Shown in pieces: positions 1 to 49,704 of a stretch of 49,704 bases of DNA. Origin of the DNA: Mucilaginibacter sp. (GTDB lineage: Bacteria; Bacteroidota; Bacteroidia; Sphingobacteriales; Sphingobacteriaceae). The stretch lies in contig JAICMD010000002.1 of the NCBI GenBank assembly GCA_025929405.1, forward strand, positions 1 to 49,704, given 5' to 3'. Each line of letters opens with the position of its first letter. Positions within the stretch are counted from its first letter, which is position 1. A program made the translations under genes and the position numbers. The notes below the pieces were generated by a model, which was not told where the DNA came from, did no database searches, and saw nothing but the letters and a program-made list of their open reading frames with translations.

Positions 1-691
1 CGGCCTGGCAATATTTAATATATTTTTTAACACCCAAAGGGAAATGAGCATAATTTCCTTCGTTTATGGAATAGATTGTTCCGTCCTTAGGTATACGCAT
101 ATCAGGGTGCGATAGGCAAAACTCGCCAATGGATGGATCCAAAGTAAAACCGTTTACACCCTTACCCGCTGTATAAACCAGCATGGTTGATGAGCCATAT
201 ATTACATAGCCTGCGGCAACCTGCTCAACACCTCGTTGAAATATATCTTCTAAAGTAGTTTTGCCGCTTACCGATTTGCGCCTGTATATCGAAAATATAC
301 TACCCACGCTAACATTAATATCAATATTTGAAGAACCATCCAGCGGATCAATAGCTACAATATATTTGGCATTTTTTGAAACTTCGCTTTCAATAGGTAT
401 ATGCTCGTCGTTCTCTTCAGATACCACTACGCAACACTCTCCTCCTGATTGTAAGGCGGTTATAAATTGCTCGTTGGCATAAACATCCAGTTTTTTCTGG
501 CATTCGCCCTGTATGTTGGTGGTGCCCGCCTCGCCAATGTATTCTGCTAATCCGGCTTTATTAACTTCACGGTTTACAATTTTTGCTGCTATCCCAATAT
601 CGCGCAGTAGCCTTGATAATTCGCCTTTGGCGTAGGGGAAATCTGCCTGTCTTTCTATTATAAATTGTCCTAAAGTTTTAATTGCCTTCAT
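1..691 (-). CDS. fbp: Fructose-1,6-bisphosphatase class 1, C-terminus truncated by window edge
   Basis: Own translation of the minus strand from ATG at 691: [53 protein letters not shown]...[24 protein letters not shown], the class 1 FBPase DPLDGSSN signature. Missing from the ORF track because no stop lies in the window. Confidence 0.93.
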
Positions 692-697
692 ACACGT

Positions 698-1189
698 TCA
701 TTTTTTTAGTTCTATCACTTCTAACGCCTGGGGTTTGCCATCATCAATGGCGAAACGCATTAGCGTACGTACTTTTTGCCAGCCTTGTTTACCGGCAGCG
801 CCGGGGTTTAAATGCAGGCAGTTTATTTTTTTGTCATAAATCACTTTCAATATATGTGAATGACCGGTTATAAACAGCTTTGGCGGATTGCGGTAAATTT
901 CATCACGAATCCTTAAATCATATCTGTCGGGGTAGCCACCAATATGCGTTATCCAAACGTCTAAACTTTCAATATTAAAACGCAAATTTTCGGGATATGT
1001 TTGTTTTATTTCGTTTCCGTCAATATTTCCATATACACCGCGCAAGGGTTTAAAGTTTGCAAGTTTATTGGCCAGTTCAATATTGCCAAAATCACCGGCG
1101 TGCCATATCTCGTCTACGCTTTCAAAATGTTTAAAAACCGCATCGTCGAGATAGCTGTGTGTATCAGATAGTAAGCCTATTTTTTTCAT
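698..1189 (-). CDS. YfcE/MJ0936-type metallophosphoesterase
   Basis: MKKIGLLSDTHSYLDD...HAGDFGN...YGNID...ITGHSH: phosphodiesterase motifs DTH, GD, GNxD, GHSH. Confidence 0.88.
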   Translation of the reverse strand: MKKIGLLSDTHSYLDDAVFKHFESVDEIWHAGDFGNIELANKLANFKPLRGVYGNIDGNEIKQTYPENLRFNIESLDVWITHIGGYPDRYDLRIRDEIYRNPPKLFITGHSHILKVIYDKKINCLHLNPGAAGKQGWQKVRTLMRFAIDDGKPQALEVIELKK

Positions 1190-1201
1190 TTTGGAATTTC
1201 G

Positions 1202-1219
1202 TCCCGATAGCTATCGGGA
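1202..1219. repeat. 18-bp perfect palindrome tcccgatagctatcggga
   Basis: Read directly; intergenic between trmN6 and the phosphoesterase gene. Confidence 0.85.
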
Positions 1220-1233
1220 TCGGATTTATTTGA

Positions 1234-1935
1234 TTAGAATATTGTAAAAAAGTCTCTCAACGCATTTTTATATTGGTTTGAATATACTTTTTCCTGCCGG
1301 TAAATAACAAACTCTTCATTGGCAGTTGTTATATTATCTAAACCCAAAACCAGCAATTCTCTGTGCGGTTTGGAATCCTGGTAAGATTTAATGGCGACAG
1401 TTTGTTGCAAGTAAAGCTTGTTTTGCTGCGCGATGATTTTTACAAGTGCGGCAGTATCCGGAGGTAATATTAGCCAGCAGGTGCCTGTATTTGTAAGGTG
1501 ATTTGTTACCCCCTTTATCATCATTTCAAAAAAATCAGCATCGGCGTGTTTGGCTACGCTTTTATTAGCCTGTGGCGATACCAGCGAGTTGATATAAAAT
1601 GGCGGATTAGAAACAATCAGATCATATTTCTTATCCGAATGCAGGAGGTAGCTTTCAAAGCTTTCAGGATATAGAGTTAACCGCCCGGCAAAAACAGCAT
1701 TTTTAAAGTTACTTTCGGCAGTTTGTGCTGCCTGTGTATCAATCTCAACAGCATTAATCACAGCGTGAGCGAAGCGCTGTGCCAGCATCAGGGCAATTAC
1801 ACCCGTGCCTGTACCAATATCCAGTATATTTTGTGGTTGATGTGCCTGTGCCAGTGCGCCCAACAATACGCCATCGGTATTGATCTTCATGGCGCAATTG
1901 GTTTGGTCAACCGCAAATTGTTTAAACCGGAACAT
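1234..1935 (-). CDS. trmN6: tRNA1(Val) (adenine(37)-N6)-methyltransferase
   Basis: FRFKQFAVDQTNCAMKINTDGVLLGALA...ILDIGTGTGVIALMLAQR...IVSNPPFY: SAM-MTase with NPPF motif, YfiC/TrmN6 family. Confidence 0.88.
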   Translation of the reverse strand: MFRFKQFAVDQTNCAMKINTDGVLLGALAQAHQPQNILDIGTGTGVIALMLAQRFAHAVINAVEIDTQAAQTAESNFKNAVFAGRLTLYPESFESYLLHSDKKYDLIVSNPPFYINSLVSPQANKSVAKHADADFFEMMIKGVTNHLTNTGTCWLILPPDTAALVKIIAQQNKLYLQQTVAIKSYQDSKPHRELLVLGLDNITTANEEFVIYRQEKVYSNQYKNALRDFFTIF

Positions 1936-2109
1936 CAGGCTAAGTTAATAACCAAACCTGTTATTGTGAGTTACAAGGCGGCTTTTTATAGATTTTAATT
2001 GAAGTTGGGCTTTGTTAAACTTCATTCAGTGTAGAATCATAAAAAAATATGACCATTGTCAACAAATATTAACACGTTGATACTGATCTTTATAAGAAAA
2101 ACAATCGCC

Positions 2110-2310
2110 ATGAATTTTTTTAAGATCAAAACAGCCTGGTCAAACGCCGAATTTATTATACTGAAACTTTGTGTTGCTTCCGCATATGTTTTAGTAGGTG
2201 CTTATTTTCATGCCTTTATCAGGCAATATTATATACCTGTTTTGGTAATATTTGGTATTACCTGTGTTTGGTGTGTTTACTTATATATAAAGAAAGTAAA
2301 GAAAGGTTAA
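2110..2310 (+). CDS. Small predicted membrane protein
   Basis: MNFFKIKTAWSNAEFIILKLCVASAYVLVGAYFHAFIRQYYIPVLVIFGITCVWCVYLYIKKVKKG; two hydrophobic segments and a basic tail; start taken at the internal ATG. Confidence 0.5.
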   Translation: MNFFKIKTAWSNAEFIILKLCVASAYVLVGAYFHAFIRQYYIPVLVIFGITCVWCVYLYIKKVKKG

Positions 2311-2328
2311 GGATACCTTACACCCTGT

Positions 2329-2353
2329 TGTCCGAGGTCTCCGACTTCGGACA
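2329..2353. repeat. Short inverted repeat (tgtccga...tcggaca), followed by ggcttcggacgg
   Basis: 7-bp arms around ggtctccgact; similar wording (gtccgaagtctc) recurs near 5020. Confidence 0.4.
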
Positions 2354-2795
2354 GCGTGCGGCTTCGGACGGCGTCGTTACGCAACAATTTTGCTTACCCT
2401 ATCGGTTCTATCGGGAGTTATTTCAAATTCCATCGCCAAAATATCTTCTTATCAATCCATACTAAACTATTAGCGAATGAAATAGAGCTGTTATCAAAAT
2501 CTAACTATTTAAATATTTAACTGAAACTATATAAAAAAATCACTACAAGATAAATAATACCCTTTGATTGTAATTGAGTCGAATAATTTTCTAATTACGA
2601 AAACTTTTTATGCGAAATATTATTGTTTATTATGATCAATGGTATGATTGGTAGATCCAAAAAAGCCTTTTATAATGATGTTTCACTTTATATTTTTTAT
2701 GTGGATCAAAACAACTATAACCATTATAAGCTTAGGCCACAAGTCTAACATCTTTGCTGGCGATTATCGTATGTGTTAACGTTTACAATCTGAGG

Positions 2796-3851
2796 ATGAG
2801 TAAGGAAAAGACAATAACCAAAGTAGCGGTAAATATTTCAAAACAAGCGGCAGGCCTTTCATTTATTATCGCTTTTAGCATTGTAATTATTAGCATTTCC
2901 CTGGCTATGCAACCTGCCGATATACTATCACCTCGTAAAGCAATGGCTTTAGGGTTGGTTAATCTAAAGCCAAAAGGTGCCGGTCTCGGGTTATATAAAT
3001 CACCAGATACATCCTGGCAAGCACCAGACATTAGTACTGTTCCATCGGGCAAGGCAGGCGATAGGATTCGTTATGGAAAAGAATTATTGAGTAATACTGC
3101 TAAGTACTTTGGCCCGCGAGGATCGGTTGCGCGAATCAGTAATGGTATGAATTGCCAAAATTGTCATCTCGAGGGCGGCAGCAGGTTATTTGCAAATAAT
3201 TTTGCTGGCTTTATCGCGAATTATCCAAAATATAGCGAACGAAGTGGTAAAACTGAATCAACTTCGGAACGAATAGCAGAATGCTTTGAACGAAGTTTGA
3301 ATGGTAAAGTGCCTGATACTTCGGGCAAAGAGGTGCAATCCATGTTAGCCTATATGAAATGGATAGGAAAAGACGTAAAAAAAGGCGAAAAACCGTATGG
3401 AAGCGGTATAAAAAAGTTGACGTTAATAGATCGCCCCGCCGACCCGATAAAAGGCAAAGCTGTATATATGATGAACTGCCGAGGTTGCCATGGTGTTAAC
3501 GGTGAAGGTCGCTTGGCTTTAGATAAAAGATCATACGTTTACCCGCCGCTTTGGGGTAAACACAGTTATAATGATGGAGCCGGAATGTACAGATTAACAA
3601 ATTTTGCCGGTTTTGTGAAAAACAATATGCCTTTTGGTGTCACTTATCAAAAGCCCTTGCTATCGGACGACGACGCCTGGAACGTGGCAGCATTTGTTAA
3701 CTCGCAACCACGGCCGCATAGGGAGCAGCATAACGATTGGAAGAATTTAAAGAAGAAGCCAATAGACTTTCCATTTGGCCCTTACGCCGATAAGTTTACA
3801 GAGCGTCAGCATAAATATGGTCCATTCAACATGTTAGTAAAAATTAAATGA
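2796..3851 (+). CDS. TsdA-like dihaem c-type cytochrome (thiosulfate dehydrogenase family)
   Basis: Two CXXCH motifs (CQNCH, CRGCH), a MNCQNCHLEGG context, and a downstream ERIAECFERSLNG segment matching the Cys-ligand region of TsdA/SoxA-type cytochromes; N-terminal membrane anchor/signal. Start refined to internal ATG at 2796. Confidence 0.8.
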   Translation: MSKEKTITKVAVNISKQAAGLSFIIAFSIVIISISLAMQPADILSPRKAMALGLVNLKPKGAGLGLYKSPDTSWQAPDISTVPSGKAGDRIRYGKELLSNTAKYFGPRGSVARISNGMNCQNCHLEGGSRLFANNFAGFIANYPKYSERSGKTESTSERIAECFERSLNGKVPDTSGKEVQSMLAYMKWIGKDVKKGEKPYGSGIKKLTLIDRPADPIKGKAVYMMNCRGCHGVNGEGRLALDKRSYVYPPLWGKHSYNDGAGMYRLTNFAGFVKNNMPFGVTYQKPLLSDDDAWNVAAFVNSQPRPHREQHNDWKNLKKKPIDFPFGPYADKFTERQHKYGPFNMLVKIK

Positions 3852-3852
3852 T

Positions 3853-4866
3853 ATGAAACAATTAATTCAATCGGCGTTGTTGGTGATCAGTATTTTTTTT
3901 ATTAAACCTGCTATTGCACAAACAACGCAAGGAAACGGAATTGCCGATGCGACCCTCCATATAAAAAGGACTGTTGATAGGGGACTGTATGTTTTTAACG
4001 ATTATGTTGCTGTGGTTAATAAAGTAAACCACTATCAGCTTTTGCTAACTACATTTCTTCTCCAAATAAATATATCGCAAATCGCGGGTTTCATAGCTGC
4101 TATTTTGATTGGATTATCATTGGGCCTGATTGGCGGTGGGGGATCTATTTTAACCGTTCCTATTTTTGTCTACATATTTAGAATTAACGCAATTATGGCC
4201 ACAACTTATTCATTATTTGTCGTTGGGCTAACTAGTTCGGCCGGTGCGGTAAGCCATTACCGAAAAGGTAATGTTAATTTTAAAATAGCCCTTTTGTTTG
4301 GCATCCCGTCATTAATAGCTGTGTTTATTATGCGTAAATGGGTGAGGCCTGCTTTGCCTAACCATGTGTTAAGCATCGGAACTTTTGAACTCACCAAGTC
4401 AGTGTTACTAATGCTTGTTTTTGCTATACTAATGCTTGCCGCAGCTATTTCTATGATCAGGAAAAAGAAAGATGTTTGCACCTCTGAGTTATCATTATGC
4501 TATATTAAACTAATCTTTCAAAGCATATTAGTAGGCCTCATTACGGGCTTCATTGGGGTAGGGGGTGGATTTTTAATTATCCCATCCCTGGTATTGTTTG
4601 CCGGTTTACCGATGAAAAAAGCGATAGGTACATCATTAACGGTTATGACTATTAGCTCTTTATTAGGCGTATTAGGAGACGTAAGCATGCATGTGCCTAT
4701 AAATTATACATTTTTAATATTGTTTTCAATATTTGCAATAGCCGGAATTATTATGGGAAGCTATTTAACCAAATATATAACCGATACTAAATTAAAGCCT
4801 GCGTTTGGATGGTTCGTGTTATTAATGGGCGTTTTTGTTTTGGTTACCACATTAAGTAATAAATAA
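3853..4866 (+). CDS. TauE/SafE family sulfite exporter/permease with N-terminal signal-like extension
   Basis: SLGLIGGGGSILTVPIFVYIF...GLITGFIGVGGGFLIIPSLVLFAGLPMKKAIGTSL: duplicated TauE glycine motifs. Confidence 0.9.
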   Translation: MKQLIQSALLVISIFFIKPAIAQTTQGNGIADATLHIKRTVDRGLYVFNDYVAVVNKVNHYQLLLTTFLLQINISQIAGFIAAILIGLSLGLIGGGGSILTVPIFVYIFRINAIMATTYSLFVVGLTSSAGAVSHYRKGNVNFKIALLFGIPSLIAVFIMRKWVRPALPNHVLSIGTFELTKSVLLMLVFAILMLAAAISMIRKKKDVCTSELSLCYIKLIFQSILVGLITGFIGVGGGFLIIPSLVLFAGLPMKKAIGTSLTVMTISSLLGVLGDVSMHVPINYTFLILFSIFAIAGIIMGSYLTKYITDTKLKPAFGWFVLLMGVFVLVTTLSNK

Positions 4867-5084
4867 AGGTACAGTCTCCTTATTAATCTTAAAGATACTA
4901 CTCCGCCCAAATCCTTATACCCGAACGATTGCCTAACCTTTAATCGTCCCTTATATTTTTATTCGAAAATCTAATGCACATTTGATGCAGCATGCCCCTG
5001 TTGCAATTCTGTTGTTCTGTAGTCCGAAGTCTCTTCTGTTGTAGATATTAAGTCTATTGGGATGTTAACCGCATTATTTCCAAC

Positions 5085-5117
5085 AAAAAAGCCCGATATT
5101 TTCATATCAAGCTTTTT
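5085..5117 (-). terminator. Intrinsic terminator downstream of the tRNA pair
   Basis: Minus strand AAAAAGCTTGATAT-GAAA-ATATCGGGCTTTTTT: ~14-bp stem with two G-U pairs, GAAA loop, U-tract. Confidence 0.75.
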
Positions 5118-5133
5118 GTCGATTCTTTTAAAG

Positions 5134-5218
5134 TACTCAGAGCGGGAATCGAACCCGCACTCCTTTAACGGGAACAGGATTTTAAGTCCTGCGTGTCTAC
5201 CAGTTCCACCATCTGAGC
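5134..5218 (-). tRNA. tRNA-Leu (anticodon TAA)
   Basis: Revcomp GCTCAGATGGTGGAACTGGTAGACACGCAGGACTTAAAATCCTG...GTGCGGGTTCGATTCCCGCTCTGAGTA; anticodon stem CAGGA/TCCTG, loop CTTAAAA, long variable arm. Confidence 0.95.
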
Positions 5219-5241
5219 CGGTGTTTAAACCATTTAAAAAT

Positions 5242-5270
5242 AAATCCCTTCTGCTGGTCAGAAGGGATTT
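5242..5270. repeat. Perfect 12-bp inverted repeat with 5-nt loop between the two tRNA genes
   Basis: aaatcccttctg-ctggt-cagaagggattt. Confidence 0.85.
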
Positions 5271-5272
5271 AG

Positions 5273-5345
<73 letters not shown>

Positions 5346-5376
5346 ATTTCGCAAGCACTATCGCGTTTGCGGAGTG

Positions 5377-5406
5377 CAAATATAGATAGAAATGCATATT
5401 CTGCAA
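5377..5406 (-). promoter_or_regulatory. Bacteroidota-type promoter for the tRNA-Gly/tRNA-Leu operon
   Basis: Minus strand TTG (5406-5404), 19 nt, TATATTTG (5384-5377): matches the -33/-7 TTG-N19-TAnnTTTG consensus. Confidence 0.75.
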
Positions 5407-5434
5407 GGAAAAGATTTATTTTTTTTGATAAAAT

Positions 5435-5457
5435 TTATAAGTCGCTGGCTTTCAAAA
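5435..5457. repeat. Direct-repeat copy of the recX 3' end (23 bp identical to 6270..6292)
   Basis: ttataagtcgctggctttcaaaa occurs exactly at 5435 and 6270; similarity continues as gtgtcat versus cgtcat. Confidence 0.95.
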
Positions 5458-5472
5458 GTGTCATGCTCAAAT

Positions 5473-5504
5473 AAAATTGCTTGATAATTTTTTAAAGCAA
5501 TTTT
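5473..5504. terminator. Hairpin/terminator downstream of the TA-like pair
   Basis: aaaattgctt ... aagcaatttt, perfect 10-bp arms with T/A-rich flanks. Confidence 0.65.
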
Positions 5505-5520
5505 TGAGGCAGAAAGATAT

Positions 5521-5997
5521 TTATTCGTCCGCTGCCTGAATAAATTGGATAGCCAATTGTTGTGATAGCCTGAAATTTGTTTTTTGTATCAGATCAATAT
5601 ATGGGCGTAATAATGGAATAACACCTGTTTGCTTTGCAAGTAATAATACGCCAACGGTACCTTTAACACGTAAGCCAAGTTTTTCGGCAAATTTTCGTGC
5701 TGCTATATCGTCCAATATCACATAATCACAGTCAATTTCAGCCGCTAAAGCAATGGCGCTTGCTTCGCCTGCATCAATATGTTGGCTAAATTGTTGTTGG
5801 CGTTGCAAATTGGTTACAGGTTTAATAATAACCCATTCAGGTAAAGGTTTTCCGTATTCTCCGGCAATTTTGGGGGTAGTTAACACGCTGAAAAATAAAT
5901 CATTCAGAATATGCAGGGCGTTTATCTTTTCGAGTAAAATAAAACAGCTTGTATCAGTAATAATGACGCTATTTGCCTGCAGTTTCTCCGAATCCAT
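5521..5997 (-). CDS. DUF3368 family PIN-like protein (putative toxin)
   Basis: SVIITDTSCFILLEKINALHILNDLF...LDAGEASAIALAAEIDCDYVILDDIAARKFAEKLGLRVKGTVGVLLLAK: DUF3368 pattern (DTSxxI, GEAxAIALA, DDxxAR). Confidence 0.85.
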   Translation of the reverse strand: MDSEKLQANSVIITDTSCFILLEKINALHILNDLFFSVLTTPKIAGEYGKPLPEWVIIKPVTNLQRQQQFSQHIDAGEASAIALAAEIDCDYVILDDIAARKFAEKLGLRVKGTVGVLLLAKQTGVIPLLRPYIDLIQKTNFRLSQQLAIQFIQAADE

Positions 5998-6205
5998 TTA
6001 AATCTGCTGACGCGCTATCGTCAAAGTAATGAATATTATAATTAATTAATACTCCCGCAAAATCCCATTTTTTCATACCACACATTTCCGCAGCTTGGGC
6101 CAATGACAGTTTTCCTGATTCATAAAGTTTAGCTGCCAGGAAACGTACAGTCTCATCATGTTCCTTTTCAAGAGCATCAGGTACCTGTAGTGTTATTGTA
6201 GTCAT
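5969..6205 (-). CDS. UPF0175 family protein (putative antitoxin)
   Basis: VRFLAAKLYESGKLSLAQAAEMCGMKKWDFAGVLINYNIHYFD: UPF0175 pattern; overlaps the downstream DUF3368 gene by 29 bp. Confidence 0.85.
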   Translation of the reverse strand: MTTITLQVPDALEKEHDETVRFLAAKLYESGKLSLAQAAEMCGMKKWDFAGVLINYNIHYFDDSASADLNGFGETAGK

Positions 6206-6269
6206 TTTTATGTATTAATTATTATATGTAAAGATACATAAACACAAACAGTTTGCCAATAATTTGCCA

Positions 6270-6755
6270 TTATAAGTCGCTGGCTTTCAAAACGTCATTT
6301 ATCAGGTCGGCCTCGTAACCGCGGCTCATGGCGTACTGTTGCAGTTTATAGTGCCGCTTATACGTGGTGGTTTCTTTAATGGTTGAAGTTTTTTTAGCCA
6401 AAACTTTCTGCAGGGTTTGCAGGTAATCGTCGGCATCAATGGTTTGCAGGGCCTTTTTGATGAGCACATCGGGTACTTTTTTAAGTTTAAGCCCCTGTTT
6501 TATTTTAATGCGGCCCCAGCCTTTTTGCCTGAACTTGCCTTGCGCATAGGCTTTGGCAAAACGCTCTTCATTTAAATAATTACCCGTTATTAGCTGCGCT
6601 ATAATGTTTTCTACACCATCGGTCCATAGCCCCCATTCGTATAGCTTATCCCTTACTTCCTGTTGTGCCCGTTCCTGGTAGGCGCAATAATGCTCGGCTT
6701 TGGCCAGCGCCACTTTTTCATCAGTAATTTTCCGGGGTTTTGGATCGTCCATCAA
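6270..6755 (-). CDS. recX: Recombination regulator RecX
   Basis: ALAKAEHYCAYQERAQQEVRDKLYEWG...LITGNYLNEERFAKAYAQGKFRQKGWGRIKIKQGLKLKKV: RecX repeats. Confidence 0.9.
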   Translation of the reverse strand: MMDDPKPRKITDEKVALAKAEHYCAYQERAQQEVRDKLYEWGLWTDGVENIIAQLITGNYLNEERFAKAYAQGKFRQKGWGRIKIKQGLKLKKVPDVLIKKALQTIDADDYLQTLQKVLAKKTSTIKETTTYKRHYKLQQYAMSRGYEADLINDVLKASDL

Positions 6756-6814
6756 ACCAAAATTCGTTAAAATTCTTCTATTGTATAAAATATAAGCAAA
6801 TTCGTGTTTTCAAT

Positions 6815-9280
6815 ATGCTCAGCAATCATTACACCATACAGCAGGTACAGCAAATTATTAATGCCATAGGCACTATTGTAAGCGATGATACCATTACAAC
6901 CCTGTTTACCGATAGCCGCCGTATTAATAACCCGGTAGGGGGGCTGTTTTTTGCCTTGAGCGGCAGGCGCAACGGCCACGAGTTTATTGCCGAAGCTTAT
7001 GCGGCCGGGGTACGCAATTTTGTGGTAAAGGATGGTCCCGAAATAAAACTACCCGAAGCTAACCTGCTTATAGTGCCTGATGTATTAACGGCTCTGCAAC
7101 AGTTAGCCAAACATCATCGCAGTCAGTTTAATCTGGATGTAATAGGGGTAACCGGTAGCAATGGTAAAACCATTGTAAAAGAGTGGCTGTACCAGTTAAT
7201 GTTCCCGGATAAAAATATTGTGCGCAACCCCAAAAGCTATAACTCGCAGATAGGGGTACCGCTATCGGTTTGGCAAATTAGCGCCGATAATAACCTGGGC
7301 ATATTTGAGGCCGGTATATCCATGCCCGGCGAAATGGAAAGATTGCAAGAAATTATACAGCCAAATATTGGGGTGTTAACGCATATAGGCTCGGCGCATG
7401 ATGAAGGCTTTGAAAATACCGCCCAAAAGATACGTGAAAAGATAAGGTTGTTTAAAAACTGTAAGCTGGTTATCCATAGTTACGACCAGCTATCGCCTTA
7501 TAAAATTGAATTGCCCGGTGCCAAATGCTTTACCTGGAGCCGTAGCTTTAAACAGGCCGATCTGTATGTGTTTACAGAAACGACCATAGCCAAAAGCTAT
7601 TACCTGCGGGCTATATTTAAGGGCGAAGAAATAGAATGCCTGGTGCCGTTTACAGACAGGGCATCGGTAGAGAATGCTATTATTTGCTGGGCCACCATGC
7701 TGGCTATGGGCTATGCACCTGCCGAAGTTGATAACCGCATTGAGCGCCTTACCCGCGTAAGTATGCGCCTGGAACTTAAAAATGGTATTAATGATTGCTC
7801 CATTATTGATGATTCGTATAACTCCGATATACAATCGCTTGAAATTGCGCTTAACTTTTTAAACCAGCAAAATCAGCATGAAAAAAATACGCTGATCTTG
7901 TCGGATATATTTCAGTCCGGCCTGCCCGAGGATGAACTGTACCGGCAGGTGGCGCAACTGATAAAGGCGCAAAAAATAAATAAGTTTATTGGGATAGGTG
8001 CTGCGCTTACTAAATATAAAGACCTGTTTGAAGTACCCGAAAGGTATTTTTATACCGATACCGTTGCCTTGCTTAATAACCTGAATACACACCAATTTAA
8101 GGAAGAAACCATCCTGATAAAAGGTTCGCGATCATTTGAGTTTGAAAAGGTAAGCCGTGCCCTTACCCAAAAGGCGCATGAAACCGTAATGGAGATAAAC
8201 CTTAACGCTATGGTGCATAACCTTAATTATTACCGTTCAAAGCTGCAGCCGGGAGTAAAGCTAATGGCTATGGTTAAGGCGTTCTCGTACGGTAGCGGTA
8301 CTTTTGAGCTGGCCAATGTATTGCAATACCAAAAGGTTGATTACTTGGCAGTAGCATATATTGACGAGGGCGTATCCTTGCGCCAAACCGGTATTGAAAT
8401 GCCTATTATGGTGCTTAATGCCGAACCATCTGCTTTTGACAAGTTGGTTAAACATAAGCTTGAACCGGTAGTTTATAGCTTTAATTTATTTGACGAGTTT
8501 ATAAAGTTTGCCCAAAACCGAGATGTGTTAAATTATCCTATCCATCTTAAAATTGATACCGGCATGCATCGCCTGGGTTTTGAAGAGGCTGATATTGCTA
8601 TTTTAGCCGATTCGCTGGAGCAAAATAAATATGTAAGGGTGGTCTCCATATTTTCGCACCTGGCTGCCAGCGAGGCTGTTGAACATGATGATTTTACCCT
8701 GCAGCAGATAACCAGCTTTAAAAAAATATTTACAAGTATTGAAAAGGCATTGGGTTATACGGTTATTAAACACATTTTAAATTCATCGGGCATTACCCGT
8801 TGGCCGGGGGCACAGTTTGATATGGTACGGCTGGGCATTGGCCTGTATGGCATTGATGCGGCTATCCCCGTTGATGAAAATGCCCTGCAGCCTATTGCCA
8901 GTTTAAAAACCAATGTATCGCAGGTTAAAAAAATACCGGCTGGTGATACCGTTGGGTATAGCCGTAAAGGCGAAATGCCTAAAGGCGGCAAAATAGCTAC
9001 TGTGCGTATAGGTTATGCCGACGGTTACATCCGCGCTTTTGGCAATGGCAATGGCAAAATGATGATAAACGGCGAACTGGCGCCCACCATAGGCAATATA
9101 TCCATGGATATGACCATGCTTGATGTAAGCAATATACCTGACGTGAGCGAAGGCGATGAGGTAATTGTTTTTAACGATCAGCTTAAAATTGAGGAACTGG
9201 CCGCACAGATAAATACTATTCCGTATGAAATTTTAACTAATATTTCGCAACGGGTAAAAAGAGTGTATTTTTATGAGTAA
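6815..9280 (+). CDS. murF-alr: Bifunctional UDP-N-acetylmuramoyl-tripeptide--D-Ala-D-Ala ligase / alanine racemase
   Basis: N-terminal Mur ligase (GVTGSNGKTIVKEWLYQL) fused to C-terminal Alr (VMEINLNAMVHNLNYYRSKLQPGVKLMAMVKAFSYGSG...RLGIGLYGID). Start refined to ATG at 6815 (MLSNHYTIQQVQQ). Confidence 0.95.
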   Translation: MLSNHYTIQQVQQIINAIGTIVSDDTITTLFTDSRRINNPVGGLFFALSGRRNGHEFIAEAYAAGVRNFVVKDGPEIKLPEANLLIVPDVLTALQQLAKHHRSQFNLDVIGVTGSNGKTIVKEWLYQLMFPDKNIVRNPKSYNSQIGVPLSVWQISADNNLGIFEAGISMPGEMERLQEIIQPNIGVLTHIGSAHDEGFENTAQKIREKIRLFKNCKLVIHSYDQLSPYKIELPGAKCFTWSRSFKQADLYVFTETTIAKSYYLRAIFKGEEIECLVPFTDRASVENAIICWATMLAMGYAPAEVDNRIERLTRVSMRLELKNGINDCSIIDDSYNSDIQSLEIALNFLNQQNQHEKNTLILSDIFQSGLPEDELYRQVAQLIKAQKINKFIGIGAALTKYKDLFEVPERYFYTDTVALLNNLNTHQFKEETILIKGSRSFEFEKVSRALTQKAHETVMEINLNAMVHNLNYYRSKLQPGVKLMAMVKAFSYGSGTFELANVLQYQKVDYLAVAYIDEGVSLRQTGIEMPIMVLNAEPSAFDKLVKHKLEPVVYSFNLFDEFIKFAQNRDVLNYPIHLKIDTGMHRLGFEEADIAILADSLEQNKYVRVVSIFSHLAASEAVEHDDFTLQQITSFKKIFTSIEKALGYTVIKHILNSSGITRWPGAQFDMVRLGIGLYGIDAAIPVDENALQPIASLKTNVSQVKKIPAGDTVGYSRKGEMPKGGKIATVRIGYADGYIRAFGNGNGKMMINGELAPTIGNISMDMTMLDVSNIPDVSEGDEVIVFNDQLKIEELAAQINTIPYEILTNISQRVKRVYFYE

Positions 9281-9291
9281 TTTACTTACCC

Positions 9292-9885
9292 ATGAAAAGA
9301 TTAGCCGGAGCCCTGTTAAATTACTTTGTTAAAGGATTATTGGTTGTTGTGCCGATAGGCGCGGCAGCTTTCCTGGTATTTTGGGCGGTATCCCGGTTGG
9401 ATAGTGCCCTTAACCTGAGCGATATGCTTTGGATGAGCAAGGATGGGAAACCCATGTATATACCCGGCCTGGGTATATTAAATGTGGTTGTTATCATCCT
9501 GATAGTGGGTATATTGGTAACCAACGTAATTACCGACCCCATAAAACGGTGGTTTAAACGCTGGTTTAACCGTTTGCCTTTTTTTAATTTCCTGTACTCA
9601 TCCATAAAAGACCTTACTGAAGCCTTTGTTGGCGATGAAAAGAAATTTACCGAAGCGGTTATTGTTGAGGTAAATGAGTTTGGTTTAAAAAAGGTTGGCT
9701 TTTTGGTGCAAAAAGATCTGACCACATTAAATCTTCCCGGCGAGGTAGCTGTTTATTTTCCATATTCTTACTCATTTGCAGGGCAGGTGGTTATCATATC
9801 AAAAGATAAGGTAAAACCTATCCATAAAAACCCCGCTGATATGATGAAGTTTGTAATATCAGGCGGTGTAAGCGGTTTGGATTAA
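9292..9885 (+). CDS. DUF502 domain-containing membrane protein
   Basis: YFVKGLLVVVPIGAAAFLVFWAV...GLGILNVVVIILIVGILVTNVI...LPFFNFLYSSIKDLTEAF: DUF502 pattern. Confidence 0.85.
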   Translation: MKRLAGALLNYFVKGLLVVVPIGAAAFLVFWAVSRLDSALNLSDMLWMSKDGKPMYIPGLGILNVVVIILIVGILVTNVITDPIKRWFKRWFNRLPFFNFLYSSIKDLTEAFVGDEKKFTEAVIVEVNEFGLKKVGFLVQKDLTTLNLPGEVAVYFPYSYSFAGQVVIISKDKVKPIHKNPADMMKFVISGGVSGLD

Positions 9886-11144
9886 CCTGCCTTTTTGAAG
9901 CTTTTAAAAGTGATTAAAGTACTTATCAGCATCAGCAACGCAGCCAAAATATAAGGTGCGCCCGGAAAATAATAGCCACTGAATTTATGGGTAAAGCTGT
10001 AAAATATATAACTGAAAAGCAGCGGCCCCACAATAACGCTTACGCTGTTCATGGTGGTAAATGCGCCCTGTAGTTCGCCCTGTTCATTTTTTGCAACCTT
10101 ATCAGTTGCAAAAGCCTGTAGGGCCGGGCCTGATATTCCACCCAGGCAATAAGGTATCATATACAAGTACATCATCCATCCCTGCTTTACAAAGGCAATC
10201 AGCGTAAGGCCAATGGCATAAAAAATCAACCCGTAAACAATGTTTTTTTGCTGACCAAATTTGGGTATGGTATATCGTATCAATCCTCCTTGTATACCTA
10301 CCAATAGCACCCCAATAAATATACCTAATGTGCCAATACTGCTTAATGACCAATGGAACTTTTCTATCAAGTAAAATGACAGCAGATATTCAATTGCTTT
10401 TTGGGCGATGTATACTAAAGTAATGGCGCCAATAAGCCCGGCAAGTTCGGTATGTTTTGTAAATATCCTTATGATAGAACCTATAGGGTTGGCACGTTTC
10501 CATTCAAATTTACGGCGATGCTCAGGTTTTAATGATTCGGGTAATACAAAATAACCATATAACCCGTTAAAAAATGCAAATGCTGCTGCCGCTATAAACG
10601 GAAATTTAATATCCAAAGCGCCCAGATAGGCCCCAAGCGCAATGCCAATAATAAAACCAAAGCCTGATGCCGCACCTACCAACCCAAAATTAGCCGACCG
10701 TTTATGCCCGGTACTTATATCAGCAATATAGGCTGTGGCCGTAGCAGTTGTTGCACCCGTTACCCCGGCAATAAACCTGCCTACAAAAAGCCATGCTATG
10801 GTAGGGGCAAAGGCCATAAACGTATAATCAATGCTAAAACCAAAAAGCGATACCAGCAAAATTGGCCGCCTGCCATACCTGTCGCTCAAATTACCCATAA
10901 TGGATGCAAATACCAACTGCATACTGGCATAAACAAAGGTAAGCCAGCCGCTGTATTTGGATGCCGTACTCACATCAACATGGCCCAGGGTTTCCAGTAA
11001 TTTAGGCATAACCGGGATGATAATGCCCAGCCCCAATACGTCAATAAAAATGGTAATGAAAATAAAGCCCAATGCCGCCGACCGGCGCTTTCTGGCTATT
11101 TTCTTTGATTTTTTTTGAGGAGAGGATGGTAGCTGGTCGGCCAT
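9882..11144 (-). CDS. MFS transporter (TetA-like), tandem paralogue
   Basis: 12-TM MFS; GNLSDRYGRRPILL motif A; GFIFITIFIDVLGLGIIIPVMPKL. Confidence 0.9.
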   Translation of the reverse strand: MADQLPSSPQKKSKKIARKRRSAALGFIFITIFIDVLGLGIIIPVMPKLLETLGHVDVSTASKYSGWLTFVYASMQLVFASIMGNLSDRYGRRPILLVSLFGFSIDYTFMAFAPTIAWLFVGRFIAGVTGATTATATAYIADISTGHKRSANFGLVGAASGFGFIIGIALGAYLGALDIKFPFIAAAAFAFFNGLYGYFVLPESLKPEHRRKFEWKRANPIGSIIRIFTKHTELAGLIGAITLVYIAQKAIEYLLSFYLIEKFHWSLSSIGTLGIFIGVLLVGIQGGLIRYTIPKFGQQKNIVYGLIFYAIGLTLIAFVKQGWMMYLYMIPYCLGGISGPALQAFATDKVAKNEQGELQGAFTTMNSVSVIVGPLLFSYIFYSFTHKFSGYYFPGAPYILAALLMLISTLITFKSFKKAG

Positions 11145-11190
11145 AAAATATTAAGTAGCAATAGTTAAAGCAGCTATATAACCAATAATT

Positions 11191-12408
11191 TTAATTTGTG
11201 TTTCTTTTAAAACTCCGTACAGCCAATACGGCGCTTACAAGCATCAGTAAAGCACCTAAAAAGAATGGTGCGCCCGGTAATTTAACAGGGGCATCCGGTT
11301 TGGTAAAATAATAAAACAGATACGTCATTATCCAAGGGCCAAATATGGAGCTTAAACTCATTAAGCTGGTTAAACCGCCTTGCAGTTCGCCCTGCTGGTT
11401 TGAGGGTACCTGCTCGGTTATTATGCCTTGCAATGCCGGGCCGGCTATGCCACCTAATGAATACGGAATAATAAATGCAAACATCATCCAGCCTTTATTG
11501 GCTATGCCAAAAAGTATCAAACCTATGGTATATAACAGCAGTCCTATCAAAATACTGCGTTGCTGCCCCAGTTTAGGTATGGCAACGCGTATCAATCCGC
11601 CTTGCACTGCTGCTACGGTTAGGCCCACAAATCCTAACGAGTAGCCAATCCAGGCTTCGTTCCAGTTAAATTTATCAATCGTATAAAATGTCCAAACACT
11701 TTGTACCGCCTGACCGGAAAAATAAATCAGGAATAATGATGCAGCCAGACCCAATACCGCTGGATATTTGCCCAATTGTTTTAATGACCCCAACGGATTG
11801 GCCCTTTTAATATCAAACGGGCGGCGGTGTGCTTCATCTAACGATTCGGGTAAAACAAAATAACCGTAAATCGCATTCAGCAAAGCCAAAACCGAAGCTG
11901 CTATAAAAGGCAGTTGTGTACTGTATTTGCCCAAAATGCCGCCTATAACCGGGCCTATAATAAAACCTAATCCAAAGGCAACACCAATCATACCGAAGTT
12001 TTGCGCCCGTTTTTCGGGCGTGCTTACATCAGCAATATATGCCGATGCCGTAGTAAAACTTGCCCCCGTAATACCTGCTATTGATCGGCCCATAAATAAC
12101 CACCCAATACTTGGCGCAAAAGCCATAAACATATAATCAATACCAAACCCTAATAATGATCCTAATAGTACCGGCCTGCGGCCAAACCTGTCGCTTAAAT
12201 TTCCTAATACGGGTGCAAACAGAAACTGCATTACCGAATATGCCAGCGTTAACAATCCCGCATAACGCGATGCATCGCTCAGGTTGCCATGAATTAAAGT
12301 TTGTATAAGCTTGGGTAATACCGGAATAATAATCCCTAAACCTGTAATATCAATTAGCAGTGTAATAAATATAAAGCCCAGGGCGGCTTGTTTTTTTGGT
12401 TTGGCCAT
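11191..12408 (-). CDS. MFS transporter (TetA-like), tandem paralogue
   Basis: GFIFITLLIDITGLGIIIPVLPKL; GNLSDRFGRRPVLL; clearly homologous to the neighbouring gene. Confidence 0.9.
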   Translation of the reverse strand: MAKPKKQAALGFIFITLLIDITGLGIIIPVLPKLIQTLIHGNLSDASRYAGLLTLAYSVMQFLFAPVLGNLSDRFGRRPVLLGSLLGFGIDYMFMAFAPSIGWLFMGRSIAGITGASFTTASAYIADVSTPEKRAQNFGMIGVAFGLGFIIGPVIGGILGKYSTQLPFIAASVLALLNAIYGYFVLPESLDEAHRRPFDIKRANPLGSLKQLGKYPAVLGLAASLFLIYFSGQAVQSVWTFYTIDKFNWNEAWIGYSLGFVGLTVAAVQGGLIRVAIPKLGQQRSILIGLLLYTIGLILFGIANKGWMMFAFIIPYSLGGIAGPALQGIITEQVPSNQQGELQGGLTSLMSLSSIFGPWIMTYLFYYFTKPDAPVKLPGAPFFLGALLMLVSAVLAVRSFKRNTN

Positions 12409-12420
12409 TGTTTAGGTAAT

Positions 12421-12492
12421 GGTTCATAGTTGATAGTTCATGGCCCTTGCAATTACTATGAACCATCAACTATGAACTATGAACTATGAACT
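12421..12492. repeat. Iterated-word inverted repeat, family F1 (GTTCATAGTTGATAGTTCATGG)
   Basis: ggttcatagttgatagttcatgg ... actatgaaccatcaactatgaactatgaactatgaacta. Confidence 0.9.
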
Positions 12493-12494
12493 AA

Positions 12495-13202
12495 TTAGAA
12501 ATTCGGTTTAAGTACGTATTTATTGTAGAAACGGGTAATGTGCTCAACAGCTTCTTCGGCGGTATCAACTACGCGGTAAAGGTTAAGGTCATCAGGGTGA
12601 ATGTTATGCTCCTCGTTCAGCATTTTTTCTTCAACCCAGTCAAATAATCCTTTCCAGTATTCCCTGCCTACAAACACAATAGGGAAGCGGGCAATTTTAC
12701 CGGTTTGTATAAGGGTTATCGCTTCAAATGATTCATCCATTGTTCCAAAACCTCCCGGCAGGATAATAAAACCCTGCGAGTATTTCATGAACATTACCTT
12801 GCGGATAAAAAAGTAATCAAACTCCAGTATTTTATCCCTGTCGATATATTTATTATGAAACTGCTCAAAAGGCAATTCGATATTTAATCCTACAGATTTA
12901 CCACCGGCCTCATAAGCGCCTTTGTTGGCCGCCTCCATAATACCCGGCCCACCACCTGATATTACACCATAACCATGCTCGGTAAGCAGGCGAGCTGTTT
13001 CTTCAGATAGTTTATAATACTTATTATCATTATGTGTACGTGCCGAACCGAATATGGAAACGCACGGGCCTATTTTGGCCAGTTTTTCAAAGCCGTCAAC
13101 AAACTCGGCCATTATTTTAAATATCTGCCAGGAATCAGTTACTTTAATTTCCTGCCAGTTTTTGTTTTCAAATGCTTGTCTTATTTTTTCTTCACCAGTC
13201 AT
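12495..13202 (-). CDS. LOG family / TIGR00730 Rossmann-fold protein
   Basis: VSIFGSARTHNDNKYYKLSEETARLLTEHGYGVISGGGPGIMEAANKGAYEAGGKSVGLNIELPFEQ...ILPGGFGTMDESFE. Start placed at internal ATG 13202 (MTGEEKIRQ), since upstream codons overlap a repeat element. Confidence 0.9.
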   Translation of the reverse strand: MTGEEKIRQAFENKNWQEIKVTDSWQIFKIMAEFVDGFEKLAKIGPCVSIFGSARTHNDNKYYKLSEETARLLTEHGYGVISGGGPGIMEAANKGAYEAGGKSVGLNIELPFEQFHNKYIDRDKILEFDYFFIRKVMFMKYSQGFIILPGGFGTMDESFEAITLIQTGKIARFPIVFVGREYWKGLFDWVEEKMLNEEHNIHPDDLNLYRVVDTAEEAVEHITRFYNKYVLKPNF

Positions 13203-13242
13203 ATATCCTTTTAATATCTTATTCTTTTTTCGCTTTATTAAT

Positions 13243-13369
13243 TTACTCACCCGGTCTTTGCTTCGCTCGACCACCCTCTTGGTGTAAAGAGGGTTTGGCT
13301 TTATCCCAATTTAACCCTCTTTACCGCTTGCGGAAGATAAGGTCGACCAGCGTAGCGTAGTCCGGGTGA
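13243..13369. repeat. ~127-bp palindromic intergenic element with 10-bp perfect terminal inverted repeats
   Basis: actcacccgg ... ccgggtgagt; longer imperfect arms (ggtctttgcttcgctcgacc / ggtcgaccagcgtagcgtagtcc) and internal hairpins accctctt-ggtgta-aagagggt and ccgc-tt-gcgg. Confidence 0.85.
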
Positions 13370-13400
13370 GTCAATAACCCGCAAGCCAATCTAATTTTAA

Positions 13401-14882
13401 CTATGCCATCGCCTCTTTTGTTTTAGCCGATGATGTTAACCACAATCCGGCAAAGGTAATCAATCCGTTAACCAGTATGAGTTCATTGTCAAATTTATAA
13501 CCGAATAATGCCATTGAATTGTTGCTCAGGTAATAACATACAGCAGGGGATAATACACAAATAAATGGCACCAGTTTATCATTAACCTGCCTGCTGCTTA
13601 CAAATAATCCAAACGAATATAAACCCAGTAACGGCCCATAAGTATATGATGCTACCGAGAATATGGCCGTTACCACTGCTTTATCATTTATAGCGTTAAA
13701 AATAATGATGGTTAAAAACAGCAACCCCGAAAAAGCTATATGGACATAATGCCGTATGTTGATACGCTTCTTGCTGTTATTATCGCCGCTTTTGTTAAAG
13801 TTTAAAAAATCCACACAAAAAGAGGTAGTTAATGCCGTTAGCGCCGAATCGGTAGTAGCAAAAGTAGCGGCGGTTAAGCCAAGCATAAACACTATTGCAG
13901 GTACAATACCCAAATATTTTAATGCGATGGTAGGATACAGGTAATCGGTTTTTTCTACCGTGATGCCATATTTGGCAGCATACATATACAGCAATGCGCC
14001 TACGCTTAAAAAGAAAATATTGATAACTACGAAAACCGCTGTAAAGCTGAACATGTTTTTTTGCGCTTCGCGGATGTTTTTAAGGCTCAGGTTTTTTTGC
14101 ATCAGGTCCTGGTCAAGCCCGGTCATGCCAACGGTAATAAATAATCCACCCAAAAACTGCTTGGTTAAATGCAGGCGGCTGCTCATAAAATCGTTCAGAA
14201 AAAATATTTTAGAGTAACTGCTGTTTTTAATGGCATCAGCAGCCTCAAAAACATTCATGTTTAAACTCCGACAGATAAAAAATATCGAAAGGAAAACAGA
14301 CGATACCAAAAACAGCGTTTGCAGGCTGTCGGTAATAATGATGGTTTTTAATCCACCCTTAAATGTATAAGCCCAAATTAATGCCAGGCATATCAGTACG
14401 GTTACGGCAAAAGGCACATTATAGCTGTCAAAAATAAATTTCTGCAATACTATTACCACCAAATACAACCTGAATGCCGAACCAATAACCCGGCTTATTA
14501 AAAATATACCCGCTGCGGTTTTATAACTCCAGGTGCCTAATGCATGTTCAATATAGCTATAAATAGAGGTCAGCTTCATGCGGTAATATAGCGGCAGCAA
14601 TACAGTAGCTATAATTACAAATCCCGCAGCATTACCTAATATAAATTGAAAGTACGCAAACTGATCGCCAGTTGGTGCGCCAACTTTGCCCGGGACAGAT
14701 ATAAAGGTTACGCCACTCAACGCGGTACCTATCATCCCAAAAGCCACCAGGTACCATTTGGAGTTGCGGTTGGCCACAAAAAAGGTATCATTATCCGAAG
14801 ACTTGCGCGATGTGAGCCACGATATAACAAGCAGCACTAAAAAGTAACCGATTATAAATGAGAGTAGCAGGGCTGGGGTCAT
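13401..14882 (-). CDS. Sodium:solute symporter (SSS family)
   Basis: LLSFIIGYFLVLLVISWLTSRKSSDNDTFFVANRNSKWYLVAFGMIGTALSGVTFISVPG, SSS topology and motifs. Confidence 0.9.
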   Translation of the reverse strand: MTPALLLSFIIGYFLVLLVISWLTSRKSSDNDTFFVANRNSKWYLVAFGMIGTALSGVTFISVPGKVGAPTGDQFAYFQFILGNAAGFVIIATVLLPLYYRMKLTSIYSYIEHALGTWSYKTAAGIFLISRVIGSAFRLYLVVIVLQKFIFDSYNVPFAVTVLICLALIWAYTFKGGLKTIIITDSLQTLFLVSSVFLSIFFICRSLNMNVFEAADAIKNSSYSKIFFLNDFMSSRLHLTKQFLGGLFITVGMTGLDQDLMQKNLSLKNIREAQKNMFSFTAVFVVINIFFLSVGALLYMYAAKYGITVEKTDYLYPTIALKYLGIVPAIVFMLGLTAATFATTDSALTALTTSFCVDFLNFNKSGDNNSKKRINIRHYVHIAFSGLLFLTIIIFNAINDKAVVTAIFSVASYTYGPLLGLYSFGLFVSSRQVNDKLVPFICVLSPAVCYYLSNNSMALFGYKFDNELILVNGLITFAGLWLTSSAKTKEAMA

Positions 14883-14913
14883 GTAGTAGCTTTTACCTAA
14901 TTAAATTTACTGC

Positions 14914-15034
14914 CGTCATTGCGAGGAACGAAGCAATCCCTGCACCATGCAAATCAATTTTAAGGTAAACGTTTATCGAACATTTATCTCAATGATTGTC
15001 CTGCGTAGAGATTGCTTTGTTCCTCGCAATGACG
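14914..15034. repeat. Family F2 inverted-arm element, copy 1
   Basis: 25-bp arms cgtcattgcgaggaacgaagcaatc / gattgctttgttcctcgcaatgacg (one mismatch), core contains gcaaatcaattttaagg. Confidence 0.92.
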
Positions 15035-15109
15035 TGGAGGCGGTAGCTCATAAGAACTATTATCTATGAACTACAGGCGATTTACCTATTATTTTTTAAA
15101 TTCGCAACA

Positions 15110-15727
15110 ATGAACTTCTCTTCTAAATTACTGGAAAACGCTGTTGCCGAATTTGCTAAACTACCAGGGGTGGGCCAAAAAACTGCCCTACGTTTGGTGC
15201 TATACCTGTTAAAGCAGGATAAAGCCGAGGTTGAGCAATTTAGCCATGCGGTAAGCAAACTGCGTAACGAGATACAGTTCTGTACAACCTGCCATAACAT
15301 ATCTGATAAACCTGTATGCGAGATATGTTCATCGCCCAAACGCGATCATAGCCTGATTTGTATTGTAGAGGATACCCGTGATGTGATGGCTATTGAAAAT
15401 ACCAATCAATACAACGGAGTTTATCATGTACTTGGCGGATTGATATCACCGATGGATGGTATTGGTCCGGCTGATCTGACGGTTGATTCATTGGTTGAGC
15501 GGTTAACACAAAACGGCGCAGCCGAAATTATTTTTGCCCTGAGCGCCACTATGGAGGGCGACACTACCATATTTTACTTACACAAACGACTTAAACATTT
15601 TAATCTCAAGTTATCAACCATTGCACGTGGCATAGCTTTTGGAGGTGAACTGGAGTACGTTGATGAGATAACCCTTGGTCGGTCTATCACCACACGTGTT
15701 TCGTATGAAAGTTCATTATCCAAGTAG
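15110..15727 (+). CDS. recR: Recombination protein RecR
   Basis: LPGVGQKTALRLVLYLL...CTTCHNISDKPVCEICSSPKRDHSLICIVEDTRDVMAIE...YHVLGGLISPMDGIGP. Confidence 0.97.
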   Translation: MNFSSKLLENAVAEFAKLPGVGQKTALRLVLYLLKQDKAEVEQFSHAVSKLRNEIQFCTTCHNISDKPVCEICSSPKRDHSLICIVEDTRDVMAIENTNQYNGVYHVLGGLISPMDGIGPADLTVDSLVERLTQNGAAEIIFALSATMEGDTTIFYLHKRLKHFNLKLSTIARGIAFGGELEYVDEITLGRSITTRVSYESSLSK

Positions 15728-15730
15728 CCT

Positions 15731-16567
15731 ATGAAACTAACAGTTATTATGGTAAATTACAATCAGTGTAATTTGCTTAAACAGTCGCTAAATTCTTTAA
15801 TCAATGCCGGAAAAAGCGTTGATTACGAGGTTATTATAGTTGATAATGCATCATGTGATAACTCTATTGAAATGGTAAGTTATCAATTTCCGCAGTTTCA
15901 GATTTTAGCTAATCAGGTTGATGAAGGCATAACCAAAGCCTATAACCGTGCTATTGAAAAAGCTACAGGCGAGTATATTTTACTGGTCAATGCGGATACA
16001 ATTTGCGGCAAAGACACTTTGGAGAAAGTGCTTGAATTTATGGATACACACAACGATGCCAGTGGTTTAGGGGTACGTATGTTATCGCCACAAGGTATGT
16101 TCCTTACCGAATCAAACCGCGGGCTTACCAGGCAATGGGCAACATTTTTTAAGTTGGTTGGACTGGCTAAATATTTCCCTAAAACCCGTTTAACCAACCG
16201 TAACCGTAAGGAGTGGGTAGAGGAGTTTCAGACATCAGAAGTTGATATATTAAATGGCGCATTTATGCTGCTGCGCCGCAATGTATTTAATGAGGTAGGA
16301 TTATTTGACGAGCATTTTGTACGCTTTGGTTATGATGTTGATTTTTCGTACCGCATGAAGCTGGCTGGATTAAAAAATTATTACTTCCCCAAAACTTATA
16401 TTATCAATTATAAGGCTCAAACCATACCCAAATTTAGCTGGCAATACATTAAGTATTATTATGGAGCTATGATTATATTCGCCGGTAAATACCTATTTAA
16501 AGTGCCCGAAATAAAAGTGCAGGGCCTGCCGCAGGTATACAAGCCGCAATATGAAATTGAACACTAA
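15731..16567 (+). CDS. Glycosyltransferase family 2
   Basis: LTVIMVNYNQCNLLKQSLNSLINAGKSVDYEVIIVDNASCDNSIEMV...LNGAFMLLRRNVFNEVGLFDEHFVRFGYDVDFSYR. Confidence 0.92.
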   Translation: MKLTVIMVNYNQCNLLKQSLNSLINAGKSVDYEVIIVDNASCDNSIEMVSYQFPQFQILANQVDEGITKAYNRAIEKATGEYILLVNADTICGKDTLEKVLEFMDTHNDASGLGVRMLSPQGMFLTESNRGLTRQWATFFKLVGLAKYFPKTRLTNRNRKEWVEEFQTSEVDILNGAFMLLRRNVFNEVGLFDEHFVRFGYDVDFSYRMKLAGLKNYYFPKTYIINYKAQTIPKFSWQYIKYYYGAMIIFAGKYLFKVPEIKVQGLPQVYKPQYEIEH

Positions 16568-17366
16568 AATTGTAATTATAACCGGTGCATCATCAGGCAT
16601 TGGTAAAGCCCTTGCTAATGAATTTGCCAAACGCGGTGCCAACCTAGTTTTGGCAGCCCGACAATACGTAACCCTTTGCGAAATAGCGCAGGATCTGCAA
16701 CAGCAGTATAGTATTAAAGCCGTAGCCGTGCAATGTAATGTAAGTGTTGAGGATGATTGTAAGCACCTTATCCAGCAGGCCATCGCCACATTTGGTCGCA
16801 TTGATGTTTTGGTGAATAATGCAGGCATATCCATGCGTGCCTTGTTTAATGATGCTGATGTTAACGTTTTAAAAACCTTAATGGACGTAAACTTTTGGGG
16901 TACGGTTTATTGTACTAAATATGCCATGCCCGAGTTATTAAAAACGCAAGGCAGCGTAGTTGGTGTATCATCCATAGCAGGTTATAAAGGGCTGCCCGGC
17001 CGTACTGGTTATTCGGCATCAAAATTTGCTATGAACGGCTTTTTGGATGCTTTACGGGTTGAAAACTTAAAGACAGGCGTGCACGTATTAACTGCCTGCC
17101 CGGGCTTTACGGCATCAAACATTCGTAACACAGCTTTAGATAAAAAAGGGCAACAACAGGGCGAAAGCACCCTTCACGAAGAAAAAATGATGACCGCTGC
17201 GGAAGTGGCAAAAATTATTGTTGATGGCGTTGAAAATCGCGCACGTACATTGATTATGACCGGGCAGGGTAAATTAGCGGTTTTACTAAGCAAATTCATC
17301 CCCGGTGTGCTTGATAAATTAGTGTATAATACGTTTACAAAAGAGAAGGATCCGTTGTTGAAGTAG
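16551..17366 (+). CDS. SDR family NAD(P)-dependent oxidoreductase
   Basis: VIITGASSGIGKALANEFAKRGANLVLAAR...NNAGISM...SSIAGYKGLPGRTGYSASK: TGxxxGIG and YxxxK. Confidence 0.93.
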   Translation: MKLNTKIVIITGASSGIGKALANEFAKRGANLVLAARQYVTLCEIAQDLQQQYSIKAVAVQCNVSVEDDCKHLIQQAIATFGRIDVLVNNAGISMRALFNDADVNVLKTLMDVNFWGTVYCTKYAMPELLKTQGSVVGVSSIAGYKGLPGRTGYSASKFAMNGFLDALRVENLKTGVHVLTACPGFTASNIRNTALDKKGQQQGESTLHEEKMMTAAEVAKIIVDGVENRARTLIMTGQGKLAVLLSKFIPGVLDKLVYNTFTKEKDPLLK

Positions 17367-17705
17367 TTAATCTATCTCTAAAAATGCAGTCTCTTTATTA
17401 TCGTCTTTAATAAACTCATTAATTAATTGAGCGTTTGAAAGTAGTTTATTTGCAATTTTAAGATTTGATGAATTGCCAAATCTTAGCCAGATAATTTTAG
17501 GAGGAAAGCCTTTCAAATTAGACAGATCCATGAAATCGCCATCAAAAGTTACAATAATGAAATTGTTTTTACGAGCGTAGTTCCATATTTCGAGATCAGA
17601 AGCGTCAGTAAGCCCTATTTCTGTAACTTGTTTAATGCCGGGAAAAGTATCTGCAAGCAGCCTTGAAACTTTAAATGAAATGTTTTGATCAAGCAGTATT
17701 TTCAC
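17367..17705 (-). CDS. DUF5615 family PIN-like protein (putative toxin)
   Basis: MKILLDQNISFKVSRLLADTFPGIKQVTEIGLTDASDLEIWNYARKNNFIIVTFDGDFMDLSNLKGFPPKIIWLRFGN: DUF5615 pattern. Confidence 0.88.
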   Translation of the reverse strand: MKILLDQNISFKVSRLLADTFPGIKQVTEIGLTDASDLEIWNYARKNNFIIVTFDGDFMDLSNLKGFPPKIIWLRFGNSSNLKIANKLLSNAQLINEFIKDDNKETAFLEID

Positions 17706-17923
17706 GAAACAATCCTAAGCTTATGTTCTTTATCTGCAGCGTAAGACAGGCAAGCTTTAATTTGATTACTATTTAATTCAGGAAAATCAGCAATAATATC
17801 ATTAACCGTCATACCTTCCGCCATCCAGCTAAGCACATCATATACAGAAATTCGGGTGCCAATAATTATTGGCTTACCAAATCTCTTTTCGGGGTTAATT
17901 TCAATATATTCTGTATAATTCAT
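17702..17923 (-). CDS. DUF433 domain-containing protein (putative antitoxin)
   Basis: YIEINPEKRFGKPIIIGTRISVYDVLSWMAEGMTVNDIIADFPELNSNQIKACLSYAAD: DUF433 pattern. Confidence 0.9.
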   Translation of the reverse strand: MNYTEYIEINPEKRFGKPIIIGTRISVYDVLSWMAEGMTVNDIIADFPELNSNQIKACLSYAADKEHKLRIVS

Positions 17924-17976
17924 TATGCTAAGATACTTAATAATTAATTAAGAAAAAAAACAGTTATAGCCTGATG

Positions 17977-18918
17977 TTACACCAGTTCAAAATGGTCAAT
18001 CTTATTCAGATCTAAAATCAACCTGCCATCGTCATCACGATCAAAAGCAGGTTTAAATTTAGCATCCCATATCATTTCATCGTACTGATAGGAGGTACGG
18101 CTATGTACCGTTTGCGAGAAGGTATCATCAAAAGCTTTTAGCAATATGGCAAAGCTGGCTTCGGTTTCGCGCATGCTTTCGGGAGTAATATCTCTTAACG
18201 GGCTATTATCATCAAGCGGGTGCACTACTGTCCAGCTCATAGTAAGTATACTCACCCTTTTGCGTTCAAGTTCAAGCGATAAAAACCGGCGTATCTTTTT
18301 GCCATCCACATCATCATTATATGAAAATATAACCTCCATTTGCAGGTCTATCAATGTATTGCGCCGTAGGTTTGCCAGGCGAAACATTATGCCTTTGCCA
18401 TTTTCCATATATGGCGCAACTAACAGGTTTTTACTAAATTTCATTTTGGCTGATGGCCGCGAGAAACGCCCATATAATAATCCCGTTGCTAAAGCAAACG
18501 CCAGTAAACCTATCATTGATTCCATAGCGGCTACACTGTTAGAGAACATTCCGTGCGGACTGATATGCCCGTAACCAACAGTTGATATGGTTTGCGCCGA
18601 AAAAAAGAAGGCATCCATAAACCGCTCGAAAAAACTATTGCCTGTAGCGCCATCCAAACTGCCTGCCCCAAGCAATACGTAAATAGAAGCGAAAATTATA
18701 TTGGCAATAAAATAACAGGTTAATATAATGAGCCAGAACTTGCCCCAGCCCATAGTTATCAGGTTATGATAATTGTTGGATGTGCTAAAGCGCGACAAGC
18801 CCTTGCGTTTAACATTTACAGAGCCATCGCGGTTAATGAGCCGCTGATTTTGTATAACAGCCTGCTGGCCAAAACCAAGGTCGTCTTCGGGGTTAAATTT
18901 GCGTTTATGTAGTAGCAT
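17977..18918 (-). CDS. Inward-rectifier (KirBac-type) potassium channel
   Basis: FFFSAQTISTVGYGHISPHG pore/selectivity filter between two TM segments, C-terminal Kir cytoplasmic domain (MFRLANLRRNTLIDLQMEVIFSYN). Confidence 0.88.
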   Translation of the reverse strand: MLLHKRKFNPEDDLGFGQQAVIQNQRLINRDGSVNVKRKGLSRFSTSNNYHNLITMGWGKFWLIILTCYFIANIIFASIYVLLGAGSLDGATGNSFFERFMDAFFFSAQTISTVGYGHISPHGMFSNSVAAMESMIGLLAFALATGLLYGRFSRPSAKMKFSKNLLVAPYMENGKGIMFRLANLRRNTLIDLQMEVIFSYNDDVDGKKIRRFLSLELERKRVSILTMSWTVVHPLDDNSPLRDITPESMRETEASFAILLKAFDDTFSQTVHSRTSYQYDEMIWDAKFKPAFDRDDDGRLILDLNKIDHFELV

Positions 18919-18931
18919 TTTTTAAAGCTGG

Positions 18932-19008
18932 TGGTTCATTGTTGATAGTTCATGGCTTAAAATAAATACATATCGTTCTATGAACCATGAACTATCATCT
19001 ATAAACCA
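18932..19008. repeat. Family F1 inverted repeat, copy 2
   Basis: tggttcattgttgatagttcatgg ... ctatgaaccatgaactatcatctataaacca. Confidence 0.85.
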
Positions 19009-19023
19009 AAAATAAACTTTCCC

Positions 19024-19055
19024 CTTGCTTTTCGTAAAAACAATTTTCATATTTG
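19024..19055 (+). promoter_or_regulatory. Candidate promoter of the trp operon
   Basis: cTTG, 20 nt, CATATTTG (7/8 match to TAnnTTTG). Confidence 0.5.
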
Positions 19056-19084
19056 CTGAGTAAATGAACGTTAGAAATTTAAAT

Positions 19085-19111
19085 ATGAATTGGTGGTGGC
19101 TTAACGAGTAA
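19085..19111 (+). CDS. trp leader peptide MNWWWLNE (in-frame upstream ATG at 19064 would give MNVRNLNMNWWWLNE)
   Basis: atg aat tgg tgg tgg ctt aac gag taa: three consecutive Trp codons immediately upstream of a terminator and trpD. Confidence 0.88.
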   Translation: MNWWWLNE

Positions 19112-19181
19112 ATCGTGAGGCATTCCCATTTATAAAAAAATATATATATTTAAAAGGGTTGCCGTTGGTAACCCTTTTTTT
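19099..19181 (+). promoter_or_regulatory. trp attenuator: 1:2 stem (19099-19121), 2:3 antiterminator (19119-19132 with 19151-19163), 3:4 terminator (19153-19181)
   Basis: GCTTAACGA-gtaaa-TCGTGAGGC; GGCA.CCC.TTTA pairing with TAAA.GGG.TGCC; AAAGGGTTGCC-gtt-GGTAACCCTTTTTTT. Confidence 0.85.
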
Positions 19182-19226
19182 ATGTTAACGTTTAACTGCA
19201 TTTAACTAATTCCCTGTTGGGTATAT

Positions 19227-20219
19227 ATGAAACAAATTCTAAACCATTTATTTGAAAATAAAACATTCACCCGCGAGCAATCAAAAAATATTTTAACCAT
19301 AATTACGCAGGGTGCTTATAATAACTCGCAAATAGCCGCTTTTATGACGGCATATTGTATGCGCAGCATAACCGTGGCTGAACTGGAGGGTTTTAGGGAT
19401 GCCATGCTTGAACTAAGCCTGCCGCTTGACCTGGAAACTGATGAACTGATAGATCTTTGCGGCACAGGCGGCGATGGAAAAGATACTTTTAATATATCAA
19501 CATTGGCATCGTTTGTGGTTGCAGGGGCCGGATATAAAGTTGCCAAGCATGGCAATTACGGCGTTTCATCAGGCTGCGGCTCATCCAATGTGATGGAGTA
19601 TCTGGGCTACCAGTTTACCAATGATGCGGATAAACTTAAAAGTAGCATCAATAAAGCTAATATTTGTTTTTTACATGCGCCCTTGTTCCATCCGGCAATG
19701 AAAACAGTTGCGCCTATACGCAAGGAGTTGGGGGTTAAAACATTTTTTAATATGCTGGGGCCAATGGTTAACCCTGCAAGGCCCAAAAATCAACTGGTTG
19801 GGGTATATAATTTAGAACTGGCCCGTATATATGCATACCTATATCAGCAATCAGATGCTAAGTATACCATTTTGAATGCTTTAGAAGGGTATGACGAAAT
19901 ATCATTAACCTGCGATTTTAAAACGTTTTCAGCCGATGGCGAAAAAATAAATAGTATAGAAGGTTTAGGATTTGACAGGCTGCATCCATCTGCAATAGCA
20001 GGAGGGAGTACCGTGGCCGAGTCGGCAGAAATTTTTGTGAAAGTGCTAAACAACGAAGCTACTACCGCGCAAAGCAACGTGGTTTTGGCCAATGCGGCTA
20101 TGGCTATAAAAACCATCAATCCGCAAAAAACCTTTGCTGACTGTTTTTATGAGGCCGAAGAAGGATTGCTAAAAGGCGCGGCGTTAAAAAGTTTTAAAAC
20201 CCTTTTGGAGACTAAGTAA
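19227..20219 (+). CDS. trpD: Anthranilate phosphoribosyltransferase
   Basis: LCGTGGDGKDTFNISTLASFVVAGAGYKVAKHGNYGVSSGCGSSNVMEYLG. Confidence 0.97.
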   Translation: MKQILNHLFENKTFTREQSKNILTIITQGAYNNSQIAAFMTAYCMRSITVAELEGFRDAMLELSLPLDLETDELIDLCGTGGDGKDTFNISTLASFVVAGAGYKVAKHGNYGVSSGCGSSNVMEYLGYQFTNDADKLKSSINKANICFLHAPLFHPAMKTVAPIRKELGVKTFFNMLGPMVNPARPKNQLVGVYNLELARIYAYLYQQSDAKYTILNALEGYDEISLTCDFKTFSADGEKINSIEGLGFDRLHPSAIAGGSTVAESAEIFVKVLNNEATTAQSNVVLANAAMAIKTINPQKTFADCFYEAEEGLLKGAALKSFKTLLETK

Positions 20220-20857
20220 TGAAGGTAAAAATTTGCGGTTTACGCGATGGCGATAATATACAGGCAGTAGCAGCTTTGGCCCCCCATTACGTGGGTTTTA
20301 TTTGCTATGGGCCATCGCCAAGATATATTAATGACATGCCTGCGCAAACATTAGCAAACTTACCTGCCGAAATTTATAAAACAGGTGTTTTTGTAAATGA
20401 AAGCAAAGAGAATATTGCTAAATTGATAAATCAATACGGCTTTAACGCCATCCAACTGCATGGTAATGAAAGTCCTGAATTTACACAATCATTCAGGGAT
20501 AGGGTTTTGGTTTTAAAAGCTTTTGGGCTTGATAAGAATTTTGATTTTGAACAATTAAATGCCTACGCCAACAAAGTAGATTATTTTCTGTTCGATACCA
20601 AAACTGATCTGCATGGCGGCTCGGGCAAAACGTTTGATTGGGGTGTTTTAGATAATTACAAATTGAATGTCCCTTTCTTTTTAAGCGGAGGGCTTAGTCT
20701 GGGTAATTTGGATGAGGTTAAAACCATCCGTCATCCGCAATTTTATGGGGTTGATCTGAATAGTAAATTTGAAACATCGCCGGGAGTAAAAGATATTGAA
20801 AAACTAAAAAAAGCATTTGAAATGCTTAACTATACAACTAATGAAATACGGAGTTAA
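20219..20857 (+). CDS. trpF: Phosphoribosylanthranilate isomerase
   Basis: [37 protein letters not shown]...[15 protein letters not shown]...[20 protein letters not shown]; starts within a TAATG overlap with trpD. Confidence 0.96.
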
Positions 20858-22022
20858 CGAACAAGGCTACTACGGTGATTTTGGCGGCGCATACATCCCC
20901 GAAATGTTGTACCCCAATGTTGAAGAACTAAGGCAGCAATATTTAAAGATTATTAATGATGCCGATTTTAAAGCCGAGTTCGATCAGCTTTTAAAGGATT
21001 ATGTAGGCAGGCCATCGCCATTATATCATGCTAAACGCTACTCTGAAAAATATGGCGCTAATATATTTTTAAAGCGTGAGGACCTGAACCACACCGGATC
21101 GCATAAAATAAACAATGCTATAGGACAGATATTGTTAGCTAAACGCTTAGGTAAAAAACGCATCATAGCCGAAACGGGTGCAGGGCAGCATGGCGTTGCT
21201 ACTGCTACAGTTTGTGCTCTGATGGGTATTGAGTGCATAGTTTATATGGGCGAGGTTGATATGGCCCGCCAGGCACCAAACGTTGCCCGTATGAAAATGC
21301 TTGGCGCAAAGGTTGTACCGGCTAAATCAGGGAGTAAAACTTTAAAGGATGCTACTAACGAGGCCCTGCGCGACTGGATAGGTAACCCGGTTGATACACA
21401 TTACATCATAGGCTCGGTTGTAGGGCCGTACCCTTATCCGGATATGGTGGCAAGGTTTCAATCCATCATATCTGCCGAGACCAAACAACAGCTTAAAGAG
21501 CATACAGGCAAGGAACTACCCGAATATGTAATGGCCTGTGTTGGCGGCGGCAGTAACGCTATGGGTATGTTTTACCATTTTTTGGATGATGAAAGCGTAA
21601 AATTGGTTGCTGTTGAAGCAGCAGGCAAGGGTGTGGACAGCGGCCATTCCGCAGCTACAACTTTTTTAGGAAAAGAAGGCGTTTTGCATGGCAGCCGTAC
21701 CATTTTAATGCAAACCGACGACGGACAGGTAGTTGAGCCATATTCTGTATCGGCAGGATTGGATTATCCGGGTATTGGTCCGCAGCACGCGCATCTATAT
21801 AAAATAAATCGTGCCCAATATGTAAGCGTTACTGATGATGAGGCATTACAAGCTGGTTTATTATGCTGCCAATTGGAAGGAATAATCCCGGCAATTGAAT
21901 CGGCACACGCGTTGGCGCAACTGGAAAAAATGAAATTTAAGGCTGATGATAATGTGGTTGTCTGCCTGTCAGGTCGCGGGGATAAAGACCTGGATACTTA
22001 TATAAAATATTTTAATTATTGA
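20841..22022 (+). CDS. trpB: Tryptophan synthase beta chain
   Basis: [19 protein letters not shown]...[51 protein letters not shown]; start refined to MKYGVNEQG. Confidence 0.97.
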
Positions 22023-22095
22023 TAGTTCATGGTTCATGGTTGATAGTTTATGTAACTTATTAGCCATGAACAATGATTTATCAACTATGAACTAA
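22020..22095. repeat. Family F1 inverted repeat, copy 3, between trpB and trpA
   Basis: tgatagttcatggttcatggttgatagtttatg ... agccatgaacaatgatttatcaactatgaacta. Confidence 0.88.
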
Positions 22096-22098
22096 CGA

Positions 22099-22869
22099 AT
22101 GAACCGTTTAAACCAACTTTTTGCAGCTAAGAAGGATAATTTATTGTCTATTTACTATACCGCGGGCTACCCTGCAATTGATACAACCATTGATATTGCC
22201 GAAGCGTTGGAAAAAGCAGGCGCTGATTTTTTGGAGATAGGCTTTCCGTACTCCGATCCTGTAGCAGATGGGCCAACCATCCAGAATAGTTCTCAGCAGG
22301 CGTTGGATAATGGTATGACGCTTAACCTGTTGTTTGAACAGTTGAAAGATCTGCGTAAACGTGTAAGTATCCCAATTTTATTAATGGGTTATGTAAATCC
22401 TATAGTTCAATTTGGTGTGGAGCGTTTTTGCAAAATGGCTGCTGAAGCAGGTGTTGACGGCGTAATTGTGCCCGACCTGCCTATGTATGAATATGAAACT
22501 TTGTATTCGGGCTTTTTTAAAGATAATAACCTGAGCAATATATTCCTGGTAACCCCACAAACTTCCGAGGAGCGCATCCGCAAAATTGATAACCTGAGCG
22601 ATAGTTTTATTTACCTGCTATCATCGTCAAGCATTACAGGCGGCAACCTCAGCGTATCAAACAGTATAGAAGACTATTACAAACGGGTTAAGGCCATGGA
22701 GCTTAAAAACCCAACAATTATCGGATTCGGTATATCAAACAGCGAAACATTTAATAAAGCCTGCCAATACGCCAACGGCGCCATTGTAGGCAGCGCGTTT
22801 GTAAAACTACTTGAGCAGGATGGGTATATGGGTAAGATATCGGGATTTGTGAGATCAATAAGACCGTAA
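22099..22869 (+). CDS. trpA: Tryptophan synthase alpha chain
   Basis: GADFLEIGFPYSDPVADGPTIQNSSQQAL...GVDGVIVPDLP...GFGISNSE. Confidence 0.97.
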   Translation: MNRLNQLFAAKKDNLLSIYYTAGYPAIDTTIDIAEALEKAGADFLEIGFPYSDPVADGPTIQNSSQQALDNGMTLNLLFEQLKDLRKRVSIPILLMGYVNPIVQFGVERFCKMAAEAGVDGVIVPDLPMYEYETLYSGFFKDNNLSNIFLVTPQTSEERIRKIDNLSDSFIYLLSSSSITGGNLSVSNSIEDYYKRVKAMELKNPTIIGFGISNSETFNKACQYANGAIVGSAFVKLLEQDGYMGKISGFVRSIRP

Positions 22870-22882
22870 TTTTATAATAAAG

Positions 22883-23005
22883 CGTCATTGCGAGGTACGA
22901 AGCAATCTCTTCAAAGGACAGTCAAGAAGTAAATGTCGTTTCAGAAATGAATATCCTGGAAATTGATTTGCAAGTGTATTGATTGCTTCGTTCCTCGCAA
23001 TGACG
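22883..23005. repeat. Family F2 inverted-arm element, copy 2 (inverted orientation of the core)
   Basis: cgtcattgcgaggtacgaagcaatc / gattgcttcgttcctcgcaatgacg; core gaaattgatttgc is the reverse complement of copy 1 gcaaatcaatttt. Confidence 0.92.
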
Positions 23006-23016
23006 TTCGGAAATTT

Positions 23017-23637
23017 TTACAAATACGCCTCCAGTTCCCCTTTACCTTCACGAATAATATCAAAATCGCCGGTGGTACAATCAACAACAGTTGAAGGGAT
23101 ATTATCACCGTAACCGCCATCTATCACTATATCCACCAGGTTCTCGTATTTTTCATGGATCAGTTCCGGGTCGGTAGAGTATTCAATGATCTCGTCCTCA
23201 TCGTGTATGGATGTGGATAAGATAGGGTTGCCCAATTCCTTTACAATACAGCGGGCTATATTATTATCGGGCACACGTATACCTACTGTTTTTTTGTTGG
23301 AGCTTAATAGCTTGGGTACGTTATGACTGGCATTGAAAATAAAGGTAAATGGCCCCGGTAAAGCTTTTTTTAATACACGGAAAATAGTATTATCAATAGG
23401 TTTGATATAATCTGAAATATGGCTCAGATCATAGCATATAAATGAAAAATTGGCCTTTTCAGGCCTAATGTTCCTGATTTTACAAATAGCCTCAATAGCT
23501 TTATGATTGGTAATATCGCAGCCCAAACCATAAACCGTATCAGTAGGGTAGATGATCAATCCGCCACGACGCAAAACCTCAACCACCTGCTGTATGGCTT
23601 TTTCGTTTGGGTTTTCGGGATAGATACGGATGAGCAT
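23017..23637 (-). CDS. L-threonylcarbamoyladenylate synthase (Sua5/YciO/TsaC family)
   Basis: VVEVLRRGGLIIYPTDTVYGLGCDITNHKAIEAICKIRNIRPEKANFSFICYDLSHIS...PGPFTFIF. Confidence 0.92.
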   Translation of the reverse strand: MLIRIYPENPNEKAIQQVVEVLRRGGLIIYPTDTVYGLGCDITNHKAIEAICKIRNIRPEKANFSFICYDLSHISDYIKPIDNTIFRVLKKALPGPFTFIFNASHNVPKLLSSNKKTVGIRVPDNNIARCIVKELGNPILSTSIHDEDEIIEYSTDPELIHEKYENLVDIVIDGGYGDNIPSTVVDCTTGDFDIIREGKGELEAYL

Positions 23638-23650
23638 GGCTTTTTTTTAA

Positions 23651-23756
23651 TGCGGATTTCGGAAGTTCAAATTCGGATTTATAAAAGTAAACAAAAAAAG
23701 TATTTACAAGTTTCCTGTAAATCCAATCTATCATTCCGCATTCCGAAATCCGCAAT
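23651..23756. repeat. Family F3 inverted repeat, copy 1 (attccgcattccgaaatccgcaat words)
   Basis: tgcggatttcggaagttcaaattcggattt ... attccgcattccgaaatccgcaat. Confidence 0.8.
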
Positions 23757-23919
23757 CAAATGATCAGGGCTTTTTATAACTACAACAGTTTTTAAAGATT
23801 TAAGCGTATATTTGCAGCACTCCAGTAAGATATATTATGTGATAACCATTTCTTTTCAGAAAAATAAACGCTGCAACATTTGTTGCTTCAGCAATTATTA
23901 ACTCTTAAAAGGAAATTCA

Positions 23920-25512
23920 ATGGTTATTTTACAAAATCTCAATTATATACATCCTAATCGCGATCCGCTGTTTACTGACCTGGATCTGATTATCAACAAA
24001 CAAAACAAAGTTGCTTTAATAGGCAACAATGGCACCGGCAAATCTACATTGCTGAAAATAATAGCCGGTATATTACAACCTTTAAATGGTGTAGTTAAAA
24101 CAACTGGAAAATGCTATTACGTTCCGCAGGTATTGGGGCAATACAATGATTTAACAGTAGCCGAAGCGTTACAGGTGTCGGGTAAATTACAGGCATTGCA
24201 GCAAATATTGAATGGCGATGCCAGCGAGGAAAACTTTACTTTGCTTGATGACGACTGGGCCATTGAGAAGCGCTGCGCAGAAGCATTTGCTTACTGGCAA
24301 TTGGATGCAAACCTTGATCAGAAAATGGCATCGCTTAGCGGCGGACAAAAAACCAAAGTTTTTTTAGCCGGTATTAGTATACACGACGCCGAAAATATTT
24401 TGCTTGACGAACCAAGCAACCATCTGGACGTGCAAAGCCGAGAAGTTTTATACAACTATATTAAAACCACTAATAATACCCTAATAGTAGTAAGTCATGA
24501 TAAAGAGCTTTTAAACTTATTGGGTACAATTTATGAATTAGACAAACGCGGCATTAATGTATATAGCGGTAATTATGATTTTTATGCCGCGCAAAAAATG
24601 ATAGAAAATAACGCGTTAAATAATGATTTGCGGGATAAGGAAAAAGCGTTACGCAAAGCTAAGATAACAGAACGCGAATCGGTAGAGCGGCAGCAAAAAT
24701 TGGATGCGCGGGGAAAACGTAAGCAGGAAAAGGCCGGTATACCAACCATATTTATGAATACCTTACGAAACAACGCCGAGAAAAGTACAGCACGGGTAAA
24801 GGGAATACATGCCGAAAAGGTTTCGGGAATAACGCAGGAGTTGACGGCTTTGCGCAGTAGTTTGCCGGTACGTGATAAAATGAAGATAGATATTGATAAT
24901 TCACAGCTAAACAAGAATAAAATATTGGTAATTGCTGAAGAAATAAATTTTGGTTATGATAGCAAAATGCTTTGGTTATTACCCCTAAACTTTCGGATTA
25001 CAGGCAGCAGCCGAACAGCAATAAAGGGTAGTAATGGTTCGGGTAAAACCACACTTATAAAAATGATGTTGGGTGAGTTAATGCCCAAAGCAGGACAACT
25101 TTCGCTTACCAGGTTTAATGTTATTTATATAGATCAGGATTATTCACTGATAGATAACGGTTTGACGGTTTATGAACAGGCACAACAATATAATTCTTCC
25201 GGCTTACAAGATCATGAAATTAAAATTAGGCTGAACCGTTTTTTATTTACCGGCGATAATTGGAACAAACCTTGTAAAGCCCTAAGCGGCGGAGAAAAAA
25301 TGCGGCTCATGCTATGTGCGTTAACTATAGGTAATCAGGCGCCTGATATGATTATTTTAGACGAACCTACAAATAATTTGGACATCCAGAATATTGAAAT
25401 ATTAACAGCAGCAATTAATGAATATGAAGGTGCATTAGTGGTAATATCTCATGATGAGCATTTTTTAAATGAGATAGGTATTGAACAATCTATTAATTTG
25501 GAAAACAATTAA
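23920..25512 (+). CDS. ABC-F family ATPase (two ABC domains, no TM)
   Basis: GNNGTGKSTLLKIIAG...LSGGQKTKVFLAGISIHDAENILLDEPSNHLD...GSNGSGKTTLIKMMLG...LSGGEKMRLMLCALTIGNQAPDMIILDEPTNNLD. Confidence 0.93.
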   Translation: MVILQNLNYIHPNRDPLFTDLDLIINKQNKVALIGNNGTGKSTLLKIIAGILQPLNGVVKTTGKCYYVPQVLGQYNDLTVAEALQVSGKLQALQQILNGDASEENFTLLDDDWAIEKRCAEAFAYWQLDANLDQKMASLSGGQKTKVFLAGISIHDAENILLDEPSNHLDVQSREVLYNYIKTTNNTLIVVSHDKELLNLLGTIYELDKRGINVYSGNYDFYAAQKMIENNALNNDLRDKEKALRKAKITERESVERQQKLDARGKRKQEKAGIPTIFMNTLRNNAEKSTARVKGIHAEKVSGITQELTALRSSLPVRDKMKIDIDNSQLNKNKILVIAEEINFGYDSKMLWLLPLNFRITGSSRTAIKGSNGSGKTTLIKMMLGELMPKAGQLSLTRFNVIYIDQDYSLIDNGLTVYEQAQQYNSSGLQDHEIKIRLNRFLFTGDNWNKPCKALSGGEKMRLMLCALTIGNQAPDMIILDEPTNNLDIQNIEILTAAINEYEGALVVISHDEHFLNEIGIEQSINLENN

Positions 25513-25515
25513 AAG

Positions 25516-25552
25516 TTAAAGGGTTGCAAGCTTTAAGCCTGTAACCCTTTAA
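25516..25552. terminator. Bidirectional terminator between the convergent ABC-F and yceI genes
   Basis: ttaaagggtt ... aaccctttaa, perfect 10-bp arms extendable by gca/tgt. Confidence 0.75.
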
Positions 25553-25572
25553 ACTATTATAGCCTTTAAAAA

Positions 25573-26103
25573 TTAAGCTTGCTTAGCAAACTGTACGTTA
25601 ATGTGCAGTTTAATGTCTTCGCCAACTACAATGGCGCCTGCTTCGGTAACGCCATCCCAGGTTAATCCAAACTCTTTACGGTTTATTTTGCCGGTAATTT
25701 CAAAACCAGCTTTGGTATTGCCATAAAAGTCGGTAGCCGAGCCGCCAAGTTCAACATCAAGCGTAACCGGTTTGGTTATATCTTTAATAGTTAGGTTACC
25801 CTGTAGTTTATAATCGTCACCATTTTTAGTAAACGAGGTTGATTTAAAGCTGATTTTTGGATATTTCTCAGCATCAAAAAACTCCGGGCTTTTTAAATGG
25901 CCGTCGCGTTGTTCCTGGTTGGTATCAATGCTGTTTACATCTAATGAAAAATCAATCTCTGCATTTTCAAAGTTATCATTATCGGTTGTCAAGCTACCTT
26001 CAAAGCTTTTAAAAAAGCCGCTTACGGTTGAGATAACTAAGTGTTTTACTTTAAACTGTACTTCTGAGTGTGTTGGGTCCAATACCCATTTTGTTGTTGC
26101 CAT
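25573..26103 (-). CDS. YceI family protein
   Basis: KWVLDPTHSEVQFKVKHLVISTVSGFFKSFEGSL...QRDGHLKSPEFFDAEKYPKISFKST. Confidence 0.93.
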   Translation of the reverse strand: MATTKWVLDPTHSEVQFKVKHLVISTVSGFFKSFEGSLTTDNDNFENAEIDFSLDVNSIDTNQEQRDGHLKSPEFFDAEKYPKISFKSTSFTKNGDDYKLQGNLTIKDITKPVTLDVELGGSATDFYGNTKAGFEITGKINRKEFGLTWDGVTEAGAIVVGEDIKLHINVQFAKQA

Positions 26104-26279
26104 GTTGTTGTTTTAATTTGATGAAGCAAATATAATAACAAATATATGTTTAAACATCTATTTTGTTTTTTAATTACATTTAACCGACATTAGTACTGTA
26201 ATTAACAACAAATGTGCCCATTGGTTGCATCATGAACCAAAAATTACAAATCAGTTTACATCTTAACAAAGTAATACCT

Positions 26280-28586
26280 ATGCGTTTTTGCCGGCTTATT
26301 ATACCTTGCTTCCTTATAATTTTTTATAACGCGGACGCTCAGAAAATTTTGGTTAATAACCAACCCGGCCGTTTAGAGATACGCCCGGCAGGGGTGGGCT
26401 GTGTGCGCATTACCTTAAAACCAGTAACTTATACTGCTGATTATCCCGAAACACCGGCATTAGCCAATATCAAATATGCTAAACCGGTTATAAGTTTAAC
26501 CGCTGTTAACGTGCCCGTAAAAAAAATGGTGGGTGATTTAATGGTCGGGGTAACAAACTCGCCTTTAACTATAACCGTTAGCAATAAAAATGGCCGTATT
26601 ATACAACGTTTTGTAGCTCACACTGATAATACACTTTTGTTTAACTTGGATGATGGCCCCGTACTGGGTTTAGGCGAAGGTGGGCAAGCCCCCGAAAAAG
26701 GTGCCGATTGGCGCAAGCTGCCGGTACAATATGACCGCAAAGGCCGTTATTATAAAATGCAGCCGAGGTGGCAAAGCGATGCTTACGGATCGCGCAACCC
26801 CGTGCCGTTACTGGCTGACCCAGGCAGATGGGCAATTTTTGTAGCCGCGCCTTGGGTTGAAGTTGATTTAACCAATAAAGATCATGGCGTATTTATCCCC
26901 TGGAAGCCTGCGGGCAATGCAAATACGCCGCAAAATTTCACCAATCAGGGCCAAAATTTAGGTAAAGGCTTACCACCCGTTAATAAAATTGTGCCGGGTT
27001 TGTATGATTTTTTTGTGTTTGATGCGCACGACCCGCAACAGTTTATGAAAAACTTTTCGGTTATTACCGGGCCTGCTGTAATGCCGCCAAAATGGGCGTT
27101 GGGGTATATGCAATCGCATCGCACGCTTAATAATGAGCAGCAAATGATTGGCATTGTTGATACCTTCAGGCAAAAGCAAATACCTGTTGACGCGGTAATT
27201 TACCTGGGTACCGGTTTTGTACCCCGCGGCTGGAATAAAAAGCAGCCATCGTTTGAGTTTAACCCCGAGGTTTTTAAACGCGATCCAAAAGACTTTATGA
27301 CTGATATGCATAACCGCAATGTTAAAGTGGTATTGCACATGGTGCCGTTTGACAGGGATAAACTGCCCGGGTTGCACGGCAATATCCCTGCAAAAACAGG
27401 AGAAGTTATTGATGCCTCGCACCTGCAAACCTATTGGAACTATCATATACCATTAGTGAAAACCGGTGTTGACGCTTTTTGGCCCGATGAGGGCGACTGG
27501 TTTGATCTGTTTGAGCGGATAAAGCGCCACCAGCTATATTACCAGGGCAGTTTATCCGTAAAACCAACTGTAAGGCCGTGGAGCTTGCAGCGTAACGGAT
27601 ATCCGGGTATAGCGCAATGGGGAGGCTGGGTATGGTCGGGCGATACTGAATCGTCATGGAAAACCCTGGAAACGCAAATAGCCGTAGGCTTAAATTATGG
27701 CATAAGCATTGGCCCGTATTGGGGCACCGATATCGGCGGCTTTTTTCCCAATGCAGAGCTTACCGGCGAGCTTTACACCCGTTGGTTTCAGTTTGGGGCT
27801 TTTAATGGTTTATTCCGCAGTCATGGTGTAACCTGGCATACCCGCTTGCCCTGGGGTTGGGGCGTTAATACCTTAGGCCCGCCAGAAGGCAGGAATCACC
27901 CCCTTGAATCAGAATTAAACAATAAGGCAATTGAGCCTATCGTAAAAAAATATGATGAGTTGCGTTATCAGCTATTGCCTTATACCTATACTTTGGCATG
28001 GCAGGCCCGCCAAACAGGCATGCCATTAATGCGCGCCTTGTGGATGCATTATCCTGATGACGAAAACAGTATTAAAAATCACGACGAATTTTTATGGGGA
28101 AAAGATATGCTTATTGCACCTGTTTATGAAAAAGGCGCCACATCGCGCACTGTTTATTTACCCAAAGGTAATTGGTACGACTGGTGGACCAACGAAAAGG
28201 TTAAAGGTGGTACTGCAACAAACCGTGCGGTTGATTTAAGCATACTGCCTATATACGTACGCGCCGGTGCTATTATACCTTTTGATCCGGTACGCCAATA
28301 TACTGCTCAAAAAGTAAGCGAGCCAACTACGTTTAAAATATTTACCGGTGGCGATGGGCAGTTTACCCTTTATGATGATGACGGCATAAGCCAGGAATAT
28401 TTAAAGGGTAAGGGTAATGAAACAACAATAAATTGGGATGATAAAAGGCGGATATTAACTATTAAATCTGTTGTAAATAATAAGGAAGTTGTTAAACCGA
28501 GACAATTTAAAATACAATTGATACCCGCTAATATTATTAAAATGATAAGTTATACAGGGACATCGAAGAAGATAAATTTTCAATAA
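26280..28586 (+). CDS. Glycoside hydrolase family 31, secreted
   Basis: Signal peptide MRFCRLIIPCFLIIFYNADA; WALGYMQSHRTLNNEQQMIGIVDTFRQKQIPVDAVI; FWPDEGDW catalytic-region motif; WWTNEKVKGG. Confidence 0.92.
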   Translation: MRFCRLIIPCFLIIFYNADAQKILVNNQPGRLEIRPAGVGCVRITLKPVTYTADYPETPALANIKYAKPVISLTAVNVPVKKMVGDLMVGVTNSPLTITVSNKNGRIIQRFVAHTDNTLLFNLDDGPVLGLGEGGQAPEKGADWRKLPVQYDRKGRYYKMQPRWQSDAYGSRNPVPLLADPGRWAIFVAAPWVEVDLTNKDHGVFIPWKPAGNANTPQNFTNQGQNLGKGLPPVNKIVPGLYDFFVFDAHDPQQFMKNFSVITGPAVMPPKWALGYMQSHRTLNNEQQMIGIVDTFRQKQIPVDAVIYLGTGFVPRGWNKKQPSFEFNPEVFKRDPKDFMTDMHNRNVKVVLHMVPFDRDKLPGLHGNIPAKTGEVIDASHLQTYWNYHIPLVKTGVDAFWPDEGDWFDLFERIKRHQLYYQGSLSVKPTVRPWSLQRNGYPGIAQWGGWVWSGDTESSWKTLETQIAVGLNYGISIGPYWGTDIGGFFPNAELTGELYTRWFQFGAFNGLFRSHGVTWHTRLPWGWGVNTLGPPEGRNHPLESELNNKAIEPIVKKYDELRYQLLPYTYTLAWQARQTGMPLMRALWMHYPDDENSIKNHDEFLWGKDMLIAPVYEKGATSRTVYLPKGNWYDWWTNEKVKGGTATNRAVDLSILPIYVRAGAIIPFDPVRQYTAQKVSEPTTFKIFTGGDGQFTLYDDDGISQEYLKGKGNETTINWDDKRRILTIKSVVNNKEVVKPRQFKIQLIPANIIKMISYTGTSKKINFQ

Positions 28587-28611
28587 TTAATGTCGGCAAT
28601 TGCCTTAAACC

Positions 28612-28747
28612 GGCTTCGTTAGAAGCCAAATATCGGTAACAAAATAATAGACATTTTACGTGCCGTAGGTACGTAACTTGTACCGCACCTACGGAGCGGA
28701 TATTTGTTTGCTGTTTTATGTTACCGATATTTAACTCCGATGGAGTT
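28612..28747. repeat. Hairpin-bounded interspersed element, copy A
   Basis: ggcttc-gtta-gaagcc hairpin, then aaatatcggtaac ... gttaccgatattt (13-bp perfect IR), then aactcc-gat-ggagtt hairpin; inner ccgtaggt ... acctacgg IR. Confidence 0.9.
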
Positions 28748-28784
28748 ATTGAAGTGTATTTTATTAATCCGCAACTTGAATTGA

Positions 28785-29507
28785 TCAAAGCCTTTTAAAA
28801 AACTTATTCTTTAAAAGCTTATCCATAACATCATTCTTAAAGTTAAGGCTTACGGTTATTTTGGTTGCGCCGATATGCAGTGTATTGCCCTCGATGGTAT
28901 TTACATGCTGCATATTAATGATGGTGCTTTTATGTACTTGTATAAATCTATCAGCCGGAAGCTGCTCCAATAAGCCTTTAATAGTTAAATAGGCTATCAG
29001 TTTGCTTTGCGAGGTATAAAGCACTACATAATTGGCCATAGCTTCCACATATAACAGGTCGTCATATTTTACCCGTTCCAGTTTGCCATCGCATTTAACA
29101 TAAAAATAATCTGGGGCGGCATTTTCAGAGCCGTTGCTTTGCTGCTTAAGCAGTTTTAATTCAAGCGCCTTTTGTGTTGCTTTTATAAACCGCTCTAACG
29201 AGAATGGCTTTACCAGGTAATCAACCACGGCCATTTCAAAACCCTCAACGGCGTATTGCGCGTAAGCTGTGGTCATGATAACCATAGGCAGGTTAGGGGA
29301 CGACCTTAAAAACTCCATTCCACTCATTTTTGGCATATTAATATCCATGAACACCAGGTCGGTTTGTTGGCTGTTAATTACGCCAATAGCCTTCAGCGGA
29401 TTTTCGGCAACGCCCACTAATTTTAAAAAGTCGGTTTCCTCAATATATTCCTGCAAAAGTTTACGCGCCATTGGCTCGTCATCAACTATTACACAGTTCA
29501 ATATCAT
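28785..29507 (-). CDS. LytTR family response regulator
   Basis: MILNCVIVDDEPMARKLLQEYIEETDFLKLVGVAENPLKAI...DLVFMDINMPKMSGMEFLR...LTIKGLLEQLPADRFIQVHKSTIINMQHV. Confidence 0.96.
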   Translation of the reverse strand: MILNCVIVDDEPMARKLLQEYIEETDFLKLVGVAENPLKAIGVINSQQTDLVFMDINMPKMSGMEFLRSSPNLPMVIMTTAYAQYAVEGFEMAVVDYLVKPFSLERFIKATQKALELKLLKQQSNGSENAAPDYFYVKCDGKLERVKYDDLLYVEAMANYVVLYTSQSKLIAYLTIKGLLEQLPADRFIQVHKSTIINMQHVNTIEGNTLHIGATKITVSLNFKNDVMDKLLKNKFFKRL

Positions 29508-30562
29508 AATTCAAACAAGGTTAGTTCCACAAAATAATCATTTTCGCTGTTTTCAATTTTTAATAAATGCCTGTCGGGATATAATAATTCAAGACGGCGC
29601 TTAACGTTAGCAATCCCTAAGCCTGATGAACTTTCGGCAGGGCTGATAAACGAATCTTTGGTATTAAAAACAGTAAAGCGCAAAATATCTTCATTAACCT
29701 GAAGGTTGATGTCGATGCTATTATCTGCAAACTCATTAAAGCCAACATACTTAAAGGCATTTTCAATAAAAGCTATAAAAAGCAGTGGAGCCACGCGGAT
29801 GTTGTCTGTAACCCCGTCAGTATTAAATGCTATGTTTATGCGTTCGTCAACTCTACTTTTTTGCAGGGCAATATAATTGCGGATGTAGTTTATCTCGCGC
29901 TCGAGGCCAATCTGTTCAACATTACATTCATATAATTGATAACGCAGCATTTCCGAAAATACCAGCAGCATTCCGCGTGCGTTTTTATTGCTTTTATCAA
30001 TGTGCGCATAAATAGAATTGATGGAGTTGAACAAAAAATGCGGGTTAAACTGTGCCCGTAAAAAATTAAGTTCGTTGTCGGCCCGTTCTTTCTCTATCTG
30101 TTCGATATAACGCTGCGAGGTTATTTTTTCGGCGATGAGTTTTGCGGTAAGGATCAGTACCACCCAAAAGAAAATATTCAGGAACGAGTCCATAAACACC
30201 CGGTACGGATTAAATACCAACGGCGAGGTATGAAACAAATAAGCATTAACCGCATATGATACCGGCACCCTTAACAGGGCGCCGGCTAATATCCCCGCTA
30301 AAAAGCTTAAACCAAATACCGCATATTTTTTTCGGTTAAGCAGTAGGGGAACTGTAAACAACGAGTTGTAATAATAATTGCCCGCAATAAAAATAAGGTA
30401 GCAAAACTGTATGGTAAGCGCGTGGGTAAACACCAGCGTACCGTTGCGGAAAATATATATCCAGAACAGGTAGGCTAGCAGCCAAAAAAGCAGGTGATAT
30501 ACTAAGGCCTTGTGTTTCAACCTTACAACGTTATAAGTGTTTTGCGATACTAAACTAATCAT
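29504..30562 (-). CDS. LytS/YehU-type sensor histidine kinase
   Basis: NELNFLRAQFNPHFLFNSINSIYAHIDKSNKNARGMLLVFSEMLRYQLYECN...SGLGIANVKRRLELLY. Confidence 0.95.
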   Translation of the reverse strand: MISLVSQNTYNVVRLKHKALVYHLLFWLLAYLFWIYIFRNGTLVFTHALTIQFCYLIFIAGNYYYNSLFTVPLLLNRKKYAVFGLSFLAGILAGALLRVPVSYAVNAYLFHTSPLVFNPYRVFMDSFLNIFFWVVLILTAKLIAEKITSQRYIEQIEKERADNELNFLRAQFNPHFLFNSINSIYAHIDKSNKNARGMLLVFSEMLRYQLYECNVEQIGLEREINYIRNYIALQKSRVDERINIAFNTDGVTDNIRVAPLLFIAFIENAFKYVGFNEFADNSIDINLQVNEDILRFTVFNTKDSFISPAESSSGLGIANVKRRLELLYPDRHLLKIENSENDYFVELTLFEL

Positions 30563-30993
30563 TTAATCTCGTTTGCATCCGGAAATGCCTGCCCTTTATG
30601 ACAGGTAATACATTGTACAGCTAACGCGGCATCGCCAAATTTGGGGTGCTTGTTTTTAAGCCAGCGTTTATTAATGTTCAGCGTCATGCGCATCATACGG
30701 CGGGCTATCTCTTTTTCGGGCTTGGCATCGCTAACAAAATCAAGTCCATGCCCGTTGGCGGCATTGGCATGGCAAAAATTGCAGCTTACACCCAGGCCAT
30801 CTTCAAAATCATCAGCCATTATACTTTGCAGGTCTCTTGAACTGATGTTTTTTGATAGCACCTTTAAGTTAACAGGTTCGGGCGCGGTTATCGTGGCTGC
30901 TGCGCTTGTAACAATCACCACAGTAGCCAATGCCAATATTATATACCATTTTCTATTCATCCACATCGCGTTAAACTTTTTTGGCGATAACAT
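30559..30993 (-). CDS. c-type cytochrome with two CXXCH motifs
   Basis: N-terminal TM/signal; VSCNFCHANAANGHGLDF ... VQCITCHKGQAFPD. Confidence 0.85.
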   Translation of the reverse strand: MLSPKKFNAMWMNRKWYIILALATVVIVTSAAATITAPEPVNLKVLSKNISSRDLQSIMADDFEDGLGVSCNFCHANAANGHGLDFVSDAKPEKEIARRMMRMTLNINKRWLKNKHPKFGDAALAVQCITCHKGQAFPDANEIK

Positions 30994-31519
30994 TTAATGA
31001 TACTTCCAACTCATTAGATACGGTACTGATGCCACCAACTCCAAAATCACGGCGTTTTAACTTAAATGAGCCTTTAAATACAAGCCCATCCGCAACTGTT
31101 GACGCTGTAAAAGGGAAGGACAGCGACTGACTTTTGCCTTTTATACTAACCTGCCCTTTAAAAACGTAATGCCCGTTGTTACCGCTTATCTGTGTTGAGG
31201 CCAGGCGTATATGCGGATGGTTTTTTACATCAAAAAATCCATCGCCTTTTAAATGTTCATCGCGCAGGGAGTTATCAGTATTTACACTTTCGGCGTTAAT
31301 GGTAACATCAAAACTATTAGCAGCGGGGTTTTGTGCATCAAAACTAATGTTGCCATCCAAACCTGAAAAATTGCCATCTACATTAAAACCCAGGTTTTTT
31401 ATGGTAAATTTTATTACCGATCCCTGGTTTACAGGTTTGTATTGCGCACGGCATACAGGCATAATGCCTATTATAAAAATCAATGTTATTAATTTTTTCA
31501 TTATTGTATTATTGTTCAA
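30971..31519 (-). CDS. YceI family protein, secreted
   Basis: Signal peptide LITLIFIIGIMPVCRAQ; GSVIKFTIKNLGFNVDGNFSGLDGNISF...RDEHLKGDGFFDVKNHPHIRLAS. Confidence 0.92.
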   Translation of the reverse strand: MNNNTIMKKLITLIFIIGIMPVCRAQYKPVNQGSVIKFTIKNLGFNVDGNFSGLDGNISFDAQNPAANSFDVTINAESVNTDNSLRDEHLKGDGFFDVKNHPHIRLASTQISGNNGHYVFKGQVSIKGKSQSLSFPFTASTVADGLVFKGSFKLKRRDFGVGGISTVSNELEVSLNVIAKKV

Positions 31520-32504
31520 TTAATGGGGTATCGGTAATGGCAAGCGTGTGATCATGCTCCTGATAATTTACGCTGGTAAGCCCCAGTAGTCCACGCAGTT
31601 TTTCGGCAGGAACCTTCATTGGTCCTGCTGATGGAGCTGTACCTGGTGCAGGTTGCGGGAACGCTGTTGAGCAAGCGGTATAGAAAGTAATGTTACCCTC
31701 AATCTTTTGAATGGTTTGATGAATGTGCCCGTTTAATACCGATACCGAACCAAAGCGTTTAAGCAAGGCCATAGCTTGCGCGCTGTCATCAGTGGCCCAA
31801 CCCCATTGCGGGTATATAGCCCAAAGCGGTATATGTGCAAAAACTACAATAGGTGTGCTTGATGATAAAGGCTTCAGATCGGCTTCCAGCCATTTCAACT
31901 GTTCGGCACCAATATAGCCTAAGCCGCCGTCCACATGGTTGGTTACATTATTCAATCCGATAAAATGCACCCCGTTTTTATCAAAGCTGTACCAACCATC
32001 GCCTAAGGTGCCTTTGCCAAAACGCTCCAGGTAAAGTTTGCCATTATCAGTAATGTCATGTTCGCCAGGTACATAAAATATCTTTTCGGTTTTTACGCTT
32101 TTAAGCGATTGCTCCAGCGTATCAAACTCGTCTGCCTGTGCCAAATGCGATAAATCGCCAGTATGCAGCACAAACGATGGCCTTGCCGGCATGGTGTTAA
32201 TTTTGGCTATTGCGGCGTTAAGCGTGCCAACAACGTCAGGATTTGCAGCCTTGTTAAAGCCTATGTGGCTATCGCTTATCTGCACAAAACTAAAATCAGA
32301 TTTTGGCATAACCAAGCCCTTTTTAAGATCGCCTGTTTGTTTGTCTATCAGTTGGCTCATGCCAAATGATTTCATAATACCGCCCGACATCATCCATAAT
32401 ACGCCCGTCCCGGCCCAGGCCATACATTCTAAAAATCCCCTGCGGTCAATTCCGTCATCATTTTTTTCAGGTAGATGATGATCGTGGTGCAAATGTTCTT
32501 TCAT
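31509..32504 (-). CDS. Metallophosphoesterase with Tat-like signal
   Basis: His-rich start MKEHLHHDHHLPEKND then DRRGFLECMAWAGTGVLWMMSG; FVQISDSHIGF...HTGDLSH...GEHD...FAHIPLW...NGHIH. Confidence 0.9.
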   Translation of the reverse strand: MKEHLHHDHHLPEKNDDGIDRRGFLECMAWAGTGVLWMMSGGIMKSFGMSQLIDKQTGDLKKGLVMPKSDFSFVQISDSHIGFNKAANPDVVGTLNAAIAKINTMPARPSFVLHTGDLSHLAQADEFDTLEQSLKSVKTEKIFYVPGEHDITDNGKLYLERFGKGTLGDGWYSFDKNGVHFIGLNNVTNHVDGGLGYIGAEQLKWLEADLKPLSSSTPIVVFAHIPLWAIYPQWGWATDDSAQAMALLKRFGSVSVLNGHIHQTIQKIEGNITFYTACSTAFPQPAPGTAPSAGPMKVPAEKLRGLLGLTSVNYQEHDHTLAITDTPLIEQ

Positions 32505-32618
32505 GGTTTTTCTTTTTGTTGTGATTGAAATTTTCCATGAAGAAAGATATACTACAGCAGGAAGGATAATTTTTTACATAAGATGTGGGAAAAACTTGAT
32601 GAAAAGGGATTTGCTAAT

Positions 32619-32679
32619 TACAAGCGAAGCAATCCTATTGCTTTGCAATTGAATGCAAAGAAGAATTGCTTCGCTTGTA
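32619..32679. repeat. Nested inverted repeat upstream of the phosphoesterase operon
   Basis: 15-bp perfect arms tacaagcgaagcaat / attgcttcgcttgta enclosing ctttgca-attgaa-tgcaaag. Confidence 0.9.
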
Positions 32680-32716
32680 TATGTCGGTCAAATACTGCCG
32701 ACGATGAAATAATATA

Positions 32717-34048
32717 CTATTTTTTCATCACCTGTTTAACAATATCATTGCCAAACACAAACACCATCAAGGTTATTAATAGTACAAAACCTACTATTTG
32801 TGCACGTTCCAGAAACTTATCGCTAAGCGGTTTGCCTTTTATCATTTCGATAATTAAAAATACAGCATGGCCACCATCCAACGCCGGGATAGGCAACAGG
32901 TTGGTAAACGCCAGTACCATTGATAGGAAGCCCACCAAACTCCAGAAGTGTACCCAATCAATACGGCTGCCAAACATATTGGCAATAGCTACCGGGCCAC
33001 CTACGGCCTTGCTGAATTTAACATCGCCTTTAAATACTTTACCTAATCCTTTGGCATTATCGGCAAATGTTGTCCAGGCTTTAGTTGCGCCTACAGGTAA
33101 TGAGCCAAAGAAACCATATTTAACAGTTTCCTCTTCGGGCAAGTTGAGTTTTTGGCTTACACCAATTTTTCCGTCGGTGCCAACATTGGCTATTAAATGA
33201 ATAGTTGCTTCATTACGTTTAACGGTCAAATCAACCGCTTTGCCTTTGTTTAGCTGTAATTGCGAGCGGAATTCATCATAATAAACTACCGGATTATTAT
33301 TTATAGCCAGCACGCTATCGCCTTTAATTAAACCCGCAGCTTCGGCGCGGCTTTTTGGCACAACCGAATCTATCTTAAATGTTGTACGCGGTATACTGCT
33401 TATAAACTCCTCCAGGCCATAATCCGAAAGGTCATTAATTATATTAGCCGGTACTGTAACAGTAAGTGTTTTGCCATTTCGTAATACCGTAAATACCGAA
33501 TGATCAAGCAATACCTTTGAGCTTACCAGGTCATTAAAGCGCACAATAGGTTTACCATTAACAGCGGTGATTTCATCACCCGGCTGCAGGCCCATTTTTT
33601 TACCGATTATACCCGGTACTATGCCGTGTTTAACATTTTGGATAGGGATATAGGTTTCGCCCATGCGGATGGTTAATATCCAAAATATCAATATGCCTAA
33701 TATCACATTTACAATAATACCGCCCAGCATTACAATTAAGCGCTGCCATGCCGGTTTGGCCCTGAACTCCCAGGGTTGTGCAGGGCCTGCCAGTTGCTCG
33801 GTATCCATAGATTCATCAATCATACCGGCAATTTTTACATAACCACCTAAAGGCAGCCAGCCTATGCCATATTCAACATCTTTATAAGTAAACTTAAACA
33901 GACTAAATCCCCAGGCATCAAAAAACAGGTAAAACTTTTCTACCTTAATACCAAAGGCCCTTGCGGCTATAAAATGGCCCAGCTCATGCAATATCACCAA
34001 AATCGAAAGTCCCAGTATTAACTGGCCAACCATTATTACTATACTCAT
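32717..34048 (-). CDS. rseP: RIP metalloprotease RseP (site-2 protease)
   Basis: LVILHELGHFIAARAFGIKVEKFYLFF HExxH; PDZ regions; NLLPIPALDGGH. Confidence 0.96.
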   Translation of the reverse strand: MSIVIMVGQLILGLSILVILHELGHFIAARAFGIKVEKFYLFFDAWGFSLFKFTYKDVEYGIGWLPLGGYVKIAGMIDESMDTEQLAGPAQPWEFRAKPAWQRLIVMLGGIIVNVILGILIFWILTIRMGETYIPIQNVKHGIVPGIIGKKMGLQPGDEITAVNGKPIVRFNDLVSSKVLLDHSVFTVLRNGKTLTVTVPANIINDLSDYGLEEFISSIPRTTFKIDSVVPKSRAEAAGLIKGDSVLAINNNPVVYYDEFRSQLQLNKGKAVDLTVKRNEATIHLIANVGTDGKIGVSQKLNLPEEETVKYGFFGSLPVGATKAWTTFADNAKGLGKVFKGDVKFSKAVGGPVAIANMFGSRIDWVHFWSLVGFLSMVLAFTNLLPIPALDGGHAVFLIIEMIKGKPLSDKFLERAQIVGFVLLITLMVFVFGNDIVKQVMKK

Positions 34049-34057
34049 TCTTTACTA

Positions 34058-35242
34058 TCAAATTATATATGCTTTTGAGGGCATTTGTTTTATCAGGTTT
34101 TGTGCAAATATGCGTGTTTCTTTATCAGTATTCAAATAATCGGTTTGCGTAGGTTTTGCCACATAGCTTATTTTTTGCATGCAGCTTTCAACCACATCGC
34201 TCATGGCTAAAAAGTTAATTTCATCAGCCAAAAATCCGGCTACGGCAATTTCATTGGCGGCATTAATAATGCAGGGCATATTACCGCCACGATTTAATGC
34301 CTCAAATGCAAAGCCCAGGTTACGGAAAGTTTTTATGTCCGGTTTTTCAAATGTCAGGTTCGGATAATCCATAAAATCAAACCGCTTAAAATTGTTTTTT
34401 ATTCGGGTAGGATAGGCCAGCGCGTATTGTATGGGCAGCTTCATATCGGGCAAACCCATTTGCGCTTTGATGGAGCCATCCTCAAACTGCACCATTGAAT
34501 GTATGATGGATTGCGGATGCACCACTACATCAATTTGCGGAGCCTTCAAATCAAACAACCATTTAGCTTCAATAACTTCCAACCCTTTATTCATCAGCGT
34601 AGCCGAATCGATAGTTATTTTAGCGCCCATAACCCAATTGGGATGCTTTAAAGCATGTTCGCGGGTTACACTTGCTAAAAAGTCTAAAGTTTTACCTCTA
34701 AACGGTCCGCCCGAGGCTGTTAGTATTATCTTTTCAATATTGTTAAACCGTTCGCCGGCGAGACATTGAAAAATAGCCGAGTGTTCCGAATCAACAGGTA
34801 GTATTTTAACACCGTACCCACGGGCAAGGCTCGTAATCAGTTCGCCCGCAACAACCAAAGTTTCCTTATTTGCTAACGCGATGTCTTTTTTAGCTTTAAT
34901 TGCTGCAATGGTAGGTTCTAACCCCGCAAAACCAACCATTGCGGTTAGTACAATATCAATCTCGGGATGCGTAACAATTTCAACAATAGCTGCATGACCG
35001 GCCAATACTTTAATATCAGTATGCGATAATGCCTGCTTAACCTCATTGTATTTGCTTTCATTACAAATAATTGCGTAAGCGGGCTTAAACTCTAAGGCTT
35101 GTTGGATTAACAGGTAAGCATTAGAGTGAGCCGTAAGCAAAAATACGCTGAACAGGTCGCTGTTATCCCTTATCACGTCCAGCGATTGCGTGCCGATGCT
35201 ACCTGTAGAGCCAAGAATGGCTATGTTTTTAATATTGCTCAA
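34058..35242 (-). CDS. dxr: 1-deoxy-D-xylulose-5-phosphate reductoisomerase
   Basis: IAILGSTGSIGTQSLDVIRDN...ILPVDSEHSAIFQCL...LTASGGPFRGK...HPNWVMGAKITIDSATLMNKGLEVIEAKWLF. Confidence 0.98.
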   Translation of the reverse strand: MSNIKNIAILGSTGSIGTQSLDVIRDNSDLFSVFLLTAHSNAYLLIQQALEFKPAYAIICNESKYNEVKQALSHTDIKVLAGHAAIVEIVTHPEIDIVLTAMVGFAGLEPTIAAIKAKKDIALANKETLVVAGELITSLARGYGVKILPVDSEHSAIFQCLAGERFNNIEKIILTASGGPFRGKTLDFLASVTREHALKHPNWVMGAKITIDSATLMNKGLEVIEAKWLFDLKAPQIDVVVHPQSIIHSMVQFEDGSIKAQMGLPDMKLPIQYALAYPTRIKNNFKRFDFMDYPNLTFEKPDIKTFRNLGFAFEALNRGGNMPCIINAANEIAVAGFLADEINFLAMSDVVESCMQKISYVAKPTQTDYLNTDKETRIFAQNLIKQMPSKAYII

Positions 35243-35258
35243 TATTATATTTTCAAAC

Positions 35259-35353
35259 CGTCATTGCGAGGAACGAAGCAATCTCTGCATATACAAATCA
35301 AAACCGTAAAGGCTTGTCTATATACAGAGATTGCTTCGTTCCTCGCAATGACG
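35259..35353. repeat. Family F2 inverted-arm element, copy 3
   Basis: cgtcattgcgaggaacgaagcaatctctgcatata ... tatatacagagattgcttcgttcctcgcaatgacg; core acaaatcaaaacc. Confidence 0.93.
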
Positions 35354-35361
35354 CGTGGTTG

Positions 35362-36864
35362 TCATTTTATGATATATGCAGACAATTCATCCGCTATTTT
35401 TCTATCATTTGCCAAACGCGGCACCTTGTTTTGGCCGCCCAGCTTGCCTTGAGAACGCATATAATTTATAAACGCGTCCTTTTGCAAACTTTGGATGATC
35501 AAAGGTTGCAAAATGTTACCATCTATCAGGTCAAAATAATAAATATTTTTTTGCTGCAGGGCCTTGTCAACCTTCAAGCTAAACGCTTTTAAGTCTTTAG
35601 GTTGGTTGCCAAACTCAATAAACCATTCGTGGTAGGGTAGCTGCCCCTGCGGCGGATTTACCTGCGGCGCCACTGTAAACTCTATAATGTCCACACCTTC
35701 TTGGTTGGCTACTTTCATTAATGCCTGCTCAACTTCTTCGCCTATAACATGCTCGCCAAAGGCGGATATATAGTGTTTAATGCGCCCGCTAACTACAATT
35801 TTATAGGGGTTTTTTGATACAAACTTTACGGTGTCGCCAATACTATAACCCCATAAACCGGCATTGGTATTTAATATCAGCGCGTAATTTTTATCCAGCT
35901 CAACATCTTGTAAACTAATGCGGGTTGGGTTTTCATTAAAATATTCATCAGCAGGAATAAATTCATAAAATATCCCCGAATCAACCAGCAATAGCAATCC
36001 TTTTTCTTTTTGCGAATCCTGGAAAGCAATAAAGCCTTCTGATGCCGGGTAGGTTTCGATGGTGTCGATATCAAAACCAATGCTTTCTTCCATACGGGCG
36101 CGGTAAGGTTCATAATTCACACCGCCATAAACATATAGTTTAAAGTTTGGAAAGATGTCTTTGATCTTCTTACCGCCGTTTACTGCCGATAACCTGTCGA
36201 AATACATTTGGCACCAGGGCGGTATGCCCGATATCAGGCGCATATCCTCTTTAGCGGTTTCTTCAACAATGGCATCAACCTTTTGCTCCCAATCGTCAAT
36301 GCAATTTACCTCATAGCTGGGCAGCCTGTTTTTTTGCAGATAAGCCGGTACATGGTGTGCCACAATGCCTGATAGCCTGCCTGTTGGTATGCCTGCTTTA
36401 ACAGCCAACTCGGGGCTGCCTTGCAGGAATATCATTTTGCCGTCCACAAAATCAGCATCGCCGGTTTCGTGAATATAACTTAACAAGGCATTTCGTGCGG
36501 CTTTAATATGCTCGGGCATGCTCTCTTTTGAGATGGGGATATATTTTACGCCTGATGTTGTGCCCGATGTTTTGGTAAGATAAGCGGGCTTACCAGGCCA
36601 TGATACGTCCTCTTCGCCTGCAGTTATCCGTTCAATATAGGGGCGCAGTTCTTCATAATCACGAACAGGGACGTGCCGTTTAAAATCGGCGTAAGTTTTG
36701 ATCTGACCGAAGTAGTGATCTTTGCCGAAAGAAGTATTTTTTGCCTTTTCAATAAGCGCGGCAAACGTTTGGTTTTGCAGTGGTATAGCGTTATGCCTTA
36801 TATGGTTCAGATCCCTGTTAACCCACGCCGCAAATATCTTACTCAACAGTCCCTTCAGGCCCAT
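35362..36864 (-). CDS. GH3 auxin-responsive promoter family protein (acyl-adenylate type)
   Basis: FGKDHYFGQIKTYADFKRHVPVRDYEELRPYIERITAGEEDVSWPGKPAYLTKTSGTTSGVKYIPIS...YPASEGFIAFQ...GLWGYSIGDTVKFVS. Confidence 0.92.
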   Translation of the reverse strand: MGLKGLLSKIFAAWVNRDLNHIRHNAIPLQNQTFAALIEKAKNTSFGKDHYFGQIKTYADFKRHVPVRDYEELRPYIERITAGEEDVSWPGKPAYLTKTSGTTSGVKYIPISKESMPEHIKAARNALLSYIHETGDADFVDGKMIFLQGSPELAVKAGIPTGRLSGIVAHHVPAYLQKNRLPSYEVNCIDDWEQKVDAIVEETAKEDMRLISGIPPWCQMYFDRLSAVNGGKKIKDIFPNFKLYVYGGVNYEPYRARMEESIGFDIDTIETYPASEGFIAFQDSQKEKGLLLLVDSGIFYEFIPADEYFNENPTRISLQDVELDKNYALILNTNAGLWGYSIGDTVKFVSKNPYKIVVSGRIKHYISAFGEHVIGEEVEQALMKVANQEGVDIIEFTVAPQVNPPQGQLPYHEWFIEFGNQPKDLKAFSLKVDKALQQKNIYYFDLIDGNILQPLIIQSLQKDAFINYMRSQGKLGGQNKVPRLANDRKIADELSAYIIK

Positions 36865-36870
36865 AAACGT

Positions 36871-37599
36871 TTAATTTGTTTCGGCAATATCGTCATCTAC
36901 ATCTTGGTGGCTGTAAATTAATTTGCGGTAAGTAACCGCCAATACAATATTTACAAACGGATACGTAAAAACAATTGCTAATGATACAAACGGATAGTAT
37001 TGAGATATTAACGCAGGCAGGGCGATAAACAGTAAAATGATAATGAGTATACTTAAAACTTTAAAAAAGTAACCACGGGTTAGATCCCAGCTTTGGCGCA
37101 GAGATTCAAATGCGCCCGAGTGGTCGTCAACTATAAAGTTATTGAAAAACATTATCCTCAGCGCCAGGAACAAACCTAAAAACGTGCCTAAAACTTCAAC
37201 TGTAGTTTCAATATTAGGATAACTATTCAGCCCCTGTGTAAAAAAATGAAAGGTTGTTATTAAAAACGCTATTAAAAAAACTACTATTAAATAGCTGATG
37301 ATCATTTTTATACCCGGTAGTACCTGCGATATTTCAAACTCATAATATTCGCTATCAATAACAGTAAATATCAGTTTGTATAATCCCAGGGTAGTATAAG
37401 CCTGAACAAATATCAGAAAGAAGGAAACAATCATTCGTCCGGCAAATTCTTCGGGCAGGATGATAAACTGGGTAATAACAGCTAAAACAGATAATAAAAA
37501 AAACGATATAGCCGAGTAGACTATAATAGTTACAAAGTTGTTTTTAAATATCTTCCATGCAGTTTGTAAGGTTTCTACAATGGAAAAAGGATGGTACAT
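36871..37599 (-). CDS. Multi-pass membrane protein of unknown function
   Basis: Six hydrophobic segments; no motif recognised with certainty. Confidence 0.65.
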   Translation of the reverse strand: MYHPFSIVETLQTAWKIFKNNFVTIIVYSAISFFLLSVLAVITQFIILPEEFAGRMIVSFFLIFVQAYTTLGLYKLIFTVIDSEYYEFEISQVLPGIKMIISYLIVVFLIAFLITTFHFFTQGLNSYPNIETTVEVLGTFLGLFLALRIMFFNNFIVDDHSGAFESLRQSWDLTRGYFFKVLSILIIILLFIALPALISQYYPFVSLAIVFTYPFVNIVLAVTYRKLIYSHQDVDDDIAETN

Positions 37600-37608
37600 A
37601 TTATTTAT

Positions 37609-38577
37609 TTATGATCTGTTTATGATTACGCGTTTCCAAAAATCCTGCATAAAACCTAAGCCGTAGGCAGTAAGCTGTATAACGGACGCTATTATACTCA
37701 AAAATGCAATTTTTACCGACTTGTTTTTCCACCACGCGTGAAAAAATATCAACAAAATAAATATAGCTAATATAATATTACATAATATGGCTATGGGCCA
37801 GTTTAATAAATTGCTGATAATGGTAAACAATAAACCCAATGTAAATATAGCCGGGAAAAAATGTACCGCTTTTAACCCTTTTGGGAAGAATTTATATACG
37901 TTAATACGTGCCCTGCCAAAAAAATGCAGTTGCTTATAAAACTGGAAAAACGTTGCGCGCCTTTTATGGTATACTTTTGCATCAGGTATTAAACCGATTT
38001 TAAAACCGCTGGCATGTATGCGTATGCTGTATTCAATATCCTCGCCCAAACGGGTAATGATAAAGCCGCCTACCTTTTCCCAAACCTTTCGCGATATGCC
38101 CATGTTAAAGCTGCGTGGGTGGAACTGGCCTATACCTTTTTTATTACCACGTATACCGCCGGTGGTAAAAGGGGAAGTCATGGCATAACTGATGGCTTTT
38201 TGCGTTGGCGTAAATGATGGATGCGCCGCATCCGGGCCGCCATAGGCATCCAGCCAGTTATTGGTTAACGCGTTATTAACGATCTGTAAGTAATCTTCGG
38301 GTACTAATATATCCGAATCAAATATGATAAAGTAATCGCCGCTGGCCCTTTCAAAGGCATAATTACGGGCAAAGCCCTGTCCGGCGTTTTCCTTTACAAA
38401 GTATTTAATATCCAGCTTATCAGCAAAGCTGTTTACTATATCTGCTGCATCATTTACCGAGCCGTCCTCAATAACCAATACCTCAAAATGCTTATAGGTT
38501 TGCAGGGTAAGGGTTTCCAGCAGTTCTTTAATCTCCTGCGGGCGGTTGTATAAAGGGATGATGATAGAGTAGAGCAT
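37609..38577 (-). CDS. Glycosyltransferase family 2 with C-terminal TM helices
   Basis: LYSIIIPLYNRPQEIKELLETLTLQTYKHFEVLVIEDGSVND...FIIFDSDILVPEDYL...GGFIITRLGEDIEYSIR. Confidence 0.92.
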   Translation of the reverse strand: MLYSIIIPLYNRPQEIKELLETLTLQTYKHFEVLVIEDGSVNDAADIVNSFADKLDIKYFVKENAGQGFARNYAFERASGDYFIIFDSDILVPEDYLQIVNNALTNNWLDAYGGPDAAHPSFTPTQKAISYAMTSPFTTGGIRGNKKGIGQFHPRSFNMGISRKVWEKVGGFIITRLGEDIEYSIRIHASGFKIGLIPDAKVYHKRRATFFQFYKQLHFFGRARINVYKFFPKGLKAVHFFPAIFTLGLLFTIISNLLNWPIAILCNIILAIFILLIFFHAWWKNKSVKIAFLSIIASVIQLTAYGLGFMQDFWKRVIINRS

Positions 38578-38584
38578 GTATTAT

Positions 38585-38747
38585 ATGTGCAGATGTGCGG
38601 GTGTGCAAATGTGCAGATTTTTGTCTGAAGTATGATTTATTAGATTTATTGATTAAAAGATTTTTTTCATCTGCACATCTGCATATTCACGCATTTGCAC
38701 ATTTACAACATCTGCACATCTGCATATCCACGCATCTGCACATCTAC
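38585..38747. repeat. Family F4 iterated-word inverted repeat (TGCAGATGTGCAGATGTGCAAATG)
   Basis: atgtgcagatgtgcgggtgtgcaaatgtgcagattttt ... tcatctgcacatctgcatattcacgcatttgcacatttacaacatctgcacatctgcatatccacgcatctgcacatctac. Confidence 0.9.
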
Positions 38748-39700
38748 TAAATAACATCCTCCACCTGGTATTTATTGCGTTCAGGGGTGCTGCGCGATAC
38801 CAGTTCGGCGATGAAGCCGGTTAGGAATAGTTGTGAGCCTAATACTATTGCTGTTAGCGCAATATAAAATAATGGTTTGTCGGTTACTTCACGATAGTTA
38901 CGCTCGTTATGGGCTATGGCATATAGTTTTTCGGCAATGAGCCATATTGCGCAGATAGTGCCCGCCAAAAAGCTTAGTGCGCCTAACGAACCAAACAGGT
39001 GCATGGGCCGCTTGCCGAATTTAGAAACGAACATAATAGACAATAAATCCAGCGGGCCGCGGATAAACCGCTGTAAACCACCAAACTTGGTAACCCCAAA
39101 TTTACGGGCCTGGTGCTGTACCACCTTTTCGCCTATATTGTTAAAGCCTTCCCATTTGGCAATTACAGGTATATAGCGGTGCATTTCGCCGTAAACTTCA
39201 ATATTTTTAACTACCTCATTTCGGTAAGCTTTAAGCCCGCAATTCATATCATGCAATTTTATGCCTGATAACGACCGGGTAACACTATTGTATAATTTGG
39301 TAGGGATAGTTTTGCTTAAAGGGTCGTGCCGGTTTTTCTTCCAGCCACTTACCAGGTCGTACCTGTCTTGGGTAATCATGCGGTATAACTCAGGTATTTC
39401 ATCGGGACTATCCTGCAGGTCGGCATCCATAGTAATTACTACTTCACCGCTTGCGGCTTCAAAACCGGTATTCAGCGCGGCTGATTTACCATAATTACGC
39501 CTGAATTTAATGCCTTTTATAAACGGGTTGTTTTTACGTAGTTCGGTAATTAACTGCCATGAGCCATCCCTGCTGCCATCGTCAACCAATATTATCTCGT
39601 ATAAAAAGCTGTTGGCATCCATTACACGGCTTATCCATGAGGTAAGCTCGGGCAATGATTCAACCTCATCATAAACAGGTACTACTACTGATATATTCAT
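38747..39700 (-). CDS. Glycosyltransferase family 2, DPM1/GtrB-like with two C-terminal TM helices
   Basis: ISVVVPVYDEVESLPELTSWI...EIILVDDGSRDGSWQLI...VITMDADLQDSPDEIPELYRMI. Confidence 0.94.
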   Translation of the reverse strand: MNISVVVPVYDEVESLPELTSWISRVMDANSFLYEIILVDDGSRDGSWQLITELRKNNPFIKGIKFRRNYGKSAALNTGFEAASGEVVITMDADLQDSPDEIPELYRMITQDRYDLVSGWKKNRHDPLSKTIPTKLYNSVTRSLSGIKLHDMNCGLKAYRNEVVKNIEVYGEMHRYIPVIAKWEGFNNIGEKVVQHQARKFGVTKFGGLQRFIRGPLDLLSIMFVSKFGKRPMHLFGSLGALSFLAGTICAIWLIAEKLYAIAHNERNYREVTDKPLFYIALTAIVLGSQLFLTGFIAELVSRSTPERNKYQVEDVI

Positions 39701-39817
39701 TCGTTGGCTAAGGCAGGATAGGAGTTATAGCTATCCAGCACAAAAATATAAAAAATGAGTTAGGTTGTATGTGGATGATTTTAAGAGTTTAATTACGTGC
39801 ATTGCATGTTAATCCGT

Positions 39818-39937
39818 CTCCGTCAGGAGTCAAATGTATTAAGATTCTGCGTGCCGTAGGTACGCTAAGGGCTCCGCACCTAATGGAGCGGAGATCGGCT
39901 GCGGTTTTTTTACCGACATCTAACCCTTACAGGGTTA
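39818..39937. repeat. Hairpin-bounded interspersed element, copy B
   Basis: ctcc-gtca-ggag ... caaatgt ... gcgtgccgtaggtacgc ... ccgcacctaatggagcggag ... taccgacatc taaccc-ttaca-gggtta; same layout and gtgccgtaggtacg core as 28612-28747. Confidence 0.85.
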
Positions 39938-39952
39938 TCCTGCTTTTTATTA

Positions 39953-40543
39953 TCAATCAAACTGCCCTTGCAAGCGCGTAAGCCTTTCAATTAACTGGCT
40001 CAACCTTTCTTGTTCGTTTTTTACAAAGCGTTCACGTACAAAAAACGTGGTAAATAATACCAGTACCCCATATATACTATAAACAACGGCTTTAAACAGG
40101 GCCGAGGCGCTTTGCAATACCTCATAAAAATATAGCAGCAGCCCGGTGCTTATCAGCAAAACATAGGCGTAGTACATCCAGCCATATATTTTTGAGCGTG
40201 ATTTTTGATACTCTTTAAGCCCTTGCAGGTAATCGGCAGGGTTAATGGTGACATCGCGCTTATTTATGAGCCTGTAATCGCGTATCATCATCATCCAATA
40301 CATCAGGATGGTTGTAATTAATATAACGATGCCCGCATAGGTTACCCATGAGCGGAATACAAAGAACAACATAACGGCCAGTAATGCCGATATAGCTATG
40401 CTCATGCTCACTATGTTATAAAGCAGTTTTGTACTCATTCCGCTTATCCCTTTTTTTACCTGCTTCAGCATCTCATCCACTGAAAGCTGATCGCGTTTTG
40501 GCTGCTCCTGCCAAAGCGAAATTAATTGATCAAAGTCTTTCAT
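39953..40543 (-). CDS. Membrane protein encoded with the ECF sigma factor (putative anti-sigma/regulatory role)
   Basis: Start overlaps the sigma gene by 14 bp; soluble N-terminus then TM helices. Confidence 0.55.
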   Translation of the reverse strand: MKDFDQLISLWQEQPKRDQLSVDEMLKQVKKGISGMSTKLLYNIVSMSIAISALLAVMLFFVFRSWVTYAGIVILITTILMYWMMMIRDYRLINKRDVTINPADYLQGLKEYQKSRSKIYGWMYYAYVLLISTGLLLYFYEVLQSASALFKAVVYSIYGVLVLFTTFFVRERFVKNEQERLSQLIERLTRLQGQFD

Positions 40544-41027
40544 ATTGGTTATATAATTCCGTTAATCGTTGTTTAATGCGGTGAACTTTTACGCGTAAAT
40601 TCCCCTCTGATATACCCGAAATTTCCGCAATTTCGGGGTATGGCACTTCATCAAGCACCATGGTTATGATAATTCTTTCTGATTCTTCCAGTTTTGATAT
40701 GCACTTATAAAGCATGGCCACCTGTTCATTTTTTTCCGATATTTCTTCACCCTTCGTTTCTTCCAGTTCAGGTGTTAGTTCATCCTTGGCCTGGCGTTTT
40801 TCTGAGCGTAGGTAGGTTAGGCAGGTGTTAACGGCAATGCGGTATATCCAGGTTGATATCATAGCCTGGTTCCTGAATTTCTCCAGGTTTTGCCAAACCT
40901 TTAAAAAAGTTTCCTGCATCAGGTCGTTCGCGGCGTCATCATCGCCGGTATAACCATAGCATAAATGGTATATCTTTTTCGAGTTGGCCTCAAATATCTT
41001 TTTAAATGCTGCCTCTTTGTCCGTCAC
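40530..41027 (-). CDS. RNA polymerase sigma-70 factor, ECF subfamily
   Basis: FKKIFEANSKKIYHLCYGYTGDDDAANDLMQETFLKVWQNLEKFRNQAMISTWIYRIAVNTCLTYLRSEKR...VPYPEIAEISGISEGNLRVKVHRIKQRL. Confidence 0.96.
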   Translation of the reverse strand: MTDKEAAFKKIFEANSKKIYHLCYGYTGDDDAANDLMQETFLKVWQNLEKFRNQAMISTWIYRIAVNTCLTYLRSEKRQAKDELTPELEETKGEEISEKNEQVAMLYKCISKLEESERIIITMVLDEVPYPEIAEISGISEGNLRVKVHRIKQRLTELYNQYERL

Positions 41028-41071
41028 TTAATTCGTGGTGTTTTACTTTAGATAAGCTCTCAAATATAATG

Positions 41072-41599
41072 TTACAGCAAATAACTATTCTTATTTAACC
41101 ACGAAAATTTAGACGCGGCATCTTCAACCATATTATTATAATTATCCTGATAATCAAACTGCAGGTCCTCATGCAGGTTTTTGATCAGCCCGCGTATTTT
41201 TTCCAACTGACGGGTTAATATCATTCGTAAAGGTTTGTAGGATGAACGCCTGTCGGCATATTGAATATAATTGGTGCAAAAGTTTATCAGTAACTCCGCT
41301 TCAGCACCTTTTGATGCCATAAACTTGGTATACTTGCCTATCAGCCTTAAAATTTTGCGTAACGCCTTAGCTGCGTTGTAACTCTGCACGGGTAATTGAC
41401 TAAACATAAATCCCGCTTCAGCTTTTACCTTTTCAATAAAAGCGGCTTCATCATGGGCCTCAAATAGTAAATAGGCCAGCAGTTCCTTATTTTCTTTTTT
41501 ATGGCGAGCCAAACGCAGGCATAAAGCGGTTATTTGTTCGGCAGGTAAATGCTGTAATTCCTTTTTAATGTCCTGTAAGCCGTGGGTTATAGTGCTCAT
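41072..41599 (-). CDS. Conserved hypothetical protein
   Basis: Full-length ORF with coherent charged/helical composition upstream of the sigma gene. Confidence 0.65.
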   Translation of the reverse strand: MSTITHGLQDIKKELQHLPAEQITALCLRLARHKKENKELLAYLLFEAHDEAAFIEKVKAEAGFMFSQLPVQSYNAAKALRKILRLIGKYTKFMASKGAEAELLINFCTNYIQYADRRSSYKPLRMILTRQLEKIRGLIKNLHEDLQFDYQDNYNNMVEDAASKFSWLNKNSYLL

Positions 41600-41646
41600 G
41601 CTTTAAAATAGTTTAGCAAAGTACTAAATAGTTGTAGTTTTGTAAC

Positions 41647-41742
41647 CTTAATTAGTGATTTAGTGCAGCATCACGAAAAACAGTATCAAATAAATAAATC
41701 ATTGATTAGAAAATAATCACTAATTCACTAATTCGTTAATTA
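41647..41742. repeat. Family F5 iterated-word inverted repeat (CACTAATTCACTAATTCG)
   Basis: cttaattagtgatttagtg ... aatcactaattcactaattcgttaatta. Confidence 0.75.
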
Positions 41743-41750
41743 AATAATAT

Positions 41751-42257
41751 ATGTCTACCAAATCAAAAAAGATATTCCTGCTGCTAAGCATCGTTGTTCC
41801 GTTCCTGTTCTATTGTGTTTATTACTATGGTATGATGGTAAAAAACGCACCCTATAAATTTGTTGAGTTTGACTCAATTGTTTTTCAATATGGCGACAGG
41901 GACAGCCTGCTTAACAAATACAATTCAAAAACAGGAGAGTACCAATATCTCAATAAACATGATTCATTGGTAAAAATGACCTTGCATTTAAGCAAGGACG
42001 ACCTGCTTTACCTGCACCGTAAGGCTGCCGACCTGGGTTTCTGGGATTTTCCTTCGTCAGAAACAGGCGATTCTGTAACCACAGCCGGGCCTAAACCGCC
42101 GCGTTATATTATTGAGTTTAACTATAAGCGAAAAAGCAAAAAGGTTATTTATGATGCCAATTTTGATGGTGACCCCAGGCTTAAAGATGCTAACGAACGT
42201 TTGATACGCGAAATAACCGGTGTGTTGAATGACGCGGAAAAGAAACAGAAAAAATAA
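41751..42257 (+). CDS. Hypothetical membrane-anchored protein
   Basis: N-terminal TM (IFLLLSIVVPFLFYCVYYYGMMV) then soluble domain. Confidence 0.7.
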   Translation: MSTKSKKIFLLLSIVVPFLFYCVYYYGMMVKNAPYKFVEFDSIVFQYGDRDSLLNKYNSKTGEYQYLNKHDSLVKMTLHLSKDDLLYLHRKAADLGFWDFPSSETGDSVTTAGPKPPRYIIEFNYKRKSKKVIYDANFDGDPRLKDANERLIREITGVLNDAEKKQKK

Positions 42258-42262
42258 ACGCG

Positions 42263-42294
42263 TTTGTTTATTGCAAATGCTTTTTCTATATTTG
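42263..42294 (+). promoter_or_regulatory. Bacteroidota-type promoter of rplU-rpmA
   Basis: TTTG (42263-42266), 20 nt, TATATTTG (42287-42294). Confidence 0.78.
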
Positions 42295-42327
42295 CACCTC
42301 GAAATTTTAAAAATTAATTAACAAACC

Positions 42328-42636
42328 ATGTACGCAATAGTAAGTATAGCCGGACAGCAATTTAAAGTTGCAAAAGACCAGCAGATCTTTGTACACAGAT
42401 TACAAGGTGATGAAGGCGCTAGTATTGAATTTGACAATGTGTTGTTAGCAGAAAACGAAGGTAAATTCAAATTAGGTACTGATTTGAAAAGCGCTAAGGT
42501 ATCGGCTAAGATCGTGTCTCATTTAAAAGGTGATAAAGTAATTATCTTCAAAAAGAAAAGAAGAAAAGGTTACAAAAAGAAAAACGGCCACCGTCAGCAA
42601 TTTACCAAAATTGAGATAACCGGTATAACATTATAA
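42328..42636 (+). CDS. rplU: 50S ribosomal protein L21
   Basis: MYAIVSIAGQQFKVAKDQQIFVHRLQGDEG...KVIIFKKKRRKGYKKKNGHRQQFTKIEI. Confidence 0.98.
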   Translation: MYAIVSIAGQQFKVAKDQQIFVHRLQGDEGASIEFDNVLLAENEGKFKLGTDLKSAKVSAKIVSHLKGDKVIIFKKKRRKGYKKKNGHRQQFTKIEITGITL

Positions 42637-42686
42637 TTTAAGTTTAAAATCAGATCCTGTTAACAGGATCATAACGATATAAAGAA

Positions 42687-43124
42687 ATGGCACACAAAAA
42701 AGGGGCCGGTAGTTCCAGAAACGGCCGCGAATCGCATAGCAAACGTTTAGGTATCAAAATTTTTGGTGGTCAGCCGGCAATTGCAGGTAACATCATTGTA
42801 CGTCAGCGTGGTACCCAGCACAACCCGGGCCTTAACGTAGGCATCGGTAAAGATCATACTTTATTTGCATTAGCATCAGGCGAAGTAGTTTTCAAAAAGA
42901 AAGCTGATAACCGTTCATATGTATCAGTTATCCCTTTTACAACTGCACCTGTTGTTGAGGATGCTGCTCCAGCACCTAAAGCAAAAGCAGTTGCCAAACC
43001 TGTTGAAGCTGCTCCTATTGCAGAAGCTGCAACCGAAGAAGCTCCAAAAGCAAAAAAAGCAGCGACTCCAAAAAAGAAAGCCGCTGATGCTGAAGAAGCA
43101 ACAGAAGCTCCTGCGGCTGAGTAA
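42687..43124 (+). CDS. rpmA: 50S ribosomal protein L27 with long Ala/Lys/Glu-rich C-terminal extension
   Basis: [72 protein letters not shown], then a ~55-residue low-complexity tail. Confidence 0.97.
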
Positions 43125-43139
43125 TCTGAAGGAAATATT

Positions 43140-43175
43140 AACAAAAAGGCCTTTCGAATTCGAAAGGCCTTTTTG
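43140..43175. terminator. Bidirectional terminator between convergent rpmA and TonB-like gene
   Basis: aaaaaggcctttcgaattcgaaaggccttttt perfect palindrome with T-tracts both ways. Confidence 0.9.
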
Positions 43176-43178
43176 GTT

Positions 43179-43616
43179 TTAGTTATACCTGTTTGGTATT
43201 GGCACTAACTTAAAATTGAGCGGAACTGTGTACATAACCCGCACAGGCTGTCCGTTATGCATTCCGGGTTTCCAGTGGCGCAGATGATGTACCACCTTTA
43301 ATATTTCTTTATCCTGTTCTTCAACCAGGCCATTCATTACTTTAACGTCGCTAAGGGTGCCATCTTTTTCAATAACCATACTTACCCACACACGACCTTG
43401 TTTGTTTTGCATACGTGCATAGTACAGGTATTGTATGCCTGCCAATTTCTGATAAAAGCGGTCCATGCCGCCTTTATATTCGGGCATAACTTCTACAGGG
43501 GTAGTATAAAGCTGGTCGTCATTACCAGTAGGATTGGCCATAGCCAGCATGGTGTTTTGAGCAAACACACCCGACGAACAAACCGTAGTAATTAAAATGA
43601 ATAATAGCTTTTTCAT
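43179..43616 (-). CDS. Secreted TonB C-terminal-domain-like protein
   Basis: Signal peptide; YPARMQNKQ-like stretch YYARMQNKQGRVWVSMVIEKDGTLSDVKVMNGLVEEQDKEILKVVHHLRHWKPGMHNGQPVRVMYTVPLNFKL. Confidence 0.85.
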   Translation of the reverse strand: MKKLLFILITTVCSSGVFAQNTMLAMANPTGNDDQLYTTPVEVMPEYKGGMDRFYQKLAGIQYLYYARMQNKQGRVWVSMVIEKDGTLSDVKVMNGLVEEQDKEILKVVHHLRHWKPGMHNGQPVRVMYTVPLNFKLVPIPNRYN

Positions 43617-43689
43617 AAAAAACTAATCTTAAACAAAATTAACAGCAGAAAGGCTTTATAACAGGTTATATAAAGTTAATAATTTAATA

Positions 43690-44067
43690 CTAATTATTAA
43701 TTACTTCAATATAAAAGTCTATAGGTAGGATATGCTTAGATCGTATTGTTTTGCCACTTTTAGTTGCCGGAAGCCAATCCGGTAATTTTTTAATAGTTTC
43801 TAAAGCTACAAGGTCGAAATCAGGTCGTACACCTTTCTCGATTTTGAAATTTGTTAAGCTGCCGTCCTTTTCAATGTAGAAACTTACTTTTATAGGCCCG
43901 GATATATTATCGTTAGTATATGGCCATTTTATTTTAGCTAAAAATTTCTTTAAAGAATCTTCACCACCCGGGAATTTGGCAGGAATGATTTTTTGTACAG
44001 CTAAGGAAGGAACTATTTTATTTTTTTTTAAATGGATATTGCCTGCTCTTGATGCTGCCGAAAGCAA
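43690..44067 (-). CDS. TonB C-terminal-domain-like protein, 5' end uncertain (possible frameshift in signal peptide)
   Basis: PAKFPGGEDSLKKFLAKIKWPYTNDNISGPIKVSFYIEKDGSLTNFKIEKGVRPDFDLVALETIKKLPDWLPATKSGKTIRSKHILPIDF; reading frame lacks an ATG. Confidence 0.65.
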   Translation of the reverse strand: MLSAASRAGNIHLKKNKIVPSLAVQKIIPAKFPGGEDSLKKFLAKIKWPYTNDNISGPIKVSFYIEKDGSLTNFKIEKGVRPDFDLVALETIKKLPDWLPATKSGKTIRSKHILPIDFYIEVINN

Positions 44068-44103
44068 AGTAATGTTATTAACAGAGCTGGCTTTTGCATG
44101 ATA

Positions 44104-45078
44104 TCAATTCTCCCGTACCATTAACCCGTCTGCAAAATCGCGCAGGTACTGTTTATGTTCTTCGGGCAGGTTAATGGCATCTAAGGCCTCAAATGCTTTA
44201 TCAGCATATACCTGCATCTGATCATCTGCATATTGCTTTACGCCCAGGCTGTTATAAATGGCGGTTACGGCCTGTACCTTGTCTTCGTTAATAAAATCTT
44301 TATTAGCTAATATATGTTGCAGTTCGGTAGCCGTTTCGCCCCCGGCAAGTTCTAACGCTTTTATAAGCAGGTATGTTTTTTTGTTGGATATGATATCGCC
44401 GCCAACCTGTTTGCCAAATTTTTCAGGGTCGCCGTAAACATCCAATATATCATCCTGTAATTGGAAGGCTATACCTAAATATTCGCCAAAATTACTTAAC
44501 AGGTTGGCATCTTTTATGTCGGCACCGCCTATAAGCGCGCCTATTTTTAATGCACCGCCTAATACAACTGCCGTTTTCAGGCGTATCATCTCAATATATT
44601 CCTTTATAATTACATCACTGCGACGCTCAAAATCCATATCAATTTGCTGCCCCTCGCACACGCCCACCGCGGTGTTATTAAAAATATCCAGTATTTGCCT
44701 TAACAGATGATCGGGCACTTTCATCATCAGCTTGTAACCCTCAATCAGCATCACATCGCCTGATAATATGCCCACATTCTGGTTCCACTTTTCATGCACG
44801 GTAGCCCGGCCACGACGCAGCGGCGCGTTATCCATAATATCGTCATGCATCAGCGTAAAATTGTGAAACACCTCGATAGCCAGGGCAGGAGATAAAGCAT
44901 CATCAATATTACCGCCAAACAAATCGCAGGCCATTAAAAGCAGGGCCGGGCGCATGCGTTTGCCGCCGATGGATAAAATATAACTTATAGGTTCATATAA
45001 TTCTGCAGGGTGTAAAGGAAACGTTAGCTTATCAACCGATTGGCTAATTAATTCCTGCAGATCTTTAAGTTTCTTCAT
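44104..45078 (-). CDS. Polyprenyl synthetase family protein (trans-isoprenyl diphosphate synthase)
   Basis: GGKRMRPALLLMACDLFGG...LMHDDIMDNAPLRRGRATVHEKW...FQLQDDILDVYGDPEKFGKQVGGDIISNKKTYL: both DDxxD motifs. Start refined to MKKLKDLQ. Confidence 0.94.
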   Translation of the reverse strand: MKKLKDLQELISQSVDKLTFPLHPAELYEPISYILSIGGKRMRPALLLMACDLFGGNIDDALSPALAIEVFHNFTLMHDDIMDNAPLRRGRATVHEKWNQNVGILSGDVMLIEGYKLMMKVPDHLLRQILDIFNNTAVGVCEGQQIDMDFERRSDVIIKEYIEMIRLKTAVVLGGALKIGALIGGADIKDANLLSNFGEYLGIAFQLQDDILDVYGDPEKFGKQVGGDIISNKKTYLLIKALELAGGETATELQHILANKDFINEDKVQAVTAIYNSLGVKQYADDQMQVYADKAFEALDAINLPEEHKQYLRDFADGLMVREN

Positions 45079-45149
45079 GTTTGTTGTTAGTAGTGCTTGA
45101 TTGAGTAAATGTTTATAACTAATCATCGCTCACCAATCACTGTTCACTA

Positions 45150-47282
45150 TCATTGCACCAACGAAAAATCGATCTGTTTTTTAGTAAGATCAACGCTTGT
45201 TACCTTGATCTTTACTTCGTCACCCAACTGGTAGCGTTTCTTTTTACGCTGACCGATTATCGCATAGTTTTTCTCGTCTAAAGTATAAAAATCATCGGAT
45301 ATATCACGCAGCCTTATCATACCCTCGCATTTGTTTTCAATGATCTCCACATACATGCCCCATTCGGTAACGCCCGATATTACGCCATCGTACACATTAC
45401 CTACCTGATCTTTCAGATACTCAGCCTGTTTGTATTTTACCGATGCGCGCTCGGCATCAGCGGCACGCTTTTCCATTTGCGAGGCATGCTGGCAAAGTTT
45501 TTCGTAATGCTCGGCATTAACCGACTGGCCGCCATCCAAATAATGCTGCAATAGCCGGTGAACCATCACATCAGGATAACGGCGTATTGGTGAGGTGAAA
45601 TGCGTATAATGATCAAACGCCAAACCGTAATGGCTGCTGCTTTTGGTGGTATAAATGGCTTTAGCCATTGAGCGTATAGCCAGATGGGTAAGCACGTTTT
45701 GCTCTTTTTTGCCTTCCACATCTTCCATCAGGTAGTTTAATGAGCGGGCAATTTCCTTATCAGATTTGGTATTGATTTTATACCCAAACCTTGCTGCAAA
45801 CTGCGCAAAACTAGCTAAAGATTCAGGCTTGGGCGAATCATGCACGCGATAGACAAAGGTGTATTTATGTTTACCCTTACCTTTTTTGCTCACATATTCG
45901 GCAACCTTACGGTTAGCCAGCAGCATAAAATCTTCTATCAGTTTATGTGCGTCCTTGCGTTCCTTAACATACACGCCGATAGGTTTGCCTTTATCGTCCA
46001 GTTTGAATTTAACTTCGGTAGTTTCAAAACTGATGGCGCCGTTTTTAAACTTACGGTCGCGTAATTTGTAGGCTAAAGCATTAAGTTTTAATATTTCGTC
46101 GGTAAAATCACCTTGCTGGGTTTCAATAACTTCCTGTACTTCTTCATAAGTAAAACGCCTGTCGGAATGTATTACCGTACGGCCAAACCATTCAGTTATA
46201 ACATTGGCGTTGTCATCCAGTTCAAAAACCGCGCTAAAGCATAATTTATCTTCTTTAGGGCGAAGCGAGCATAAACCATTTGACAGCCGCTCAGGAAGCA
46301 TAGGGATAACCCTGTCAACCAAATAAACGGAAGTGCCACGTTCAAATGCTTCCTTATCCAACGGCGAATCGGGTTGTATATAGTGCGAAACATCTGCGAT
46401 GTGTACGCCAACTTCATAATTACCATTATCCAGTACTTTGTAGGATAATGCATCATCAAAATCCTTGGCATCAAATGGATCGATGGTAAAGGTGGTAACG
46501 TCCCTGAAATCGCGCCGTTTGGCTATTTCCTGTGGGGTAATATCTGCGGGTATTTCTTCAGCCTCTTTTTCAACTTCGGCAGGGAAGGCGAGCGGAAAGC
46601 CATATTCAGCTAATATGGCGTTCATCTCGGTATCGTTATCGCCCTGCGCACCTAAAATATGCTTGATACGGCCAACGGGGTTTTTAGCACCCGCTGGCCA
46701 GTCAGTAATTTCGGCAACAGCTTTGATGCCATTTTTTGCACCGTTTAGCTCATTAAGCGGAATAAAAATATCATGCATCATTTTCCGGTCGTCCGGAAGC
46801 AGAAACGCAAAATGTTCAGACAGTTTTACAACGCCTGTAAACTCCATTTTGGCACGCTGCAATATCTCAATTACCTCGCCTTCCTTATTGCGGCCACGAC
46901 TTTTGGCATATACATAAACCTTTACACGGTCGCCGTTTAAGGCATTGCGTAACTTACGCGGGGCAACAAATATGTCGCTTTCGTCCTCATCATCAGTAAT
47001 AATAAATGCGGAACCATCATTGGTCAAATCAACTTTTCCTTCAACAAAAGTTTTAAGTTCAATCAACTGAAATTTACCCGGCGATACCTGTTTTAAAACC
47101 TGTTTAAAAGCTTCTTCTTCCAGAATATCCAGGATGGTATGTTTGGCTTCAGGGTCGCGAATATTCAGTTTAGCCGAAACCTGTTTGTAATTAAGTGGAG
47201 TATTTCCGTTTTGTTCAAATACATCAAGCACCAGTTGAGTTAGTACCTGGTTTATAGTTGAACTGTGTTTCTTTTTTGACAT
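45150..47282 (-). CDS. rnr: Ribonuclease R
   Basis: RDVTTFTIDPFDAKDFDDALSY...EVGVHIADVSHYI...HFTSPIRRYPDVMVHRLLQHYL; C-terminal S1 domain. Confidence 0.97.
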   Translation of the reverse strand: MSKKKHSSTINQVLTQLVLDVFEQNGNTPLNYKQVSAKLNIRDPEAKHTILDILEEEAFKQVLKQVSPGKFQLIELKTFVEGKVDLTNDGSAFIITDDEDESDIFVAPRKLRNALNGDRVKVYVYAKSRGRNKEGEVIEILQRAKMEFTGVVKLSEHFAFLLPDDRKMMHDIFIPLNELNGAKNGIKAVAEITDWPAGAKNPVGRIKHILGAQGDNDTEMNAILAEYGFPLAFPAEVEKEAEEIPADITPQEIAKRRDFRDVTTFTIDPFDAKDFDDALSYKVLDNGNYEVGVHIADVSHYIQPDSPLDKEAFERGTSVYLVDRVIPMLPERLSNGLCSLRPKEDKLCFSAVFELDDNANVITEWFGRTVIHSDRRFTYEEVQEVIETQQGDFTDEILKLNALAYKLRDRKFKNGAISFETTEVKFKLDDKGKPIGVYVKERKDAHKLIEDFMLLANRKVAEYVSKKGKGKHKYTFVYRVHDSPKPESLASFAQFAARFGYKINTKSDKEIARSLNYLMEDVEGKKEQNVLTHLAIRSMAKAIYTTKSSSHYGLAFDHYTHFTSPIRRYPDVMVHRLLQHYLDGGQSVNAEHYEKLCQHASQMEKRAADAERASVKYKQAEYLKDQVGNVYDGVISGVTEWGMYVEIIENKCEGMIRLRDISDDFYTLDEKNYAIIGQRKKKRYQLGDEVKIKVTSVDLTKKQIDFSLVQ

Positions 47283-47293
47283 GTAGTAGATGT

Positions 47294-47330
47294 TAATTCG
47301 GAATTCGGAATGCCGATTTCGGAATGATAA
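47294..47330. repeat. Family F3 repeat, left bracket of the four-helix-bundle gene
   Basis: ttaattcggaattcggaatgccgatttcggaatgata. Confidence 0.75.
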
Positions 47331-47332
47331 AT

Positions 47333-47698
47333 TTATTTTTTGATGTGGTTTTCCTTAGCGGTTTTTCCAGAACTTGTAAATATTGCTGTTAGCTCATTAG
47401 CTTCTTTATGCAAAGCTTTAATAAAATCATTATTTAAAGTTTCTGATTCCATTAACAATTCTAACCATAAAGTAGTTTCATCAGCTTCTTCTTCCACAAT
47501 TGTAATTTTTGAAATAAAATCTGCTTTTGAGCGTGCTTTACATGCAGACCTATAATTTGCAGCTACCGATGTGCCCGATCTTATAATTTGATTTCCAAGC
47601 ACTCGGCCAGTACGATCATCAGGTAGCATTTTAACCAACTTTATAATGTTAAGGGCAAAGATTTTGGTTCGGGATTTCAAATCATTTATTGCTTGCAT
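47333..47698 (-). CDS. Four helix bundle protein (S23/IVP-type)
   Basis: DLKSRTKIFALNIIKLVKMLPDDRTGRVLGNQIIRSGTSVAANYRSACKARSKADFISKITIVEEEADETTLWLELL. Confidence 0.93.
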   Translation of the reverse strand: MQAINDLKSRTKIFALNIIKLVKMLPDDRTGRVLGNQIIRSGTSVAANYRSACKARSKADFISKITIVEEEADETTLWLELLMESETLNNDFIKALHKEANELTAIFTSSGKTAKENHIKK

Positions 47699-47731
47699 AA
47701 TAATCGTTTAAATTATACAAATTATCATAAA

Positions 47732-47805
47732 TTTCCGCATTTGACATTCCGCACTTCGCATTTAGAAAAACTTCCGCGTTCGCCATTCCGAATTCCGCAA
47801 TTCAA
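47732..47805. repeat. Family F3 repeat, right bracket of the four-helix-bundle gene
   Basis: tttccgcatttgacattccgcacttcgcatttagaaaaacttccgcgttcgccattccgaattccgcaattc. Confidence 0.75.
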
Positions 47806-49496
47806 AACTTTGGAATTGAAGAAATAAGCTTTTTAGTGTATTCGTTTTGAGGATTTTCGTAAATCTCATCCGCATCACCAATCTCCACAATTTCGCCTTT
47901 GTTGATCACCATTATACGGTCGGATATATGTTTGATGACCGACAGATCATGCGAGATGAAAATATAGGTAAGGTTAAGCTCTTCCTGCAGTTCACGTATC
48001 AGGTTAAGCACTTGCGCCTGTACAGATACATCAAGTGCCGATACGGATTCATCACAAATAATAAACTTAGGTTGCAAAGCCAGCGCGCGGGCTATAACTA
48101 TCCGCTGACGTTGCCCACCCGAAAACTCGTGCGGGTAGCGGTTAAAATGTTCAGACGATAGCCCAACACGTTCCAAAAGTTCAATTACCTTTTGCTTGCG
48201 CTCCTTATTATTTTTATAGAACTGATGTACTTGCAAAGGCTCCATGATAGATTCGCCGATAGTTAAACGTGGATTTAATGACGAGTAAGGATCCTGAAAT
48301 ATAATCTGCATATCGCGGCGCAGCGCTCGCAATTCTTTTTTACTAACGCGACAAATGTCAGTGCCTTCAAATACAATATTGCCTGCTGTTGGTTCAATCA
48401 ATCGTAAAATACTTCGTCCTAAAGTGGTTTTGCCGCTGCCCGATTCGCCAACCAGGCCCAGCGTTTCGCCGGGGTAAACTTCAAAGCTTACCTTATTAAC
48501 CGCCTTTACTGTTTGGGTGGGTCTGCCAAGCAAATCACTATCAGTAGCAAATATTGTTGATAGTCCGTTAACATTTAAAATAGGAGACTGGCTATAAAGT
48601 TTTTTCTTTCGTGCCGATCTTTCAGCAGCGGGGTAATTGTATTCCTTACGAATTTGAGTAATGCTTGCATCATCCTTATCCATAAAATCAGCTATTACCG
48701 GTAATCTTTTTAAATGATACTCGGGCGACGGCCGGCATGCCAATAAGCCTTTTGTATAAGGATGCTGTGGTGCTTTAAATAATTTACCCACTGCTGCCGA
48801 TTCTACTATTTCGCCGCGATACATTACCAGCACATGGTCGGCTATTTCGCGTATTACACCTAAGTCGTGCGATATGAATATTAAGCTCATGCCACGTTCT
48901 GCTTTTAAGCGGATAAGCAGCTCAATAATCGTTTTTTGTACGGTTACATCTAAGGCGGTAGTAGGTTCATCAGCTATTAATATCTCCGGGTTGCATGATA
49001 AAGCCATAGCTATCATTACGCGTTGCTTTTGCCCGCCGGATAGTTGATGAGGATAACTATCAAACATTGCCTCCGGTCGGGGTAATTGTACTTCGTTAAA
49101 TAGCTTTATGGCCTGTTCCCTGGCCTCTTCGTTATTTAAATTCAGATGAAGTTTTATCGCTTCGGTAACCTGATACCCGCAGGTTAGCACCGGGTTAAGC
49201 GATGTCATAGGCTCCTGGAATATCATGGCTATGCGGTTGCCCCTGATGTGCCTTATTTCATCTTCGCTGAGTTTTAGCAGGTCGGTATCTTCAAGAATGA
49301 TCTCGCCATCAATAAGTGTTTGGTTCTTATCCAGCAAACGCATTATAGCTAATGAGGTAACCGATTTACCGCTGCCTGATTCGCCTACAATACCTATGGT
49401 TTGACCTTTATTAAGGTTAAATGATACTTTTTTAACCGCTTCAAATAAGCCATTAGGCGTTTTAAACCGGATATGCAGGTTGTTTATTTGCAGCAT
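47802..49496 (-). CDS. Dipeptide/oligopeptide-type ABC transporter ATP-binding protein, fused DppD-DppF
   Basis: Two ABC cassettes: [18 protein letters not shown]...[38 protein letters not shown] and [18 protein letters not shown]...[38 protein letters not shown]. Confidence 0.95.
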
Positions 49497-49497
49497 A

Positions 49498-49704
49498 TTA
49501 TTCTACTATGGTCACATGCTCATCCGCAATTAATGGCTCGCCTCTAAACCGCCTTAATAATTGGGCCGTAGCAACAACATCCTTTTGGCAATAGGTGCAG
49601 ATACGGTCAAGCTGGTTTTCTTTCCAGTAAACTGAGCCAACCATACTGCCGTCAATATCATCCTTTGGGGTAGGTATATCAAATATGGTGGTAAGCAGGT
49701 TAAG
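49498..49704 (-). CDS. 3'-5' exonuclease (predicted PolB-like exonuclease family), partial (N-terminal part beyond window)
   Basis: Own minus-strand translation: LNLLTTIFDIPTPKDDIDGSMVGSVYWKENQLDRICTYCQKDVVATAQLLRRFRGEPLIADEHVTIVE*. Confidence 0.7.
   Translation of the reverse strand, partial: LNLLTTIFDIPTPKDDIDGSMVGSVYWKENQLDRICTYCQKDVVATAQLLRRFRGEPLIADEHVTIVE

Follow-up and report, generated by a model that had tools for sequence, protein, structure and literature searches.

A probable ribosome-mediated Trp attenuator of the Bacteroid-trp class before trpD in the split trp operon of Sphingobacteriaceae

The tryptophan biosynthesis genes of the genome under study are split, with trpD-F-B-A present in the 49.7 kb stretch of DNA analysed here as a whole (the window) and trpE-G-C on another contig (G000:C280). 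The named genomes nearest to the window are Mucilaginibacter. On the plus strand, trpD (anthranilate phosphoribosyltransferase, 19227-20219; TIGR01245, E 6e-92) would be the first regulated gene, and it is followed by trpF (phosphoribosylanthranilate isomerase, 20219-20857), the best model for which, NF002298 (E 1.6e-51), fell below its curated cut-off, by trpB (tryptophan synthase beta, 20844-22022; TIGR00263), and by trpA (tryptophan synthase alpha, 22099-22869; TIGR00262).

The trpD leader (19064-19181, plus strand) combines an ORF with three consecutive Trp codons (WWW), a hairpin starting from the third of these codons, and an intrinsic terminator, and, as read from the sequence, one segment within the leader has the hairpin and the terminator as alternative pairing partners. 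The tandem Trp codons TGGTGGTGG (19091-19099) are the proposed stall site, and the stop codon TAA of the leader ORF (19109-19111) is separated by 115 nt from the trpD ATG (19227), in agreement with the spacing of about 115 nt given in a preliminary description of the locus. The tandem Trp codons, terminator and alternative pairings which that description had placed before trpD were each present in the sequence, as was its TTG-N20 promoter, consisting of promoter-like Bacteroidota elements on the plus strand with TTG at 19025-19027, a spacer of 20 nt, and CATATTTG at 19048-19055. The gene at 17977-18918 on the minus strand, divergent from the leader, encodes a predicted K+ channel-like protein, whose start can also be read ahead of the leader in other loci of Mucilaginibacter.

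Counted on both strands, TGGTGGTGG was found once in the 49.7 kb window, and WWW was encoded by one of the 1019 short ATG ORFs on the two strands, i.e. the trpD leader read from either of its two starts. The leader RNA folded at -34.1 kcal/mol versus -19.9 kcal/mol for shuffles (z = -4.2). By the uniqueness of TGGTGGTGG, the uniqueness of the WWW ORF in the window and the fold, the trpD leader exceeds chance.

The start of the leader ORF had to be revised. The preliminary description had begun it at ATG 19085, a position at which an ATG occurs in one of 63 distinct leaders, that of the window alone. ATG 19064 is in frame and exactly 9 codons ahead of the first Trp codon, a spacing kept in 54 of the 63 leaders, and the leader peptide is for these reasons most likely MNVRNLNMNWWWLNE (15 codons, 19064-19111, plus strand). 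The leader stop follows 6 or 8 codons past the first TGG in 61 of the leaders. The promoter-like CATATTTG occurs in 47 of the 63, and CATCTTTG in six, the ATG following at a median distance of 10 nt; in the window, CATATTTG ends 8 nt 5′ of ATG 19064, and transcription therefore probably starts near 19060-19062, a few bases before the ATG, placing the ORF almost at the 5′ end of the RNA. Shine-Dalgarno sites are mostly absent from Bacteroidota.

By the refuting condition set in the preliminary description, attenuation would have been contradicted if close relatives had lost the tandem TGG codons or the alternative pairings; when the comparison was run, both were conserved instead. Three TGG codons are present in 62 of the 63 distinct leaders and two in the remaining one. 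The leader precedes trpD in all 43 loci of the Sphingobacteriaceae type (L067-L109), the family of compared genomes being so called by its named members; in three of these loci (L072, L073, L101) the leader was recognised by direct sequence reading and not by the ORF filter, and an additional search of their genomes for TGGTGGTGGC was uninformative. At the level of genomes, a covariance model of the window-type leader (R1) matched 192 of 201 family genomes, although some of these matches may represent the trpE leader. Residues at the N-terminus of the leader peptide vary widely, and the conservation lies in the Trp codons and the pairing arms. A Trp-rich ORF lying by chance beside an ordinary terminator could leave the operon without regulatory coupling, as a terminator between promoter and gene could merely damp transcription; conservation of WWW, of the distance to the start codon, and of three stems in 63 distinct leaders and nearly the whole family refutes this explanation and leaves it with a negligible probability.

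Those three stems are the 1:2 hairpin, the 2:3 antiterminator and the 3:4 terminator, and by per-sequence folding all of them can form in each of the 63 distinct leaders. Stem 1:2 (19099-19121, plus strand) pairs 19099-19107 with 19113-19121. It was correctly located in the preliminary description, but eight of its nine pairs form, with one A.G mismatch that had gone unmentioned, and its extent had been given too short: the minimum-energy hairpin extends to 19084-19134, and the Trp codons are themselves paired in it. The mean energy of stem 1:2 in the 63 leaders was -7.9 kcal/mol (-2.2 kcal/mol when shuffled). Pair counts were taken on an alignment of the leaders (A2), with shuffle controls that ignore relatedness, and on this basis stem 1:2 had 41 cells with both sides changed versus 19.6 in the shuffles. 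As the stem occurs in two registers, with and without a bulged G, it is understated on the plain alignment (72% of cells), and per-sequence folding was for this reason used in addition.

The predicted antiterminator 2:3 (19119-19163, plus strand) was supported both by folds and by pair counts. Its pairing with the terminator 5′ arm, claimed in the preliminary description, was recovered between GGCA..CCC at 19119-19127 and GGGTTGCC at 19156-19163, and is lengthened by an outer TTTA/TAAA pairing. The mean energy was -12.4 kcal/mol in the 63 leaders versus -6.7 kcal/mol in the shuffled ones. In alignment A2, 87.5% of the cells of stem 2:3 were paired, falling to 25-59% once the partner was slid, and only 9 cells had both sides changed; the covariation for stem 2:3 taken alone appears modest, because its score of 0.218 was attained by 63 of 500 shuffles. 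Terminator 3:4 (19152-19181, plus strand), identified from the sequence and from pair counts, consists of AAAAGGGTTGCC-GTT-GGTAACCCTTTT and a run of seven T (19175-19181); its mean energy was -14.9 kcal/mol, and in the 63 leaders 95.5% of its cells were paired and seven pairs had changes on both sides. Region 2 and both arms of the terminator vary in concert, with GGCA/TGCC changed to GACA/TGTC in one locus (L010) and replaced by TGTAACCC/GGGTTGC in several Pedobacter leaders.

A switch between these structures was predicted by folding with bases masked at ribosome footprint edges. With bases up to 19110 masked, as by a ribosome on the Trp codons, and region 3 as the newest transcribed, the best structure was 2:3; with bases up to 19122 masked, as by a ribosome at the stop codon, it was terminator 3:4; and without a ribosome, the long 1:2 hairpin (19084-19134) formed, followed by 3:4. 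In equilibrium folding 3:4 outcompeted 2:3 even with region 1 masked. As the terminator is thus the stronger structure at equilibrium also in the stalled case, the switch must be kinetic, decided by the order of synthesis. Kinetic switching is accepted for the trp operon of E. coli.

Classical attenuation calls for a leader ORF with tandem codons for the end product, for a mutually exclusive antiterminator and intrinsic terminator, and for a stop codon at which a ribosome completing the leader masks region 2. The first was found as WWW in 62 of the 63 leaders, and the second in all 63; as to the third, region 2 (about 19113-19121) lies just past the stop codon at 19109-19111, where a finishing ribosome would cover it. 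The attenuation reading of the preliminary description is supported by the comparison, i.e. by the 63 leaders with their WWW, three stems and both-side pair changes, and trpD-F-B-A is, judging from the sequences, very probably controlled by a transcription attenuator that is ribosome-mediated and belongs to the Bacteroid-trp (RF01692) class. From the observed anatomy, conservation, covariation and predicted fold switching of the leader, promoter activity, translation, stalling, termination and a response to Trp would be expected. Transcription would begin a few bases before ATG 19064, with a ribosome trailing the polymerase along the 15-codon leader. When Trp-tRNA is plentiful, the ribosome would reach the stop codon (19109-19111) and cover region 2 (19113-19122), so that terminator 3:4 would form and transcription would end near 19181. 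When Trp-tRNA is scarce, the ribosome would stall at codons 10-12, covering region 1 and leaving region 2 free; the free region 2 would pair with region 3, the terminator would not form, and the operon would be read. If the leader were not translated, hairpin 1:2 would form and the terminator would come after it. The model assumes tight coupling of translation and transcription in Bacteroidota.

Control of trp operons through termination has other known routes, in which a T-box or a protein such as TRAP senses Trp and no leader ribosome is involved. No T-box match was obtained in an Rfam scan of the window, reading the leader by eye revealed no conspicuous array of (G/U)AG repeats, and the tandem Trp codons would be left unexplained, which makes such sensing extremely improbable here. 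The terminated leader RNA or its peptide may act in trans as well, so that part of the conservation would reflect that function; such action of a trp leader peptide in trans has been reported for rnTrpL/peTrpL of Sinorhizobium meliloti (PMC7298713). In favour of this reading, the terminated RNA would be expected to be stable and about 120 nt long. However, the conserved parts are the Trp codons and pairing arms and not the variable N-terminal residues, and attenuation in cis alone accounts for the constant features; the additional function in trans is considered unlikely.

The trpE half was found to have a leader of its own. The second Trp-codon leader, MIKNKNINSWWRPLILAAG, lies upstream of trpE-trpG-trpC (G000:C280:7177-7314, equal to 2678-2815 of locus L036), and its ORF begins about 163 nt 5′ of the trpE start codon, behind a promoter-like TATAAATTTG. 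Its terminator, AACCCGGCGA..TCGCTGGGTTTTTTT, is of a CCCGGC type and differs from that of the trpD leader, and the antiterminator arm, GCCGG, with which the 5′ arm of this terminator can pair, lies where the MIKNKNINSWWRPLILAAG ORF ends. At gathering score no Rfam match was obtained for the trpE leader, which may have been mentioned in earlier literature; against RF00513, the trpE leader of the window genome scored 18.2 (cut-off 41). A Trp-codon leader was present at all 30 family trpE loci read, with one to four Trp codons, and in 28 of them a spacing of 9 codons separates the start codon from the first Trp counted. In the terminator helix 98.5% of cells were paired and both sides had changed in 17, and the mean energy of stem 2:3 was -10.5 kcal/mol versus -5.7 kcal/mol for shuffled sequences. 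In three loci of one genus of the family (L041-L043, genus g3), only one Trp codon precedes the pairing arms of the trpE leader, e.g. MIDQKHNNNWRSLPKRKAG, which keeps the same terminator and CCGG arm.

A covariance model of the trpE leader (R2) matched 116 of 121 family genomes (E≤0.01), and the match was located 10-168 nt upstream of trpE in 48 of the 50 genomes with trpE mapped. Both R1 and R2 matched in 112 of 121 genomes (E≤0.01), a number which was compared by hand, includes weak matches and is therefore an upper bound. Lower R2 matches in two loci (L159, L163) turned out to be terminators behind ordinary genes, and others led to Tyr/Phe-rich leaders before pheA in Pedobacter-like genomes, e.g. 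MNTNTTYYFGYFYF..., with a Y/F-rich leader ORF in loci L160, L162, L164 and L165. In the window genome, a leader ORF with Phe/Tyr codons, MKLTSVYFYGYYFYFNSKSRD, is located about 160 nt upstream of pheA (locus L168, G000:C246) and is followed by a GTCCCGGC/GCCGGGAC terminator. Such a pheA leader was found in all 11 genus-level genomes checked, the window genome included; the loci submitted to an Rfam scan gave no match for it, and it may likewise have been mentioned in earlier literature.

In more distant Bacteroidota (37 loci, L110-L146), trpE and/or trpG motifs were present upstream of trpD in all but one (L111), and a Trp leader of the window type was found before trpD in none of the 37. A WW or WWW leader with terminator preceded trpE in 20 of the 37 as counted by a strict script, and of the 10 distant loci tested with RF01692, six exceeded the cut-off ahead of trpE. 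From these placements, the RF01692-type leader stands ahead of trpE where the trpE-G-D genes are contiguous, and ahead of trpD where the operon is split and trpE has a different leader.

On balance, it is somewhat more probable than not that the split of the Sphingobacteriaceae trp operon has left its halves under two separate, structurally different Trp attenuators, so that charged tRNA-Trp would be read twice per cell, and that together with the Phe/Tyr leader of pheA these form a set of ribosome-mediated attenuators starting almost at the 5′ end of their RNAs. A split operon with an attenuator of different structure on each half would be a modest novelty. The conserved leader of the trpE half is absent from Rfam, and pheA is preceded by a Phe/Tyr leader. 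The 63 trpD and 30 trpE leaders constitute a comparative set ready for use in culturable Mucilaginibacter or Pedobacter, which could address whether coupling of transcription and translation in Bacteroidota is tight enough for attenuation, and how the two parts of a divided pathway stay coordinated.

The trpD leader is not new in itself and belongs to an already catalogued RNA class. Weinberg et al. (2010; PMC2864571) reported Bacteroid-trp (RF01692) from Bacteroidetes as a motif regulating in cis, and other authors have described it as conserved upstream of the trp operon of Flavobacterium psychrophilum and likened to attenuation (PMC6414381). RF01692 matched the window at 19047-19163 (plus strand) with 50.2 bits, passing the gathering score of 49 by a margin of only 1.2 bits, and, the genome being one of the Bacteroidota, the match precedes Trp genes, here trpD-F-B-A; since the match is above the cut-off of a class published in 2010, the leader is a known kind of element. 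The Rfam matches in the window were two tRNAs and RF01692, with no others. Weak RF01692 matches elsewhere in the genome in two cases (L002, L003; 25-26 bits, E about 2) were attributed to chance. At E≤0.01, the family genomes matched were 31 of 121 for the Rfam model and 192 of 201 for R1, so that the Rfam model misses most of the class in Sphingobacteriaceae; the RF01692 seed seems to under-represent the family.

In comparison with RF01692, the window leader shares the Trp leader, the hairpin and the 5′ arm of the terminator, the model stopping short of the 3′ arm; it differs in its position before trpD of a split operon, whereas the element stands before trpE in the Flavobacteriia loci examined. 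Strong clues for leader-peptide attenuation before amino-acid operons are reported from the transcriptome of another Bacteroidota species, F. psychrophilum (PMC9723704). RF00513, the model of E. coli trpL, had no match in the Rfam scan of the window. The E. coli trpL leader has two Trp codons. The window leader resembles it in the tandem Trp codons, in the 1:2, 2:3 and 3:4 pairings, and in a stop codon placed for the cover of region 2, but differs in its three Trp codons and in having almost no 5′ UTR.
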